Shown here in pieces: positions 1-64,000 of a DNA stretch of 64,000 bases (its first letter is position 1; each line of letters starts with the position of its first letter). The notes under the pieces were generated by a model. The model ran no database searches and had not been told where the DNA came from. It saw only the letters and a list, made by a program, of their open reading frames with translations. Both the position numbers and the translations under genes were made by a program. Origin of the DNA: Deferribacterales bacterium Deferri_01 (GTDB lineage Bacteria > Chrysiogenota > Deferribacteres > Deferribacterales > Geovibrionaceae); the NCBI GenBank assembly GCA_001603805.1, contig LUZY01000013.1, forward strand, positions 536,723 to 600,722, given 5' to 3'.

Positions 1-956
1 CCGGTGGTGTTACCATTCTTTTTTCTCTTCGGGTTCATTTTATTGAGTAGATTTTCGGAAAAAACCTTTGCCGAATCATAACCCATTACCTTCAGAAGCT
101 GGTTTCTGGCGGCGACTTCAACAATAACCGCCATATTTCGCCCGGCGGTGATGGGCAGAACAATCATCGGAATCTGGACATCAAGAGCTTCGTAAAACTT
201 TTTTTCAAGCCCTATGCGGTCACAGCTTCCCACTTGATCCCAGTCCACAAACTCAATGACAAGCTCCATCTTCTTACGCATGCGGATCGCAGTCACACCG
301 AACATGTCCTTAATGTTCAATATGCCCAGTCCTCTCACCTCTATGTGGTGGCGCAGTATATCATTACTCATCCCCACAAGAGTGTCATAACGTTTTTTTA
401 TGGTGACTATATCATCCGCCACAAGCCTATGACCTCTTTTCACAAGCTCAACGGCGCATTCGCTTTTGCCTATGCCGCTTCTGCCTCTGATAAGAACACC
501 GATGCCGTAAACATCCATAAGAACACCGTGGGTGTTTGTTTCGGGAGCAAGTCTTTCTTCAAGAAAATCCGTAATAAATTCAATAGCCTTTGAACTTAAA
601 AGCTTTGTTTTCAGGAGAGGTATATCGCTCTCTTTGACAGCAGCGAGAAATTCTTTCGGTATTTTGAGATTTTTCGTAACGATAAAACAGCTTATGTTGT
701 GCCGCATGAGGTTGTCGGCAGCAGTTCTGCGCTGTTTCGGGGGGAGTGTCCAGAGATAGCTTATTTCTGTATTGCCAAGGATTTGTATTCGCCCCTCGTG
801 CAGATATTCGGTAAAACCCGCCAGAGCCAGCCCCGGTTTCTGGATTCGGTAGCTGGTTACAAAGCGTTCGTGAATCTGCTTCTTACCGTAAAGCAGTCTG
901 AGCCCTATATGTTTCGCTCCCGCTGAGAGCAGATCGGAAACAGGCAGTTTATCCAT
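1..956 (-). CDS. hprK: HPr kinase/phosphorylase (3' end cut by window edge)
   Basis: Phosphorylates and dephosphorylates HPr or HPr-like proteins on serine, a cytoplasmic control of the phosphotransferase network. I translated the open frame from the ATG at 956; 318 codons are visible before the left edge, close to the family's usual 310-330 residues, so only a few C-terminal residues are missing. Visible marks are a conserved His in THGVL near residue 140, the P-loop GRSGIGKSE near 156-164, and the HprK family signature EVRGLGILNIKDMFG near 200-215. It follows ptsN by 27 bp as the last visible gene of the kds-lpt-rpoN run. In diderm bacteria this enzyme usually serves a regulatory PTS rather than carbon catabolite control; no HPr or Enzyme I gene is in the window. 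Confidence 0.93.
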   Translation of the reverse strand, partial: MDKLPVSDLLSAGAKHIGLRLLYGKKQIHERFVTSYRIQKPGLALAGFTEYLHEGRIQILGNTEISYLWTLPPKQRRTAADNLMRHNISCFIVTKNLKIPKEFLAAVKESDIPLLKTKLLSSKAIEFITDFLEERLAPETNTHGVLMDVYGIGVLIRGRSGIGKSECAVELVKRGHRLVADDIVTIKKRYDTLVGMSNDILRHHIEVRGLGILNIKDMFGVTAIRMRKKMELVIEFVDWDQVGSCDRIGLEKKFYEALDVQIPMIVLPITAGRNMAVIVEVAARNQLLKVMGYDSAKVFSENLLNKMNPKRKKNGNTT

Positions 957-983
957 ACAGATTCATCCGGATATTTATCCTAT

Positions 984-1442
984 TTAAAGTTTCTGTTCCT
1001 CTTCACTGAGAATGCGGCACACATCGGCAACGCTTCCGGCTTCAAGCACCCTTTCTTTAAAACCCGTAGACTTCACAAGCCTGCTGATTTTTGCAAGTGT
1101 CTTAAGGTGCAGGTTCATTTGCTTTTCAGGCGCAAGGAGAAGAAAGAATATCCTCACATCTTTTCCGTCCGCTGAGTCAAAGGGTATTCCTTTGCTGAAG
1201 GCCAGCATGATCACAAGGTCTTCAATGGACGCAAGTTTTGCATGGGGAATCGCAATTTCCTCGCCAACCCCTGTGCTGCCAAGTTTTTCTCTTTCAAAGA
1301 GTGCCTTTAACGCCGAGTCCGTGTCGGAAAGAGCTTTCTTCTGATCCAGAAAGCCCACCATTTCCCTGATTGCGGAATCTTTATCATGAGCAGAAAGGGA
1401 GAGGATTACCCTCTCCCCGTCTATGTATTCGGAAAGATTCAT
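984..1442 (-). CDS. ptsN: PTS-Ntr EIIA protein (PtsN family)
   Basis: EIIA of the nitrogen-related phosphotransferase system, a cytoplasmic regulatory phosphoprotein. The 152-residue protein is a single EIIA-type domain. His67 in the motif IAIPHAKL is the expected phosphorylation site, and the LGSTGVGEE stretch just before it is typical of this family. It sits 10 bp after hpf and 27 bp before hprK, the usual rpoN-hpf-ptsN order. With HprK next door, the pair probably links phosphate flow to sigma-54, stringent or envelope functions; that role is inferred from relatives. A fructose-type EIIA is less likely because of the context. Confidence 0.93.
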   Translation of the reverse strand: MNLSEYIDGERVILSLSAHDKDSAIREMVGFLDQKKALSDTDSALKALFEREKLGSTGVGEEIAIPHAKLASIEDLVIMLAFSKGIPFDSADGKDVRIFFLLLAPEKQMNLHLKTLAKISRLVKSTGFKERVLEAGSVADVCRILSEEEQKL

Positions 1443-1452
1443 TCAATTATGC

Positions 1453-1986
1453 CTAAGAGTCGATCAGACCGATGTTGCCGTCGTCTCTTTTGTAAACAAC
1501 GCTGAGATCGCCTGTTTCGGCATTGCGGAAAACAAAGAATGCCTTGTTAAGCAGATCCATCTGCATAACGGCTTCTTCAACATCCATAGGTTTAACAGGC
1601 ATGTCTTTAGACACTACCACACGGGGTTCATCAGCATCAAAGCTCTCAACGTCAAGAACGTTAAGTTTGAGAGGAGCTTTGAACTCTTTATCCATGAGTT
1701 TTTTGCTTTTCAGTTTTTCTTTGTATTTTATAAGCTGTTTTTCTATTTTATCCACGGCGAGGTCTATTGAGGCGTAGAGGTCTTCAGACTTTTCAAGACC
1801 TTTCATAAACACGCCTTTGGCAGTGATAAGCACTTCAACTATATGAAGATTTTTCTGAACCTCCAGAAGAACGTTTGCTTCGGTGATATGATCGAAGTAT
1901 TTTTCAAGTTTTGCGACTTTCTTTTCTGCGTAGCTTCTTATTGCATCCGTAATTTCAATGTTTCTTGCAGTGATCTGGACGTTCAT
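1453..1986 (-). CDS. hpf: Long-form ribosome hibernation promoting factor
   Basis: Binds the 30S decoding region and dimerises ribosomes into inactive 100S particles in slow growth. At 177 residues it is the long form: an S30AE domain at about 1-100 (starts MNVQITARNIEITDAIR) and a C-terminal dimerisation domain at about 118-177 (PMDVEEAVMQMDLL, then AFFVFRN and DGNIGLID). The ATG lies 1 bp after the rpoN stop, and a GGGAGG Shine-Dalgarno sits inside the rpoN 3' end, so the two are translationally close. The C-terminal domain distinguishes it from the short gamma-proteobacterial HPF and YfiA. Confidence 0.95.
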   Translation of the reverse strand: MNVQITARNIEITDAIRSYAEKKVAKLEKYFDHITEANVLLEVQKNLHIVEVLITAKGVFMKGLEKSEDLYASIDLAVDKIEKQLIKYKEKLKSKKLMDKEFKAPLKLNVLDVESFDADEPRVVVSKDMPVKPMDVEEAVMQMDLLNKAFFVFRNAETGDLSVVYKRDDGNIGLIDS

Positions 1987-1987
1987 G

Positions 1988-3394
1988 CTACCTCCCGGTT
2001 TTTTTTCTCTGAGATTTAGTGGGTATATTTAACTCATCTCTGTATTTTGCAACGGTTCGCCGTGCAATTTTTATACCTTTTTTCTGCAAAATTTCCACAA
2101 TTTTCTGATCGCTGTGGGGGCTGTCTGCGGGCTCTTCATCAATGATACCTTTGATCATATCCTTCACTCTGTCGGTGGACATATCCCCGTCTGCCGTGTC
2201 GAGTCCTTTAACAAAAAAAGACTTAAGCTCCATCACGCCGTGTTCGGTCATGGCATACTTGCCGGAAGTGACCCTGCTGACGGTGGATTCATGAAGCTCC
2301 GTAACTTCGGCGATATCTTTCAGTTTCAGCGGGCTAAGGTGCTTCACAGCGCCGAGGAAAAACGGCTTCTGTGCATCTATTATAGCACGCACAACCCTGT
2401 AAATCGCTTTCTGCCGTTTATTAAGGCTTTTTATCAGCCATACAGCGCCTTTTATTTTTTCTTCCAGATATTCCTTTGCCTTCTCATCCACATTAGCACT
2501 TTTCAAAAGCCTCATGTAGTAAGCGCTGGTGCGCAGAGAGGGCATTCCATCCTCATTGAGAACAACATCAAAGTCATCCCCTTTTCGGGCTATGTAAACA
2601 TCGGGGGTCACATGCCTGTTCTCCCCTTTCTGAAAAGAAAGTCCCGGTCTGGGGTCTGTCTTTCTAATTAAAAAAAGGAGATATTCAAAAGTATCCAGCT
2701 CTATGCCGATGCTTTTCATTATATCGTCATACTTGAAGTTTATCAGTTCCTCTTCGTAGTTTTCAAGGAGTTCCGTCACAAGTTCAATATAAACCTCTTC
2801 GGTTCCGAAATCCTCAAGCTGACGGCATATGCACTCACGCAGGTTTGAGCTTGCGATACCAGACGGTTCAAACCCTTTTATCACATCGAGAACAGCCTGA
2901 ACCTGATGCTCAGTTGAGCCGAAATGCTCGGCAACCTCAGTACAGGGAAGCCTGAAAAAGCCATCATCCGAAAGGTTGCCGATAATATATTCGCCTATCC
3001 TTTCGGCTTCTATTCCCAAACCCATAATTTTAAGCTGAAACATCAGATGATCAAAAAGATTATCTGTCCTTCCGACAAATTTTTCAAAATCATAACCTTC
3101 ATCGCCGGAAGGGTTATACTGAAGTTCCTCATTGTCACGGTAAAGCTCATCCCAGTCAACTTTAAGAAGATCGTCCTCAAAATTATCCTCATTCTTGAGT
3201 TCTTCTGCGGATTTTTCCTCTCCTTCCTGCACCTCTTCAAGTACCGGATTTTCCTCAAGATAGGTATTCAGCTCCTGCACCAGTTCGGTAATAGGCATCT
3301 GGAGGATATTGAGGGACTGCTTCATCTGCGGTGTGATGAGTAGTTTCTGCGCAAGCTTTGTCTGAAGACCGATATTAAGTTTTCCCGATACCAT
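1988..3394 (-). CDS. rpoN: RNA polymerase sigma-54 factor
   Basis: Sigma-54 directs RNA polymerase to -24/-12 promoters that need an AAA+ activator. The 468-residue protein has the glutamine- and leucine-rich region I at its N-terminus (LQTKLAQKLLITPQMKQSL), an acidic region II at about 50-95, the core-binding domain, a helix-turn-helix near 360-385 (LHESTVSRVTSGKYA) and the RpoN box ARRTVAKYR at 444-452. Its start overlaps the lptB stop by one base (TGATG), indicating coupled translation. I found no convincing TGGC-N9-TGCT type promoter in the intergenic regions of this window, so its regulon here is not visible. Confidence 0.97.
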   Translation of the reverse strand: MVSGKLNIGLQTKLAQKLLITPQMKQSLNILQMPITELVQELNTYLEENPVLEEVQEGEEKSAEELKNEDNFEDDLLKVDWDELYRDNEELQYNPSGDEGYDFEKFVGRTDNLFDHLMFQLKIMGLGIEAERIGEYIIGNLSDDGFFRLPCTEVAEHFGSTEHQVQAVLDVIKGFEPSGIASSNLRECICRQLEDFGTEEVYIELVTELLENYEEELINFKYDDIMKSIGIELDTFEYLLFLIRKTDPRPGLSFQKGENRHVTPDVYIARKGDDFDVVLNEDGMPSLRTSAYYMRLLKSANVDEKAKEYLEEKIKGAVWLIKSLNKRQKAIYRVVRAIIDAQKPFFLGAVKHLSPLKLKDIAEVTELHESTVSRVTSGKYAMTEHGVMELKSFFVKGLDTADGDMSTDRVKDMIKGIIDEEPADSPHSDQKIVEILQKKGIKIARRTVAKYRDELNIPTKSQRKKTGR

Positions 3395-4113
3395 CAGATT
3401 TCAAAGCCCTCGCCAAGATAGCGGCTGATCACCTCTTCATTTCTCACGATCTCCTGTGGAGAACCGTGGCAGAGTATTTTTCCATCCGCTACAATGTAAG
3501 CCCTGTCAGTTATTTTCAGGGTTTCCCGAACGTTGTGATCAGTTATCAGAACGCCCAAGCCCATCTCCTTCAGGGAAAAAATCATTTTCTGTATATCAGA
3601 AACGGATATAGGGTCGATACCCGAAAAAGGCTCATCAAGCATTATCACATCCGGTTCTGTGGATATGCAGCGGGCTATTTCCACCCTTCTCCTTTCACCG
3701 CCGGAGAGGGAGTAGCCTTTGGAGTCACGTACTTTTTCGAGTCCGAAATCTTTTATTAACCTTTCAGTTGTTTCTTTTATAAGGGATTTATCGTTATTTT
3801 TCAGTTCAAGGGCAGCATAAATATTTTCATAAACACTGAGTTTTCTGAAAACAGACGGTTCCTGCGGGAGATAGCCAATGCCTTCACGGCTGCGTTCATG
3901 AATGGGGCTTTTTGTTATATTTTTCCCGTTCAGGTGCACACTTCCGCCATCCGGTTTTACAATACCGGTGAGCATGTAGAAAGTTGTGGTTTTACCCGCT
4001 CCGTTAGGACCCAAAAGACCCACAACTTCACCTTTGGAAACCTTCAGTGAGATTCCGTCAACAACGGCACGTTTTTTATAAACCTTGCGCAGGTTTTCCG
4101 CAGAAAGTCCCAA
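3394..4113 (-). CDS. lptB: LPS export ABC transporter ATP-binding protein
   Basis: ATPase that powers extraction of lipopolysaccharide from the inner membrane in the LptB2FGC complex. The 239-residue protein has the P-loop GPNGAGKT at 35-42, the ABC signature LSGGERRR near 136 and Walker B VIMLDEP followed by FSGIDP. The short, domain-only length and the position after lptC-lptA and before rpoN are diagnostic for LptB among ABC ATPases. It begins 1 bp after the lptA stop. lptF and lptG are not in the window. Confidence 0.95.
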   Translation of the reverse strand: MGLSAENLRKVYKKRAVVDGISLKVSKGEVVGLLGPNGAGKTTTFYMLTGIVKPDGGSVHLNGKNITKSPIHERSREGIGYLPQEPSVFRKLSVYENIYAALELKNNDKSLIKETTERLIKDFGLEKVRDSKGYSLSGGERRRVEIARCISTEPDVIMLDEPFSGIDPISVSDIQKMIFSLKEMGLGVLITDHNVRETLKITDRAYIVADGKILCHGSPQEIVRNEEVISRYLGEGFEI

Positions 4114-4114
4114 A

Positions 4115-4588
4115 CTATTTACCTTCCTCCGGATTAAGAATTATCTTAACCCTTTTGTCCTTTCCTCTGAATACTTTCGCTTCGCCTGTCTTGTTATTTA
4201 TCGTAACTGTTTCGCCTTCCAGATAGTTGATGCCCTGCCACACCTTGACGGCACCGCTGAGAACCGCTCTGTCTTCAGACACAAAAAACTCTGCCCGATC
4301 AGAAACAGCCCTCATATCTTCCTTGGTTATCCTTACATTGCCTTTGAATATAAGTTTATCAACTTCCTTTGAGCCTTTGAGGTAAACCTCAAGCTCTTCG
4401 GAGCGTGCCTCAAGCTCGCCCCTTTTAACGAACACATTGCCACGCAGAACATTTTTGTCCTTAAGCACGGTCATATTGTCCATTTCTATATGAATGGGAC
4501 CCGATGAGCCCATGTTAAAGCCTTCCGCCGCATATGCTGAAAAATATGTCAGCACGATAATACTACATAGAATAACTAATCGATACAT
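4115..4588 (-). CDS. lptA: Periplasmic LPS bridge protein (LptA/OstA family)
   Basis: Periplasmic beta-jellyroll protein that forms the LPS-carrying bridge from LptC to LptD. I place the start at the ATG at 4588 (157 residues), because it gives a signal peptide (MYRLVILCSIIVLTYFSAYA, likely cut before the AEG); the frame is open further upstream but that segment is basic and overlaps lptC deeply. The mature part shows the OstA pattern of repeated short beta strands (VLRGNVFVKRGELEARSEEL, LIFKGNVRITKEDMRAVSD). With this start it overlaps the lptC end by 26 bp. Sequence identity is weak in this family, so context carries part of the call. Confidence 0.88.
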   Translation of the reverse strand: MYRLVILCSIIVLTYFSAYAAEGFNMGSSGPIHIEMDNMTVLKDKNVLRGNVFVKRGELEARSEELEVYLKGSKEVDKLIFKGNVRITKEDMRAVSDRAEFFVSEDRAVLSGAVKVWQGINYLEGETVTINNKTGEAKVFRGKDKRVKIILNPEEGK

Positions 4589-5105
4589 TGCCTTTAAACT
4601 CCGTAATTTTGGTTTTGAAGTCCATCTCTGCCTTGTCAGCTTTGATGATGTTACCGCCCTGGTCGCATTCAACATCGTTTTCAACCGTTCCGGTATAGTT
4701 TTCAAAGTCATAATTCATTATGCCTTCCGGTCCGGTCTTAAAGGATAATTCAGGCGTTCTGCCCTTTATGTTCCCTTCGGCAACCAGATAACGGTTCTGC
4801 ATGTAGTAGCCTCTGTCTGCCGTGGCGGTAATTTTATCCTCATTATCTTCAAACTCTACTGTAATATCAGTGAGTTCAGCAATATTTTCTATTCTATTGA
4901 AAGACGCCTTTGCCGCAAGCAGGCGGTAATTTGCCCCTTCCCTGCCGGTGAGCATCTCAAAGTCTTTTATCTCAAAAACATTTGACGGCGGAACATAGCC
5001 TTTCACTCTCTTGTCACTGCCAGAGCAGGAGAAAAGAATAAGCAGCGAAATAAGACCGCCGGCAGCTGCTAATACGACTTTAAAACGTCTTCCCATATCC
5101 CGCAT
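4563..5105 (-). CDS. lptC: LPS export protein LptC family, inner-membrane anchored
   Basis: Single-pass inner-membrane protein that receives LPS from LptB2FG and passes it to LptA. The 180-residue protein has one N-terminal hydrophobic segment (about 9-26) and a LptC/OstA beta fold (YRLLAAKASFNRIENIAEL, ITATADRGYYMQNRYLVAEG). The segment ends LILFSCSGS, which also reads as a possible lipobox, so it may be lipid-anchored rather than helix-anchored. Its start overlaps the kdsC end by 37 bp; a second ATG at 5096 is possible. Order kdsD-kdsC-lptC-lptA-lptB supports the call. Confidence 0.88.
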   Translation of the reverse strand: MRDMGRRFKVVLAAAGGLISLLILFSCSGSDKRVKGYVPPSNVFEIKDFEMLTGREGANYRLLAAKASFNRIENIAELTDITVEFEDNEDKITATADRGYYMQNRYLVAEGNIKGRTPELSFKTGPEGIMNYDFENYTGTVENDVECDQGGNIIKADKAEMDFKTKITEFKGNVSISYSM

Positions 5106-5566
5106 TTTTTCAGTATATATTCTATAAACTCCCTGACCGCACCCTCTCCGCCTTTGGCAAAGGTGATATAGTCAACCTCGCTTTTAACATATTCCGGAGC
5201 GTCAGAAACCGTAGCAGAGGTTCCGACAGCCCGAAGCATGCCGATGTCATTTATATCATCACCTATGGCAGCGCAGTTGCAGTCATCATATCCTTTGGCG
5301 TCTCTTATCTCTCTGTAGAGAGTCGCCTTGTCAATTATACCTGTGTGTGCTTCAATGCCCAGCTCTGCGGCACGGATGTCCGTAACAATGGATTTTCTGC
5401 CGGAGATTATAATAATCTCAAGTCCGGCACGCATAGCCAGCTTAATACCAAGACCATCGTGAACATTAAAATGTTTTGTTTCTTCGCCTCTTTCGTTATA
5501 AACAATTTTGCCGTCGGTCATTACACCGTCAACATCAAGGAAAATAACCTTTATATCCTTCCTCAT
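5069..5566 (-). CDS. kdsC: 3-deoxy-D-manno-octulosonate 8-phosphate phosphatase
   Basis: HAD-family phosphatase that releases Kdo from Kdo-8-phosphate in LPS core synthesis. At 165 residues it has the short C1-type HAD fold without a cap, as expected for KdsC. The nucleophile motif DVDG has Asp11 and Asp13; IISGRKS supplies motif II and GDDINDIGML motif IV. It overlaps the end of kdsD by 4 bp (ATGA) and the start of lptC by 37 bp, so the three are surely cotranscribed. Confidence 0.94.
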   Translation of the reverse strand: MRKDIKVIFLDVDGVMTDGKIVYNERGEETKHFNVHDGLGIKLAMRAGLEIIIISGRKSIVTDIRAAELGIEAHTGIIDKATLYREIRDAKGYDDCNCAAIGDDINDIGMLRAVGTSATVSDAPEYVKSEVDYITFAKGGEGAVREFIEYILKKCGIWEDVLKSY

Positions 5567-6528
5567 GCCAGCCCCGCACGGAGAAGATCATGAAGATGAA
5601 TAATACCTGTTGCTTTGCCGTCCTGATCCACTGTCAGAAGTGATGTTATGGAGAAAGTTTCCATAATTGACAGAGCCTTGGCAGCAAGAGCATCATCCGC
5701 TATGGTCTTGGGAGATTTTGTGCAGAGTTCCTCAACCTTCATTGAAAAAACCCTGTCTCGGTGTTTTTCCATACCGCGTCTCAAGTCTCCGTCAGTCAAT
5801 ATGCCCACAAGCTTTTCGTTTTCCCCAATAACTACTGTACAGCCGAAGCCTTTGGAGCTGATGACAAAAACCGCTTCGGAAACCGGAGTGCCTTCCTTAA
5901 CCACGGGAAGGGCATCACCTGTGTTGTATATATCAGCAACTTTCAGCAAAAGCTGTTTGCCTAGGGAACCTGAAGGATGAAAAATTGCGAAATCTTCCTT
6001 TTTAAACCCTCTCTTTTCAAGGAGGGCAACGGCAAGAGCATCACCCACAGCAAGGGCAGCAGTTGTACTGGCAGTGGGAGCGAGGTTAAGAGGGCATGCC
6101 TCTTTTTCAACAGATGCATCAAGAACACAATCGCTCTTTTTTGCAAGCATTGAATTTGTCTTGCCCACAATGCAGATCAGCGGGATACTGAATCTTTTTA
6201 TAACAGGGAGAATTTCAAGAATTTCCTTTGTTTCCCCGCTGTTTGAAAGGGCTATGACAACATCGCCCTTCACTATCATTCCCAAGTCTCCGTGAACACC
6301 TTCCGCCGGATGAAGGAAAAGCGCCGGAGTGCCTGTACTGGCAAAGGTAGCAGCTATTTTTTTGCCGATATGACCTGATTTGCCCATACCAGTGACGACA
6401 ACACGTCCTTTACAGGAATAAATAAGCTCAACAGCATCGACAAAACCACCGTCCAGAGCGTCTTTCACTCTGTGCAGCGCATCTATTTCAACATCAAGGG
6501 TCTTTCGACCCGCTTCAAGAATATCCAA
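5563..6528 (-). CDS. kdsD: Arabinose-5-phosphate isomerase (KdsD/KpsF family)
   Basis: Converts ribulose 5-phosphate to arabinose 5-phosphate, the first step of Kdo synthesis. The 321-residue protein has a SIS sugar-isomerase domain at about 30-180 (GRVVVTGMGKSGHIGKKIAA, ALSNSGET) and two CBS domains at about 205-320, the normal KdsD layout. The CBS pair commonly senses nucleotides or activated sugars. It starts 2 bp after the pyrG stop. KpsF or GutQ paralogues have the same fold, but the kdsC neighbour argues for KdsD. Confidence 0.95.
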   Translation of the reverse strand: MDILEAGRKTLDVEIDALHRVKDALDGGFVDAVELIYSCKGRVVVTGMGKSGHIGKKIAATFASTGTPALFLHPAEGVHGDLGMIVKGDVVIALSNSGETKEILEILPVIKRFSIPLICIVGKTNSMLAKKSDCVLDASVEKEACPLNLAPTASTTAALAVGDALAVALLEKRGFKKEDFAIFHPSGSLGKQLLLKVADIYNTGDALPVVKEGTPVSEAVFVISSKGFGCTVVIGENEKLVGILTDGDLRRGMEKHRDRVFSMKVEELCTKSPKTIADDALAAKALSIMETFSITSLLTVDQDGKATGIIHLHDLLRAGLA

Positions 6529-6530
6529 GT

Positions 6531-8880
<2,350 letters not shown>

Positions 8881-9083
8881 AAAAAACCTGACCTTACATA
8901 TGCTTAAACTTTATTTGCACTCAAAACATTACATGATAGTATGAACAGCGGAGTTTTTCAATGAGCAAAAACGATGCCGCAGGATAACACTTAATATTTT
9001 TTTGAAAAAACATCAAAGAGAATGGAGCCAGCGTGGAAATATGCTGACACTGTATCGAAAACCAGTATTTCCTGCAGCCAGCA
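8881..9083. other. Intergenic region between acpS and kdsB
   Basis: A 203 bp gap separating two minus-strand operons. I see no open frame above about 15 codons. On the minus strand TTGAGT is followed 17 bp later by ATATGT upstream of kdsB, a weak promoter candidate. Past the acpS stop there is no hairpin with a T run, so the end of the acpS transcript is not obvious. AT-rich stretches near 8990-9010 show no repeat that I can define. Confidence 0.4.
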
Positions 9084-9428
9084 TTATTTTATGCAAATGC
9101 TTACAGCTATAGCATAATCTTTGCCGTGGGAAATAGAAACTTCAATATCGGGGCGTTTTACGCCCTTAACATAAACTTCCGGTGCGCCGCCCCTGACCGG
9201 AAGAATTTCAATATCAGAGAAGCCTATTCCCCGCATCCCGGTTTTAAGGGATTTGGAAACAGACTCTTTTGCGGCAAATCTTCCGGCAAGGAAATTGAGC
9301 CCGTTTTTATTGCGTTTATAAAAAACCGCCTGTTCACGCTCGGAGAGTATCTTGTTCAGAAACCTCTGCCCGAAGCGCGCATAGGCTGATTTTATTCTGT
9401 CCAGTTCGACAATGTCACACCCCAGCAT
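9084..9428 (-). CDS. acpS: Holo-[acyl-carrier-protein] synthase
   Basis: Transfers 4'-phosphopantetheine from CoA to the serine of acyl carrier protein. The 114-residue length and motifs fit the small trimeric AcpS family: [10 protein letters not shown] at the N-terminus with the metal-binding Asp, [11 protein letters not shown] with the conserved Glu and Lys, and [13 protein letters not shown] near the C-terminus. It overlaps the pdxJ end by 14 bp and closes the hpt-to-acpS operon. Confidence 0.95.
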
Positions 9429-10149
9429 GGAATGCAGCCCTGTCTATTGCTTCCCGCATATCTCTCACAGCCTGAGTAAGACCGGTAAATATGCTTCTGG
9501 CTATGATAGAATGTCCGATATTTAACTCGTGCATCCCCCTAAGGGTCGCAACCTCACCCACGTTCTTGTAGTTAAGTCCGTGTCCGGCATTCACGATGAA
9601 GCCTGTCTCAAGGGCAAAGTCAGCAGCAGTGGCAAGCTTGGTAAGCTCCCCTCTTTTCTGCATTCTTTTTGCATCGGCGTAGCTGCCTGTGTGAAGCTCA
9701 ATGTATTTCGCCCCTGTCTCATAAGCCTTTGCTATCTGTCTGTTATCGGGATCAATGAATATACTCACATCGATTCCTGCCGTCATAAGTTTCTCAACAG
9801 TATATTTCACCGTATCATAGTTGGAAATGACGTCGAGACCACCCTCAGTGGTAAGCTCTTCGCGCTTTTCAGGCACAAGTGTGCATGTTTCAGGCATTAC
9901 GGCAAGGGCAATTTCGATTATTTCATCACTGCATGCCATCTCAAGGTTAAGCGGTACATTTATTGTTTCACGAAGGAGCATAACATCACGTTCGTTTATA
10001 TGCCTTCTGTCTTCACGGAGATGCACGGTTATACCGTCAGCACCGCCGAGTTCCGCAAGAACCGCCGCCTGAACAGGGTCGGGTTCATGCCCTCTTCTTG
10101 CCTGACGAACTGTTGCCACATGGTCTATATTTACACCGAGTTTAACCAT
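9415..10149 (-). CDS. pdxJ: Pyridoxine 5'-phosphate synthase
   Basis: Condenses 1-deoxyxylulose 5-phosphate with aminoacetone 3-phosphate to give pyridoxine 5'-phosphate (DXP-dependent B6 pathway). The 244-residue TIM barrel shows [19 protein letters not shown] near the N-terminus, HLREDRRHI and the [11 protein letters not shown]-like [11 protein letters not shown] motif. The start overlaps the glmM stop by one base, and the end overlaps acpS by 14 bp. The pdxJ-acpS pair is a common bacterial arrangement. Confidence 0.97.
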
Positions 10150-11507
10150 TACTTCTTACCTATCTCATTCACCACAGTGCATGTTATTTCCTGCGCCATA
10201 GCTGTTATTTCATCATTATCATGACCTTCGGTCATCACTCTTATTTTGTTTTCCGTGCCGGAATAGCGGACAAGTACCCTGCCTCTGCCTTTGAGCTTTT
10301 CTTCCACAGATTTGATGAGTGCAGAAGTTTCGGGCAGTTCTTCCAGAGGTATTTTTTGGTCGACTTTCTGATTGATAAGTACCTGAGGATAAAGTTCAAT
10401 GAACTTTTTAAGCTCACTCAATGGCTTGCCGGTTCTCCGCATAACTTTCAGAAGCTGGATAGCGCTCACCATTCCGTCTCCGGTGGTGTTGTAGTCAGAA
10501 AATATCATATGACCGCTCTGCTCACCGCCGATATTGTATCCGCCCTCAAGCATCCTCGCCAGAACATATCTGTCACCAACCTGACAGCGCTCAAGGTTTA
10601 TGCCTATGCCGTTCATGGATTTTTCAAAGCCATAGTTGCTCATCACAGTGGCAACAAGAGTATTGCTGTTAAGCCTGCCCTCCGCCTTCATCTGGCGGGC
10701 ACAGATTCCCATGATGATATCGCCGTCAACAACTTCACCGTTTTCATCTGTAAATATAACTCTATCGGCATCTCCGTCAAAGGATATGCCCACATCCGCA
10801 CCCTGTTTTTTAACAAGTTCAGCGCATTTTTCAGGATAAACAGAACCAACACCGTCATTAATGTTTCTGCCGTCCGGTTCAACACCAATAGTAGTTACAG
10901 CCGCCCCAAGCTCCATCATAGCCATAGGAGCAACCCTGTAGGCGGAACCGTTTGCGCAGTCCATTACAATTTTCATTCCCATAAGGTCAAGATCCTTGTC
11001 CAGACTGCTTTTCACAAACTCGACATACCGCCCGACAGCAGTGTCTATCCTGTATGCTTTTCCTATAGTTTCTGCGGATATGGAAATCTCACCGCCGTGG
11101 ATCATTTTGTCAGTTTTCTCTTCAATGGCAAGTTCCACCTCATCGGGGAGTTTCAGACCGTCTGATGAGAAAAACTTTATTCCGTTATCGTAATAGGGAT
11201 TATGTGAAGCAGAAATAACCACACCTGCGTCAGCACGAAGGCTTCGTGTTATGAAAGCGATGGCAGGAGTGGGAATAACCCCTATCTGCACTGCATCCAC
11301 ACCCATTGAGCAGATTCCCGCAACAAGGGCGTTTTCAAACAGATAACCGGAAAGTCTTGTATCTTTCCCAACTACTATACGATGAGTTTTCTTGCCGTTT
11401 TTAAACTGCTGCGCCGCCGCCTGACCAAGACGAAGAGCGAATGAAGCAGTCATGGGAAAAATATTAGCCCTTCCCCTGACCCCGTCTGTACCGAAATATT
11501 TTCTCAA
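10149..11507 (-). CDS. glmM: Phosphoglucosamine mutase
   Basis: Interconverts glucosamine 6-phosphate and glucosamine 1-phosphate for UDP-GlcNAc, feeding peptidoglycan and LPS. The 452-residue protein starts [12 protein letters not shown], has the phosphoserine loop [12 protein letters not shown] with catalytic Ser101, the metal-binding loop DGDADR near 240 and the sugar-binding GEQSGH. It follows cdaR by 2 bp. In Gram-positives GlmM binds and inhibits CdaA, and the same three genes are adjacent here. Confidence 0.97.
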
Positions 11508-11509
11508 TG

Positions 11510-12415
11510 TTATTCACCTTTCCGTTCGACTCTAATCCTAACTTTGCCGGGGTTTATCTTGAGTACCTGATACCCCTCTGCTTTGCTTGAGCGTATTCTG
11601 AATGTATATGCACCCGGTTTATCTATACTTTCAAGATCCACATAGAACTTGATCTTTTTCCCTATGCTTTCAGAAGTAAGAAAATCCTTTCTTCCTTTTA
11701 CTCTCACAGAGATTTTGTCGTTTATCACGGCAGTAAGATTATCGCTCAGATTAGCTGCAATAACCGGGACATCATCTATAGTTTCCTCAACTATGTTCTC
11801 AATGAAGCTCACATACACTTCAACCTGTTCAGGAGTGGAGGTAAGGACACCGTCAGTCTCTTTTATCCCTATGCTGTATGTCAGCCCTTCCTTTTTAGAA
11901 GATAGGTTCACAGGCTTTGTCTCTATGGCATTTATAGCAGCCAGCTTATTTGTTGCACCCTGAATTTCAACATATTCAGGATAAACCGTAACACTGCCCA
12001 CCTTAAATCCCGGATGAGGCTCACCTATGAAAGTAGGAACAACTTTTATGGGCTTTTTAACAAGTTTATCTACTGTTATATTAATACCTTCCGGCTCCAC
12101 ACGTACAAATTCCACGCCTGAGGGAAGCTTTATTTCATCAGTGGTCAGTCTGTGATATGTATCACCCAGTCCGAGGGAGGAAACATCCACCTCGATAGTA
12201 ACCGCATTATAGTCCAGAGCCCTCATAAGCCCTCTGGGAGTTTTTGCAAAAACGTTCACGTGCGTATCAGCAGTGACAGCAACAAGCTCGCCCTGCATAT
12301 TTCTGAGCTTAACCGGAGCGTAAACACTGAACTCCTGATATTCTCCGCTGACAAGCCCGAACCAGAGAGAAACGGCAATAACAACGGAAAGTATTTTCAA
12401 ATGAAGGTTTTTCAT
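11510..12415 (-). CDS. cdaR: YbbR-domain protein, CdaA regulator
   Basis: Membrane-anchored extracytoplasmic protein that in Firmicutes binds and controls the diadenylate cyclase CdaA. The 301-residue protein has a single N-terminal membrane segment (about 5-22, ILSVVIAVSLWFGLVSGEY) and then YbbR-type beta repeats, each with short VEVDVSSLG-, VEIQGATNKL- or VYVSFIENI-like strands; I count about three to four. The start overlaps the cdaA end by 4 bp. Its function in a diderm lineage is inferred from adjacency to cdaA and glmM. Confidence 0.88.
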   Translation of the reverse strand: MKNLHLKILSVVIAVSLWFGLVSGEYQEFSVYAPVKLRNMQGELVAVTADTHVNVFAKTPRGLMRALDYNAVTIEVDVSSLGLGDTYHRLTTDEIKLPSGVEFVRVEPEGINITVDKLVKKPIKVVPTFIGEPHPGFKVGSVTVYPEYVEIQGATNKLAAINAIETKPVNLSSKKEGLTYSIGIKETDGVLTSTPEQVEVYVSFIENIVEETIDDVPVIAANLSDNLTAVINDKISVRVKGRKDFLTSESIGKKIKFYVDLESIDKPGAYTFRIRSSKAEGYQVLKINPGKVRIRVERKGE

Positions 12416-13188
12416 TTCTTTTTACTCCCTTTTCTGTCTGTTTCAAAAAGCTCTTTAAGTTTGACCCTGAGCATTTCAGCATCAAGCTCATCGCTTAAAA
12501 CTCCTCTGTAAGCTACTGTGATAGAACCTTTTTCCTCACTGACAGTAACACTCACAGCGTCAGTTTCCTCTGTTATGCCTATTGCCGCCCTGTGGCGTGT
12601 TCCGTAGTTTTTTCCTATATCAACTTTTTTACTCAGAGGGAGAATACACCCTGCCTTGAGAATTTCACCGTCCTTAATTATCACCGCACCGTCATGAAGG
12701 GGTGAGTAAGGGATAAATATACTGATCAGAATATCCTTAGTTACAAGGCTTTTAAGAGTCTCACCAGTATCAAGGTAATGCTCAAGATCTGTATTGCCTT
12801 CAATAACAATAAGTGCCCCAATCTGTCTGTTGGCAAGGATGCTCGCAGCTTTGACAATTTCATCAAGAACCTTGACCGTAGACTTGTTACCTGCGCCAAG
12901 CATTCTTGTTTCACCGAATACGGCGAGGGCACGCCTTATTTCAGGCTGGAAGAGAACAACGAGAGTTATGAAAAGATAACCGGTAAAATTACTTAAGACC
13001 CAGCTTGTTGTTTTAAGACCTAAATATTTGGAAGCAAAGGATATAACAATCAGTAAAAGGACACCGAGAATCATCTGTATGGCTCTTGTGCCCTTTATGA
13101 GCAGAAGTATCCTGTACGCCACAACGGCGATAATTGTCATGTCGAGGATATCGATCAGCGTTATAAATTTCAAAAACTCAGGCATCAC
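12412..13188 (-). CDS. cdaA: Diadenylate cyclase (c-di-AMP synthase)
   Basis: Joins two ATP into cyclic di-AMP at the inner membrane. The 258-residue protein has three N-terminal membrane helices in about the first 85 residues and then a DisA_N/DAC domain. The two key motifs are intact: DGA in PLHDGAVII near 165 and RHR in GTRHRAAIG near 196-198. It overlaps folP by 11 bp upstream and cdaR by 4 bp downstream. Conserved residues suggest an active enzyme; no c-di-AMP phosphodiesterase of the GdpP or DhhP type is in the window. Confidence 0.95.
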   Translation of the reverse strand: MMPEFLKFITLIDILDMTIIAVVAYRILLLIKGTRAIQMILGVLLLIVISFASKYLGLKTTSWVLSNFTGYLFITLVVLFQPEIRRALAVFGETRMLGAGNKSTVKVLDEIVKAASILANRQIGALIVIEGNTDLEHYLDTGETLKSLVTKDILISIFIPYSPLHDGAVIIKDGEILKAGCILPLSKKVDIGKNYGTRHRAAIGITEETDAVSVTVSEEKGSITVAYRGVLSDELDAEMLRVKLKELFETDRKGSKKK

Positions 13189-14368
13189 ACCCTGCCTTTC
13201 TTAAATAATCAACCACCTTAATCATCTCGGCGGTTTCCGCAATATCGTGAGAACGGATGATATCTGCTCCCTTGAAAACAGCAACAGCTTCAAGGGATTT
13301 TGTTCCTATAAGCCTCTCCTGAGGCGGCTTTTCAGTTATACCGCCAACCATGGATTTTCTGGACATCCCCACAAGGAGCGGAAAACCCATGGAAGTGAAT
13401 TCCTCTAGATATTTAAGGATAACGTGATTATCCTTCAAAGTCTTTCCGAACCCGAACCCCGGATCAAAAATTATGGAATCTTCCCTTACACCCGCTTTGA
13501 CAGCGGCATCCGCCGAATCGTAAAGGAAATTTTTAACATCTTCCAGCAGGTTTCCGTAAACAGGGGAATCCTGCATGCTTTTCGGTTCACCCTTTATATG
13601 CATAACACACAAAGCCGCACCAAAATCGGCGCAGACTTTTGCCATGTCCTTATCAAAGGTAAGACCGCTTATATCATTTATCATATCGGCTCCGTTCTCC
13701 AGAGCCTTTAGCGCTGTTTTGCTTTTATAAGTGTCTATGGACACAAAAAGATCCATTTTCTTAGCAAGCTGAACAGCAGGAAGGATTCTTGCCGTCTCTT
13801 CCTCATGGGAAACAGTGTCCGATCCGGGACGGGTAGACTCGCCGCCTATGTCCGCCATATCAGCACCCTGAGCGGCGAATTCAGCAAGCCTTGCTCTCAT
13901 GGCTTCTTCTTCAGTGAACTTACCCCCATCACTGAAAGAATCAGGAGTCACATTAAAAATACCCATAAGGAGAGGTTTTTCCAGTGAAAATTCCCTTCCG
14001 CATGAAAAGAATGAACGTTTTTTTGATTTTGTGAGAAGTGACTTAAGAGATCTGCCTATTTCCGGCAGACCGAAGGGCTGAACGGCAAGCCTGCCGGACA
14101 ATGCTTTCAGCCCTCTTTCTGTTCCGATGATAAGAACATCTGTTCTTTCTACTGTGCAGTTTACAGTGCCTCTGCATACGGCGGCATCTATACCGCATGC
14201 AAGAGCCTCCTGCTTTATAATGTTCCCCTGAGAAGGCTTGAGTCCGCATATTTTAACGGCTCTCGCCACTGCCTTTTCGGCCATTCTCAGGGCATAGGGG
14301 TCAACCCCTACCTTTTTCAGTTCATAGATTATCCGCTCTTTTTCAGGCGTTACCTCAAACAGTCTCAA
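13178..14368 (-). CDS. folP: Dihydropteroate synthase with N-terminal extension
   Basis: Condenses para-aminobenzoate with dihydropterin pyrophosphate in folate synthesis. The TIM-barrel DHPS domain covers about 130-390 ([41 protein letters not shown]). An extra 130-residue N-terminal part ([38 protein letters not shown]) is absent from the ~280-residue enterobacterial enzyme but is known as an added domain in several anaerobe lineages. The end overlaps the cdaA start by 11 bp and the start overlaps the ftsH end by 14 bp. The role of the extension is not clear from sequence. Confidence 0.94.
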
Positions 14369-16262
14369 CTTGTGCTTCTTCCCCTTCCGTAACTTCGGCG
14401 GATTCAGCTTTTTCTTCGCTTTTTCTTTCGATGGGCTTAATCATATCCGGCTCAATCTCACCGGAATTTATTTTACTTATAAGCACATCTATTTCATGTC
14501 CGTCGATCGTTTCTTTTTCAAGGAGAAGTCTGGTAACTGCATGCAGCAGCTCCATATTGCTGTTAAGTATGTCTTTTGCATTGTTATAACCGGTGATCAC
14601 AAGTCTTTTGACTTCCTCATCGATCATAACAGCCGTAGCTTCGCTGTAGTCTTTGGTGTGTCCGAAGTCACGCCCGAGGAATACCTGCTCATCCTTACGT
14701 CCGAAGGCGAGAGGTCCCATCTTTTCGCTCATACCCCATGAGCAGACCATCTTACGGGCTATATCAGTCGCCCTTTCGATGTCATTGCCAGCTCCGGTGC
14801 TTAATCTGCCGTAGATAACCTCTTCTGCGCATCTGCCGGCCATAAGAACCGCAAGCATTCCCTCCATGTACTCTTTTGTGTACATGTGTCTGTCATCTTC
14901 GGGAAGCTGCTGGGTAACACCGAGAGCCATACCTCTGGGAATGATACTAACCTTATGAACAGGGTCGGCACCTTCGACAAATTTAGCCACAATAGCGTGT
15001 CCCGCTTCATGATATGCGGTGTTCTCTTTTTCTGCATCTTTGATAACCATGCTGCGTCTTTCCTTGCCCATGGTTACTTTATCTTTTGAGTCCTCGATAT
15101 CTTTCATGTCAACCTTGTCTTTGTTGCGTCTGGCGGCAAGAAGAGCAGCCTCGTTAACAAGGTTAGCAAGTTCCGCTCCGGCAAAGCCGGGGGTTCCCTT
15201 TGCTATAACCTCAAGATCCACTTCGGAATCAAGGGGTATTTTATTTGTATGAACTTTGAGAATCTGCAATCTTCCCTGCATGTCCGGTCTGGGAACAACG
15301 ACCTGTCTGTCAAACCTGCCCGGTCTTAAAAGAGCAGGGTCAAGGACATCCGGTCTGTTTGTGGCAGCAATGAGGATAACGCCTTCGTTTGATTCAAAAC
15401 CGTCCATCTCAACAAGAAGCTGGTTAAGTGTCTGTTCCCTCTCATCGTGCCCTCCGCCGAGACCTGCGCCTCTGTGGCGTCCGACTGCGTCTATCTCGTC
15501 CACGAAAATGATGCACGGTGCATGTTTTTTACCCTGATCAAAAAGGTCACGTACACGGGATGCACCCACGCCCACGAACATCTCTACAAAGTCTGAACCG
15601 CTAATGCTGAAGAAGTTTACACCAGCTTCGCCTGCAACTGCTCTGGCGAGGAGTGTTTTACCTGTTCCCGGAGGCCCCACAAGCAGTACGCCCTTGGGAA
15701 TCTTTCCGCCAAGTTTCTGAAATTTATGGGGGTCTTTGAGAAATTCTATGATCTCCTCAAGTTCTTCCTTCGCTTCTTCAATTCCTGCGACATCCTTGAA
15801 AGTAACTTTCTGCTGATCCTGCGTGAGGAGCTTTGCCTTGCTTTTGCCGAAGCTGAAAGCTTTTCCGCCGCCTCCGCCGCCCTGCATCTGGCGCATGAAA
15901 AATATCCACACACCGATAAGAAGCAGCATAGGCAGCCATGAGATAAGCACCTGCATATACCAAGGGCTCTTATCAGGGGGACGTGCCGTAATCTTTACTT
16001 TATGTTCAACAAGCATCTGCACAAGTTCAGGGTCGTTCGGGGCATAGCTCTCGAACTGGGTTCCGTCCATGTACTGCCCGTTAAGCTTTTCCTGCTTGAT
16101 AATAACGGATTCAACTTCACCGCTCTGCACGGCTTGGAGAAACTCCGAGTATGATATGTTCTTGATGACCCCCTGAGTCCCTGAAATAATGTTAAACAGG
16201 AACACCATAATGAATGCTATAACAAGCCAGAGGGCCATATTTTTATAGAGGTTGTTGTTCAT
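14355..16262 (-). CDS. ftsH: ATP-dependent zinc metalloprotease FtsH
   Basis: Membrane-anchored AAA+ protease that removes damaged membrane proteins and regulators such as LpxC. The 635-residue protein has membrane helices at about 9-27 and 105-125 with a periplasmic loop between, a GGGGGG linker, the P-loop GPPGTGKT near 200, DEID Walker B, an SRH region ([19 protein letters not shown]) and the zinc motif HEAGH near 420. The start overlaps the hpt stop by 4 bp. Order tilS-hpt-ftsH-folP is widely conserved. Confidence 0.98.
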
Positions 16263-16807
16263 TTCTCCTCCAGATTTCCGAAATCCACAACTTTTATATC
16301 CGCAAGGTTTCTGTATTTTCCGTCATAGTCAAGCCCGTATCCAACCACAAACTTATCAGGGATGGAAAAGCCTATGTAATCGGGCGTAAAATCCATTATA
16401 CGCCTTGAGGGCTTGTCCAGAAGGGCGCACACACCGACATATTCCGGGTCACGAACCTTGAGCATCTTTGTAAGATAATTTATAGTATAGCCTGTGTCTA
16501 CAATATCTTCCACTAGAAGAACACATTTATCTTTCAGTGGTTTATCAATATCACAAACAAGCTGAACAGAGCCGCTTGACTTGGTGCTTGCGCCCTTGTA
16601 GCTGGAAACTGTTATGAACGCAGTTTCAACTGAAGGTTTGTCCAGCTTCCTCACCAGATCCGCCATAAAGATAAACGAACCCTTGAGAACCCCAACCACC
16701 AGCAGATCCCTGCCGGCGAAGTCATTGTTGATTTTTTCAGCCATTTCAGCGACTTTAGCGCTTATTCTGTCTTCAGTAATGTAACTCACAAGTGTATGCT
16801 TGTTCAC
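16259..16807 (-). CDS. hpt: Hypoxanthine phosphoribosyltransferase
   Basis: Salvages hypoxanthine or guanine with PRPP to IMP or GMP. The 182-residue protein has the PRPP loop [13 protein letters not shown] near 97-108 and the purine-binding [17 protein letters not shown]. The start is a GTG at 16807, preceded by a GGAGGG Shine-Dalgarno 4-5 bp away. It lies between tilS and ftsH as in many bacteria, but here 128 bp separate it from tilS and carry a promoter candidate. Confidence 0.95.
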
Positions 16808-16859
16808 GAACCCTCCGCAAATGTCCTATAAATATAAAACAGATTTAAGGACACTGGAA

Positions 16860-16907
16860 CTTTTCAGGAAAAAATACTTTTTAGTCAACGGAACAGGGAA
16901 AGTCAAA
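16860..16907 (-). promoter_or_regulatory. Candidate sigma-70 promoter for hpt-ftsH-folP-cdaA operon
   Basis: On the minus strand TTGACT (16901-16906) is followed by a 17 bp spacer and TAAAAA (16878-16883). The -35 matches well and the -10 moderately. A second TTGACT nearby (16883-16888) has no good -10 at the right distance. A start here would give a leader of about 64 nt before the GTG of hpt. Confidence 0.4.
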
Positions 16908-16935
16908 CAAAAATAATCCGTTAATAGTATATTGA

Positions 16936-18174
16936 TTATTCCCCTGCTTCCCTGCGGAGGGAGATGCAGTTGTTCTGAAAAACACTTTCAGCCCAGATAA
17001 TTTTACCGTCTTTCTCCGCAATAAGAGCCTTGTCTCTGTTAAAAAGTTCAGTTTTAGTATTTATAAATATATCTTTAAGTTTTTTATTCCCGATTCTGTC
17101 GCCGTTTTTTCTGGTGCGGATGATAATTTCCGCATCCTCAAGTCCGCCGGAAAAGGTTAAAACTCTGCTGCGGATATTTAATTCCGCCTGCCCTGATTGC
17201 TTGACGGCATGAACAGGCTTTATCAGTTCCGAAGGGAAAACACGCAGAACACCGTAAGAATATTCAGCATTAAAGCCATCCGGCAGGTCGATCCGAACCG
17301 ACTCTCCGCATTCCGCTAATTTCAGCACAGCTTCCACATGCCGTTTCTCCGCACGGAAAAATTCCGAAAGCATCCGCCGCACAACCCACGCCTGTTCAAC
17401 AGGGATTAATGACATAAGCCTTGAAGCTTCCGCAACACAGCACCCGCCGTCATTACAGTACACACCGCCGAGCCTTTTTTCTGTTTCAGAATCAAGCTCC
17501 GCAGACTGCTGCATAAGCTGGATCACCTTATCAAGAAAGGCAGGGTTATAGCGTTTAATCTCCCCGACTATTCCGCTCCGAACCCAGTTGCGCAGGTAAG
17601 CCCCGTCCAGATTGGTTTCATCAAATGTGGTTTCTATCTCGTTATTTTTTATATATTCAAGCACATCTTCCGTGGAGATTTTCAGCATGGGTCGGAAGAT
17701 GCTGCCTCTTTCCTGTTTTATTCCGCCGAGGGAAAACGGAGACGCACCCTGAAAAACTCTTATGAAAAAGGTTTCTGCCATGTCGTCTTTTGTGTGGGCA
17801 GTGAGGATCAGTCCCGCCTGAACTCTCTTTCTGACCAGTTCAAGAGCTTCGTATCGCAGCTTTCTTGCCGCATGTTCCAGCCCCTGCCCCTGAGATGCGG
17901 CAAGCTCCGGTACATTACGTTTTTCCGCATAAAAGGCTATGTCCCGCTTTTTACAGAACTGACGGCAGAATTCCTCATCTCTGTCAGCGTTTTCACCCCT
18001 TATCATGTGGTTAACATGACAAGCATGTAAACTGATGCCCAGCCTTTTAATGTTGAGATAAAGCCAATGGAGAAGAGCGCATGAATCCTTTCCGCCGGAA
18101 AAAGCAGCAAGAACAACCCTGCTGTTCAAGACTCCGGCGTTTTCTTCCATGTATGTATCAAAGGATAAAGTCAT
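16936..18174 (-). CDS. tilS: tRNA(Ile)-lysidine synthetase
   Basis: Converts C34 of the CAU-anticodon tRNA-Ile2 to lysidine, changing its codon from AUG to AUA. I start it at the ATG at 18174 (412 residues), which gives a normal N-terminus with the PP-loop SGGKDS at 26-31; the longer frame reaching into pgi is a basic shadow, and an ATG at 18150 is also possible. Domains are the N-type ATP pyrophosphatase (LTAHTKDDMAETFFIRVFQG) and a C-terminal tRNA-binding part. It overlaps pgi by 17 bp. A probable substrate tRNA lies at 49684-49757. Confidence 0.93.
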   Translation of the reverse strand: MTLSFDTYMEENAGVLNSRVVLAAFSGGKDSCALLHWLYLNIKRLGISLHACHVNHMIRGENADRDEEFCRQFCKKRDIAFYAEKRNVPELAASQGQGLEHAARKLRYEALELVRKRVQAGLILTAHTKDDMAETFFIRVFQGASPFSLGGIKQERGSIFRPMLKISTEDVLEYIKNNEIETTFDETNLDGAYLRNWVRSGIVGEIKRYNPAFLDKVIQLMQQSAELDSETEKRLGGVYCNDGGCCVAEASRLMSLIPVEQAWVVRRMLSEFFRAEKRHVEAVLKLAECGESVRIDLPDGFNAEYSYGVLRVFPSELIKPVHAVKQSGQAELNIRSRVLTFSGGLEDAEIIIRTRKNGDRIGNKKLKDIFINTKTELFNRDKALIAEKDGKIIWAESVFQNNCISLRREAGE

Positions 18175-19516
18175 TCTGTTTGCTGTAAATTTCCGTAAAC
18201 GCTTTTTTCTTAGCCTCAAACCCCTCACGTCCGAGAAGTCCGTAGGCATATTGTTTTCCTTCTTCAACGCCGGGCTGATCGAAGGGATCAATATCGTAAG
18301 CAAGCCCGATTACAGGCACAACATACTGATAAAGCATAAAAAGCTGACCAAGCGTATATTCATCAAGCACATCCACAGTAATCTTCAGCGAAGGCTTGCC
18401 TGTATTTTTCAGAGCGGCTTCTGTTGCCTTAAGCTCAACATTGCAGAGTTCGCCCATTGTATGCCCGTTTAAGTAGTCGTAAGCCTCAAAGGACGATTTG
18501 ATCGGTTTATCACTCTCGTGGTTGAGAACTTCGACAAATGTTACAAGCTTGTCAGAAGGACCTTCCTTAAAAAGCTGAACAAGCGAATGCTGGTCAACCA
18601 CACCAACCGAAGGCACAGGGGTTGAGCCGAAGAATACTTCGTTTCCATTCCGGTCATACCTTTTGCCGAGGCTCTCACCCCAAAGCTGGCAGAACCATGC
18701 GGAAAATGATTTAAGCCTTGAGCTGTAGGGCATCATAACATTCATGTTGCGCCCTTTGTCCATGTAATACATGTATATTGAAGAGAGAACCAGAACCATT
18801 TCATAATTATCATCAATGATTGATGCTCCGCCTTTTATAAGCTTATCTATATCCACTCCCAAAACAGCGGCGGGCAGAAGTCCCACAGGGCTGAGAACGG
18901 AATATCTTCCGCCCACGTTTGAGGGAACATCAAACGCACGGAATTTCTTTTCGGATGAAATAGAACGCATAATCCCTTTTTCGGGATCAGTTACAACCAC
19001 AACTTTCTTGGAAACATCTTTGACATTGCTTTTCAGCCATTCGTAAAGAATATTGAAGTTTGCTGCTGTTTCCACTGTACTCCCGGATTTTGAAATAACA
19101 CAGAGAAATGTGTCGTCCGGTTCGCAAGTGTTCATGATAGATGCCACTTTGGAGGGATCAACGTTGTCAGCAACCCATATCCTAGGTTTGCTGCCTCTTT
19201 CCCCGTAGGAAAGGGAGTTGTATCCGAATGGAAGCAGAGCATCGCAGAGTGTCTCAAGCCCCAGTGATGAACCGCCGATACCGGCAACTATAAAGTCATT
19301 CACTGAACCTTTTATCTCTTTTGCAAAGCTTTTCATCGCAACGGTATTCTGCCCTTTAAGGTTCGGAAAACCAACACTTCCGGCGTTCACCAGGTCAATC
19401 AGGCGGGAAAGTCCAAGTCTTGCCTTCTCCTTGTACTGCCCGAAGTCCTCTTCGCCCATTCCGCCATCAATAAAAGCGGATGAGACATAGTTATAATCCA
19501 GCCTGATTCTTTCCAT
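18158..19516 (-). CDS. pgi: Glucose-6-phosphate isomerase
   Basis: Interconverts glucose 6-phosphate and fructose 6-phosphate. The 452-residue protein is of the shorter bacterial type. Recognisable parts are GIGGSSLGLETL, the phosphate-binding VISKSGSTVETAANF, GGRYSVLSPVGLLPA and the QPGVEEGKQYAYGLLG region with the catalytic Glu and Lys. It overlaps the helicase gene upstream by 26 bp and tilS downstream. It supplies fructose 6-phosphate for GlmS/GlmM, made by the same gene neighbourhood. Confidence 0.96.
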   Translation of the reverse strand: MERIRLDYNYVSSAFIDGGMGEEDFGQYKEKARLGLSRLIDLVNAGSVGFPNLKGQNTVAMKSFAKEIKGSVNDFIVAGIGGSSLGLETLCDALLPFGYNSLSYGERGSKPRIWVADNVDPSKVASIMNTCEPDDTFLCVISKSGSTVETAANFNILYEWLKSNVKDVSKKVVVVTDPEKGIMRSISSEKKFRAFDVPSNVGGRYSVLSPVGLLPAAVLGVDIDKLIKGGASIIDDNYEMVLVLSSIYMYYMDKGRNMNVMMPYSSRLKSFSAWFCQLWGESLGKRYDRNGNEVFFGSTPVPSVGVVDQHSLVQLFKEGPSDKLVTFVEVLNHESDKPIKSSFEAYDYLNGHTMGELCNVELKATEAALKNTGKPSLKITVDVLDEYTLGQLFMLYQYVVPVIGLAYDIDPFDQPGVEEGKQYAYGLLGREGFEAKKKAFTEIYSKQNDFIL

Positions 19517-21302
19517 CGCAAACCTCCAGAAAGCTCAGGGCTTCGCTTAGAGTGCGTACCCTGTGTACATTTTTTAGCACATCCATAAAGGACTTTCCAT
19601 AATTTTTAGTCAGCAGGCGGTCGTCCAGAACCACCCAAAGTCCCATATCATCCTCATGGCGGAAGAGTCTTCCCACTGCCTGCTTAAAATAAATTACCGC
19701 ACGGGGAAGAAAAAAATCCATAAAAGGGTTGCCGCCGTTATCTCTGACTTTTTCTGACTTCTGCTTTAAAAAAGCGTCATCAGGATACTCAAACGGCAGC
19801 TTATCCAGAACAACGCATTTAAGTCCCGTGTGGGCAAAATCCACGCCTTCACGGAAGATGTTGCAGCCGATGAAGATTCCGCCGGATTCAAGCTCACGGT
19901 CACTTATATCCACCATTCCCTGCATAAAAACTTTTTTATACGGCATGGTAGTTTCAAAAAGAGCAGCAAGCTCCTCCATTCTTCTGGTACTGTTGCATAT
20001 AACAAGCATCGAGCCTTCAAGGCGGGATGCCAGTGACGTATAGATTCCGTCTGCATTTTTGTCGTTCCACAAACCTTTAGGGACATAAATCCGTCCCCTG
20101 TTCTCATAGTCAAACACTGCGCCGGTTTTCAGGGCATTGACTTCATCAGCCTCATACCCAAGTTCAGAAAGGAAATAACCGAAGCTGTCCCCAGCGGTGA
20201 GGGTTGCGCTTATGAAGACTGGAGAAACACACGTTCCCTTAAGCCCTTCACGGAAGTTGTCACCGGCGGTGAGGGGAATGAACTTAACGGTAAATGTACC
20301 AGCCCCCGCCTCGCAAAGTCTGACACCCTCTTCTTCTCCCCTTATGGGGGCAAGGGCGGCTTTAAGTTTTGTGAATGTATCTTTTATTTCTTTTTCGGTT
20401 CGGTCCTCTATTATTCTGAAAACAGCCTCAAGGTATCTGTCCACATCGCCCTGCATCTGTTCGAGGAGCATACGGCTTTCCTTAACATTCGCCAGAAGAG
20501 AGTTGTATGCCCCTGTCGCAGTTTCCACCTCTTTCGGGGAAAAGAGCGCCTTATTCTCACGTATCAGAGACATAAAGCTCCGCAGGTTCAGATCACTGCC
20601 TGCAAACTGCGGATAAATATCCGGCAGTGCGTGGGCTTCATCAAATATTACATGCTCGGCAAAGTCGAAAACAGCGCCGAACTCGCTTTTGCTCTTCATA
20701 GCTATATCACTGGCGATGAGATGATGATTGGTAACAATGATATCCGATGCGTTGGCGGCTTCTTTTGCCCTGTAGAATGAGCAATGAGTATAAAACTGAC
20801 AGCCGCTGCCTGTGCATTGATAGCTGTCTGCGGTCATTTTTTCCACAACCTCGCCGCCGAAAACGCCTGAGGGGATCTCAATCACATAATCTTCCGCAAT
20901 GCTCTCAAACCATTTTACAGCATCGGGATAAAAACTTGAGTTCGGATAAACCAGACGAAAAAAACGCTCATGGCAGAAATAATTGCGCCGTCCTTTAAGG
21001 TAATACACCGCAGGAGAATGCCCGAAAAGCTTTGAGGCTATAGGTATATCCTTATTCAGTATCTGAAGCATGAGCTGTTTTGTTTTGGTGGAAATGATAG
21101 TTTTCCGCTCAAGTTCAAGGGCGGGGATAAGGTACGACAGAGTCTTGCCCGAACCTGTGGGGGCTTCCACCATGGCGGGAGTATGACCGTTCATTGATTT
21201 ATGGATAAAGTCCGCTATCTCTGCCTGCTGTTTCCTTGGTCTGTATCCGCTAAGAACAGAGGGCAGAAAGTCTTCATCTTCAAAGTATTTTTTTATCGTC
21301 AT
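19491..21302 (-). CDS. DinG/XPD-family ATP-dependent DNA helicase
   Basis: Superfamily 2 helicase of the DinG/YoaA/XPD group, probably unwinding damaged or structured DNA. The 603-residue protein has Walker A in APTGSGKT at 47-54, a DEAH box (FDEAHALPD) near 219 and C-terminal motifs VGRLFRHEDD. Between motifs I and II four cysteines (FCHERFF, then YQCTGSGCQFYTHCSF) fit the 4Fe-4S cluster that marks this family. It is the first gene of the helicase-pgi-tilS run and is divergent from the htrA-type gene. No N-terminal exonuclease is present. Confidence 0.92.
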   Translation of the reverse strand: MTIKKYFEDEDFLPSVLSGYRPRKQQAEIADFIHKSMNGHTPAMVEAPTGSGKTLSYLIPALELERKTIISTKTKQLMLQILNKDIPIASKLFGHSPAVYYLKGRRNYFCHERFFRLVYPNSSFYPDAVKWFESIAEDYVIEIPSGVFGGEVVEKMTADSYQCTGSGCQFYTHCSFYRAKEAANASDIIVTNHHLIASDIAMKSKSEFGAVFDFAEHVIFDEAHALPDIYPQFAGSDLNLRSFMSLIRENKALFSPKEVETATGAYNSLLANVKESRMLLEQMQGDVDRYLEAVFRIIEDRTEKEIKDTFTKLKAALAPIRGEEEGVRLCEAGAGTFTVKFIPLTAGDNFREGLKGTCVSPVFISATLTAGDSFGYFLSELGYEADEVNALKTGAVFDYENRGRIYVPKGLWNDKNADGIYTSLASRLEGSMLVICNSTRRMEELAALFETTMPYKKVFMQGMVDISDRELESGGIFIGCNIFREGVDFAHTGLKCVVLDKLPFEYPDDAFLKQKSEKVRDNGGNPFMDFFLPRAVIYFKQAVGRLFRHEDDMGLWVVLDDRLLTKNYGKSFMDVLKNVHRVRTLSEALSFLEVCDGKNQAGL

Positions 21303-21374
21303 ATTATCACGGAGAATTTATATCACACGAAACAGGAAGTATAAACTTATATTTATGCTGTCTTTGAATCGGGT

Positions 21375-21390
21375 TAATATATAATGATAG
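21375..21390 (+). promoter_or_regulatory. Candidate -10 element for the HtrA-type protease gene
   Basis: A perfect TATAAT lies at 21380-21385, about 75 bp before the ATG at 21461. The -35 region at the expected distance (ATGCTG) is poor, so the site may need an activator or be chance in AT-rich DNA. The 158 bp gap also serves the divergent helicase gene. Confidence 0.4.
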
Positions 21391-21460
21391 CCGAAAGAGA
21401 ACAAAACATCTTTTTTAAGCGTCTTTTTTCTGATAGAATTTCTACCCGTCGGAGAGTTAA

Positions 21461-22813
21461 ATGTTCAGAAAATTATCAGCAGTCATAATTCTTTTTATAA
21501 TGTGCGTAAGCTGCGGAGCTGTTAAGCAGGATAAAACCGCAGAAAACAACGATCAGCAGAAGCCGGAGGCTGTGGCTCCTGTTCATCCGGAAAGCCAGCC
21601 TGATGCATCGGATTCCAGCAGGGTTACACCCACAGTTCTCGCTATACGCAAAATTGAAGACAGCGTGGTAAATATCCGCACCGAAAAAACTGTTGAAACA
21701 AATGTCAGCCCTTTTTTCAATGACCCTTTCTTTGATGATTTCTTTGGAATGCGCAAACGCAGCTACAAGACTCAAAGCTTGGGTTCAGGGGTTTTTGTCC
21801 ATGAGGACGGAACAGTTGTCACCAATTACCACGTAGTTAAGGACGCAACAACAATATTTGTAATTACCCGTGATAACGCAAATTATGAAGCGGAATTTAT
21901 CGGCGGTGACGAGGCTATTGACCTTGCTGTTCTCAAAATAAAAGATGATAACAAAAAATTTCCCGCAGCAACTCTCGGCACCAGCTCTGACATTATGCTC
22001 GGAGAACCTATAATAGCCATAGGCAATCCATACGGACTAAGCAGTTCAGTAACCACAGGGGTAATCAGCGCCACAGCCAGAATGATGAACATCGGCAATA
22101 ACTACAGTGTATTTATTCAAACTGATGCCCTTATAAACCCGGGGAATTCGGGCGGTCCGCTTATTAATATAAACGGTGAAGTTATAGGAATAAACACAGC
22201 CATCCACCGTCAGGCTCAGGGCATAGGCTTTTCAATCCCTGCCGACACCATAAAAAGAGTTCTCCCGGAAATTGCCAAAAACGGCAAACTCCGCAGGGGG
22301 CATGTGGGCTTCACTGTCAAAGACACTGCCAAAGGGGATGATGTTGTCCCCGTAATCGAATCAGTAGAGAAAAACTCCAATGCTGCAGAAATAGGGCTCA
22401 AAACCGGTGATGAGGTAATCGAACTCGGCGGTGTACCCATAAACAGTGAGGAGGTAATGTATCACATCCTCCGCAGCTATCCTCCCGGCTCCGCTGTTGA
22501 AATAGGCATCAGAAGACCGGACGGCACATTTAAAGGACGGCTCGTACTCACTGAAAGACCATCAGATTTCGGATTAAAATATCTGGATACTAAATACGGT
22601 ATTGCGGTGATCGAGAAAGACGGCTATCTTACCGTGGCAAAAAGCGGAAATGCTAAGTATATTCGTGAAGGAGATATAGTTATCGCCTTCAACAACACGG
22701 AGATGGACAGCCTCGACCAGTTAAGTCAGATGATCGAGGATAATCAGGATAAAGCGTTTCTCCTCACCGTGTACAGGGACGGCAGACTGCTTCAGGTAAA
22801 GCTGAATCCCTAA
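21461..22813 (+). CDS. DegP/HtrA-family serine protease, predicted lipoprotein
   Basis: Envelope quality-control protease and chaperone. The 450-residue protein has a signal peptide ending in a lipobox (FIMCVSC), which predicts lipid anchoring, unusual for classical soluble DegP. The trypsin-like catalytic triad is complete: His124 in TNYHVV, Asp154 in AIDLAVL and Ser230 in NPGNSGGPL. Two PDZ domains follow at about 280-370 and 375-450. A GGAGAG Shine-Dalgarno sits 6 bp before the ATG. It is monocistronic: upstream is divergent, downstream is the tandem repeat. Which of DegP, DegQ or DegS it matches best cannot be settled here. Confidence 0.94.
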   Translation: MFRKLSAVIILFIMCVSCGAVKQDKTAENNDQQKPEAVAPVHPESQPDASDSSRVTPTVLAIRKIEDSVVNIRTEKTVETNVSPFFNDPFFDDFFGMRKRSYKTQSLGSGVFVHEDGTVVTNYHVVKDATTIFVITRDNANYEAEFIGGDEAIDLAVLKIKDDNKKFPAATLGTSSDIMLGEPIIAIGNPYGLSSSVTTGVISATARMMNIGNNYSVFIQTDALINPGNSGGPLININGEVIGINTAIHRQAQGIGFSIPADTIKRVLPEIAKNGKLRRGHVGFTVKDTAKGDDVVPVIESVEKNSNAAEIGLKTGDEVIELGGVPINSEEVMYHILRSYPPGSAVEIGIRRPDGTFKGRLVLTERPSDFGLKYLDTKYGIAVIEKDGYLTVAKSGNAKYIREGDIVIAFNNTEMDSLDQLSQMIEDNQDKAFLLTVYRDGRLLQVKLNP

Positions 22814-22819
22814 TTAATA

Positions 22820-22851
22820 GTGATAAAAACTACATCCTGTGTTTTTATCAC
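22820..22851 (+). terminator. Perfect inverted repeat after the protease gene, possible terminator
   Basis: The arms GTGATAAAAAC (22820-22830) and GTTTTTATCAC (22841-22851) pair perfectly over 11 bp with a 10 nt loop, starting 7 bp after the stop codon. The T run is within the 3' arm rather than after it, so this is not a standard intrinsic terminator. The right arm is also the first part of the repeat unit that follows, so the hairpin may belong to the repeat element. Confidence 0.4.
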
Positions 22852-23109
22852 ACACGCTCGCGCCTCGGTAAACGAGGCTTCGCTTCGCACGGCGGGCAGC
22901 ACATCCATGTGCTGCTAAAAGGAGCGAAGACAAAACTACGAGCACTGTGTTTTTATCACACACGCTCGCGCCTCGATAAACGAGGCTTCGCTTGCGGGCA
23001 GCACATCCATGTGCTGCTAAAAGGAGCGAAGACAAAACTACGGGCACTGTGTTTTTATCACACACGCTCGCGCCTTACGTGAACGGCACATCAACGTGCC
23101 TTAAAAGTT
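22822..23109. repeat. Tandem palindromic intergenic repeat (2 full copies plus 1 divergent copy)
   Basis: Three tandem copies fill most of the 330 bp between the protease gene and carA, which otherwise holds no gene. Copies begin CTGTGTTTTTATCACACACG at 22837, 22945 and 23047, so the periods are 108 and 102 bp; the 6 bp difference is a deletion near the middle of copy 2. Each full copy contains three inverted repeats: TGTGT/ACACA, GCCTCG-GTAAA-CGAGGC (22862-22878 in copy 1) and GCAGCACAT-CC-ATGTGCTGC (22896-22915). A 7 bp outer pair CTTCGCT/AGCGAAG encloses the last. Copy 3 keeps only the first 30 bp, then has a different hairpin (GGCAC/GTGCC) at the matching place, again followed by a TTAAAAG-like sequence. 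I do not recognise a named family. Confidence 0.85.
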
Positions 23110-23143
23110 GAATAATAAAACACTAAATATACTGGGAGTATTA

Positions 23144-24265
23144 ATGAGCAAGGCTTTTCTTGTGCTGGAAGACGGCACTGTTTTTGAAGGAAAAAGTTTC
23201 GGGGCGGAAGGAACGTCCGAAGGTGAAGTAGTTTTTAATACCTCTATTACAGGCTATCAGGAAATACTCACCGACCCCTCATACTACGGGCAGATGGTGG
23301 CGATGACCTACCCCCTCATAGGCAACTACGGTGTAAATGAGGAAGACTTTGAGGCCGACCGCCCTTACCTCTCCGCATTCATAGTTAAAGAACACAGCAG
23401 GGTTCACTCCAACTACAGATCAAACGGAAGCCTTGGCGATTTCCTGAAAAAATACGGAGTAATCGGCATTGAAGGCATAGATACCAGAAAGCTTGTACGC
23501 CATATCAGAGAAAGAGGCTCAATGAACGCCGTTATCACCACCCAGACGGAAGACCTTGAAGCCCTTAAAAAGCAGGCGGCAGCCATTCAGACCATTATAG
23601 GCAAGGACCTTGTAAAAGAAGTGACCTGCAAGAAGCCATACGAATGGACACAGACAAGCTGGCAACTTGGCGAGGGATACAGCAACCTTGAAAAACCCAA
23701 ATATCACATAGTTGCAGTAGACTTCGGTATAAAAAGAAACATTCTCCGTAATATGGCTGACCTCGGCTGTAAAGTTACCGTGGTTCCCGCTGATTCAAAG
23801 ATTGAAGAAATTGATGCTTTCAAACCGGACGGTGTATTCCTCTCAAACGGACCGGGAGACCCCGAAGCTGTTACATACGGCATAGAGCTTACAAAGCAGC
23901 TTGTGGGCAAATACCCGATGTTCGGGATATGCCTTGGCAACCAGATACTTGGTCTCGCCCTCGGAGGAAAAACATACAAGCTCAAATTCGGTCATCACGG
24001 CGGCAATCAGCCAGTGATGGACAGCGAGACGGGCAAGGTTGAGATAACAGCACAGAACCACTGCTTTGCTGTGGATGTTGACAGCCTCGGAGATCAGGTG
24101 GAAGTAACTCACATGAACCTCAACGATAAAACAGTCGAGGGTCTTAAACATAAAAAATACCCTATATTCTCCGTTCAGTACCACCCTGAAAACGGACCCG
24201 GACCCCACGACGCCACTTATCTTTTCAAAAGATTTGTGGACATGATCGAGGAGTGCAAGGCGTAA
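23144..24265 (+). CDS. carA: Carbamoyl-phosphate synthase small subunit
   Basis: Glutaminase subunit that supplies ammonia to CarB for carbamoyl phosphate (arginine and pyrimidine synthesis). I use the ATG at 23144, which has a GGGAG Shine-Dalgarno at 23134-23138 and begins MSKAFLVLEDGTVFEG; an ATG 36 bp upstream lacks one. The 373-residue protein has the N-terminal CPSase_sm domain and a class I amidotransferase domain with nucleophile Cys263 (MFGICLGNQ) and the His-Glu pair in QYHPENGPGP. carB does not follow; mltG does, 3 bp later. The leader contains or directly follows the palindromic repeat. Confidence 0.96.
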   Translation: MSKAFLVLEDGTVFEGKSFGAEGTSEGEVVFNTSITGYQEILTDPSYYGQMVAMTYPLIGNYGVNEEDFEADRPYLSAFIVKEHSRVHSNYRSNGSLGDFLKKYGVIGIEGIDTRKLVRHIRERGSMNAVITTQTEDLEALKKQAAAIQTIIGKDLVKEVTCKKPYEWTQTSWQLGEGYSNLEKPKYHIVAVDFGIKRNILRNMADLGCKVTVVPADSKIEEIDAFKPDGVFLSNGPGDPEAVTYGIELTKQLVGKYPMFGICLGNQILGLALGGKTYKLKFGHHGGNQPVMDSETGKVEITAQNHCFAVDVDSLGDQVEVTHMNLNDKTVEGLKHKKYPIFSVQYHPENGPGPHDATYLFKRFVDMIEECKA

Positions 24266-24268
24266 GGG

Positions 24269-25282
24269 ATGGTTAAAAAAATCATCGCAGCCGTTGTTGT
24301 TACAGCGGCTTTAGCCTTTGCTGCAACTGCTGTTCTGGGCATCTGGATAGTCAAGTGCGAAAAGTTCCTTGAAACAACGGAAATCACCCTTGAACTGGAT
24401 CTGCCTAAAAACAGTAATTTCAATGAATTTTACGAAAGGGTGTTTGCCCATCTGAACACCCCTCCTTATTTCAGGGAATATCTTATCCGTGTAAAAAAAG
24501 CCGACCGCAGGATAAAATATGGATACTACCGTGCAGAAAATACACTGCTGAAGGATTATCTTGAAAATATTCTCAGAGGCACACAGTCCACACTGAAAGT
24601 TACAATCCCTGAAGGCTATAATATACATGATATAGCGGCGGTTCTGGAAAATACTAAAATCATCAGTGCCGAAGAGTTTCTCAAAACAGCGCTGGATGAT
24701 ACATTCATATTCAGCCTGACAGGTGTTCAGGCACCGACAATTGAAGGATTTCTTTATCCTGACACCTACTTTTTTCCTCCATATACCAAAGCTGACTACA
24801 TAATCCGCACAATGTACATGAACTTTCAGCGCAACCTGCCGGAAGATTTTGACGCACGGGCAGAAGAAAAAGGTTTAAGCTTTTATGATGCGCTTATCCT
24901 CGCTTCCATTGTCCAGAAAGAAACATACATAGATGAAGAGGCAAAAACAGTTGCATCAGTCTTCTATAACAGGCTGAAAAAACGAATGCGGCTTCAGGCT
25001 GATCCCACTATTATATACGGCAAATACGCCGAATTTGACGGCAATATCCGCAAAGAAGACATCAAAGACGGTGAAAACCCTTACAACACATATGTAATCA
25101 GAGGTCTCCCCCCTACCCCTATCTCAAATCCGGACAGACAGTCCCTTGAAGCTGCTGCCTACCCGGCGGACACGCCCTTCCTCTACTTTGTGGCAAGGCA
25201 GGACGGAACTCACGTTTTTTCAAAGACATATGACGAACACCGCAGACAGGTTTATCTGCATCAGATAAGAAGAGGCAAATAA
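24269..25282 (+). CDS. mltG: Endolytic murein transglycosylase MltG
   Basis: Cuts nascent peptidoglycan strands and releases their ends. The 337-residue protein has one N-terminal membrane helix (about 4-26) and a periplasmic YceG domain containing TIPEGYNIHDIA, the YPDTYFFPP motif and LASIVQKET with the catalytic Glu, then LQADPTIIYG and the GLPPTPISNP motif. It lies 3 bp after carA and overlaps ppx by 1 bp (TAATG), so it is in an operon with both. Confidence 0.95.
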   Translation: MVKKIIAAVVVTAALAFAATAVLGIWIVKCEKFLETTEITLELDLPKNSNFNEFYERVFAHLNTPPYFREYLIRVKKADRRIKYGYYRAENTLLKDYLENILRGTQSTLKVTIPEGYNIHDIAAVLENTKIISAEEFLKTALDDTFIFSLTGVQAPTIEGFLYPDTYFFPPYTKADYIIRTMYMNFQRNLPEDFDARAEEKGLSFYDALILASIVQKETYIDEEAKTVASVFYNRLKKRMRLQADPTIIYGKYAEFDGNIRKEDIKDGENPYNTYVIRGLPPTPISNPDRQSLEAAAYPADTPFLYFVARQDGTHVFSKTYDEHRRQVYLHQIRRGK

Positions 25283-26196
25283 TGAGAGTAGCCGCCATAG
25301 ACATAGGCTCAAACGCAGTAAGGCTCATAATAGCTGATATAGAACACGGAGTGCTTACTGAAATTGTTCACTCCGACAGAATAATAACCAGACTCGGCAG
25401 CGGGCTGAAGAATACCGGCAGAATATCTGAGGAATCTGTATTAAAAACACTGATAGCTCTACAAAAATTTATTACAGCAGCATCTGAGCATAAGTCGGAA
25501 AAAATAACCGCAGTGGCAACAAGTGCTGTGCGTGAATGTACTAATAAAGACGATTTGCTGACACCTGCAAAGGAAATAGGCATAGATATAAGTGTTATAA
25601 ACGGTGAAACCGAAGCAGCTCTGGAGCTTGCGGGAGTTCAGTCGGGTATTGAAACAGGCGGGCAGAGAACTCTTATTTTTGATATAGGCGGAGGCTCCAC
25701 CGAATTTATTTACACAGAGCCGAATGTACCTGTAAAGGTTATGAGCATACCCCTCGGAGTTGTGAAAATGGCAGACTCCTATAATTTCCGTGAACCTTGC
25801 ATTGAAGAACATATGGACAGAATACGCATCCCCCTTTTCACCATCCTGAATGATGTGAAAAATGAGATGGATTTTCAGCCGGAGTTACTAATCGGCAGTG
25901 CAGGCACACCCACAACCCTCGCAGCCATTGATCTTGGGATGACAGTATACGACTGGAAAAAAATAAACGGATACCCCTTGAAAAAATCGAGGATAGAACA
26001 AATATTCTCAAGGTTATGCTCACTCTCGTCAGAGGAAAGACTTTCTATTCCCGGTATGGAAAAAGGGAGAGAGGATCTGCTCATCCCAGGAACTCTGATA
26101 ACTCTGGAGCTTATGAGTATGACAGGTATGGACACTCTTACAGTGTCCGATTTTGGTTTGAGGGAGGGTCTTGCTGTTGCAGCCGCTGTCAGTTAG
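25282..26196 (+). CDS. Ppx/GppA-family phosphatase
   Basis: ASKHA-fold exopolyphosphatase or guanosine pentaphosphate phosphohydrolase. The 304-residue protein holds the two-domain Ppx/GppA core only, without the C-terminal HD-type region of the ~500-residue enzymes. Visible motifs are the phosphate-1 loop AAIDIGSNAVRLII, VATSAVRE, the INGETEA motif and the phosphate-2 loop FDIGGGSTEF. Its start overlaps the mltG stop and its end overlaps the DUF445 gene by 26 bp. Sequence alone does not separate polyphosphate from pppGpp hydrolysis. Confidence 0.92.
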   Translation: MRVAAIDIGSNAVRLIIADIEHGVLTEIVHSDRIITRLGSGLKNTGRISEESVLKTLIALQKFITAASEHKSEKITAVATSAVRECTNKDDLLTPAKEIGIDISVINGETEAALELAGVQSGIETGGQRTLIFDIGGGSTEFIYTEPNVPVKVMSIPLGVVKMADSYNFREPCIEEHMDRIRIPLFTILNDVKNEMDFQPELLIGSAGTPTTLAAIDLGMTVYDWKKINGYPLKKSRIEQIFSRLCSLSSEERLSIPGMEKGREDLLIPGTLITLELMSMTGMDTLTVSDFGLREGLAVAAAVS

Positions 26197-27703
26197 TTTT
26201 ATCGTAACACCTTTTGTAACGGGCTTTGTTGGTTATGTAACCAACTGGCTTGCCATCAAAATGCTTTTCCGCCCCCACAAGCGCAGGTGGTACTCCTTCG
26301 GCTGGATAGGTGTGATCCCACGCAACCGTTCAAAGCTTGCCTCCAAAGTCGGTATTATGGTGGGTGAAAAACTCATCGGAGAAGAGGAAATAGCAAAGGC
26401 TGTCAAATCAGACAACGTGCAGAGTGCTATATCCGATACAATTGAAAAAGAACTTGAAAATTTTCTAAAGACCGACCATGGAAGCATAAGCGATATCTTA
26501 GAGAAAATCGGTCTCCATGAAGAGACAGTGATAAAGAAACTCTCCGATATTCTTGCAGATGAAACAACCCTAAACAGCATAAGCGAGGCTCTTTCATCCA
26601 TAACAGCTCCTATGCTTGAGCGATTAGCAGATACGGAGCTGAACACTCTTGCTCCCGAAGGCGGTCTCGAACCTGTTATAAGGAAAGTTTTTACCGAAGG
26701 TAAATGGCAGCCCGCCGTTATAAACGAAATATCAAACAGGCTTAACAACCTTGTTCTTTCCGGCAAATCCTTTTCCGACCTGTTGCCTGATAAGCTCAAT
26801 CAATCCACAGGAAAAGTGGCGGACTTTCTCACTGACAAGGCTCTGGATATTCTGGATAAACTTTTTGAGGATGAAAATTCAAGAAAAAAGGTTGCGGAAA
26901 GACTCATAAGCCTCAAAGACGGTATGTTCGGCGGCAGCGGGTTCGATCAGCTAAAGCTAGGCTTTCTCAATATGTTTCTCAATGAGGACAGTATAAACGA
27001 CCTTGTTCAGGAGCATCTGCCTAAACTGATTAATGGAATCAAAACAGATCCGGCGCTCAAACAGCGCATCTCAAAAGGGATCAAAGGTAAAATTGACGAA
27101 TTTCTCAAGAAACCTCTTTACGCCCATGCGGGCAAAATAGGCTTTGAAACAATATACGAAGTCAGAAGTGACTACATCACCCGCATTCAGAAATACCTTT
27201 CTTCAGAAAGCTTTGCCGAAAGCATATCAAAAGCCGCCTGCATGATGCTCGAAGAGAGGGGAGCCACAATAGGCTCGGCGGCGAAAATGATAGGAATAGA
27301 TCTCAAAAACGAAGGTACTGCGTCTGCGCTCATCACAAGACTTGCCGGCTCAGGTGTACTAAAAAACACCCTGCCCCATGCAATATACAAAATACTAAAA
27401 AGCATAAGAGCTGCAAACCTCTATGACGGCATGCCTAAAAAATCATTTTTTGCCGTTAAGGCAAAGCTTACAGATGAGATAAATATTCTTCTGGAAAAAA
27501 ATGTGCCGGGCATGGTGCGTGCGGTTGATCTGCCGGGAATCGTTGAGAAAAAAATAAATACACTAAATCTTTATGAGGTTGAGGATATTCTCTTTGACTT
27601 CATGAAGGATCAGTTCAAATGGATCAACAGACTTGGTTTTGTTCTGGGTTTTATTTTCGGGCTTGTTCAGGTTGCTGTGCTTATTTTTATGCAGACCCAA
27701 TAA
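26171..27703 (+). CDS. DUF445 family membrane protein
   Basis: Member of the DUF445 (YheB/YjiN-like) family of unknown function. The 510-residue protein has a hydrophobic N-terminus with the family signature FVGYVTNWLAIKMLFRPH, followed by IPRNRSKLASKVG, a long helical middle part, and a C-terminal membrane segment (LGFVLGFIFGLVQVAVLIFM). The start is probably TTG at 26171 or 26177, just after the strong purine run AGGGAGGG that lies inside the ppx gene; the 26 bp overlap suggests coupling. Function is not inferred beyond an envelope location. Confidence 0.88.
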   Translation: MLLQPLSVSFIVTPFVTGFVGYVTNWLAIKMLFRPHKRRWYSFGWIGVIPRNRSKLASKVGIMVGEKLIGEEEIAKAVKSDNVQSAISDTIEKELENFLKTDHGSISDILEKIGLHEETVIKKLSDILADETTLNSISEALSSITAPMLERLADTELNTLAPEGGLEPVIRKVFTEGKWQPAVINEISNRLNNLVLSGKSFSDLLPDKLNQSTGKVADFLTDKALDILDKLFEDENSRKKVAERLISLKDGMFGGSGFDQLKLGFLNMFLNEDSINDLVQEHLPKLINGIKTDPALKQRISKGIKGKIDEFLKKPLYAHAGKIGFETIYEVRSDYITRIQKYLSSESFAESISKAACMMLEERGATIGSAAKMIGIDLKNEGTASALITRLAGSGVLKNTLPHAIYKILKSIRAANLYDGMPKKSFFAVKAKLTDEINILLEKNVPGMVRAVDLPGIVEKKINTLNLYEVEDILFDFMKDQFKWINRLGFVLGFIFGLVQVAVLIFMQTQ

Positions 27704-27797
27704 TATATTACGCAAGCTAACTAAAAATTACTTCTTGCAAAATGACTTACAAATACAATATTCTGGCTACTAATTTATATGTAGTATTTTACGGTGA

Positions 27798-29057
27798 TTG
27801 GTGAACGAGTTCAACATTCGGGAAATTATTGAAAAGGAAAGTGTGATAACTCACTTCCAGCCTATCATCAGCCTGAAGGAGAAACGGGTTGTGGGGATAG
27901 AGGCTCTCAGCAGAGGCATTAAGCCTGTCTGCGGTTCTGTTATTCCTCCTGCCGCAATGTTTGAGTCTGCAAAGCAAAATAACTGCCTTGTGGAGCTGGA
28001 CAGGCTATGCCGTAAGAAAGCTCTGGAAAACTTCCGTGAATTCGCTCAAAATGAAGAGCTTATTCTCTTTATAAACCTTGACGCATCCATACTTGATATG
28101 ATCGAAATAAACGGCAAGTCATGGACAAAGTCCTTTGCTGATGCTGCAGGCATCGACTGCAGCATGATCGCCATAGAAATTGTTGAATCCCGTGTGGAGA
28201 AGAATGAAAACCTCGTCCACTTCGTAAATAAGCATAAAGATTACGGTTTTTTTGTAACTCTGGATGATTTCGGCGCATATCACTCTAATCTGGATCGCAT
28301 AGTCAAATCAAAGCCGAATATCATCAAAATCGACCGTTCCCTTGTTGCCAATATGAATAATGATTACTACCAGCAGTCCATAGTTCGCTCAATAATTGAA
28401 CTCTCACGGAAAATAGGCTCCCTCACACTGGCAGAAGGGCTTGAGACAGAAGAGGATATTATAAAATGCTACGAGCTTGGAGTAGATCTTTTTCAGGGAT
28501 TTTACTTCAGCGAACCGGTAAGCGAGTTTGAAAAGATAAAAGAAAGCTGCTCTGAAGAAATTAAAAAAATATCTAAAAGCATCAAAATTCACCTTAATGG
28601 CATCATCAGCAGAAAACAACAGCAGCATAAGCATTTTGAAGCTATACTTGACAATATTGTTGACGAAATACGTTCATCAGGCGAAGCGGCCGAAATCCGT
28701 TTTCTTGAAGAAATTATTGGCAGACATCAGGAAATAGAAAAAATCTGCATCCTTGACAGTGAAGGAATTCAGACCTCTCAGGCGGTCAGCGGGACATGTG
28801 TTTCTAAGAACGGCTTCCACAGGTTATACTGGCCAAGCACCGAAAATATGGATCATTCGTTAAAAGATTATTATTATTTTTTAATGCGTCTTGATATTAA
28901 AAAGTTTTATACTGATCCTTTCATGTCCATTTTATCCGGCAGATTATGCAGAACCATGTCTTCCAGATATATACGTAACGGACATGAAGAGGTTGTCTGC
29001 ATTGACTTTGTGGAGATGGAGACAGAGTTTAACCTTAAAAAAAGCAGTTCGCTGTGA
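27798..29057 (+). CDS. EAL-domain c-di-GMP phosphodiesterase, soluble (first of tandem pair)
   Basis: Predicted cyclic di-GMP hydrolase. The 419-residue protein has an EAL domain at about 8-245 and no membrane segment or GGDEF domain. The catalytic and metal-binding set is complete: Glu35 (EALSRG), Asn93, Glu127, Asp156-Asp157 (LDDFG), Lys177, Glu213 and Gln233. A helical linker (about 250-275) leads to a C-terminal PAS/Cache-like domain with DHSLKDYYYFL and YTDPFMSILSGRLCRT motifs, like the C-terminal domain of YkuI-type proteins. The start is TTG at 27798 or GTG at 27801. It overlaps the next, paralogous gene by 4 bp. Confidence 0.93.
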   Translation: MVNEFNIREIIEKESVITHFQPIISLKEKRVVGIEALSRGIKPVCGSVIPPAAMFESAKQNNCLVELDRLCRKKALENFREFAQNEELILFINLDASILDMIEINGKSWTKSFADAAGIDCSMIAIEIVESRVEKNENLVHFVNKHKDYGFFVTLDDFGAYHSNLDRIVKSKPNIIKIDRSLVANMNNDYYQQSIVRSIIELSRKIGSLTLAEGLETEEDIIKCYELGVDLFQGFYFSEPVSEFEKIKESCSEEIKKISKSIKIHLNGIISRKQQQHKHFEAILDNIVDEIRSSGEAAEIRFLEEIIGRHQEIEKICILDSEGIQTSQAVSGTCVSKNGFHRLYWPSTENMDHSLKDYYYFLMRLDIKKFYTDPFMSILSGRLCRTMSSRYIRNGHEEVVCIDFVEMETEFNLKKSSSL

Positions 29058-30304
29058 GCATGGTGAGTCATTTGAATTTTGATATAAAAGAGATACTGGA
29101 CAAGGAATCAATCATAACCGCTTTTCAGCCCATAGTCAGTCTGAAACGCAAGAAAATAGTCGGTCTTGAAGCTCTTACCAGAGGGTGCAGCCCATCTGAT
29201 GAAAGTATCATTCCCCCTAACCTTCTGTTTGAATCAGCAGAACAAAACGGTAAATCAATAGAGCTGGACAGACTCTGCCGCAGAACCGCAATCAAAAACT
29301 TCCATAAAATCAAAAACCACAGAGATATGGTTCTGTTTGTAAACCTCAACACCTCCGTGCTTAATCAGGATGGTGAACTCCAGATGCTCACTAAATATTA
29401 TGCAGACTCAGAAGGGATTGATTACAGCAACATCGCCATAGAAATTGTGGAATCAGCGGTTGAGAATAACGACAAGCTCATAGAAGTTATAGAAAAGTAC
29501 AGGGAAATCGGCTTTTTTGTGGCGCTTGATGATTTCGGCGCTCTTCATTCAAACCTTAACAGACTTGTGATCACCAAACCTGATATTATCAAGATCGACC
29601 GCTGTCTGGTGCATAATGTCAGCAAAAGCTATTACCAGCGTTCAATAATCAAATCGATCATAGAACTTGCAAAGACAATCGGGTCACTGACACTTGCCGA
29701 AGGGCTTGAGGAAGAGGTTGATATCCTCACCTGCTATGAAATGGGTATAGATCTGTATCAGGGTTTTTACTTCGCAAGACCAAGCGCATACGATGAAATA
29801 GCCGTGGAAAGCTGCCTCAATAAAGTTCTGACCTGCGCAGATAAAATAAAGAAAAATATTGAAACCTCCATCCATGAGAACAAAGAGAAGCATAAGGAAA
29901 ACCAGAAGATAATCGAAGAGGTCGAAGGCAGGCTCAACAAGCTGGCGATAAAAGACTTTTTTCAGGAGTTTCAGGAAACGGCAAACGGAAATGATTCGGT
30001 TCAGTGCATTTACCTTCTTGATTCGAGCGGTACACAGATAGGTCCGACCATCTGCGGATGCGGCAAAAAAAACCTGAAACATAATCATTTTTTCAGACCC
30101 GCAGAAGAGCTGGATGACCACTCACTGAAAGATTATTATTACTACATAAGCCACTTAGGGCTTGAAAGATTCTACACAAACCCCTATATATCCCTCGCCT
30201 CCGGTCAACTTTGCAGAACAGCATCGTTCCGTACAAACGCAGGCGCAAAGGATTATATCGTCTGTATAGACTTCATAGAGCAGAAACTAGATATTCAGGA
30301 TTAA
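29054..30304 (+). CDS. EAL-domain c-di-GMP phosphodiesterase, soluble (second of tandem pair)
   Basis: Paralogue of the preceding gene with the same layout over 416 residues: EAL domain at about 12-250, a helical linker and a C-terminal sensor-like domain (DHSLKDYYYYISHL, FYTNPYISLASGQLCRT). Its catalytic set is also complete: Glu39, Asn97, Glu130, Asp159-Asp160, Lys180, Glu216 and Gln236. The start is GTG at 29054, overlapping the previous stop by 4 bp, with an ATG at 29060 as an alternative. The stop overlaps the convergent cardiolipin synthase gene by 4 bp. The pair clearly arose by tandem duplication and has since diverged. Confidence 0.93.
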   Translation: MSMVSHLNFDIKEILDKESIITAFQPIVSLKRKKIVGLEALTRGCSPSDESIIPPNLLFESAEQNGKSIELDRLCRRTAIKNFHKIKNHRDMVLFVNLNTSVLNQDGELQMLTKYYADSEGIDYSNIAIEIVESAVENNDKLIEVIEKYREIGFFVALDDFGALHSNLNRLVITKPDIIKIDRCLVHNVSKSYYQRSIIKSIIELAKTIGSLTLAEGLEEEVDILTCYEMGIDLYQGFYFARPSAYDEIAVESCLNKVLTCADKIKKNIETSIHENKEKHKENQKIIEEVEGRLNKLAIKDFFQEFQETANGNDSVQCIYLLDSSGTQIGPTICGCGKKNLKHNHFFRPAEELDDHSLKDYYYYISHLGLERFYTNPYISLASGQLCRTASFRTNAGAKDYIVCIDFIEQKLDIQD

Positions 30305-31713
30305 AGAACAGGTCCCAGAGTACGGCACACTCCTTCAAATACACGAAGGGCAAAGGGACGTGCTTTGATCTTTTTAAGATCCATTTCCTCCGAATGACAG
30401 AGATAATACTTCACAAGCCGTCCCACATCCTCGGCAAATGCGCCAGAATAAGCAACGATATTAAGCTCGAAGTTGATCTTAAAACTTCTGCCGTCCATGT
30501 TCGCAGAACCGGTAATCACAAAATAATCATCTATCACTACAATCTTGGCGTGAAGCATTATGCCTTTTGTCTCATATATCTTAACGCCGTTCTCGATCAA
30601 CTCTTCATAATACGAACGTCCGGCAGCAGCGGCAAGAAGCTGGTTATTCTTGCCGGGCAGAATGACTGTAACATCTATACCCTGACGGCTGATATTTTTA
30701 AGGGTTTCTATAACAGGCTGATCAGGCACGAGATAAGGAGTAACTATGACAACAGACTTTCTCGCCCTGTTCAGTGTGCTGAAAAGCGTGCTGTATATCA
30801 GCGGGCGTGGCATATGCGGACCGGAGGGAACAACTTGAAGCGTTGTATCCCCGCCCCGCTCAACCTGAGCGCTTTTTATCAGCTCTTCAATATTCTCACC
30901 TGTTGCAAAAAGCCAGTCCTCAGCGAAAACCTCTTCAACAGGGTACACTGCATCCCCTTCAAATGAAAGGTGTGCATCAAACCATTTTCTGTTGCCGAAC
31001 AGACCGCCCATGTACTCACTGCCGATATTCATTCCGCCTGTGTAGCAGATGCGTCCGTCTATTATGGCTATCTTCCTGTGGTTGCGGAAGTTCATCCTTG
31101 AAACAGTTTTAAAACCCAGAGGCGGATGAAATACTGCTATATTCACCTTGCTTTTCTTCAGCCTTCTGTAAGTTCTGCTGAGAGTAAAAAGAAAAGAGCC
31201 GAAGCCATCCACAAGAAGGAAAACCTTAACGCCTCTTTCGGCAGTTTCGATAAGCATATCAGCAAAAAACTTCCCTGCAAAATCATTCCTGAATACGTAA
31301 TATTCCATGAGAACATACTTCTCAGCACCGCTTATATCTTCACCCAGAAGAGAATATTTCTCTCCGCCTCCGATTATGAGTTTTAAATTGCTGCACATAT
31401 GCGGAGAAACGCCTGTGATATTTTCCACAAGGGCGCCAAGACCACTTTTATCAAACTCTTCATCATGTTTTACGTATTTCTTGAGATCAATGGAACGGTA
31501 GGACTTGAATTTCTGCTCAACCATGCGCTTAAGCCTCGGATTACCGAGAAGAATATACATCACAGCACCCACGAAAGGGAAAAGCACCACAACCATCAGC
31601 CAAGAGAAGTTCGCCCTCGCTTCTCTCCTGCCTGAAAGGATAACAAGGACAAGAATAAGAGAAATTACCTCGCCCAGATGCTGAAAAAAGAAATTGACAA
31701 ACGCTGTCATCAT
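30301..31713 (-). CDS. cls: Cardiolipin synthase (phospholipase D family)
   Basis: Inner-membrane enzyme that makes cardiolipin from phosphatidylglycerol or a second phospholipid. The 470-residue protein has two N-terminal membrane helices (about 8-25 and 36-56) and two PLD domains, each with an intact HxKx4D motif: HRKIAIID near 210 and HAKIVVID near 388. This matches ClsA-type length and layout. The start overlaps the end of the radical SAM gene by 4 bp. Confidence 0.95.
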   Translation of the reverse strand: MMTAFVNFFFQHLGEVISLILVLVILSGRREARANFSWLMVVVLFPFVGAVMYILLGNPRLKRMVEQKFKSYRSIDLKKYVKHDEEFDKSGLGALVENITGVSPHMCSNLKLIIGGGEKYSLLGEDISGAEKYVLMEYYVFRNDFAGKFFADMLIETAERGVKVFLLVDGFGSFLFTLSRTYRRLKKSKVNIAVFHPPLGFKTVSRMNFRNHRKIAIIDGRICYTGGMNIGSEYMGGLFGNRKWFDAHLSFEGDAVYPVEEVFAEDWLFATGENIEELIKSAQVERGGDTTLQVVPSGPHMPRPLIYSTLFSTLNRARKSVVIVTPYLVPDQPVIETLKNISRQGIDVTVILPGKNNQLLAAAAGRSYYEELIENGVKIYETKGIMLHAKIVVIDDYFVITGSANMDGRSFKINFELNIVAYSGAFAEDVGRLVKYYLCHSEEMDLKKIKARPFALRVFEGVCRTLGPVL

Positions 31714-32627
31714 TTCCTGAATAAAACTCCCTGACGCAGTCCCTTTTCACGCATTACACTTTTGAGAAGATCAATAAACCCGTTTTTGGAAATTTCCCAT
31801 TTCGGTGCGATAAGCGTGTCACCCGCTGCATCCCCCATAAGACGGGCGATAACGGTTTCATCCGGCAGAAGTGCTATGCACTCAGCAAGAATATCCGCAT
31901 ATTCACGCACGTCCATAACTTTAATTTTACCCTGTTTATAAATATTTTCAAGCTCTGTATCGTTTACGATGTGGAGGTGGTGAAACTTTACGGAGTGAAC
32001 ACCGCAGGCAGCGGCAAAGCGGGTTGTTTCCATCATGTCCTCCCTTGTGTCATTGGGCAGACCAAGGATTATATGAGCGCATGACTTTATGCCCCGTTCA
32101 GATGTTTTCCGCACAGCATCAGCAAAATCATCCGCAGTATGCCCACGGTTTATGATGCGGAGTGTTTCAGGGTTGGAGGACTGAAGCCCATATTCCACAA
32201 CAACTTCGTAGCGTTTATTTAACTCCGCCAGATAATCAAGCTTTTCATCATCCACAGTGTCTGGGCGGGTGCCTATGTGAATCGAAACTATTCCGTCGTC
32301 AATGAGTGCGCTTTCAAGCTTTGTTTTTATCTCATCCAGAGAGCCGTAAGTATTTGAGTATGACTGAAAATACACTATGTATGCGTTTATATTCTTCCGT
32401 TTAAGCGCCTCAATACGCTTCTTCACCTGCCCGGTTATCTCACCTGCTGAAGCACCGGAGAAGGATTCATTATTGCAGTAAATGCACCCGTTGAGCCCCT
32501 TGGTTCCGTCCCTGTTGGGGCATGTGAAACCGGCATCAACAGGAACTTTCCAGACCTTCTGCCCAAAACGCCGGCGAAGATAGGTGTTTAAGTCAAGGTA
32601 AAGGTGTTCAGTTTCGTCATCTCTCAT
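31710..32627 (-). CDS. YhcC-family radical SAM protein
   Basis: Radical SAM enzyme of the YhcC (TIGR01212-type) family; the substrate is unknown to me. The 305-residue protein, starting at the ATG at 32627 (MRDDETEHLYLDLNTYL), has the family's cluster motif with wide first spacing, C-x11-C-x2-C in FTCPNRDGTKG-NGCIYC, then the SAM-binding region YFQSYSNTYG and a C-terminal VKFHHLHIVNDTELE. A frame extension upstream of 32627 is hydrophobic and lies in the promoter region of the divergent operon, so I exclude it. Confidence 0.9.
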   Translation of the reverse strand: MRDDETEHLYLDLNTYLRRRFGQKVWKVPVDAGFTCPNRDGTKGLNGCIYCNNESFSGASAGEITGQVKKRIEALKRKNINAYIVYFQSYSNTYGSLDEIKTKLESALIDDGIVSIHIGTRPDTVDDEKLDYLAELNKRYEVVVEYGLQSSNPETLRIINRGHTADDFADAVRKTSERGIKSCAHIILGLPNDTREDMMETTRFAAACGVHSVKFHHLHIVNDTELENIYKQGKIKVMDVREYADILAECIALLPDETVIARLMGDAAGDTLIAPKWEISKNGFIDLLKSVMREKGLRQGVLFRK

Positions 32628-32732
32628 AAAGCCAAAAATAACTCTTAAAACTAAATTAATAAATAACAAAATGTTCTGTTATCTAAAACCTGCCGGCGGT
32701 CTGAAATCAGAAATTTCCTTTCTTGTATTTGT

Positions 32733-32741
32733 TGCTATAAT
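32733..32741 (+). promoter_or_regulatory. Extended -10 promoter for the Trm112-like/nnr/valS operon
   Basis: TGCTATAAT at 32733-32741 (TG at 32733-32734) is a perfect TATAAT with the extended -10 TG dinucleotide at the right place. The -35 region (TTTCCT) is poor, as often seen with extended -10 promoters. It lies 37 bp before the first start codon. A GAAAT/ATTTC inverted repeat at 32704-32717 overlaps the -35 position and could be an operator, though it is short. Confidence 0.55.
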
Positions 32742-32778
32742 ATCTTACATTAATTCAAACTGTACTCGGAGCGACATA

Positions 32779-32964
32779 ATGGCTTTAAAACCAGAACTAA
32801 TAGAAGTGCTTGCATGTCCGAAATGCAAAACGGGCGTAAGAGTATCCAAAAACGGAAAATCCATCGTATGCGATACATGCAGGCTTGTGTATGAGATAAA
32901 AGACGATATTCCGGTTATGCTTATTGACGAAGCCAAACAGGTTGAAAACACGGAAGAGTATTAA
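32779..32964 (+). CDS. Trm112/YcaR-like zinc-binding protein
   Basis: Small zinc-ribbon protein of the Trm112 (UPF0434/YcaR) family; relatives act as partners of methyltransferases, though the bacterial partner is usually unknown. The 61-residue protein starts at the ATG at 32779 with GGAG 8 bp before it. Two cysteine pairs, CPKC and CDTC, bind zinc, and the ending KDDIPVMLIDEA is the family hallmark. It is the first gene of the operon ending at rsmI and is 2 bp from nnr. Confidence 0.92.
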   Translation: MALKPELIEVLACPKCKTGVRVSKNGKSIVCDTCRLVYEIKDDIPVMLIDEAKQVENTEEY

Positions 32965-32966
32965 TC

Positions 32967-34475
32967 ATGGAAATTCTTAACTCTGCCTCCATGTCCGAGG
33001 CGGACAGACTCACTATTCAGGAAACCGGAATCCCCTCTGCTGTATTAATGGAAAACGCCGCCAGAAGCGTTTTTGAATATATCGCATCCCTTGATATTCC
33101 AAAAGAGAGGATAGCAATAGCCGCAGGTTCAGGCAACAACGGCGGAGACGGCTTCGCCCTCGCCCGTCACCTTGCAAATGCAGGAGTCGTTGTGGATGTA
33201 TTCGCCTGCAACCCTGAAAAACTCAAGGGCGATGCCAAGCTGAACTATGACATTTTACTTAACTTTCCTGTAAGCATAATAGAACTTGCAGGTGAAGCTC
33301 CGTTTTTTGACTCATACGACATAACTGTAGACGCTATATTCGGCACAGGCTTTAAGGGTGAAGTAACAGGCTTTTACGCAGATCTGATCGAATCAGTTAA
33401 CGAGACATCAAACTACGTGATTTCAATAGATATTCCAAGCGGTCTTTCAGGCAGCTCCCACAATGTTGCAGGCATATGTGTTGACGCAGACTCCACAGTG
33501 ACATTCTGTCGTCCGAAAATACCTCACTGCATGTTCCCTGCAAAAAAATTCTGCGGTGAAATCGCAGTAACGGATATTTCCATACCCGATTTCAATGTAG
33601 ATAAGGTGTCCGAAGGGCTTTTTCTCTTAACAGAAGATCTCCTGCCACGTATCCCCAGAAGAACCGAGGATTCCCACAAAGGAACTTACGGACATGCCGT
33701 GATTGCAGGCGGTTCAGCGGGCAAAACAGGTGCCGCTATGATGGCATCATTATCATGCCTTACAGCAGGTGCAGGGCTTGTAACCTGCATGCTACCCGCC
33801 AGCCTGAATTATGTGGCAGAAAACGGAGCCTTTGAAGTTATGAGTTTTCCTGTAGGTAAAGGCGACCATTTCCACGGTGAGGATTACCTTGACGCTGTGA
33901 GTTTTCTGAAAGACAAAAAAGTCCTCGCAATCGGCACAGGAATCGGCAGAAATGAGGAAACAGGCGAGTTTATCCGCAGAATACTTAAAGCAACATCCCT
34001 TCCTGCTGTTATCGATGCCGACGGACTGTATCATACAGACAAAGAAACACTTTCCTCACTTTCGGGACGGGCAGTGCTTACGCCGCATATTGGTGAATTT
34101 GCACGCATGACAGGGCTAAACATTGAGCAGGTTCAGGCGGACAGGTTGAATCTTGCCCGCTCATTTGCAGCAGAAAACGGCGTCGTACTCGTTCTCAAAA
34201 GTGCAGATACCATAATTGCAACCCCCGAAGGGATAACCTTCATCAGCATAAACGGCTCACCGGCCCTTGCAAAAGGCGGCAGCGGAGACTGCCTCACCGG
34301 GCTGATAACAGGATTCATATCCCAGGGTTATGAACCCGCCGAAGCAGCCGTTCTCGGCTCTTACATACTGGGAGCAGCGGGAAGAAAGGCTGCGGAGGAA
34401 ATGAGCGAAAGAAGCGTTATGACCTCTCACGTTATTAAACAAATCGGAACGGTGATAAGTGAGCTTGAAGATTAA
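32967..34475 (+). CDS. nnr: Bifunctional NAD(P)H-hydrate epimerase / ADP-dependent dehydratase
   Basis: Repairs hydrated NADH and NADPH. The 502-residue protein has an N-terminal YjeF epimerase domain at about 1-215 (GSGNNGGDGFALARHL, SIDIPSGLSG) and a C-terminal ribokinase-like dehydratase domain at about 220-500 (HKGTYGHAVIAGGSAGKTGA, IDADGL, TPHIGEFARM, GGSGDCLTGLI). Both functional loops are intact. It overlaps tsaE by 17 bp; nnr-tsaE adjacency is common in bacteria. Confidence 0.96.
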   Translation: MEILNSASMSEADRLTIQETGIPSAVLMENAARSVFEYIASLDIPKERIAIAAGSGNNGGDGFALARHLANAGVVVDVFACNPEKLKGDAKLNYDILLNFPVSIIELAGEAPFFDSYDITVDAIFGTGFKGEVTGFYADLIESVNETSNYVISIDIPSGLSGSSHNVAGICVDADSTVTFCRPKIPHCMFPAKKFCGEIAVTDISIPDFNVDKVSEGLFLLTEDLLPRIPRRTEDSHKGTYGHAVIAGGSAGKTGAAMMASLSCLTAGAGLVTCMLPASLNYVAENGAFEVMSFPVGKGDHFHGEDYLDAVSFLKDKKVLAIGTGIGRNEETGEFIRRILKATSLPAVIDADGLYHTDKETLSSLSGRAVLTPHIGEFARMTGLNIEQVQADRLNLARSFAAENGVVLVLKSADTIIATPEGITFISINGSPALAKGGSGDCLTGLITGFISQGYEPAEAAVLGSYILGAAGRKAAEEMSERSVMTSHVIKQIGTVISELED

Positions 34476-34875
34476 CACATCGTCACCGGAAGAAACAGCG
34501 GAAGCGGCAAAAAACCTTATAAGCATACTCACAGGGAAGACTGTTCTTCTCAACGGAAATCTCGGTGCAGGGAAAACAACCTTTGTAAAGGCATTTGCCA
34601 AAGCTTCGGGCTGCAAGGAAGAGGGCTCAAGTCCCACCTTCACCCTTATGCAGAGATACAGAGGGGAAACAGATATACTTCATTTCGATCTCTACAGGCT
34701 CAATCACTTTGAAGAACTTGAAACAATAGGCTTTTTTGAGACTATGGAGGAGAATGCCACCAAGTTTATCGAATGGGCGGAGAAGTTCAGCCTTGAAGAC
34801 GAGCTTGAAAGTTTTGTAAAAATTGATATAAAAAATCTCGGCGGCAACAAGAGAGAGCTGCACATAAAGGAATAG
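34459..34875 (+). CDS. tsaE: tRNA t6A37 modification ATPase TsaE
   Basis: ATPase of the TsaBDE complex that makes the t6A base at position 37 of ANN-decoding tRNAs. The 138-residue protein has Walker A GNLGAGKT at 33-40, SSPTFTLMQRY and the HFDLYRL motif, all typical. The start is a GTG at 34459 within the end of nnr. TsaB, TsaC and TsaD are not in the window. Confidence 0.95.
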   Translation: MSLKINTSSPEETAEAAKNLISILTGKTVLLNGNLGAGKTTFVKAFAKASGCKEEGSSPTFTLMQRYRGETDILHFDLYRLNHFEELETIGFFETMEENATKFIEWAEKFSLEDELESFVKIDIKNLGGNKRELHIKE

Positions 34876-34877
34876 AT

Positions 34878-35111
34878 ATGATACCCAAATACTGCCCCTA
34901 CTGCGGTGACGAAAAACTGGAAGAGCTTGAGCCTACAGAAGTCGCCATAGACAATATGATATGGACAATATATCATTACGAATGCCAGTTCTGCGGCGAG
35001 CTTTTCGACAGGATAATCCCCGAAGGCGAGCTTGAGTGGGACAATATATCGCCTGATGACCTTGATTCGCTCATAGACGATGACGATAAACCGAAAGGAT
35101 ATCCCCATTAA
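34878..35111 (+). CDS. Small zinc-ribbon protein of unknown function
   Basis: A 77-residue protein with two CxxC pairs, CPYC near residue 6 and CQFC near 36, forming a likely zinc ribbon, and an acidic tail (SPDDLDSLIDDDDKP). I do not recognise a family. It starts 2 bp after tsaE with AAAGGAA upstream, and its codon use resembles its neighbours, so it looks like a true gene. It overlaps the next small gene by 32 bp if that gene starts at 35080. A role with tsaE or valS in tRNA biology is only suggested by position. Confidence 0.75.
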   Translation: MIPKYCPYCGDEKLEELEPTEVAIDNMIWTIYHYECQFCGELFDRIIPEGELEWDNISPDDLDSLIDDDDKPKGYPH

Positions 35112-35358
35112 CAGACCTAACCTCTCCGAAGAGGACGTCAACAAAATACTTATCGTCAAAAACGGACTTGAGGATCTTAACCTGATCATTCAGGAAATTG
35201 AGCATACTTACCAGGTTCTGAGCGATACGGAACTTACAGACGAGGAAATAGCACTGAACAGAAGAAGACTGAAATCGCTGGAAAAGCTGCTTGCGGACAT
35301 TAACTCCAAGGTTAATACAGCGATTGAGAAAGAACTTGATAAATCAAAACTTTCATAA
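35080..35358 (+). CDS. Small coiled-coil protein of unknown function
   Basis: A 92-residue, mostly helical, charged protein (EDVNKILIVKNGLEDLNLII, NRRRLKSLEKLLADINSKV) with no membrane segment and no cysteine. The frame runs from the ATG at 35080, inside the preceding gene, to 18 bp before valS. No good Shine-Dalgarno precedes that ATG, so the true start may differ or depend on coupling. I do not recognise the family; it could be a structural or adaptor coiled coil. Confidence 0.65.
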   Translation: MTINRKDIPINRPNLSEEDVNKILIVKNGLEDLNLIIQEIEHTYQVLSDTELTDEEIALNRRRLKSLEKLLADINSKVNTAIEKELDKSKLS

Positions 35359-35376
35359 TAGACGGAGCTGATAAGA

Positions 35377-38001
35377 ATGCCGAAAGAAATACCTACGCGA
35401 ATTGACCCGAAAGAATTTGAAGCAGACATTTATGCGGAGTGGATAAGAGACAACAGATTTCATGCAGATGAAAACTCTGAAAAACCCGCCTACTCCATAG
35501 TCATACCGCCTCCAAACGTCACAGGCTCACTTCACATGGGGCATGCTCTGAATAACACATTGCAGGACATTCTCATCCGCTATCACCGCCTTGCTGGTTT
35601 TGAAGCTCTCTGGATGCCCGGCACAGACCATGCAGGAATCGCAACGCAGAACGTTGTGGAGAAACAGCTTGCCGCCGAAGGAACAGACAGACACGCAGTC
35701 GGGCGTGAAGCCTTCATAGAAAGGGTCTGGAAATGGCGTGAGGAATCAGGCGGAACAATAATAAACCAGCTCAGGCGCCTAGGCTGTTCATGCGACTGGG
35801 AGCGTGAGCGCTTCACCATGGATGAAGGCTTGAGCGATGCTGTCCGCAAGGTGTTTGTAACTCTTTACAAAGAAGGACTGATCTACCGATCTGACTATAT
35901 AGTTAACTGGTGTCCCAGATGCCACACCGCCCTTAGTGATCTTGAAGTTGAACACGAAGACACCGAAGGCGGATTTTATCAGATACTCTACCCTGTCAAA
36001 GACAGCGATATAAAACTCACAGTCGCCACAACAAGACCCGAAACAATGCTCGGCGATACTGCTGTTGCCGTTCATCCTGATGATGAGAGATATAACAGCC
36101 TCATTGGCAAAACAGTTACACTCCCCCTTATGAACCGTGAAATCCCCATAATCGGCGATGAATATGTCGATATGGAGATGGGAACAGGCTGCCTGAAGGT
36201 CACTCCGGCGCATGACCCTAACGACTTTGAAATAGGCAGAAGGCACAACCTCCCCGCTGTCAAGATGATGAACGAGAGCGGAAAAGTAAACTCAAACGGC
36301 GGTCAGTTCGCAGGAATGGACAGGTTTGAGGCAAGGAAAAAGGTAATCGAAGAGCTTGATAAGCTTGGTCTCTTCGTTAAAAAAGATGTCCACATGCACA
36401 GCGTGGGACACTGCCAGAGATGTACAACAATAGTAGAACCCACAATCTCTAAGCAGTGGTTTGTAAAAATCAAACCTCTGGCTGAAAAGGCCATCGAAGG
36501 TGTGGAAACAGGCGACATCAAAATATATCCTGAATCATGGAAAAATACCTACTATGAATGGATGTACAACATCCGTGACTGGTGCATAAGCCGCCAGATA
36601 TGGTGGGGACACAGAATACCCGCATGGTATTGTGACGGCTGCGGCGAAGTTATTGTAGAAACAGAAGATCCGGACACATGCCCCAAATGCGGAAACTCAA
36701 GCTTAAGGCAGGATCCTGATGTCCTTGATACATGGTTTTCCTCTGCCCTGTGGCCTTTTTCTACTATGGGATGGCCGGAGCAAACAAAAACTCTTGAGAA
36801 ATTCTACCCCACATCCTGCCTTGTGACAGGCTTCGACATTCTGTTTTTCTGGGTGGCGAGAATGATTATGGACGGATATAAGTTCATGGGAGAAAAGCCC
36901 TTTAAAGAGGTGTATCTCCACGCCCTTGTCCGTGACCAGCACGGACAGAAAATGAGTAAATCCAAAGGGAACGTAATAGATCCCCTTCTGATGATAGACA
37001 AGTTCGGAGCCGATTCCTTCCGCTTCACACTCGCAGCATTCGCAGCGCAGGGGCGTGACATAAAAATGTCCGAAGAGCGCATCGAAGGCTACAGAAACTT
37101 TGTAAACAAAATATGGAACGCCTCAAGGTTCATTATGATGAATGTTGAGCAGAATAATCCCCTTCCCTCTGCGGATAAACTGAGCATCGAAGATAAATGG
37201 ATTCTCATGAACCTGCGCAAAACTGCGGAGCAGACAGCGGAAGCGATTAAAAAATATGACTTTAACGAAGGCGCATTAAGTATATACAGCTTCTTCTGGC
37301 ACAAATTCTGCGACTGGTACATTGAGTTCATCAAACCCAGAATATACAACGAGGAAACCAAAGCAGACGCCATAGCTGTTGCATCTTATGTGCTTGAGAA
37401 ATCGCTGATAATACTCCATCCGTTTATGCCTTTCGTAACGGAATACATCTATAAGATGCTCACAGGCAAAGAGTCTGTGATGGCTGAAACCTATCCTGAA
37501 CTGAATTTTACATGGCAGAAAGAGATGGAAGAGACGGATGCGGTCATTGAACTTGTAAGCCTTATCAGAAACGTAAGGGGCGAGTACAACGTATCCATGT
37601 CCAAACAGCTTAAGGCATGGGTTAAGACAGACAGTGAAAAAATGAAAGAGCTTTTTACCCATGCAAAAGACAGGGTAACAAACCTCGCAAGGCTTGAAAG
37701 TCTCGATTTTACAGACGCAGAGCCTGCTGATTCTGTTGCCAATATAGCCGGAAGTTTCACAGTTTACGTTCCTCTTCAGGGTTTGGTCGATGTTGAGGCG
37801 GAGATCAAAAAACTGGAAAAAGAACAAAAAGCAGTCGAAAAGGACCTTAATGTTTACGGCGGAAAGCTGAAAAATGAAAAATACCTGGCAAATGCTGCGC
37901 CGGAAGTTATCGAAAAGGATAAAAAGAAATTCGAGGATGCAACAGCCCTCGCCGCCAAAATTGAAGAAAACTTAAGGAGACTGAAAAGCCAATGCAAATG
38001 A
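35377..38001 (+). CDS. valS: Valyl-tRNA synthetase
   Basis: Charges tRNA-Val and edits threonine mischarging. The 874-residue class I synthetase has the HIGH-type motif HMGH at 53-56, the editing domain (TTRPETMLGDTAVAVHPDD), zinc-like CDGCGEVIVE and CPKCG, the KMSKS motif at 525-529, an anticodon-binding domain and a C-terminal coiled coil at about 805-870. There is no T-box leader before it. It overlaps nadC by 10 bp. Confidence 0.98.
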   Translation: MPKEIPTRIDPKEFEADIYAEWIRDNRFHADENSEKPAYSIVIPPPNVTGSLHMGHALNNTLQDILIRYHRLAGFEALWMPGTDHAGIATQNVVEKQLAAEGTDRHAVGREAFIERVWKWREESGGTIINQLRRLGCSCDWERERFTMDEGLSDAVRKVFVTLYKEGLIYRSDYIVNWCPRCHTALSDLEVEHEDTEGGFYQILYPVKDSDIKLTVATTRPETMLGDTAVAVHPDDERYNSLIGKTVTLPLMNREIPIIGDEYVDMEMGTGCLKVTPAHDPNDFEIGRRHNLPAVKMMNESGKVNSNGGQFAGMDRFEARKKVIEELDKLGLFVKKDVHMHSVGHCQRCTTIVEPTISKQWFVKIKPLAEKAIEGVETGDIKIYPESWKNTYYEWMYNIRDWCISRQIWWGHRIPAWYCDGCGEVIVETEDPDTCPKCGNSSLRQDPDVLDTWFSSALWPFSTMGWPEQTKTLEKFYPTSCLVTGFDILFFWVARMIMDGYKFMGEKPFKEVYLHALVRDQHGQKMSKSKGNVIDPLLMIDKFGADSFRFTLAAFAAQGRDIKMSEERIEGYRNFVNKIWNASRFIMMNVEQNNPLPSADKLSIEDKWILMNLRKTAEQTAEAIKKYDFNEGALSIYSFFWHKFCDWYIEFIKPRIYNEETKADAIAVASYVLEKSLIILHPFMPFVTEYIYKMLTGKESVMAETYPELNFTWQKEMEETDAVIELVSLIRNVRGEYNVSMSKQLKAWVKTDSEKMKELFTHAKDRVTNLARLESLDFTDAEPADSVANIAGSFTVYVPLQGLVDVEAEIKKLEKEQKAVEKDLNVYGGKLKNEKYLANAAPEVIEKDKKKFEDATALAAKIEENLRRLKSQCK

Positions 38002-38828
38002 ACGGATACACCAAAAGGCTTATACAGCTTGCCTTAGATGAAGATATAGGCACGGGAGACCTCACCGCCGGAGCATTTGAATCCTTCAAATCTCAGGCAA
38101 CCTTCAACTTCATAGCAAAGGAGGACTGCATAATCTGCGGTACAAAAGTTGCGCAGGAAGTGTATTTCATGCTTGATCATGATGTTAAGGTTGAGTTCTC
38201 CGTTAAAGACGGTGAGCATGTGAGTGAACGGCGTATAATCGGTCAGGTCACAGGTCCGGCAAGCTCGATCCTCACAGGTGAGAGAACATCGCTGAACTTT
38301 CTCCAAAGGCTTTCAGGCGTTGCCACAAACACCGCCAGATATGTTGAGGCGCTTGGTGATTCAAATATAAAAATTCTTGATACCCGCAAAACCACCCCCG
38401 GCTGGCGCAGGATAGAGAAATACGCAGTGAAGACGGGCGGAGGCTGGAACCACAGACTCGGTCTGTTTGACGGAGTAATGCTTAAGGACAACCATGTAGA
38501 TGCGGCGGGAAGCATAACAGGCGCAGTAAAAAATGTCCGCCGATTCATCCCCACCACTGTTAAGGTTGAGGTGGAAACCCGCAACCTTCAGGAAGTTCAG
38601 GAAGCTGTTGAAGCCGGGGCAGACATAATCATGCTTGATAACTTCGACATAGCGACTATTGAGGAAGCTGTGAAAATCATAGAAAAACGTGCAAAAATTG
38701 AGGTCTCCGGCGGCGTAACAATGGACTTCCTTAAAAAGCTAAGAAACATTGATGTGGATTATGTATCCATCGGAGCGCTCACTCATCAGGCTACAGGAGT
38801 TGACATAAGCCTCAAAATGAGAGGTTAA
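37992..38828 (+). CDS. nadC: Nicotinate-nucleotide pyrophosphorylase (quinolinate PRTase)
   Basis: Makes nicotinate mononucleotide from quinolinate and PRPP in de novo NAD synthesis. The 278-residue protein has DEDIGTGDLT at the N-terminus, LNFLQRLSGVAT, LDTRKTTPGWR, KDNHV, VEVETRNLQE and the SGGVTMDFL loop. It overlaps valS by 10 bp and is followed 2 bp later by the thioredoxin-like gene. nadA and nadB are not in the window. Confidence 0.97.
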   Translation: MQMNGYTKRLIQLALDEDIGTGDLTAGAFESFKSQATFNFIAKEDCIICGTKVAQEVYFMLDHDVKVEFSVKDGEHVSERRIIGQVTGPASSILTGERTSLNFLQRLSGVATNTARYVEALGDSNIKILDTRKTTPGWRRIEKYAVKTGGGWNHRLGLFDGVMLKDNHVDAAGSITGAVKNVRRFIPTTVKVEVETRNLQEVQEAVEAGADIIMLDNFDIATIEEAVKIIEKRAKIEVSGGVTMDFLKKLRNIDVDYVSIGALTHQATGVDISLKMRG

Positions 38829-38830
38829 TC

Positions 38831-39364
38831 TTGAGGAAAATCCGCTTTTTTGACGGCAAAAGCATTCTTGTTTTCGGAATAATAGCCCTTGCCTTCTACA
38901 CCCTTTGGCAGAGCAGGTTTAATGACGCCCTGCCGGAGGGATTCAAAGCGGAGAGACTTGAATTTCGTACCCTTGACAACCAGAGTTTTACCACAGATGA
39001 AATAGGCATGCCTGTCATGCTTGTATTCCTTAATACAAAAACCTTTTTTACCAGTAACATATATCCAAACCTCATACTGAAGGCTATGCCGGAACTCAAG
39101 CAGATTGAAAACGCAGGATATATGAAGCTGTTAGTGGTTACAGATATTGAACAAACGCCCGAATCAGTACATAAGCTGCTCGGACGAAAAAAGTATAAAA
39201 TCCTTGAAAATAGCGTATATTTGAGTAATACTGAACTATTGTCAGGCTACTTCGGCGTGCGGAGCTGGCCTCATTTTTTTTTGATGGATAAAGATAACAC
39301 AATACTTTATCAGGACAAAGTTCCCTCCGTGGATAAGCTTATCCGCATACTTAAAGGAGTATAA
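38831..39364 (+). CDS. Membrane-anchored thioredoxin-fold protein lacking the CxxC motif
   Basis: A 177-residue protein with one N-terminal membrane helix (about 12-25) and a thioredoxin/TlpA-like fold facing the periplasm. It starts at TTG 38831 with GAGG about 6 bp before. Fold marks are FRTLDNQSF, a strand VMLVFLNT, and the cis-proline region SWPHFFLMDKDNTILYQ. At the place of the usual WCxxC it has NTKTFFT, and the whole protein has no cysteine, so it cannot be a dithiol oxidoreductase. It ends directly against trxB. It may be a binding or scaffold derivative; a precise function is not evident. Confidence 0.75.
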   Translation: MRKIRFFDGKSILVFGIIALAFYTLWQSRFNDALPEGFKAERLEFRTLDNQSFTTDEIGMPVMLVFLNTKTFFTSNIYPNLILKAMPELKQIENAGYMKLLVVTDIEQTPESVHKLLGRKKYKILENSVYLSNTELLSGYFGVRSWPHFFLMDKDNTILYQDKVPSVDKLIRILKGV

Positions 39365-40327
39365 ATGCAGGACTTTTTTAACTTTCAGGATATTCAGGAA
39401 GAATATGATGTTGTGATTCTGGGCGCCGGACCGGCTGGACTTACCGCTGCGATGTATGCTGCCCGTGACAATCTTAAAACCCTTGTGCTTGAAAAGCAGT
39501 TTCCCGGCGGGCAGGTTGCCACCACAGAATTTGTGGAGAATTATCCGGGATTTCCCGAAGGCTTAATGGGTGCAGACTTAAGTGAAAAAATGTATGCACA
39601 TGCCGAAAAATTCGGCGTTGTTATACGTGCTGCAGAATGTCAGAATATTGAAGTCAAAGGCGACTACAAATACCTCACCATAAAAAACCTGCCCTTCCAG
39701 CTCAAGGCTAAGGCACTGATACTCTGTCTGGGCGCTCACTGGAAAAGGCTTGATGTACCCGGAGAAAACAAATTTTTCGGACGTGGAGTATCCTTCTGCG
39801 CCACCTGTGACGGTTCTTTCTATAAAGACAGAGAAATAGCAGTTATCGGCGGCGGCGACTCCGCAGTGGAAGAAGGACTTTACCTGACCAAATTTGCCAG
39901 CAAAGTTACAATTATTCACCGCAGGGATAAACTCCGTGCCGCAAAAATATATCAGGACAGGGCACTTAAGCATGAAAAAATGAATTTCATATGGGATACT
40001 GTTGTAACTGCTGTAAACGGTGACCAGAAAGTTAGCTCCATATCCCTGAAAAATGTCAAAACCGGTGAGGAATCCGAGCTTGAGATAGCCGGAATCTTTG
40101 TTTTTATCGGGCAGACTGCTGATACTGAGCTTGTTAAAGACCTTATCAAACTTGATGAAAGCGGCTTTATAGTAGCTGATGAAACAACAGAAACAAATAT
40201 TCCGGGGATATTCGCAGCTGGCGATGTCCGCTGGAAACCCTTAAGGCAGATAACAACAGCAGTCGCCGACGGCACTGTCGCCGCTAAGGCAGCCGGAAAA
40301 TATATCGGCGAAGTTTTTGAACAATAA
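39365..40327 (+). CDS. trxB: Thioredoxin reductase
   Basis: NADPH-dependent flavoenzyme that reduces thioredoxin. The 320-residue protein has the FAD-binding [15 protein letters not shown], the redox-active CATC at 145-148, the NAD(P) site [13 protein letters not shown] and the C-terminal FAD motif GIFAAGDVR. The start codon follows the preceding stop with no gap. Its thioredoxin partner is not next to it; the adjacent thioredoxin-fold protein lacks cysteines. Confidence 0.95.
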
Positions 40328-40346
40328 ATTTTTACGGAGTTTTTTC

Positions 40347-40730
40347 ATGAAAAAGGTTCTTCTTGTTTTCATTGCGGTTTTGTTTTTGGCTAATTTATCT
40401 TACGCACAAACCAAGGTAAGCAGAATAATTATGAGTACAGGCATTGAAAACAAAGAACCAGTGGATAATCTCAGTTCTATAACCACTGGCACAGAGACAA
40501 TTTACTGCTTCACCGAAATCCAGACTGATGAATATCCAACAGAAGTCACACACATCTGGATTCATGAGAAAAATATTGAAGCAGAAGTTAAGCTTTTTGT
40601 CGGCTCTCCTAAATGGAGAACATACAGCTCAAAAACCATACTCCCCGGCAAAACCGGACAGTGGAAAGTGGAAATATATGCCCAGAGCGGTCAGCTTATA
40701 GATTCTGTGGACTTCACTGTTAATGAGTAA
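40347..40730 (+). CDS. Secreted DUF2914 family protein
   Basis: A 127-residue protein with a cleavable signal peptide (MKKVLLVFIAVLFLANLSYA) and a single DUF2914 domain: RIIMSTGIENKEPVDNLSSI, IYCFTEIQTDEYPTEVTHIW, WRTYSSKTILPGKTGQWKVE. The domain function is unknown; members are envelope proteins of many anaerobes. I use the ATG at 40347, which has ACGGAG before it and gives a clean signal peptide. It overlaps rsmI by 8 bp. Confidence 0.87.
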   Translation: MKKVLLVFIAVLFLANLSYAQTKVSRIIMSTGIENKEPVDNLSSITTGTETIYCFTEIQTDEYPTEVTHIWIHEKNIEAEVKLFVGSPKWRTYSSKTILPGKTGQWKVEIYAQSGQLIDSVDFTVNE

Positions 40731-41544
40731 AACCCCGCTTCTCAGTTTTGTTCCCACCCCTGTGGGCAATCTGGGCGATATAACTCTACGGGCTGTCGAA
40801 ACTCTGCGGAGTGCGGATATTGTATTCGCAGAGGACACAAGGACAGCCTTAAAACTCCTCAGCCATCTCGAAATCAAAGTCAGAGTCGAGTCTTTCCATA
40901 AAGATAACGAGAAAAAAAATATCGGCAGAATCATGGAACTCCTTGAAGAAGGAAAAAAGCTCGCAGTAATCAGTGAGGCGGGCTCACCGTGCATCTCTGA
41001 TCCAGGTATGTATTTGTCAGCAGCGCTGCGTGAGGCAAGCGTAACTTTTGAAGCCCTGCCCGGAGCAACGGCTTTTGTTCCTGCACTCACACTTTCCGGT
41101 TTTGACACTTCCGACTTTTATTTTCACGGTTTTCTCCCACACAAAGCATCAGAGAAAAAAAGCGAAATAGAAAAGCTTAAGAAATTAAGCACTCTTATAG
41201 TGTTCTACGAATCACCTCACAGAGTTACAGAAACCCTCAAACTGCTCTTGGAAAGTTTCCCGTCTCCAATATCAGTGAGCAGAGAAATAAGCAAGATTCA
41301 CGAAGAAACTCTGATGATATGCAATGAGGACGACATAAACGCCCTCACATTAAAAGGTGAGTTTGTTCTTGTGGTGAACAACCGCAAAGGATCGGAACCG
41401 GAAGAGAAAGAAGATTTCAGAGAGCTGGCGGAAACACTGATAAAAGAGGGAATTTCCGCCAAAGACTGCCTGATTGTTCTTAAAGCGATGGGAATTAAAA
41501 GAAACGCTGCTTACTCAGCTATTAATGAAATTATAAACGGCTGA
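40723..41544 (+). CDS. rsmI: 16S rRNA (cytidine1402-2'-O)-methyltransferase
   Basis: Methylates the ribose of C1402 in the ribosomal P site. The 273-residue tetrapyrrole-methylase-fold protein shows FVPTPVGNLGDITLRAVE, AEDTRTALKLL, the SAM-binding SEAGSPCISDPG and FYESPHRVTETL, all characteristic. It ends the long plus-strand operon and overlaps the convergent PH-like gene by 30 bp. Confidence 0.95.
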   Translation: MSKTPLLSFVPTPVGNLGDITLRAVETLRSADIVFAEDTRTALKLLSHLEIKVRVESFHKDNEKKNIGRIMELLEEGKKLAVISEAGSPCISDPGMYLSAALREASVTFEALPGATAFVPALTLSGFDTSDFYFHGFLPHKASEKKSEIEKLKKLSTLIVFYESPHRVTETLKLLLESFPSPISVSREISKIHEETLMICNEDDINALTLKGEFVLVVNNRKGSEPEEKEDFRELAETLIKEGISAKDCLIVLKAMGIKRNAAYSAINEIING

Positions 41545-42036
41545 TCCGATAAGAAAAATGTTCAGAACAACAAGCAGAACCATGAATGTTATCTGCTTTT
41601 TTCTTATGAGCTTGTTATCCAGCTTAGCTATATTTCCCTGCAATTCAGCATTTACATTTGATTTAACATAATCGGTAAAATCTTCAAAATTTTTGAAATA
41701 TGAAGAGACAAAAACAAATCTCTCAGCATCGGACAAAATCAAAATAGCCCGCATTTTCAGCAATATAACGCCTATCTCTTCAAGAGCGGTGAGCCTTATC
41801 TTTTTTTTGCCGAAAACAGTGTAAAGGCGCACTTCGTCCCCTTCCACTTCAAGTCTGCGGAAATAGAGCGAAATAAAATTAAACAATGTAAAGCCCATAA
41901 CAATCGCAGCTATAAGCCATTTTGCACCGTTCATACCTGTGAAGGCATGCGACACGGAGAAAAAAACAGATGAAACTACAAGAAGAAAAGAAAGAATCAT
42001 GGCAGATGTGCCGACTCTATAAACCGTCAATTTCAA
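41515..42036 (-). CDS. Membrane protein with PH-like domain, unknown function
   Basis: A 173-residue protein with two N-terminal membrane helices (about 11-31 and 38-58), a soluble middle part rich in short beta strands (YFRRLEVEGDEVRLYTVFGK, then KIRLTALEEIGVILL) that resembles bacterial PH domains, and one C-terminal membrane helix (about 150-170). The PH assignment is tentative. It overlaps the TPR lipoprotein gene by 20 bp, so the two are probably cotranslated, and its end is convergent with rsmI. Confidence 0.7.
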   Translation of the reverse strand: MKLTVYRVGTSAMILSFLLVVSSVFFSVSHAFTGMNGAKWLIAAIVMGFTLFNFISLYFRRLEVEGDEVRLYTVFGKKKIRLTALEEIGVILLKMRAILILSDAERFVFVSSYFKNFEDFTDYVKSNVNAELQGNIAKLDNKLIRKKQITFMVLLVVLNIFLIGSAVYNFINS

Positions 42037-44812
42037 GCTCCAGCGGGAGTTTCAGCAGAAAATTGCCATTCTTTGCCTCAAGCTCTCCCATTTCGTTGTA
42101 AACCATGCGGATATTATCACTTTTAAGCGCAACCATCAACCTTATAGCTGCCCCTCTGAAATCATCAGGGTATTTTCTCATGTAGCTTTCGATATGATCC
42201 AGAAGTCGTTGATCGTGATAATTCAGCAGGAAGTACAGCATCTTATAGTAATCAAAATACCTGTCCTGATACCCCAGATTTTCAAGGGCAGAAAATGAGG
42301 CTTCGGCGTTCACAAAGTCCTCAAGCCAGATAAAGTAGTACAGCGAAGCCTTATAAAGTTCAGGATACCTGAAATCCAGATTATTCAGACGCTGTAAGTA
42401 GTAAAGCGCACGTCTGCTGTCCCCCATATACACCTGATAATAAAAAAGTTCCTTCAGGATCACGTTGTCGTTTATGTAGTTGTCACTGTCAACACCGGAA
42501 AGCTGTTTAAATTTTTTCACCTGCAAATATGCCCGCATGAACTTATAGAACCTGTCTGTTATCAGATCAGGATTCTGCGCAGGTTCCTTGTTTTCAAACA
42601 TAGCGAGGAGATCACGGAGGCTTGCGCCTCTGAAAATTTTATCACTCCGAAGAACCTCAAGCCTGTCGAACCCCTGCCCGCTTAAATATTCGGAAAGCGA
42701 AAGAAGTGCCTTAAGAAAACCGTCTTCCGGTTTTTGCTTGCCAATATCTTCTATCACGCCTCTGTAGTCGCCAACACCCATATCAGCAAGGTATTTGGTG
42801 TAATAGATAATGTTCGGAACTTTTTCACGGTCGTCCCGAACATCTGCCGCTCTGTCACGCACAAGGTTGTATTCCTGGTAGGCTCCGTTTTCGTCTCCTT
42901 TATCTTTAAGAACAACAGCCTTTGCCAGATAAGCAGGAAAGTTGTACCTGTTTTGCATTATTGAATTATCAAAGAACTTTTCAGCAAGATCAGGTCTGCC
43001 TACAGCAAGATTTACAAGCCCCATGTTGTACAAAGTGTAAGGGTTATTGCCTAGGAGTTCATTTGCCTGCTGAAACTCACGCATGGCGTCCTGATAGGCA
43101 TAGGCAAGAAACAGGGTAACACCCTTATTATTATGAGCTATACCTTCCGAGAAGCGGACAGATTTCTGAAGCTCTTCAAGAGCAAGGAGTTTGTCATTCT
43201 GTTGGAGGAGCTTATAACCGAGAGCGACAAAATTCAGCATCTCATCAGGTTCAATAAGCAGCGGATAAAGCACTGTTGAAAGAATATCCTCAAAGTTACC
43301 GTCGAACCTGTACGAAAAATTCATATCGTCAAGGACAGGATCAAGATGTACGGCAATTTCAGGGTGTCTGCTTATTCTTAAGTTCCTTGTAAGAGCGTCA
43401 TTTATATGAACCTTAAGATCTGTAATCTTCTTGGTGTTCCATAGATTCACTGTTTTATACCAGAAATACTCCGGTTTGAATTCGTCTATAAGATCAACAA
43501 CTTTCACTGCATCATCATAGTTACGGTACTTCATCATGATATAGGCACGGTAAACGTAGTAGTCATTATCCGTCTCAGGCGGAACACGATCCAGAAGCTT
43601 CTGAGCAGGGAGCATGCTTCCTTTGTAGATATTGTACATGGCATCAGCGAGTTCCACATATGGAGACCGCCCGCGGGAAGCAATAAGCCTGCGCACTTCC
43701 TCTCCCTTGTTTTCATATATAAGAGAATGTTTTGCATACATATACATCAGGGCGTCATCATTTATCTCCCTGAAGCCCTTAAATATAAGTCCGCCAGCCT
43801 GTCTGTAATCGCCTTGGGCAAGCAGAATATTGTAATCTGTTAAGTAGTAAGCGGTTTCTTTAGGATATTCGGCAAGCAGTCCTGTCATAACATCATGGGC
43901 AGTGTTAAGTGAACCGCTTCTGAAAAGAGCCAGTGCGTATCTGTGCCTGTAATCTCTGTCTTTATTGAGATCCGTGAGTTTTTTAAGCACTGACGCCTCT
44001 TCGGCGTAGCTTTTAAGCATGTTGTAATCTCTGGCGAGAAGTTCAAACACTTCTTCAGTTTCCCTGAATTTTTCTGCCAGAAGGAGATTGGTAATGGATG
44101 TAAGGTAATCTCCTGTTCTGTAATAGGCAGTGCCAAGATTGAAATAATCAGTGTAGTTTTTATATTCAAGACCTTCTATTATCTTTATACCGCTCTCAAA
44201 TTCACCGATACTGAGCAGGAAATAAGCGTAATTGGACATTACAAATCGGGATTTCCCGTCTTTTTTGAGAGCTTCCTCATAAAGCACCGTGGCACGGGCT
44301 GTTTCACCCTTTCGCAGATAGATATTAGCCATATTTACAAGAAGTTTGCCGGATGCTCTGTCTTTGAGGAGTTCAGCCATATAAAGCTCTGCCTCGTCCA
44401 GCTTGCCGGTTTGAAGCAGAACAACAGCAAGGTTTATATAGCCTTCGGTAAATTTTGGATCTTCTTCAACGGATTTGCGGAAATACTCTTCACTTTTATC
44501 AATGTCACCAAGAAGATAATAGCTCACACCCATATTATAGAACGCAACGGAACGGTTAACCCGGAGTCCTTCCTCGTACTTTCTTATGGCGTCCTCAAAA
44601 TTACCCTGCAAAAAGAGGTTATTACCTTCCTCTATGCCCTGATCCTGTTCCGCTACGGCTACACCGGATATAGGCTGACTGTCTGTGTAGTTATCCTCAA
44701 TCAGCTTTATCCGCTCCTCCTCGGAGCAGGATGCCAGAACAAAAACAAGGAAAAGAAATAATCCCGCAAGGTACGGACTGTAAAGCTTTAATACTGTTCT
44801 TGCCGCACTTAT
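42017..44812 (-). CDS. Large TPR-repeat lipoprotein with non-standard start
   Basis: A very long tetratricopeptide-repeat protein. Repeats such as AFYNMGVSYYLLGDIDKSEE, EGYINLAVVLLQTGKLDEAE and LYNMGLVNLAVGRPDLAEKF run through most of it, so it is likely an outer-envelope scaffold. An ordinary start (TTG at 44611) leaves 864 residues but begins in mid-repeat without a signal. The same frame stays open upstream to a stop at 44828-44830 and encodes a textbook lipoprotein signal ending VLASC at 44726-44728. No ATG, GTG or TTG exists there; the best candidate is ATA at 44810-44812 with GGGAAG 5 bp before it, giving 931 residues. I report the extended form; a sequencing error is the main alternative. 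It overlaps the PH-like gene downstream. Confidence 0.78.
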   Translation of the reverse strand: MSAARTVLKLYSPYLAGLFLFLVFVLASCSEEERIKLIEDNYTDSQPISGVAVAEQDQGIEEGNNLFLQGNFEDAIRKYEEGLRVNRSVAFYNMGVSYYLLGDIDKSEEYFRKSVEEDPKFTEGYINLAVVLLQTGKLDEAELYMAELLKDRASGKLLVNMANIYLRKGETARATVLYEEALKKDGKSRFVMSNYAYFLLSIGEFESGIKIIEGLEYKNYTDYFNLGTAYYRTGDYLTSITNLLLAEKFRETEEVFELLARDYNMLKSYAEEASVLKKLTDLNKDRDYRHRYALALFRSGSLNTAHDVMTGLLAEYPKETAYYLTDYNILLAQGDYRQAGGLIFKGFREINDDALMYMYAKHSLIYENKGEEVRRLIASRGRSPYVELADAMYNIYKGSMLPAQKLLDRVPPETDNDYYVYRAYIMMKYRNYDDAVKVVDLIDEFKPEYFWYKTVNLWNTKKITDLKVHINDALTRNLRISRHPEIAVHLDPVLDDMNFSYRFDGNFEDILSTVLYPLLIEPDEMLNFVALGYKLLQQNDKLLALEELQKSVRFSEGIAHNNKGVTLFLAYAYQDAMREFQQANELLGNNPYTLYNMGLVNLAVGRPDLAEKFFDNSIMQNRYNFPAYLAKAVVLKDKGDENGAYQEYNLVRDRAADVRDDREKVPNIIYYTKYLADMGVGDYRGVIEDIGKQKPEDGFLKALLSLSEYLSGQGFDRLEVLRSDKIFRGASLRDLLAMFENKEPAQNPDLITDRFYKFMRAYLQVKKFKQLSGVDSDNYINDNVILKELFYYQVYMGDSRRALYYLQRLNNLDFRYPELYKASLYYFIWLEDFVNAEASFSALENLGYQDRYFDYYKMLYFLLNYHDQRLLDHIESYMRKYPDDFRGAAIRLMVALKSDNIRMVYNEMGELEAKNGNFLLKLPLELEIDGL

Positions 44813-44829
44813 ATCAGCTTCCCGTAATT

Positions 44830-45069
44830 ACATATTCACACCAAATTTACACTTATGGCGCTGTCATTAGAATCGTCTGTTTTTTCTAAATATTAATACT
44901 TTTTTGTTTAAAAAAGACTTTTACAGACTGATCCGCTTTTAAATTTTATGCAACATTAATCTTGAACCATACTTTCGTGCATGTTATCTTTAAATATACA
45001 TATTTCATATATCAATGATATAAGCATGAATTTATTCCAGTATAAATAATCAATTGACAGGAGAAGATA
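44830..45069. other. Divergent intergenic region with promoter candidate for the ABC transporter
   Basis: About 240 bp, AT-rich, no frame longer than 15 codons. On the plus strand TTGAAC (44962-44967), a 17 bp spacer and TATCTT (44985-44990) make a reasonable sigma-70 promoter about 73 bp before the start codon at 45070. The leader then has GGAG (45060-45063). I see no clear operator or riboswitch. The leader side facing the TPR gene holds its presumed promoter, which I could not define. Confidence 0.4.
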
Positions 45070-45834
45070 ATGAAAAAACTAACAACATTGATCATTACAG
45101 GACTCATAATTTTCACATCCTCATTCGCTTTTGCGGAAGGTCTTGATGATGTGAAGAAAAAAGGAGAGCTTTCTTTTTCTCTCACAGGACAGTACCCGCC
45201 TTTCAATTTTGTTAACGAAAAAAACACGGTAACAGGATTTGACGTTGAAATAGGGATGGAAGTTGCAAAAAGACTCGGAGTAAAGGGAAAAGCTGTCACA
45301 ACTGCATGGGATGGAATAATAGCCGGTCTCATAGCTTCTAAATATGACCTGATATGCGGAAGCATGGCTATCACAGAACAGAGGCTCAAATCAATCGATT
45401 TTTCTGACCCCTACTACAGAAGCGGGGCACAGATATTCACAAAAAACAGTTCAAAAATTAAGTCAGCTCTTGATCTCAGAGGCAAAAAAATAGGTGTGAC
45501 ACTCGGCACAACCTTTGAGCAGTGGGTTCGTGAAAACATTAAGGATGCCGAAATCAAGACCTACAAAGGCGTGCCTGATATGATACTTGAAACAGCTACA
45601 GGCAGAATTGATGCCTTCATTACAGATAAAATTGTAGGCGCTATGGCTATTAAAGAGAAATTTGCCCCGCTTAAACTTGTCGGCGACCTGCTCTATGAGG
45701 AGAGGATGGGCATAGCACTCCGCAAAGGCAATCCAGAACTCAGAGAAGCCATAAACAAAGCGCTGACAGATATGAAAAATGACGGCACTTATGAAAAAAT
45801 AAGCATGAAATGGCTGGGCATCGATGTCAGATAA
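45070..45834 (+). CDS. Polar amino acid ABC transporter, periplasmic binding protein
   Basis: Family 3 solute-binding protein that delivers an amino acid to the adjacent permease. The 254-residue protein has a signal peptide cut after about 22 residues (TSSFAFA), the ligand-fold segments GQYPPFNFVNEKNTVTGFDV, WDGIIAGLIASKYDLI and the IDFSDPYYRSG motif of this family. A likely ligand is glutamine, cystine, arginine or a similar polar amino acid; sequence does not decide. It is first in a three-gene operon. Confidence 0.94.
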   Translation: MKKLTTLIITGLIIFTSSFAFAEGLDDVKKKGELSFSLTGQYPPFNFVNEKNTVTGFDVEIGMEVAKRLGVKGKAVTTAWDGIIAGLIASKYDLICGSMAITEQRLKSIDFSDPYYRSGAQIFTKNSSKIKSALDLRGKKIGVTLGTTFEQWVRENIKDAEIKTYKGVPDMILETATGRIDAFITDKIVGAMAIKEKFAPLKLVGDLLYEERMGIALRKGNPELREAINKALTDMKNDGTYEKISMKWLGIDVR

Positions 45835-45863
45835 TATGATGATAGCCGAAGCAGGAGCCGCCT

Positions 45864-46511
45864 ATGCTTGATTGGGGCACGATGGTGCATTACTTTCCCT
45901 TTCTTTTGCAGGGGGCGGTTCTTACGCTTAAGATTTCAATTTTTGCTCTGATTCTGGGGTTCATCTTCGGGATATCGGCAGCGCTTTTCAAGCTTTCAAA
46001 AAACCCTTTACTGAGAGGCGCTGCGGGTTTCTACATCTGGATTGTCCGTTCCACACCTCTTTTGGTTCAGCTTTTTCTCATTTATTTTGGTCTGCCCCAG
46101 CTTGGGATCGACCTTGGCTCTTTCTTTTCCGGTGTTTTGGGGCTTGCTCTCAACACAGGCGCATATAATGCAGAAGCAATACGAGGCGGTATCATTTCAG
46201 TACCCAGCGGACAAATGGAGGCTTCACGCAGTCTGGGGATGTCATCCAAACTTGCCATGCGGAGGATTATTTTGCCGCAGGCTATGCGTATAGCCCTTCC
46301 CTCTCTCGGAAATAATTTTGTCATCCTAATTAAAGATACATCTCTCGTTTCGACAATCACCCTTGTGGAACTCACGCTCACGGCGCAGAGACTTATAGGC
46401 TCAACTTATAAACCGTTTGAGATGTATCTCATGGCGGCTTTCCTTTACGCTATACTGACAACAGCCACAAGCCTTATTCTGGGGCGTGTGGAAAAAAGGA
46501 TGGCTTACTGA
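45864..46511 (+). CDS. Polar amino acid ABC transporter, permease
   Basis: HisM/GlnP-family inner-membrane permease of 215 residues with about five membrane helices, the family's [20 protein letters not shown]-like segment ([19 protein letters not shown]) and the EAA loop [20 protein letters not shown] that contacts the ATPase. A CAGGAG site precedes the ATG by 7 bp. Only one permease is encoded, so it presumably forms a homodimer. Confidence 0.94.
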
Positions 46512-46524
46512 TATGGAGGAACAG

Positions 46525-47298
46525 ATGACAGAACAGCCGATGGTTCAGATGAAGAATCTCCATAAATATTTCGGTGAAAATGAAGTGCTGAAGGGTATAG
46601 ACATAGATGTGGAGAGAAGTGAAGTTGTGGCGGTGATAGGACCCAGCGGTTCAGGGAAAAGCACTCTGCTTCGCTGTGTAAACCGTCTTGAGGAGTCAAC
46701 TGAAGGAGAAATCTATATTGAAGGAATACTGCTCAATAAACAGGGCATGAAACCCAAGGAGTTTCAAAAACACCTCAACAGAATCCGCACAAAGGTTGGA
46801 ATGGTTTTTCAGCAGTTTAACCTCTTTCCGCACATGACAGTTCTGGAAAATGTTATTGAAGCTCCGATTCATGTACTGAAAAAATCCAGAAAAAATGCAG
46901 TGAAATTTGCTGAATCACTCCTTGATAAAGTGGGGATGCTGGAAAAGCGTGATGCATATCCCAAAACCCTTTCAGGGGGTCAGAAACAAAGGGTCGCCAT
47001 AGCCCGTGCCCTGGCAATGGAGCCCGACATAATGCTTTTTGACGAAGCTACTTCAGCCCTTGACCCGGAGCTTGTGGGAGAAGTGCTGAAGGTCATGGAG
47101 GATCTGGCGAAAGAAGGTATGACCATGATAGTGGTAACTCATGAAATGGACTTCGCAAGACGTGTTGCGGACAGGGTGGTCTTCATTGCCGAAGGAAAAA
47201 TAGTTGAGCAGGGAAATCCGGAAAAAATATTCACCGAACCTGCGGAGGAAAGAACAAAGCAATTTCTCGGAACTTTTATAAACGGTTTCGGGTCATAA
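46525..47298 (+). CDS. Polar amino acid ABC transporter, ATP-binding protein
   Basis: GlnQ/HisP-family ATPase. I choose the ATG at 46525 (257 residues, [17 protein letters not shown]), which has GGAGGA 4 bp before it; an ATG at 46513 is possible. Motifs: Walker [10 protein letters not shown] at 39-47, Q-loop [17 protein letters not shown], signature [15 protein letters not shown] and Walker [15 protein letters not shown], then the [15 protein letters not shown] switch. It lies 13 bp after the permease and is followed by a hairpin that probably ends the operon. Confidence 0.95.
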
Positions 47299-47302
47299 AA
47301 CA

Positions 47303-47337
47303 AAAGGGCAGAAGCGTGCGTCACTTTCTGCCCTTTA
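47303..47337 (+). terminator. Hairpin after the amino acid transporter operon
   Basis: AAAGGGCAGAA (47303-47313) pairs perfectly with TTCTGCCCTTT (47326-47336), an 11 bp stem with a 12 nt loop, starting 4 bp after the stop codon. Only three Ts close the right arm on the plus strand, while the reverse direction has TTTTG, so it may work weakly in both directions. It separates this operon from the convergent RNase H operon. Confidence 0.65.
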
Positions 47338-47436
47338 AACTTCCGCCGGTTTGCTCAATCAGCGGTTATAATAATACTATATGCTCATTATGAAAAAAAT
47401 CAATAGCTATTGAACATGCTGATATTACGGATAAAG

Positions 47437-47841
47437 TTAAGCCGTAATCTTATCATCAATAGCCTTGTTTGCTAATTTATCAGCAAGCTTATTCTGCTCT
47501 CTGGGTACGTGATTAAAAGAAACCTTTAACCCCTGCAAGGTTTTAACAAGCTCAAGGCGTATCTGCGCAAGGGCTTCATTCCTCACCTTATATTCGCCTT
47601 TCATCTGTTTTACAATAAGCTCGGAGTCGAGATAGAAATTTACCTCAGAAGGATTTTTAAGTTTTGCTCTGCGTGCGGCTTCAAGCACCGCCCGGTATTC
47701 GGCTACATTGTTTGTGGCATGTCCCAGATAAAGACAGCCCTCTTCCAGAACTTCATTCTCCGTATTCAGAATAACAAAACCGCAGCCCGCCTCGCCGGGA
47801 TTACCCCTTGAGGCGCCATCGGAAAAGACCTTTAGTATCAT
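47437..47841 (-). CDS. RNase HI-family ribonuclease
   Basis: Single-domain RNase H-fold protein of 134 residues, probably cleaving RNA in RNA-DNA hybrids. The four acidic residues are in place: Asp8 (SDGASRGNPG), Glu48 (NNVAEYRAV), Asp72 (LDSELIVKQM) and Asp121 (NKLADKLANKAID). The basic protrusion of E. coli RNase HI is missing, as in the shorter group often annotated ribonuclease HI family or reverse-transcriptase-like. It follows the zinc-ribbon gene by 3 bp. Confidence 0.92.
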   Translation of the reverse strand: MILKVFSDGASRGNPGEAGCGFVILNTENEVLEEGCLYLGHATNNVAEYRAVLEAARRAKLKNPSEVNFYLDSELIVKQMKGEYKVRNEALAQIRLELVKTLQGLKVSFNHVPREQNKLADKLANKAIDDKITA

Positions 47842-47844
47842 TGA

Positions 47845-48555
47845 TTAATCATCACTGAGCGCATAAAGGAAACGCTGGCAGTTAGGACACTGATGCAGAG
47901 CTTTGCCTTTTTTTACTTCAACATAAAGCTGGGGTGGAACTTTGATATAACAACCTGTGCAGGTTTCTTCGTGGACTCTTACTATGGCGAGATTGTTTCT
48001 GGCGTGTCTTACTCTTTCGTATTTAGAAATAATGGATTTTTTTACAACTGACTGAGCTTCTGCTCTTTTGGTTTTAAGTTCGGTGAGTTCTGTGTTTGCT
48101 TCGGAGTCTTCTTCGCTTTTCTGAGCTTCTTTTTCCTCAAGGCTCGCCTTGAGTTCAGCCTCTTTGGCCTCAAGCTCCTCAACCTTCTGTTTGGATGCGT
48201 TTACACTCTCCTGAAGCTCAAGGATTCGGTATTCGCCTTCGTTCACGTTTTTCTTAAGCACATCAAGCTCTTTCAGAACAGCTTCATATTCCTTGTTATT
48301 TTTAACATTAGGAAGCTTACCCTGCGCTTTATCCAGAAGAGCCTTGTTTTCCGCACATTCCTTAGCAAGCTTGGAAAGAGTTTCAGCATCAGTATCATAT
48401 TTAACTTTTACAGTTGCATATTCACTTTTCACGCTTTCAAATTCGTCCCTTACCTCTTTAAGAAACGCCGGAACCTGTGAAACCTTGGTTTCAAGTTCGG
48501 CAATTCTGTTGTCCAGCTTCTGCAGTTCAATAAGCTGTTCCACTTCTTGGAGCAT
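47845..48555 (-). CDS. Coiled-coil zinc-ribbon protein (C4-type, DUF164-like)
   Basis: A 236-residue protein with a long antiparallel coiled coil at about 1-175 and a C-terminal four-cysteine zinc ribbon (CTGC near 196, CPNC near 224). This is the C4-type zinc-ribbon family (PF02591); members have been proposed as nucleic-acid or ribosome-linked factors. It lies 3 bp from the nif3-like gene and 3 bp from the RNase H gene, an arrangement conserved in several phyla by my recollection. Confidence 0.9.
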   Translation of the reverse strand: MLQEVEQLIELQKLDNRIAELETKVSQVPAFLKEVRDEFESVKSEYATVKVKYDTDAETLSKLAKECAENKALLDKAQGKLPNVKNNKEYEAVLKELDVLKKNVNEGEYRILELQESVNASKQKVEELEAKEAELKASLEEKEAQKSEEDSEANTELTELKTKRAEAQSVVKKSIISKYERVRHARNNLAIVRVHEETCTGCYIKVPPQLYVEVKKGKALHQCPNCQRFLYALSDD

Positions 48556-48558
48556 TGA

Positions 48559-49662
48559 TCACCTCATATGTTTTATTGGAGAACTCTCATCAATAATGAT
48601 TGTTTCTATATTAAGCTCTTTGTTTATTCTTTCTGCCAGATGCTCCATGTAGCATCTTTCTGTTTCAAAATGACCCGCATCCACAAGGCATATGCCAGCT
48701 TCATAAGCGTCCAGTGCATCATGGTGCTTCATATCCCCTGTAAGGAGAAGTTTAACGCCGCTGCGGCGCCACATTGATGCTCCGCTGCCTGTTATTATAC
48801 CGAAGTCGGTAAACTTCGTATCAAGAGGGAAACCGTTGTAACGGACAATTTCGCATCCGAGCTTTGATTTGACAGTCTCAAGGAACTCGCCAAGGGTAAA
48901 CTCACGCCCGAAGCCGCACCTTCTGCCCAGTGAAAACTCTGTGCCTATTTCCATTTTATAGACATCGTAAGCGACTTCCTCATATGGGTGCGCCTTGATA
49001 ACTTCATCAATAAGCCTGTTGAGATTAGGTTCTGTGACAACCGTTTCAATGCGGTATTCCTCAACCCTCTCCAACTCGTCTTTTTTGCCTATGAAAGGAT
49101 TTGCCCCCTCCATAGGGAGAAAAGTTCCGGTTCCTTCTATATTAAAGGTGACCTTTGAATAATTACCGATGACTCCCGCTCCTGCTCTGTCTATGGCGTC
49201 ACGCACTGCGTCTTCATGCCCTTTGGGAACAAAAACCGCATATTTATACCAGTTTTCCTTTCCCTCTTTCACGAGACCGCCCTTAACAGTTGCACCGACT
49301 TTTTCGGCGAGATAATCGTTCAGACTGAAATCCGCAAGGTCTGCGGAGGTGTGATAGGAAATGATATTCAGGTTGCCCTGCACGGCTTTTATGATTTTGC
49401 GTCCCAATGCGTTTGCGGGGTTTATGCTTTTCAGCTTGTCAAAAAAAAGGGGGTGATGAGTAATAAGTAACTCACACCCCGCATCAATTGCTTTGTTTAT
49501 CGCCCCTTCACTGGGATCCAGTGCCAGAGCTGCTTTTCGTGTTTCAGCATCCGGACTGAGACAGATTTGCAGTCCGGAGTTGTCCCAAGTGTACTGTCTG
49601 GACTGACTTACTGTATTTTTTTCAAGAAAAGCGATTACGTTTTTTATACTACTGCTCATCAT
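48559..49662 (-). CDS. Nif3-like dinuclear metal centre protein
   Basis: NIF3/YqfO/DUF34 family metal-binding protein, proposed as GTP cyclohydrolase I type 2 in some bacteria, though the true role is unsettled. The 367-residue length is the long form with a PII/CutA-like insert at about 135-235 between two Nif3 halves. Metal ligands are visible in LLITHHPLFFD, the central SYHTSADLA and, near the C-terminus, VDAGHFETERCYMEHLA. It begins 20 bp after the tRNA gene. Confidence 0.93.
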   Translation of the reverse strand: MMSSSIKNVIAFLEKNTVSQSRQYTWDNSGLQICLSPDAETRKAALALDPSEGAINKAIDAGCELLITHHPLFFDKLKSINPANALGRKIIKAVQGNLNIISYHTSADLADFSLNDYLAEKVGATVKGGLVKEGKENWYKYAVFVPKGHEDAVRDAIDRAGAGVIGNYSKVTFNIEGTGTFLPMEGANPFIGKKDELERVEEYRIETVVTEPNLNRLIDEVIKAHPYEEVAYDVYKMEIGTEFSLGRRCGFGREFTLGEFLETVKSKLGCEIVRYNGFPLDTKFTDFGIITGSGASMWRRSGVKLLLTGDMKHHDALDAYEAGICLVDAGHFETERCYMEHLAERINKELNIETIIIDESSPIKHMR

Positions 49663-49683
49663 TTTATAATTAGAGAAAAAAAA

Positions 49684-49757
49684 TGGGCCAACTAGGAATC
49701 GAACCTAGGACCTCCCGGTTATGAGCCGGAGGCTCTAGCCAACTGAGCTATTGGCCC
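49684..49757 (-). tRNA. tRNA with CAU anticodon, probably tRNA-Ile2 (lysidine type)
   Basis: A 74 nt cloverleaf folds fully: acceptor stem of 7 pairs (GGGCCAA with TTGGCCC), D arm GCTC/GAGC, anticodon stem TCCGG/CCGGG with loop CTCATAA, and T arm CTAGG/CCTAG with loop TTCGATT. The anticodon is CAU. It lacks the three GC pairs in a row of initiator tRNA, so it is elongator Met or Ile2. C4-G69 and C5-G68 in the acceptor stem are TilS identity pairs in E. coli, which favours Ile2. CCA is not encoded. It lies between rpoD and the nif3-like gene on the same strand. Confidence 0.9.
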
Positions 49758-49815
49758 GTTATCTCGTTAAAAACGAGAAGGTTGTTTTACTTAAATATTA
49801 TAGCTTTGTCAAGAG

Positions 49816-51750
49816 CTATTCTACAAAAGTTTTAAGAATTCTGCTTCTGGTGGGATGGCGCAGTTTTCTTAAAGCTTTAGCCTCAATCTGTCTGATACGT
49901 TCACGGGTTACGCTGAACTGTTTGCCAACTTCCTCAAGGGTGTGGTCAGACTCGCAGTCTATTCCGAAACGCAGCTTGAGAACGTTTGCTTCACGCTGAG
50001 ACAGGGTGTTGAGTATCTGCTTGGTATGTTCACGCAGCTTAAGGTACATAACCTCGTCTGCGGGGTTTGTGGCGCTCTTGTCTTCGATAAAGTCACCAAG
50101 GCTGCTGTCCTCATCCTCACCTATGGGTGTTTCAAGGGAAACAGGCTCTTTGGCTATCTTCATAACCTTTTTGATTTTCTCCACAGGGATATCCATTTTC
50201 TTGGATATTTCTTCCGGCGTAGGTTCTCTGCCGTAGTCCTGCTGAAGCTGGCGGGTTATCTTCATCATCTTGTTTATCGTCTCTATCATGTGGACGGGAA
50301 TACGGATAGTGCGTGCCTGATCCGCTATCGCCCTTGTGATAGCCTGACGAATCCACCATGTAGCGTATGTGGAGAACTTATAGCCTCTCTTATACTCAAA
50401 CTTTTCCACAGCCTTCATAAGCCCTATGTTTCCTTCCTGAATCAGGTCGAGGAACTGGAGACCTCTGTTGGTGTATTTTTTTGCTATGGAAACAACCAGA
50501 CGGAGGTTTGCTTCAATAAGCTTGCTTTTAGCATTTTCCGTCTCTCTTTCACCAAGGAGAAGCCCTTCGTAAATAAGTTCAAGTTCCTGCTTGTCACAGC
50601 CGAGTTTTTTGTATTCCTTGAGGAGCGTATCTCTCGCTTTGGAGAACTTTTTGACAACAAGTTCTTTTTCGCTGGGAGACTTTCCGGTTTCATCACAGGC
50701 TTTTACTATATCCTCATCTGAAAGCTCAAGCGGGTCATGGTTGGTGGCTATTTTCATAAGCTTGAGAAGCTTGCGGATGTCGCTCTGAGAGTCAATGACT
50801 CTGGAGTACATTTCTCTTATATCATTGGCGATCTGGCATATTCTTGAATAATTCACTTTTATTTCAAGGAGCTTGGCGGTAACTTCGTCAACCGTAGCCT
50901 GTCTCTGCCTGTTTACTTCAATCATGTCCTCAACATTGATCGAACCGTCCTTAATTCTGGCGGCAAGTTCAATATTTTCTTTAAGCTTCTGAGTGATATC
51001 CTCAAAAATATTTACAAACTGGGCACGCATCTGCGCTTCCCTGTCTTCTGCTGCTTCTGCTGCCGCTGTTTTTGCTTTCTCTATTTCCTCAACAGCTTCC
51101 GCTACGGTTTTCTGAGGTGCGGGTTCTTTAACTTCGGCTTCAGAGTCTTCCTCATCAAAGCTTTCTTCCTCGTCGGAATCAACTTCATTTTCAGTATCAT
51201 TCTCCGCATCGTCAAAATCCATTTCGCCGGATTCAAAGTCAAGTTCGTCGTCCACATCCACGATATCCTTCAGCCTCATGGAACCATCGTTGATGGCTTC
51301 GGATATCTCCATGATTTTTTTTGCTGTGGTGGGAAAAAGAAGAACGCTGCGGATAACTTTGCTCTGTCCGTCTTCAATTTCTCTGGCTACCTGAATCTCC
51401 TCTTCCCTGTTAAGAAGAGGTATGTTACCCATCTCCTTAAGGTAAAGGCGCACGGGGTCATCCGTACTCATGGTATCCTCAACACCGGATTTCAGAGCTG
51501 CCATAACCTCATCGTCCTCGTCCGCCTCTTCATCATCATCGTCAGCGGAAAGAAGGCTGCTGTTCTTGGACTTGGAATCTATAACATCGATCTTGAGCTG
51601 TGCGAGGAGCATGAGTATTTCATCAATGAACTCTGCCGAACTCATCTCTTCCGGCAGGATGTCGTTTATCTCGTCAAAAGTGAGAAATCCCTTCTCTTTC
51701 CCCAGTGCGATAATCTGTTTAACTTCCGGGGTCTTAATCTTTTTCGACAT
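49816..51750 (-). CDS. rpoD: RNA polymerase primary sigma factor (sigma-70)
   Basis: Main sigma factor. The 644-residue protein has region 1.1, region 1.2 ([19 protein letters not shown]), a non-conserved insert at about 150-260 that is strongly acidic (for example [20 protein letters not shown]), region 2 with [20 protein letters not shown] and [10 protein letters not shown], region 3 and region 4.2 ([20 protein letters not shown]). It starts 5 bp after dnaG, the core of the classical macromolecular synthesis operon; rpsU is absent here. Confidence 0.98.
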
Positions 51751-51755
51751 CTACT

Positions 51756-53459
51756 CTAAACCTCCGATTTCTTATCAATAACTTCGTTCCGAACAAGGCT
51801 GTTTTGGAGACGGAGATACTCCATCTTCTCTTCAAAAGAAGCCGCTTCGGATATTTTTTTGGTCATGTTTTTCTTGAAAGCAGGCATTGCGTTGCTGATG
51901 ATCTTACCCCTGTTTTCCATAGCGGAACGGTAATAATCTTCCTGAGACTCTTGCTGGATACGCATTTCGGCAATATCCTCACCCACTTCGGGATCATTGA
52001 CAAGAATTTCGATAGTACCACCTTCACTAAAAACTTCAACCACTTTCTTAAAAATTTTTCGCGCAACGGGATCATGAAAATAGGATTCCGCAACGCCTTC
52101 GGTAAGTCTCTGCCCCAGATCTTCGGGAAGCTGGAACAGGCTTGAGAGGTAATGCCTCTCGCATATATAGTTCAATGAACCTGAATTTGTTTTCTTTAAG
52201 TTAGTTTTAGCCAGAGAAAGATCAACGTCTTTTTTCATTAAGTCGGGGTCAACCTCAAACCGCTTTGCCACTGCCTCAAGGTAATGAGCCTTCCTGTACG
52301 GATCCTTTATTCGCATAAGCTTGTCTTTTATTCTGCCTAAGTGCATGAGCTTCCTGTTAAAATCACTGGAACGCCCACGCATAAGGTCGACAGTGTAGAG
52401 AAAAAGATCTTTTTTTGCGTCCAGAAGTTTTTCAAACTCACCGGTTCCTTTCTGTTGTAAAAAAGTGTCCGGGTCTTCGCCTTTGGGCAGAAACACAGCA
52501 TAAGGGAAGAAATTTGACTCAAGAAAAACATCCAGAGTCTTAAGAGCCGCCTTATAGCCTGCATCGTCACCGTCAAAAAGGAGAATTATCTCCTGAGCGT
52601 AGCGTTTGAGCTGGTCCACATGCTCTTTAGTAAGCGAAGTGCCCATAGTGGCTACTGCATTTCCGTAACCTTTCTCCACCAGCCGCATAACATCAAAATA
52701 GCCTTCGGTGATTATGCAGGTTTCCGTCTTTTTAATTTTGTCTTTCGCCTTGTCGAAGTTGTATAGAATCTCTCTCTTTCTGAAAGCTTCGGTCTCCGGA
52801 GAGTTCATATATTTCGGCATTGAGCCATCCATTGAGCGCCCTGAAAAGCCAACGACTTTTCCTGTTATACTGCGTATGGGGAATGACAGTCTGTTGAAAA
52901 AGCGCATACGGACGCCGTACTTACCTTCAACAAACAGCCCTGAAGCAAGAAGAACATCCTTGCCGTATTTCTTGAGATACGGCTCGGTTTCAAGCCTTAT
53001 GGGGAAATATCCCAGCCCGAATTCCTCCACAACCTCACCTGCAAACTTTCTGGAAGCGATGTACTCCCTTGCCTCTTTACCTTCTGCGGAAAGAAGCCTG
53101 CGCTTTGTTTCAAGAAGAATATCTTCATGCAGACCTAATATTCCGCTGCGTTTGGAGTCATCCTTCCCGGTCTGAACGCTTATTCCGTAGCGCTCGGCGA
53201 GGAACATAACTGCATCTGTAAAGCTGAGGTTATGGAACCGGGAAACAAAAGTGATAACGTTCCCCCCTGCCCCGCAGCCGAAACAGTAAAACAGGTTTTT
53301 TTCAGGGTTTACATTGAATGAAGGTGTCTTTTCACCGTGGAAAGGACACAGTCCCTTGTAGCTGTTTCCGGCTTTTTTAAGCTGAACAGCCTCTCCGACA
53401 ATGTCGACAATATCTGCTGAACTCAGAACCTCTTCGACAACGGTATCGGGTATTTTCAT
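51756..53459 (-). CDS. dnaG: DNA primase
   Basis: Makes RNA primers for replication. The 567-residue protein has the zinc-binding domain with Cys38, His41, Cys59 and Cys62, the RNA polymerase core with FSGRSMDGSMPKYMNSPET, the TOPRIM motifs ITEGYFDVM and LLFDGDDAGYKAA, and a C-terminal DnaB-interacting helical domain. It is first in the minus-strand run dnaG-rpoD-tRNA-nif3-zinc ribbon-RNase H. An AGGAG is 11 bp before the ATG. Confidence 0.97.
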   Translation of the reverse strand: MKIPDTVVEEVLSSADIVDIVGEAVQLKKAGNSYKGLCPFHGEKTPSFNVNPEKNLFYCFGCGAGGNVITFVSRFHNLSFTDAVMFLAERYGISVQTGKDDSKRSGILGLHEDILLETKRRLLSAEGKEAREYIASRKFAGEVVEEFGLGYFPIRLETEPYLKKYGKDVLLASGLFVEGKYGVRMRFFNRLSFPIRSITGKVVGFSGRSMDGSMPKYMNSPETEAFRKREILYNFDKAKDKIKKTETCIITEGYFDVMRLVEKGYGNAVATMGTSLTKEHVDQLKRYAQEIILLFDGDDAGYKAALKTLDVFLESNFFPYAVFLPKGEDPDTFLQQKGTGEFEKLLDAKKDLFLYTVDLMRGRSSDFNRKLMHLGRIKDKLMRIKDPYRKAHYLEAVAKRFEVDPDLMKKDVDLSLAKTNLKKTNSGSLNYICERHYLSSLFQLPEDLGQRLTEGVAESYFHDPVARKIFKKVVEVFSEGGTIEILVNDPEVGEDIAEMRIQQESQEDYYRSAMENRGKIISNAMPAFKKNMTKKISEAASFEEKMEYLRLQNSLVRNEVIDKKSEV

Positions 53460-53658
53460 ATATATAGTCTACTCCTGATTTAATAATACAAATCTGCACA
53501 CATAAAACGCCGAGAAGAAAAAACAGGCAAAAACCTGAACCTTTCCTTTCACTGAAAGTTCTAAAAAAGCAGGAAGAAATAATTATCGGCAGATGCGGTG
53601 GATATCTTCATACTTTATATAATATAGACAAAGGATCCTATTTCAAATATATTTTAAC
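53460..53658. other. Divergent intergenic region dnaG / ABC ATPase
   Basis: About 200 bp with no gene. For the plus strand a TATAAT lies at 53618-53623, 36 bp before the start codon, without a clear -35. For dnaG, TATTAT lies about 35 bp before the ATG on the minus strand, also with a poor -35. Two small hairpins (CAGG/CCTG and CTTTC/GAAAG) occur near 53523-53565; they have no T run and I assign them no role. Confidence 0.35.
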
Positions 53659-54606
53659 ATGCTTTTTATAAACAGTCTCAATATAGGGATAAAAAATTCC
53701 GAAAAAAACATACATATTTTACGTGATATTTCCCTAAGTATTCAAAAAGGCGAAATACTGGGAATCGGCGGTGAGTCAGGTTCGGGAAAAACCATTCTCG
53801 CCAAAACAATTTTGGGGCTTCTCAGCCGTCCGGTTCAAAAAATTTCCGGAGAAATAGTTTTTGAAGGCAGAAAACTCGAAACAGAAAAAGATTTCCGCTC
53901 CGTCCGGGGTAAAAATATATCCATGATTTTCCAAAATCCCACAGCATCTCTCAATCCTGTGATGAAAATCGGCACGCAGATTATTGAAGCGATACGTGCT
54001 GCAGATAAAAAAATCTCAAAATCAGATGCCCGCAAAAAAGCCGAACAGCTTCTGAAAGAGGTCGAGATTGATTATCCGGCTGAAAGACTTGAGAGTTATC
54101 CGCATCAGCTTTCCGGCGGTATGAACCAGAGGGTGATGATCGCCCTCGCCCTTGCAAGCGATCCTGAACTTTTAATAGCAGACGAACCCACCACAGCGCT
54201 TGATGTAACCATACAGAAGCAGATTGTTGAGCTGCTCCTCAAGCTGAACAGAGAGAAGCACCTCTCTATTATATTCATCACTCATGATCTTTCGCTGATG
54301 CAGGTAATCTCCCATCGGTGCATTATCCTCTATGCAGGTGAGATAATGGAAAAAACTGACGGAAACGCCCTGCGTGAAAACAAAATACGCCACCCCTATA
54401 CATACAGCTTGAAAAAATGTCTGCCCGTACTGGATGAGAAAAAAGAGACTCTCTACTCAATTCCGGGGGTCATTGAAAAAAATACAGACGAATATGATAA
54501 CTCGTGCGTTTTTCATAAACGCTGCTTCAACAAAATTGATAAATGCACAGCGGAGAAACCGAAGCTAACGGCTGACAAACCTTTTGCCTGCCATAATCCG
54601 CTCTGA
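53659..54606 (+). CDS. Oligopeptide/nickel-type ABC transporter ATP-binding protein (orphan)
   Basis: DppD/OppD-family ATPase of 315 residues: Walker A GESGSGKT at 38-45, Q-loop [17 protein letters not shown], signature [15 protein letters not shown], Walker [15 protein letters not shown] and the C-terminal oligo_HPY extension with cysteines ([14 protein letters not shown]) typical for this group, some of which bind an Fe-S cluster. Its usual partners, a second ATPase, two permeases and a binding protein, are not adjacent; it stands alone between a divergent dnaG and a convergent MATE gene. Substrate is unknown. Confidence 0.92.
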
Positions 54607-54607
54607 T

Positions 54608-55981
54608 TCATACTGCGATACTTTTCCACCTGCCCCGCATAAACACACGGACAAGAAGTCCCGCCCTCACTGCGCTTTCCAAAGCCGCTACAAGATAAAT
54701 CCAGAAGAGCGAAATACCCATCCACACCATAACAACGGCCGGAAGAACACGCAGAAGCCATATGCAGACAGTATTCACCACAAATGTGGTTCTCGTATCC
54801 CCTGCCCCTCTCAAGGCTCCGCTCATAACAAAAAATATGCCCAGAGGAATCTGGCTCAAGCCCATTATACGAAGATATTCCGCTGCATGTTCCACAGTCG
54901 CCGCATCCGAAGTAAAAACCCTTGCCAGCGGGACAGGAAAAAAGAACATAGCCAGCCCCACAGTTCCCATGAATGCACATGCAGCAACAGTTGCTGCCAA
55001 AGCATCCTTCTCCGCCTCTTCAGGGCTGCCGGCTCCGAGATGTTTTCCGGTCAGCGCCATAGTCGCAACTATAAAACCTACCCCCGGCATAAAGGCTATT
55101 CCCTCAACACGCATACCGATCTGGTATCCTGCGAGAGCTTCTGTACCGTACCTCGCAACCAGAGCCGAAAGCACAATGTACGTGGGAAAGGTCATCATTC
55201 TTTCCATCCATGTGGGAAAACCGACCTTGAGGGCTCTCCGGAGAAGATCGGCAGAAAAACGTGTCACAAAATGGATCTCTTTTTTGATGAAGCATATATA
55301 GATGTATATAAAAAATTCAAGAAGCCTTGTGAAAGCGGTTGCGTAAGCCACACCGGCTACACCGAGAGCGGGAAACCCCCATGCGCCTAATATCAGCACA
55401 TAGTCAAGCACCAGATTCACAACATTGCCGAACACGCCTATATAAAAGGGTATTTTTGTTTTCCCGTATGCGTTAAGACTGCTGTAAAGCACACCTTGAG
55501 CAAAAAGAATGGGGATGGTGAAGGAATAAATTTTCATATATACTGAGCCTATCTCTTCTATTTCTCCGCTCATGCCGAGGATATGAAACAGAATGTGAGA
55601 CTTAAAGTAGCCCACAAGAAGCAACGGAACAGAAAATGCAACGGCGAACAGGAACATATTATAGCTCACAAGCCCTGCCTTTTCAGGCTCCTTTGCACCG
55701 AAAAAACGTGATACAAGGGCATTAGTACCCACATAAAACAGCGACATGAAAGCGTACAACATACCTGCATACTGCATGCTTACGCCCACAGCGGCAACAC
55801 TAAGAGCCGAAATACGCCCCACAAAAAGCATATCAACAAGCCCCTGAACCATACCGAGGAGATTATACATAGCGGCGGGAAAGGATATTTTAAGAACAGT
55901 CCATATCCTTTTACCAAAAGAAAAATCCGACAAAAAAGCACCTTTTTTCTGTAAACAATTGTAAAAAACAGTATAAACCAA
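54608..55981 (-). CDS. MATE family efflux transporter
   Basis: Cation-coupled multidrug or metabolite exporter of the NorM/DinF superfamily in the inner membrane. The 457-residue protein has about 12 membrane helices and two MATE halves, with SFPAAMYNLLGMVQGLVDML at the start of the first and GFPTWMERMMTFPTYIVLSA at the second, and RVEGIAFMPGVGF in between. It is convergent with the ABC ATPase (1 bp gap). The first codons (MVYTVFYNCL) may be extra; a TTG start about 10 codons in is possible. Confidence 0.93.
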   Translation of the reverse strand: MVYTVFYNCLQKKGAFLSDFSFGKRIWTVLKISFPAAMYNLLGMVQGLVDMLFVGRISALSVAAVGVSMQYAGMLYAFMSLFYVGTNALVSRFFGAKEPEKAGLVSYNMFLFAVAFSVPLLLVGYFKSHILFHILGMSGEIEEIGSVYMKIYSFTIPILFAQGVLYSSLNAYGKTKIPFYIGVFGNVVNLVLDYVLILGAWGFPALGVAGVAYATAFTRLLEFFIYIYICFIKKEIHFVTRFSADLLRRALKVGFPTWMERMMTFPTYIVLSALVARYGTEALAGYQIGMRVEGIAFMPGVGFIVATMALTGKHLGAGSPEEAEKDALAATVAACAFMGTVGLAMFFFPVPLARVFTSDAATVEHAAEYLRIMGLSQIPLGIFFVMSGALRGAGDTRTTFVVNTVCIWLLRVLPAVVMVWMGISLFWIYLVAALESAVRAGLLVRVFMRGRWKSIAV

Positions 55982-55991
55982 AAACAGAAGC

Positions 55992-56020
55992 TTGAAAAAG
56001 GGAAAAAAAATATTTAGAAT
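55992..56020 (+). promoter_or_regulatory. Sigma-70 promoter for the exonuclease gene
   Basis: TTGAAA (55992-55997), a 17 bp spacer and TAGAAT (56015-56020) make a good sigma-70 promoter 70 bp before the start codon at 56090. It overlaps the start region of the divergent MATE gene's leader. Confidence 0.55.
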
Positions 56021-56089
56021 AATATCGAAATGAAATTATGTTATAAATTACAAATGTTCATAAAAACAAAAACACCAAACCGGTGAAAA

Positions 56090-56776
56090 ATGATAGCGAA
56101 ACTCTTCGGCAAAAAGAATGTTGAAAATAAACCGAAAGACCCCATAGCCATTTATGTAAACAAGATGTGCGAGGCTGCGAAAAAGCACAATGTAATGACC
56201 GAAAAAATTGAGGATGCGGTGTTCTCTGTTGTGGATACGGAGACCACAGGGCTTGATCTCTCCAAGGCAAGGGTTATTAACATAGCCGCTGTCAAGGTAC
56301 AGAATTTTAAAATCATCGATTTTTACAACACGTTTATTAATCCTGAAATGATCATTCCGCCGGAATCTATAAAATGGCACAACATCACCGATGAAATGGT
56401 TAAGGACAAACCGAAAGTTGAAGAGATTCTGCCCGATTTCATGAAGTTTGTCGGTACATCTGTTATTGTGGGCCATCACATCAATTTCGATATAAAGATG
56501 ATAAACAAAGAGCTTAACGGCTGTTTCGGGTGCCAGCTCAACAACCAGTGGCTTGATACTATGCTGATCTATTCCCGTGCGATTATCAAGAAAGAGGATC
56601 ATCTCACCCTTGATCATCTGTTTGATGTATATAATGTGAAATGTAACGGCAGACACACAGCACTGGGGGATGCCCTCGCCACGGCAGAGGTGTTCACCAA
56701 AATGGTTTTTCAGGCAAACGAGCATTACAGCACGATCCGTGAGCTTGTGGACTGTCAGAAAAGCCTGCTGACATAA
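56090..56776 (+). CDS. DnaQ-like DEDDh 3'-5' exonuclease
   Basis: Exonuclease of the DnaQ family, likely acting in DNA repair or proofreading. The 228-residue protein has an N-terminal helical stretch of about 40 residues, then the full catalytic set: Asp49 and Glu51 in VVDTETTG, Asp134 in GHHINFDIKM, and His189 and Asp194 in RHTALGDALATAEVF. No polymerase, UvrC or helicase domain is attached. It could be a polymerase III epsilon subunit or a paralogue. The next gene is 47 bp downstream. Confidence 0.92.
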   Translation: MIAKLFGKKNVENKPKDPIAIYVNKMCEAAKKHNVMTEKIEDAVFSVVDTETTGLDLSKARVINIAAVKVQNFKIIDFYNTFINPEMIIPPESIKWHNITDEMVKDKPKVEEILPDFMKFVGTSVIVGHHINFDIKMINKELNGCFGCQLNNQWLDTMLIYSRAIIKKEDHLTLDHLFDVYNVKCNGRHTALGDALATAEVFTKMVFQANEHYSTIRELVDCQKSLLT

Positions 56777-56823
56777 GCGAAAATCCGGTTTATTAAAGGC
56801 TGTTTTCCTGCTATAAAAACAAT

Positions 56824-57228
56824 ATGGAATCAGTTATACCTTTCAAAAAAGAACTCATAGGCAGTGTTGTTGCCAATTATCTTAAATTTTTCATGCACAT
56901 ATCACCTCATCCCGGTGTGGTTATCGGCAGGCGTGGTTTTGTTGACGAGGAAAAAACACGGGGAATAGTCCTTGTGTTCGGATCGCAGTCATACCGTGAC
57001 TTCAGAATGGAGGACAGCTTTATATCTGTTACAATGAAATTCTCCGGCAGGTGGGAAGAGGTCTTTATCCCTTATGAAGCCATAGCAGCAGTTTTTAACG
57101 ATCCTGTTACCCCTGAGTTTATAGTTAATTTCCGCATTCAGGAGAAAAAAACCGAACAGCCGAAAGCCGAAATTGAAACTCAGCAGGAAGGTAAAATAAT
57201 CAGGCACGACTTCGGAAAAAAGAAATAA
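56824..57228 (+). CDS. SspB-like ClpXP adaptor protein
   Basis: A 134-residue protein resembling SspB, the adaptor that brings ssrA-tagged proteins to ClpXP. The fold region at about 15-100 has the SspB pattern PGVVIGRRG, GIVLVFGSQS, a strand ISVTMKFSGRWEEVFIPYEA and IAAVFNDP. After a charged linker the C-terminus is IIRHDFGKKK, similar in kind to the short ClpX-binding tail of SspB. Identity to E. coli SspB is low, so the call rests on pattern and tail. The start codon ATG at 56824 has no strong Shine-Dalgarno. Confidence 0.72.
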   Translation: MESVIPFKKELIGSVVANYLKFFMHISPHPGVVIGRRGFVDEEKTRGIVLVFGSQSYRDFRMEDSFISVTMKFSGRWEEVFIPYEAIAAVFNDPVTPEFIVNFRIQEKKTEQPKAEIETQQEGKIIRHDFGKKK

Positions 57229-57235
57229 ACAGCCT

Positions 57236-57451
57236 TCAGTAACCGCCGCTGATAACCATAAAAGCGGCAAAAGCGATAACCGCAGGCCAAATCAGCCCTG
57301 CCACATAAGCCACAATGACCGAAGGCAGCCAGCCAATTCCACCGCCCAGAAGCAGACCGTAGTTCTTTACACAGTACACGTACGCAATTACAAAAACCAC
57401 ACCCCATGTCAGATAAAGCCCGAAACGATATAAATTGCTTCCAAAGCCCAT
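57236..57451 (-). CDS. Small membrane protein of unknown function
   Basis: A 71-residue protein with two predicted membrane helices (about 9-27 and 40-66) and a glycine-rich turn (YGLLLGGGIGWLPS). The ATG at 57451 has AGGAG 7 bp upstream and a TATAAT on the minus strand at 57469-57474, so it is probably expressed, although the implied leader is only about 11 nt. It is convergent with the SspB-like gene (7 bp gap). I do not recognise a family; it may be a general small inner-membrane protein. Confidence 0.65.
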   Translation of the reverse strand: MGFGSNLYRFGLYLTWGVVFVIAYVYCVKNYGLLLGGGIGWLPSVIVAYVAGLIWPAVIAFAAFMVISGGY

Positions 57452-57685
57452 GATCCGCTCCTATGTTCATTATAAGAAATAAGCATTTCAGATTAATCAA
57501 TCAAAGAATCTACATTTTCAAGAATATCAAACTTATATTCATAAAACAATACAAATTTCTGAAATACTTGATATTTTTTATTAGAATGGTTAGCGGATGT
57601 TCATTTGAAATAAACAGATCAGGATAGTGGAATTTTTTAACAGAGCATTCTGAAAGGACCATGACTTAAAGAGAGAAAAAAAATT
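57452..57685. other. Intergenic region upstream of the small membrane gene
   Basis: A 234 bp, very AT-rich gap between two minus-strand genes. Besides the -10 candidate at 57469-57474 I see no gene, no long repeat and no hairpin with a T run. The stretch 57660-57685 just after the response regulator stop is A-rich on the plus strand and could help termination. Confidence 0.35.
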
Positions 57686-58075
57686 TCAGTCCTTGTTTTT
57701 TTCGTTCATTTTTCTGACACAGGCATGAAGAAGCTCAAGGAGCAGATCCTTATGAACAGGCTTAACCATAATATAGTCAGCGCCGTCAAGGTTTTTGCCC
57801 TGATCAGGGAAGGCTGTTACGATAACAATGGGCACTTCCTTATCATGCTCGCGGATGGAGGCTATCATTTCGGCACCGTCCATAACAGGCATGGCGAGAT
57901 CAGCCACAACAAGGTCAGGACGCTTTTCAAGGAATACATCAAGTCCTTCCTGCCCGTTGGCTGCCATGAAAACTTCAGCCGTTCTCCTGCGGATGATGTT
58001 GACTATAGAGAGTCTGGCGATTTCGTCATCCTCAACACAAAGAACACGCAGTTTGCTTAAATCTGTTGAAGCCAC
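57686..58075 (-). CDS. Single-domain response regulator (CheY-like)
   Basis: A 129-residue receiver domain with no output domain. The acidic pocket (Glu15, Asp16, Asp17), the phosphoacceptor Asp59 in VVADLAMPVMDG, Thr87 in VTAFPD and Lys105 in MVKPVH are all present, so it should be phosphorylated. The start is GTG at 58075. It has its own promoter and no kinase next to it; partner and output are unknown. Chemotaxis CheY is possible but no flagellar gene is nearby. Confidence 0.92.
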   Translation of the reverse strand: MASTDLSKLRVLCVEDDEIARLSIVNIIRRRTAEVFMAANGQEGLDVFLEKRPDLVVADLAMPVMDGAEMIASIREHDKEVPIVIVTAFPDQGKNLDGADYIMVKPVHKDLLLELLHACVRKMNEKNKD

Positions 58076-58121
58076 GCCTCACCCCATGAAAATTACTATC
58101 AATAACATAGTGTTTCCCTAG

Positions 58122-58150
58122 AGGATATTGCGTGGAAAGCTTATAGTCAA
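58122..58150 (-). promoter_or_regulatory. Sigma-70 promoter for the response regulator
   Basis: On the minus strand TTGACT (58145-58150), a 17 bp spacer and TATCCT (58122-58127) form a good sigma-70 promoter 47 bp before the GTG start. It begins just after the hcp terminator hairpin, so the regulator is transcribed apart from hcp. Confidence 0.6.
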
Positions 58151-58152
58151 GA

Positions 58153-58192
58153 GATAAAAAAAAGCCGGAAAGGCTTTTACCCTTCCGGCTTT
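58153..58192 (-). terminator. Intrinsic terminator of hcp
   Basis: Read on the minus strand, AAAGCCGGAA (58183-58192) pairs with TTCCGGCTTT (58161-58170), with CCC/AGG-type inner bases and a short loop, and is followed by a run of eight Ts counting those in the stem end. It lies 15 bp after the hcp stop and is a textbook Rho-independent terminator. Confidence 0.88.
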
Positions 58193-58206
58193 GGGTTTAT
58201 TTCTTA

Positions 58207-59829
58207 TTATGCGAGCATTCCCACAAACTCGTCCGCCTCTTTTACAGGGCTGAGCTTGAACTGCTCTACAATGAAGTTTGCCACTGTCGGCGAGAGGAAC
58301 GCAGGCAGACTCGGTCCGAGATGGATGTTTTTCACACCGAGGTAAAGCAGGGCAAGAAGAACTGTAACCGCTTTCTGCTCATACCATGCCACATCATAAT
58401 AGATGGGAAGTTTATTAACATCATCAAGTCCGAAAGCTTCTTTCAGTTTGAGAGCAATGACAGCAAGCGAGTAAGAGTCGTTGCACTGACCGGCGTCAAG
58501 CACTCTGGGGATTCCGCCTATTGTACCGAGGTTGAGCTTGTTGTAACGGTATTTAGCGCATCCGGCAGTAAGGATGATATACCCTTCAGGAAGCTTTTCG
58601 GCAACCTCTGTGTAGTGTGAGCGTGTTTTATGCCTTCCGTCACAGCCGGCCATAACAACAAAGCCTTTCACAGCGCCGGATTTAACAGCATCAATAACCT
58701 TATCGGCAATGGAAAGAACTGTTCCGTGAGCAAAACCGCCTACAATCTTACCTGTTTCAAGTTCCACGGGAGCAGCGCATTTTTTAGCAAGAGCGATAAT
58801 TTCAGAGAAATCTTTTTTGCCGCCCTTCGCCCTGTCGCCGATGTGCTTAACACCGGGATAACCAGCCATGCCTGTGGTGAAAATTCTGTCTTTGTAGGAA
58901 TCTTTCACAGGTACAATGCAGTTTGTTGTCATAAGGATAGGTCCGTTGAATGTTTCAAACTCCTTATCCTGATGCCACCAGGAGCCGCCGTAGTTCCCGG
59001 CAAAATGAGTGTATTTTTTGAATGCCGGATAGTAATGACCGGGAAGCATTTCGCTGTGAGTGTAAACATCAACTCCTGTTCCTTCTGTCTGCTCAAGGAG
59101 TTCCTGAAGGTCTTTAAGATCGTGTCCGGAAATGAGGATACCGGGTTTTTTGCCAACGCCGATGTTGACCTCTGTGGGTTCGGGGCTGCCATAAGTAGTC
59201 GTGTTGGCCTTATCAAGGAGAGCCATGGTGGTTACAGCAATTTCGCCTGTTTTCATAACAAGTGCTATAAGCTGTTCCATGCTCATATCCTTCACTGTGG
59301 CAGCGAGAGCTTCCTTAGCGAAAGAATAGATAGAGTCATCCTCATAACCGAGAACCGCCGCATGTTCCGCATAAGCAGCTATACCTTTCAGACCGTAAGT
59401 AATAAGCTCTTTCAGCGAGCGGATATCCTCATTTGTTTCAAGGAGAATGCCCACGGATGATGCTTTCGCCTGAAGGTCATCATCATTTGCGGGTTTCCAT
59501 GTCACACAGTCAGGCATATGAGCGGGCACAGCCGCTTTTGCCTTTACGGATTCTCTTATATTCAAAGCCTCTTTCACAAGAGATGTCAGCTTGTCATTAT
59601 CAAAGTTAGCATTTGTGATAGTGGCGAAAAGTGCCTTGATTGTGAAAAAACCTGCTTCCTTCTCATAAACTCCGGCAGGAGCGCACTCACCTGCAAAAGC
59701 TATCCCCTTAAGGACGTAAAGAAGAAGGTCCTGAAGCTGGGCGGTATCGGCTTGTTTACCGCAAACCCCTTTTACCGTACAGCCTGTGTTTTTTGCCGTT
59801 TCCTGGCACTGCATACAAAACATACTCAT
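58207..59829 (-). CDS. hcp: Hydroxylamine reductase (hybrid-cluster protein)
   Basis: Fe-S protein with a hybrid 4Fe-2S-2O cluster that reduces hydroxylamine and, in E. coli, nitric oxide; it protects anaerobes from nitrosative stress. I choose the ATG at 59829 (540 residues), 7 bp after a strong AGGAGGA; the longer frame runs through the promoter. N-terminal cysteines 5, 8, 17 and 23 (spacing 2-8-5) bind a 4Fe-4S cluster in the pattern of strict-anaerobe Hcp, not the E. coli spacing. Hybrid-cluster ligand regions include [33 protein letters not shown] and [12 protein letters not shown]. Transcription is divergent from a Crp/Fnr gene with an Fnr-type site between. Confidence 0.97.
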
Positions 59830-59866
59830 TAAATTGTCCTCCTGTCTTTTTTTTTCTGATGGAGTT

Positions 59867-59872
59867 ATGATA
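59867..59872 (-). promoter_or_regulatory. -10 element of the hcp promoter
   Basis: TATCAT on the minus strand, one mismatch from TATAAT. It predicts a start near 59860, about 30 bp before the ATG. The Fnr-type palindrome is centred about 41 bp upstream of that start, which is the class II activator position, and no -35 hexamer is needed there. Confidence 0.6.
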
Positions 59873-59893
59873 TAAGAATACCAAGTAAATGAT

Positions 59894-59907
59894 TTGATAT
59901 GGATCAA
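59894..59907. promoter_or_regulatory. Perfect Fnr-type operator between hcp and the Crp/Fnr gene
   Basis: TTGAT-ATGG-ATCAA, a perfect match to the Fnr consensus TTGAT-N4-ATCAA. It ends 2 bp before the start codon of the Crp/Fnr regulator and sits about 41 bp upstream of the predicted hcp start. The regulator's recognition helix has the E-x-x-S-R residues that read TTGAT in Fnr. Activation of hcp and autorepression of the regulator are inferred from these positions. Confidence 0.8.
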
Positions 59908-59909
59908 GA

Positions 59910-60554
59910 ATGGATAAAAAAACTGCGATTAAAAAATTTCTTACGGCTTTTTTCGGTGATGACAGTGTTCACGATGTCATAGACAGAATTTCAAAGGTCA
60001 GAACTCTGGACAAAGGCGGAATTCTCTTTATGGAAGGGCAGACAGGAAGATACATCTACTTTCTGCTGGAAGGGAAAATAAAGCTTTATAAAACCAACAG
60101 CGAAGGCAAGGAAGCAATAGTTCACTTTGTTGCTGAAAATGAGATGTTTGCTGAAATAATTCTTCAGCTTGAGTGCTGCTATCCTGTCACCTCTGAGGCA
60201 ATGGAGAACTGTATTCTTCTGGAGATGGATGCGGCGGAACTTTTCAGACAGATCGAAAAAACACCCAAAGTTGCCATGGCCATAATAGCCTTGCTTGCCA
60301 GACGAATAAAATATTTTGTAAATATGATTGAAAACCTTACGCTTAAAGATGTAAGGGGCAGATTTCTGCATTATCTGGGAACAATACAGCATAAAGGTAA
60401 AAACACAGCCACTCTTCCCGTCCCAAAAGGCGAGCTGGCTCTTCTTCTGGGTACAACACCGGAAACTTTCTCAAGGCTTCTTAAAAAACTTGCTGAGGAA
60501 GAGGTGATAACCTATGAAGGCAAAAAAATAACATTTCTCAAAGAACTTGAGTAA
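59910..60554 (+). CDS. Crp/Fnr-family regulator, HcpR-like
   Basis: Transcription regulator with a cyclic-nucleotide-binding-like beta roll at about 20-125, a dimer helix at about 125-145 and a Crp-type winged helix at about 150-210. The recognition helix [13 protein letters not shown] has Glu185, Ser188 and Arg189, the Fnr-like contact set. It lacks the N-terminal cysteine cluster of Fnr, so it does not sense oxygen that way; an HcpR-type heme or NO sensor is plausible since it is divergent from hcp. The 214-residue length fits. Its start codon abuts the Fnr-type site. Confidence 0.9.
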
Positions 60555-60601
60555 TCAGTAACAGTCTTAAGTCTGATTTTAATATTACAGGTGTAATAAA
60601 T

Positions 60602-61579
60602 ATGTATTATCTTCTTTTCCTAGCATCTGCCGCTGCGGTGATATTCGCCGGTAAAAAAATGTCGGTAAGCGGCGATGTGATAGCCGAAAAAACCGGACTG
60701 GGGCACAGTTTCATCGGGCTCACGCTCATTGCAGCCTCCACAAGCCTGCCGGAAGTTATATCCTCTGTCGGCGCTGTGACAATTGTTGACAACCCGGATC
60801 TGGCTTTCGGTAATGTTTACGGCTCAAATATGTTTAACATGCTGGTAATATTCATCATGGATGCCATGTACCGGAAAGGCAGCATCCTTGCTCATGCCAG
60901 CAAATCCAATGTTACAACAGGTCTTTATGTAATAATTCTTACCATGATAAGCGGAGTTGGACTTTTTGTTCCGATGCCCTCTTTCGGGTGGCTGAATATT
61001 ACAAGCATAGCCATATTCGCAGTTTATCTCCTCTCAATGTACACTGCATTTATACATAAGGACGAACTTTCAGCAGACCTTGAAGAGGAAAATATAAACG
61101 GAACCAGCCTGTCCTCTGCTTTTCTGTCATTCGCAATATCAGCAGCAATTATAGTTGCCGCAGGTCTGGCACTCAGCAAATCCGCAGACTTTATAGCCAC
61201 AGACACAGGGCTGGGCGGTTCATTTGTGGGCAATTTTATGCTTGCCTTCGTTACATCTCTTCCTGAACTGGCAGTGTGCATAGCGGCTGTGAAAATAGGG
61301 TCTGTCAATATGGCAGTTGGCAACCTCATCGGCTCTAATATTTTTAATATAACAGTAATCGGGATATGCGACCTTTTTTACCTCAAAGGCGATGTTTACA
61401 GCTCCGTCAGCAGAATCAACACTGTTGCCGTTCTGATTACATCCATAGTGGTGGCTCTTGTTCTTCTTGGTATTGAGCTTGATAAAACAGCAAAAAAACA
61501 CAGGAGAATCTCCGTTGTGTCATGGTGCATAGCGGCGCTTTACACTGCTTACATGCTTTATGTCTATTTTGCATCATAG
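60602..61579 (+). CDS. Na+/Ca2+ antiporter (CaCA family)
   Basis: Inner-membrane cation exchanger of the YrbG/CaxA type. The 325-residue protein has about ten membrane helices and the two internal alpha repeats of the family: GLTLIAASTSLPEVISSVGA with FGNVYGSNMFN, and NFMLAFVTSLPELAVCIAAV with VGNLIGSNIFN. The conserved Glu in each repeat binds the cation. AGGTG is 10 bp before the ATG. It follows the regulator gene by 47 bp and may be cotranscribed. Ion choice cannot be read from sequence alone. Confidence 0.92.
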   Translation: MYYLLFLASAAAVIFAGKKMSVSGDVIAEKTGLGHSFIGLTLIAASTSLPEVISSVGAVTIVDNPDLAFGNVYGSNMFNMLVIFIMDAMYRKGSILAHASKSNVTTGLYVIILTMISGVGLFVPMPSFGWLNITSIAIFAVYLLSMYTAFIHKDELSADLEEENINGTSLSSAFLSFAISAAIIVAAGLALSKSADFIATDTGLGGSFVGNFMLAFVTSLPELAVCIAAVKIGSVNMAVGNLIGSNIFNITVIGICDLFYLKGDVYSSVSRINTVAVLITSIVVALVLLGIELDKTAKKHRRISVVSWCIAALYTAYMLYVYFAS

Positions 61580-61597
61580 GTTCATAAGGACATTGAG

Positions 61598-61626
61598 TTT
61601 ACAAAAGCTTCACCGACACTTATAAT
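61598..61626 (+). promoter_or_regulatory. Sigma-70 promoter for the STAS-sensor pair
   Basis: TTTACA (61598-61603), a 17 bp spacer and a perfect TATAAT (61621-61626) form the best sigma-70 promoter match in the window. The predicted start, about 61633, leaves a short leader of about 14 nt before the ATG at 61647, and no strong Shine-Dalgarno is seen. Confidence 0.65.
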
Positions 61627-61646
61627 TCTTAATAAAATGGTATGAT

Positions 61647-61982
61647 ATGTGGAAATATAAAACAGAAAAAGAAAATACGGCGGTAATCACACCGCCTAAA
61701 TCCATCAACTACGATACTCTGGAGGATTTCCGCAAGCTGATCAAAAAGCTTACGGAATCAGGCTGCGTCAATGCTGTCATAAATATGAAAAATGCTATAT
61801 ATATAGACTCCAGCGGTCTTGGAACACTCGTCAAGGCAGCTGCTGACCTGAAAAATGCCGGCGGAAACCTTAAACTTGCCGATGTCAGCCAAGGTATTAT
61901 GGATATACTCAAAATAACAAGTCTGAATAAGGTACTGAAAGTTTACGAGGATACGGAGACCGCACTTAAAAATTATGAGTGA
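61647..61982 (+). CDS. STAS-domain protein (anti-sigma factor antagonist family)
   Basis: A 111-residue single STAS domain of the SpoIIAA/RsbV type. The loop YIDSSGLGTLV carries the conserved Asp54-Ser55-Ser56, where the serine is normally phosphorylated by a serine kinase of the HPK/RsbW type. It then has GGNLKLADVSQGIMDILKIT. Neither an RsbW-like kinase nor a PP2C phosphatase is in the window, but the sensor encoded 23 bp downstream continues beyond the edge and could carry one. Confidence 0.93.
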   Translation: MWKYKTEKENTAVITPPKSINYDTLEDFRKLIKKLTESGCVNAVINMKNAIYIDSSGLGTLVKAAADLKNAGGNLKLADVSQGIMDILKITSLNKVLKVYEDTETALKNYE

Positions 61983-62005
61983 GGGAAAAAAATTAAGGCC
62001 GGGCA

Positions 62006-64000
62006 ATGCTGAAATTCAAAAACCTATCAGAACAGATATTCTTATCGGCTTTTATAGCTGCCGTTATAACTGTGATTACGGTAGGTCTTCTCTGGCTTAT
62101 GGATATCAACACCAAGTTAAGCGAGGAAACAGCAGACCTTAAAACTGCCCAGATTAACAGCAGAAAAGAGCTTATCAAGTCACAAGTTGATGAAATAAGA
62201 ACCTTCATTGATTATGAAAAAGTGCGTACAGAAAAAGAGATCGCCAGCGTTATTTCAAATGAGCTTAACAGTATTGTTTATCTAATCAGTGAGCTGGCAG
62301 AATACGAAACAAAAGATAAGCTTGTCTCCTCCGCCCTTTCCCTAGCCTCCGGATTTAATACAAAAATCTTCATAATCGATGCAGAAGGTACTATTCTTGC
62401 CCATTCATCAATGCCTGAGCTGGCTGGAAAACATGTATCATCTTTTGAAGATGCAGATAAAAGACGCCCTTATTACATTCTTTTTAATGATGCTCAAAAA
62501 GGTTTCAGAGCCAATATCCGTTTCAATAATAACCCTCAGCCGTCAGGAACTTATGAAATAAGTGCTTCTGCGTTTCATGATCAGAATTCCGGTCTCATAA
62601 TCGGAGTTCAGGCAGACAGAAATATTTTCATTAATATAATGAGGGATAACATATTCCGCACCCTTGCCTCCAGAAAACTAAGCAAAGGCGGTTATCTTAT
62701 CGTAGCCGATTTTAACGGCTACCTTCATGCAAACTTCGGCACATATTACGACCCTCCGCTGTATTTTGAAAAATTTCAAGATTCCACGGGAGCATATCCT
62801 TATCTGGGTATAAAAGAGATTCTTGAAAAGGAAGATACCACATTCTACTCCTACCTTTACCCTAAGCATAAAGGAGGCAAACCCCTTCAAAAGGTATCTT
62901 ACTTCGCAGCAGACAGAGAGCTGAATGCGATCTATGGAACGGGTCTTTACATCGACGATATTGAAGCAGTATTTGAAGCGGAAAAAGCAATAAGAGTTCA
63001 AAGAACAAAAGATAGCATTATAAAGACAGTCAGTGTTCTTTTTATAACTCTTTTAATAATAGCAATCATTGCCCGCAGAGTTTCAGAGCAGATAAAGAGA
63101 AGTTTCGGCTCATTTATGCTCTTTTTTGAAAGAGGCAGGGATGAAAATGTCAAAATAGAGCAGGACGAGCTGTTTTTCAACGAATTCAAGATACTGGCAG
63201 AATACGCAAACAGAATGATTGAAGAGAGGGTAGAGTTTGAAAAAACTCTTGAGGAAAAGCATCTTGCTCTCCAGAAAGAAACCACGGAAAAACAGGAGTC
63301 CGAAAAACGTTTTAAAACCGTTATTTCCGTTATGCGGGAAGGCGTACTGATTCAGGACGGAACAGGACGCATAATAAGCATAAACGCCAGCCTCCGTCAG
63401 ATGTTCGGAATAGGCGATACAGGCATAATAGGGAGAACTCTCGAATCACTCGGTCTGAAATTCATGGATGAAGATAATGTAATAGCAGGAAGCTTCTGCC
63501 CGCCAATAGCCGAATGCAGGAAAAATGGAAAACCTTCTGTTGACAGCATCATAGGGCTTCATAAACCGGATGGAAGCTCAAGCTGGTTCATCGTCAATGT
63601 TATGCCTCTCTTCACAGACAACGGCGACAAGGTCGACAAAACCGCAGCAACCTTCAGCGATATAACAACAAGAAAAGAGCTTAATGACGAGCTTGTAAAA
63701 ACCAGAGCAAGTCTGGAAAATGCTCAGACAATTTCAAATATAGGCAACTGGGAGTGGAGTCCGGATACGGGTAATCTCTGGCTTTCAAAAATGTTTTACA
63801 CCATTCACGGAATAAAAGAGGGGCAAATACTTGACCTTGATACTTTTCTGGCGATAACACACGAAAATGACAGGGATAGAATCAGGAAACTTCTTCAGGA
63901 TCTTGCCAGAAAAGACATCCCCTTTGAGACGGAATACAAGGTTGTAAGTGAAAGCGGTCAGGAAAAGTGGGTGTATGCCAAAGCTGTTACATCAGTCCTT
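62006..64000 (+). CDS. Cache-PAS-PAS signalling protein, C-terminus beyond the window
   Basis: Membrane sensor, 665 codons visible and open at the right edge. From the ATG at 62006 it has a first membrane helix at about 12-32, a large periplasmic double-Cache region at about 33-330 (IFIIDAEGTILAHSSMPELA, then YLIVADFNGYLHANFG), a second helix at about 335-352, a coiled linker to about 430, a PAS domain at about 433-545 with a D-I-T-x-R-K-E ending (FSDITTRKEL) and a second PAS/PAC domain from about 565 on (IGNWEWSPDTGNLWLSKMFY). The missing output could be a histidine kinase, a PP2C or a cyclase domain. Its neighbour STAS gene makes a phosphatase or kinase output worth checking. Confidence 0.85.
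   Translation, partial: MLKFKNLSEQIFLSAFIAAVITVITVGLLWLMDINTKLSEETADLKTAQINSRKELIKSQVDEIRTFIDYEKVRTEKEIASVISNELNSIVYLISELAEYETKDKLVSSALSLASGFNTKIFIIDAEGTILAHSSMPELAGKHVSSFEDADKRRPYYILFNDAQKGFRANIRFNNNPQPSGTYEISASAFHDQNSGLIIGVQADRNIFINIMRDNIFRTLASRKLSKGGYLIVADFNGYLHANFGTYYDPPLYFEKFQDSTGAYPYLGIKEILEKEDTTFYSYLYPKHKGGKPLQKVSYFAADRELNAIYGTGLYIDDIEAVFEAEKAIRVQRTKDSIIKTVSVLFITLLIIAIIARRVSEQIKRSFGSFMLFFERGRDENVKIEQDELFFNEFKILAEYANRMIEERVEFEKTLEEKHLALQKETTEKQESEKRFKTVISVMREGVLIQDGTGRIISINASLRQMFGIGDTGIIGRTLESLGLKFMDEDNVIAGSFCPPIAECRKNGKPSVDSIIGLHKPDGSSSWFIVNVMPLFTDNGDKVDKTAATFSDITTRKELNDELVKTRASLENAQTISNIGNWEWSPDTGNLWLSKMFYTIHGIKEGQILDLDTFLAITHENDRDRIRKLLQDLARKDIPFETEYKVVSESGQEKWVYAKAVTSVL

Follow-up and report, generated by a model that had tools for sequence, protein, structure and literature searches.

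The locus and its predicted product

The window, a stretch of 64,000 nucleotides, carries a gene for a TPR protein on its minus strand (Table 1). We compared its genome (G000) with those of two congeners (G001 and G002) and of a species of the sister genus in the same family (G003). The frame opens after a TAA and runs to a stop codon at 42019-42017. According to the original prediction, this frame stays open up to the TAA and holds no usual start codon (ATG, GTG or TTG) ahead of the lipobox. Direct reading and a script check both confirmed this: in G000, zero usual starts lie in frame between the TAA and the lipobox cysteine. Beyond the TAA, the minus strand reads TTA CGG GAA GCT GAT ATA AGT GCG GCA AGA ACA GTA TTA AAG, goes on from AAG with CTT TAC AGT CCG TAC CTT GCG GGA TTA TTT CTT TTC, and reaches the lipobox with CTT GTT TTT GTT CTG GCA TCC TGC. 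GGGAAG precedes the ATA by 5 nt, as had been described, and the earliest usual in-frame start is a TTG that falls within the mature protein.

Table 1. Features at the 5' end of the TPR gene (window positions)
Feature	Position	Strand	Remarks
TPR lipoprotein gene	42017..44812	(-)	931 codons from ATA plus stop; Pfam TPR families
Upstream in-frame TAA closing the TPR frame	44828..44830	(-)	in-frame ATG 44833-44831 directly before
GGGAAG, weak Shine-Dalgarno-like	44818..44823	(-)	register 5 relative to ATA
ATA, proposed start codon	44810..44812	(-)	same aligned codon in 4/4 genomes of the two nearest genera
Lipoprotein signal peptide, 28 codons	44729..44812	(-)	assessed by eye
Lipobox cysteine codon TGC	44726..44728	(-)	sequence and family alignment
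TTG, first usual in-frame start	44609..44611	(-)	rejected as gene start by family comparison
Conserved upstream leader or promoter element GACGATTCTAATGACAGCGCCATAAGTGT (GACGATTYTAATGACAGCGCCATA-like)	44849..44877	(-)	three genomes of the genus, partly G003

Read from the ATA, the product would comprise 931 residues, starting with I(M)SAARTVLKLYSPYLAGLFLFLVFVLAS-C and followed by TPR repeats. By eye, the signal peptide has Arg5 and Lys9 in its n-region, a hydrophobic core, and LAS before the cysteine. This cysteine (Cys29) is invariant in 8/8 aligned family sequences, G000 included, and the stretch looks by eye like a normal lipoprotein signal, in keeping with the original prediction. The product gave Pfam matches to TPR_2 (2e-27) and to other families above cut-offs. 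It thus combines a LASC lipobox cysteine behind a signal peptide (by eye) with TPR repeats (Pfam), the two marks of a TPR lipoprotein.

The next large gene upstream, at 45070 on the plus strand, encodes a solute-binding protein. This gene is divergent, and the TPR gene therefore probably comes first in its transcript. Another frame, at 45012-45389 on the minus strand, overlaps the solute-binding protein gene and is probably not real. A scan for promoter consensus sites across 44500-45200 gave no sigma-70 type match on the minus strand. We searched the 400 kb samples of G000 and G002 for the first 19 bases of the upstream element, allowing up to 3 mismatches. The only exact occurrence was the one at this locus, and the G002 sample contained one extra site, with 3 mismatches. 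In G000 the element contains a tiny frame, ATG ACA GCG CCA TAA. We took a terminator-like site at 44777-44763 (minus strand), inside the signal-peptide coding stretch, as a chance occurrence (0.5 expected in shuffles).

Downstream, a gene at 41515-42036 (minus strand) overlaps the end of the TPR gene. By eye, the sister genus has a TAG just before the AAA TTG of this gene, so that its start is probably the TTG at 42030-42028 and not 42036. If so, the end of the TPR gene (GGAG) would supply its Shine-Dalgarno sequence. The product of 173 residues gave no Pfam match at E <= 0.01 and looks membrane-like by eye.

Orthologues and the onset of coding-type evolution

A homology search with the TPR protein returned a match at E <= 0.001 in 59/59 genomes, including the window's own, but many of the weak matches appear to be other TPR proteins. 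Identity was 89% for G002, 87% for G001 and 64% for G003; eight remaining family members, from two genera, showed 44-47%. An alignment-based scan of contigs found six relatives, all from more distant genera with an ATG start.

We compared the start regions of the closest orthologues, a comparison that the original prediction had called for. They read TTA CGG GAA GCT GAT ATA AGT in G000, TTA CAG GAA ATG AAT ATA AGT in G002, TTG AAG GAA ATG AAT ATA AGT in G001 and CGC AAG GGG AAT GCC ATA GAA in G003. The aligned codon is ATA in G001, G002 and G003 as in G000, and in all four genomes the lipobox cysteine is codon 29 counted from it, without gaps. An ATG-to-ATA point mutation at this codon, one of three options offered by the original prediction, is thus disfavoured: both congeners have ATA there too. 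In contrast, the remaining eight family members lack this ATA and carry ATG at the start. Their ATG is the third codon past the upstream stop, stands behind GGAGGG and is followed by CCG or CCA. Since these relatives carry ATG, the ATA start seems to be a derived state in the lineage of two genera.

Conservation of the ATA has to be read against codon usage and the neighbouring codons. ATA is no rare codon in this gene, where it accounts for 21/43 isoleucine codons in G000; its conservation alone is therefore moderate evidence at most. Moreover, G001 and G002 both have usual in-frame starts, an ATG two codons 5' of the ATA and a GTG at codon 7, and G001 has an additional TTG five codons 5' of the ATA. 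The ATA is thus not strictly needed in either congener. G003 has no usual start before the hydrophobic core; its GTGs stand at codons 14 and 16 and a TTG at codon 19.

The pattern of substitutions between G000 and G002 suggests where coding begins. Over the whole gene, 449 of the 931 codons are identical, 380 differ synonymously and 102 nonsynonymously, and this comparison gave no sign of decay in G000. The first 17 codons from the ATA hold 1 nonsynonymous and 4 synonymous differences; the five codons before it hold 3 nonsynonymous and 0 synonymous. At least 3 nonsynonymous codons in 5 would be expected with P of about 0.011 at a rate of 103/931. Protein-level selection thus appears to start near the ATA, in a test based on five codons only.

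Shine-Dalgarno register, infC and the start scan

The 16S tail is GGATCACCTCC / GGATCACCTCCTTT in G000, G001 and G002. A 16S match was not found for G003, and its anti-Shine-Dalgarno sequence was assumed. As a reference we drew 214 genes from a 400 kb sample, each with just one conserved usual start close to where conservation sets in. The register is the number of bases that separate the start codon from the position paired with the last G of GGAGG; register statistics refer to the 186/214 reference genes with a stack of -5.4 or better. Among these, 113/186 have registers of 4-7, 5/186 a register of 11 and 1/186 a register of -1.

The ATA has a register of 5 in G000, G001, G002 and G003, which is among the commonest in the 186 reference genes. 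The stacks at the ATA are -5.61 in G000, -6.27 in G003, -7.69 in G002 and -8.62 in G001. The match in G000 is weak: 22% of the 214 reference genes are equally weak or weaker. It thus lacks the extended, strong Shine-Dalgarno sequence of the S. aureus and Streptomyces cases (see below), although such a sequence is the usual companion of non-canonical starts and not a strict requirement. In folding of the start region, G000 ranked among the less structured starts and G003 among the more structured ones.

The usual starts nearby differ in how well they are placed. In G001 and G002 the ATG directly adjoins the Shine-Dalgarno match, at a register of -1, and the GTG at codon 7 reaches a stack of only -4.43, with a register of 1. 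The codon-14 GTG of G003 scores -9.95 at register 9, better than the ATA of the same genome. In the eight more distant family members, the ATG stands at register 11 with a stack of -10.95; an off-centre register alone therefore cannot exclude a start. These eight share GGAGGGATAA and starts of the form ATG CCG/CCA CCG, and in several of them CCGG and CGG/CCG could pair around the Shine-Dalgarno sequence and the ATG. Translational control by such pairing is possible in these relatives.

The original prediction had likened the ATA to the start of infC, and the comparison proved apt. The infC gene (IF3) of these same genomes appears, by its sequence, to start at ATA: the context is TGGAGGTGANNN-ATA in G000, G001, G002, G003, G005 and G008. 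We fetched 26 infC loci (L045-L050, L055, L056, L062-L064, L066-L080) out of 42 order-level genomes with an infC match. The pattern TGGAGGTG[AT]NNN-ATA was present in 25/26, the remaining one (L077) having ATC, and TGGAGGTG itself was near-perfect across the Deferribacterales loci. None of six loci fetched from outside the order fitted the pattern. Like the TPR gene, infC has ATA in place of a usual start, keeps it in relatives and has its Shine-Dalgarno sequence in a common register. The two differ in that the Shine-Dalgarno sequence of infC is very strong (stack -17.65 versus -5.61), in that the ATA of the TPR gene is confined to two genera, and in that the TPR product, unlike IF3, is without known tie to initiation.

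We then scored syntenic gene pairs of G000 and G002 for a conserved usual start, 480 in all, of which 351 came from a 400 kb region and 129 from a 200 kb region. A total of 425/480 pairs passed (315/351 and 110/129), 12/480 were flagged (8/351 and 4/129), and 43 (28/351 and 15/129) were neither passed nor flagged; inspection by eye covered the 12 flagged pairs. Three of these 12 lacked a conserved usual start in the scored range: the TPR gene, infC and one short gene, the last with a conserved ATG just beyond that range. By eye, 10/12 were set aside because a usual start lay just outside the range, because one was present whose Shine-Dalgarno sequence was weaker, or because the frame was doubtful. 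This leaves the TPR gene and infC as the two flagged cases that convincingly appear to lack a conserved usual start, a situation that is unusual in G000. The scan applied one rule to all pairs and recovered infC, but it was not blind: the rule was written after both genes were known, and the second region was picked for holding infC. In an earlier scan, 32/355 pairs lacked a conserved usual start near the onset, and 13 of these were viewed.

Competing starts and a model for AUA initiation

We infer from these comparisons that the ATA is a real, if weak, start that yields the 931-residue TPR lipoprotein with its signal intact, and give this a probability of about 0.77. Of the options in the original prediction, an ATA start is the best supported, because ATA and its register are common to 4/4 genomes of the two nearest genera. 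That the nearest relatives have ATA at the same place also argues for a real start over a sequencing error.

Could the relatives start elsewhere, at the ATG in G001 and G002 and at GTG 14 in G003, with the ATA never selected and conserved by chance? G000 would then have lost its ATG and would now make do with the ATA or be poorly translated. The change from GAA ATG AAT ATA in the congeners to GAA GCT GAT ATA in G000 fits this idea, as do the stack and register of GTG 14 and the frequency of ATA among the isoleucine codons of the gene. However, the congeners' ATG would have to work while abutting the Shine-Dalgarno match, at a register found in 1/186 reference genes. A start at GTG 14 would leave G003 with a 15-residue signal without positive charge, yet the n-region upstream of this GTG aligns with the n-regions of the congeners. 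Chance would also have to account for a register of 5 at the ATA in all four genomes, and the G000 gene is without sign of decay. We consider this reading unlikely.

The remaining explanations are far less probable still. If the gene started at the TTG, the signal-like stretch upstream would be untranslated. A sequence that ends roughly 11 nt 5' of this TTG, GAGGAAGG, does pair with the 16S tail, but the codon is TTG in only 3/12 family members, namely those of the window's own genus; the other 9/12 have CTN, and the lipobox region is conserved in the congeners, with synonymous substitutions. The orthologues thus do not begin there, contrary to what would have told against the original prediction; we agree with its remark that this start would remove the export signal. 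We rejected the TTG and give it next to no credence. Nor do we give more to an assembly or sequencing error that destroyed a normal ATG, the last of the options originally offered. A single genome of this species was compared, which leaves room for an error. However, G000 departs from the congeners' GAAATGAATATA at four positions, three within the ATG, so no single-base error explains the loss. The ATA itself is identical in both congeners, and G003 also lacks a usual start before the hydrophobic core. Finally, ribosomes might enter by reinitiation or frameshifting from a small upstream ORF such as GTG AAT ATG TAA (44839-44828), whose end lies 15 nt before the ATA. This mini-ORF, with its ATG-TAA pair, is absent from G001, G002 and G003, and we rejected such a route as very improbable.

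If translation starts at the ATA with initiator methionine, the product would be the 931-residue lipoprotein with an intact 28-residue signal peptide. The Shine-Dalgarno match, a modest one whose end lies about 5 to 8 bases upstream of the AUA, would set the initiator tRNA on this codon, where the third base mispairs. Initiation would therefore be inefficient and the yield of lipoprotein low. IF3 acts against mispaired starts and would itself be made from an AUA start in this order, so that synthesis of the lipoprotein may follow the balance of IF3 to ribosomes. The TPR lipoprotein is thus plausibly a low-level, IF3-sensitive protein.

In S. aureus, infC and ccpN start at AUA and cvfC1 at AUU; expression from ccpN, cvfC1 and citZ reporters was about 10% of that with AUG, and up to 30% for ccpN in rich medium (PMC13009471). 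In E. coli, infC starts at ATT, and Streptomyces sigR starts at GTC and is repressed by IF3 (PMC5472188). A cell-free survey reported that weak third-base pairs are excluded by IF3; the AUA tests considered here used the cognate UAU anticodon and thus do not represent AUA with the normal initiator (PMC10158994). When the rpoS start of E. coli was changed from ATG to ATA, RpoS fell by as much as 5-fold; the same paper cites an efficiency of up to 1% of ATG for ATA (Hecht, 2017, cited in PMC12864459).

Conserved non-canonical starts are already known as a kind; what appears to be new is the start of this gene. Apart from infC, few bacterial genes are documented to keep a start that is not AUG, GUG or UUG; in the sources cited here they are ccpN, cvfC1 and sigR. 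The TPR gene resembles ccpN (AUA) and cvfC1 (AUU) of Staphylococcus in its putative conserved AUN start outside infC. Those two have extended Shine-Dalgarno motifs and ribosome profiling behind them, whereas the TPR gene has a weak Shine-Dalgarno match and is known from sequence. With sigR it likewise shares a conserved, though here putative, non-canonical start outside infC, but sigR differs in its GTC codon, its AGGAGGTG site and its experimentally shown repression by IF3. Among the matches listed from open-licence PMC papers there was no earlier report of this gene's start or of ATA starts in Deferribacterales, and no study of translation initiation in this phylum.

A bolder and rather doubtful idea is that in Deferribacterales a small regulon under IF3 control extends beyond infC and is marked by AUA, with the lipoprotein as its first member; in the two genera, AUA would have taken the place of an ancestral ATG. 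If true, such a regulon would link the balance of initiation factors, and thereby growth state, directly to envelope proteins at the level of translation. Should AUA initiation be confirmed, infC and the TPR gene would together offer a test of IF3 control over other genes. For annotation, a gene finder that recognises no starts besides ATG, GTG and TTG would shorten the TPR protein to the TTG and miss its export signal, and the same gene finder would mis-start infC in Deferribacterales.
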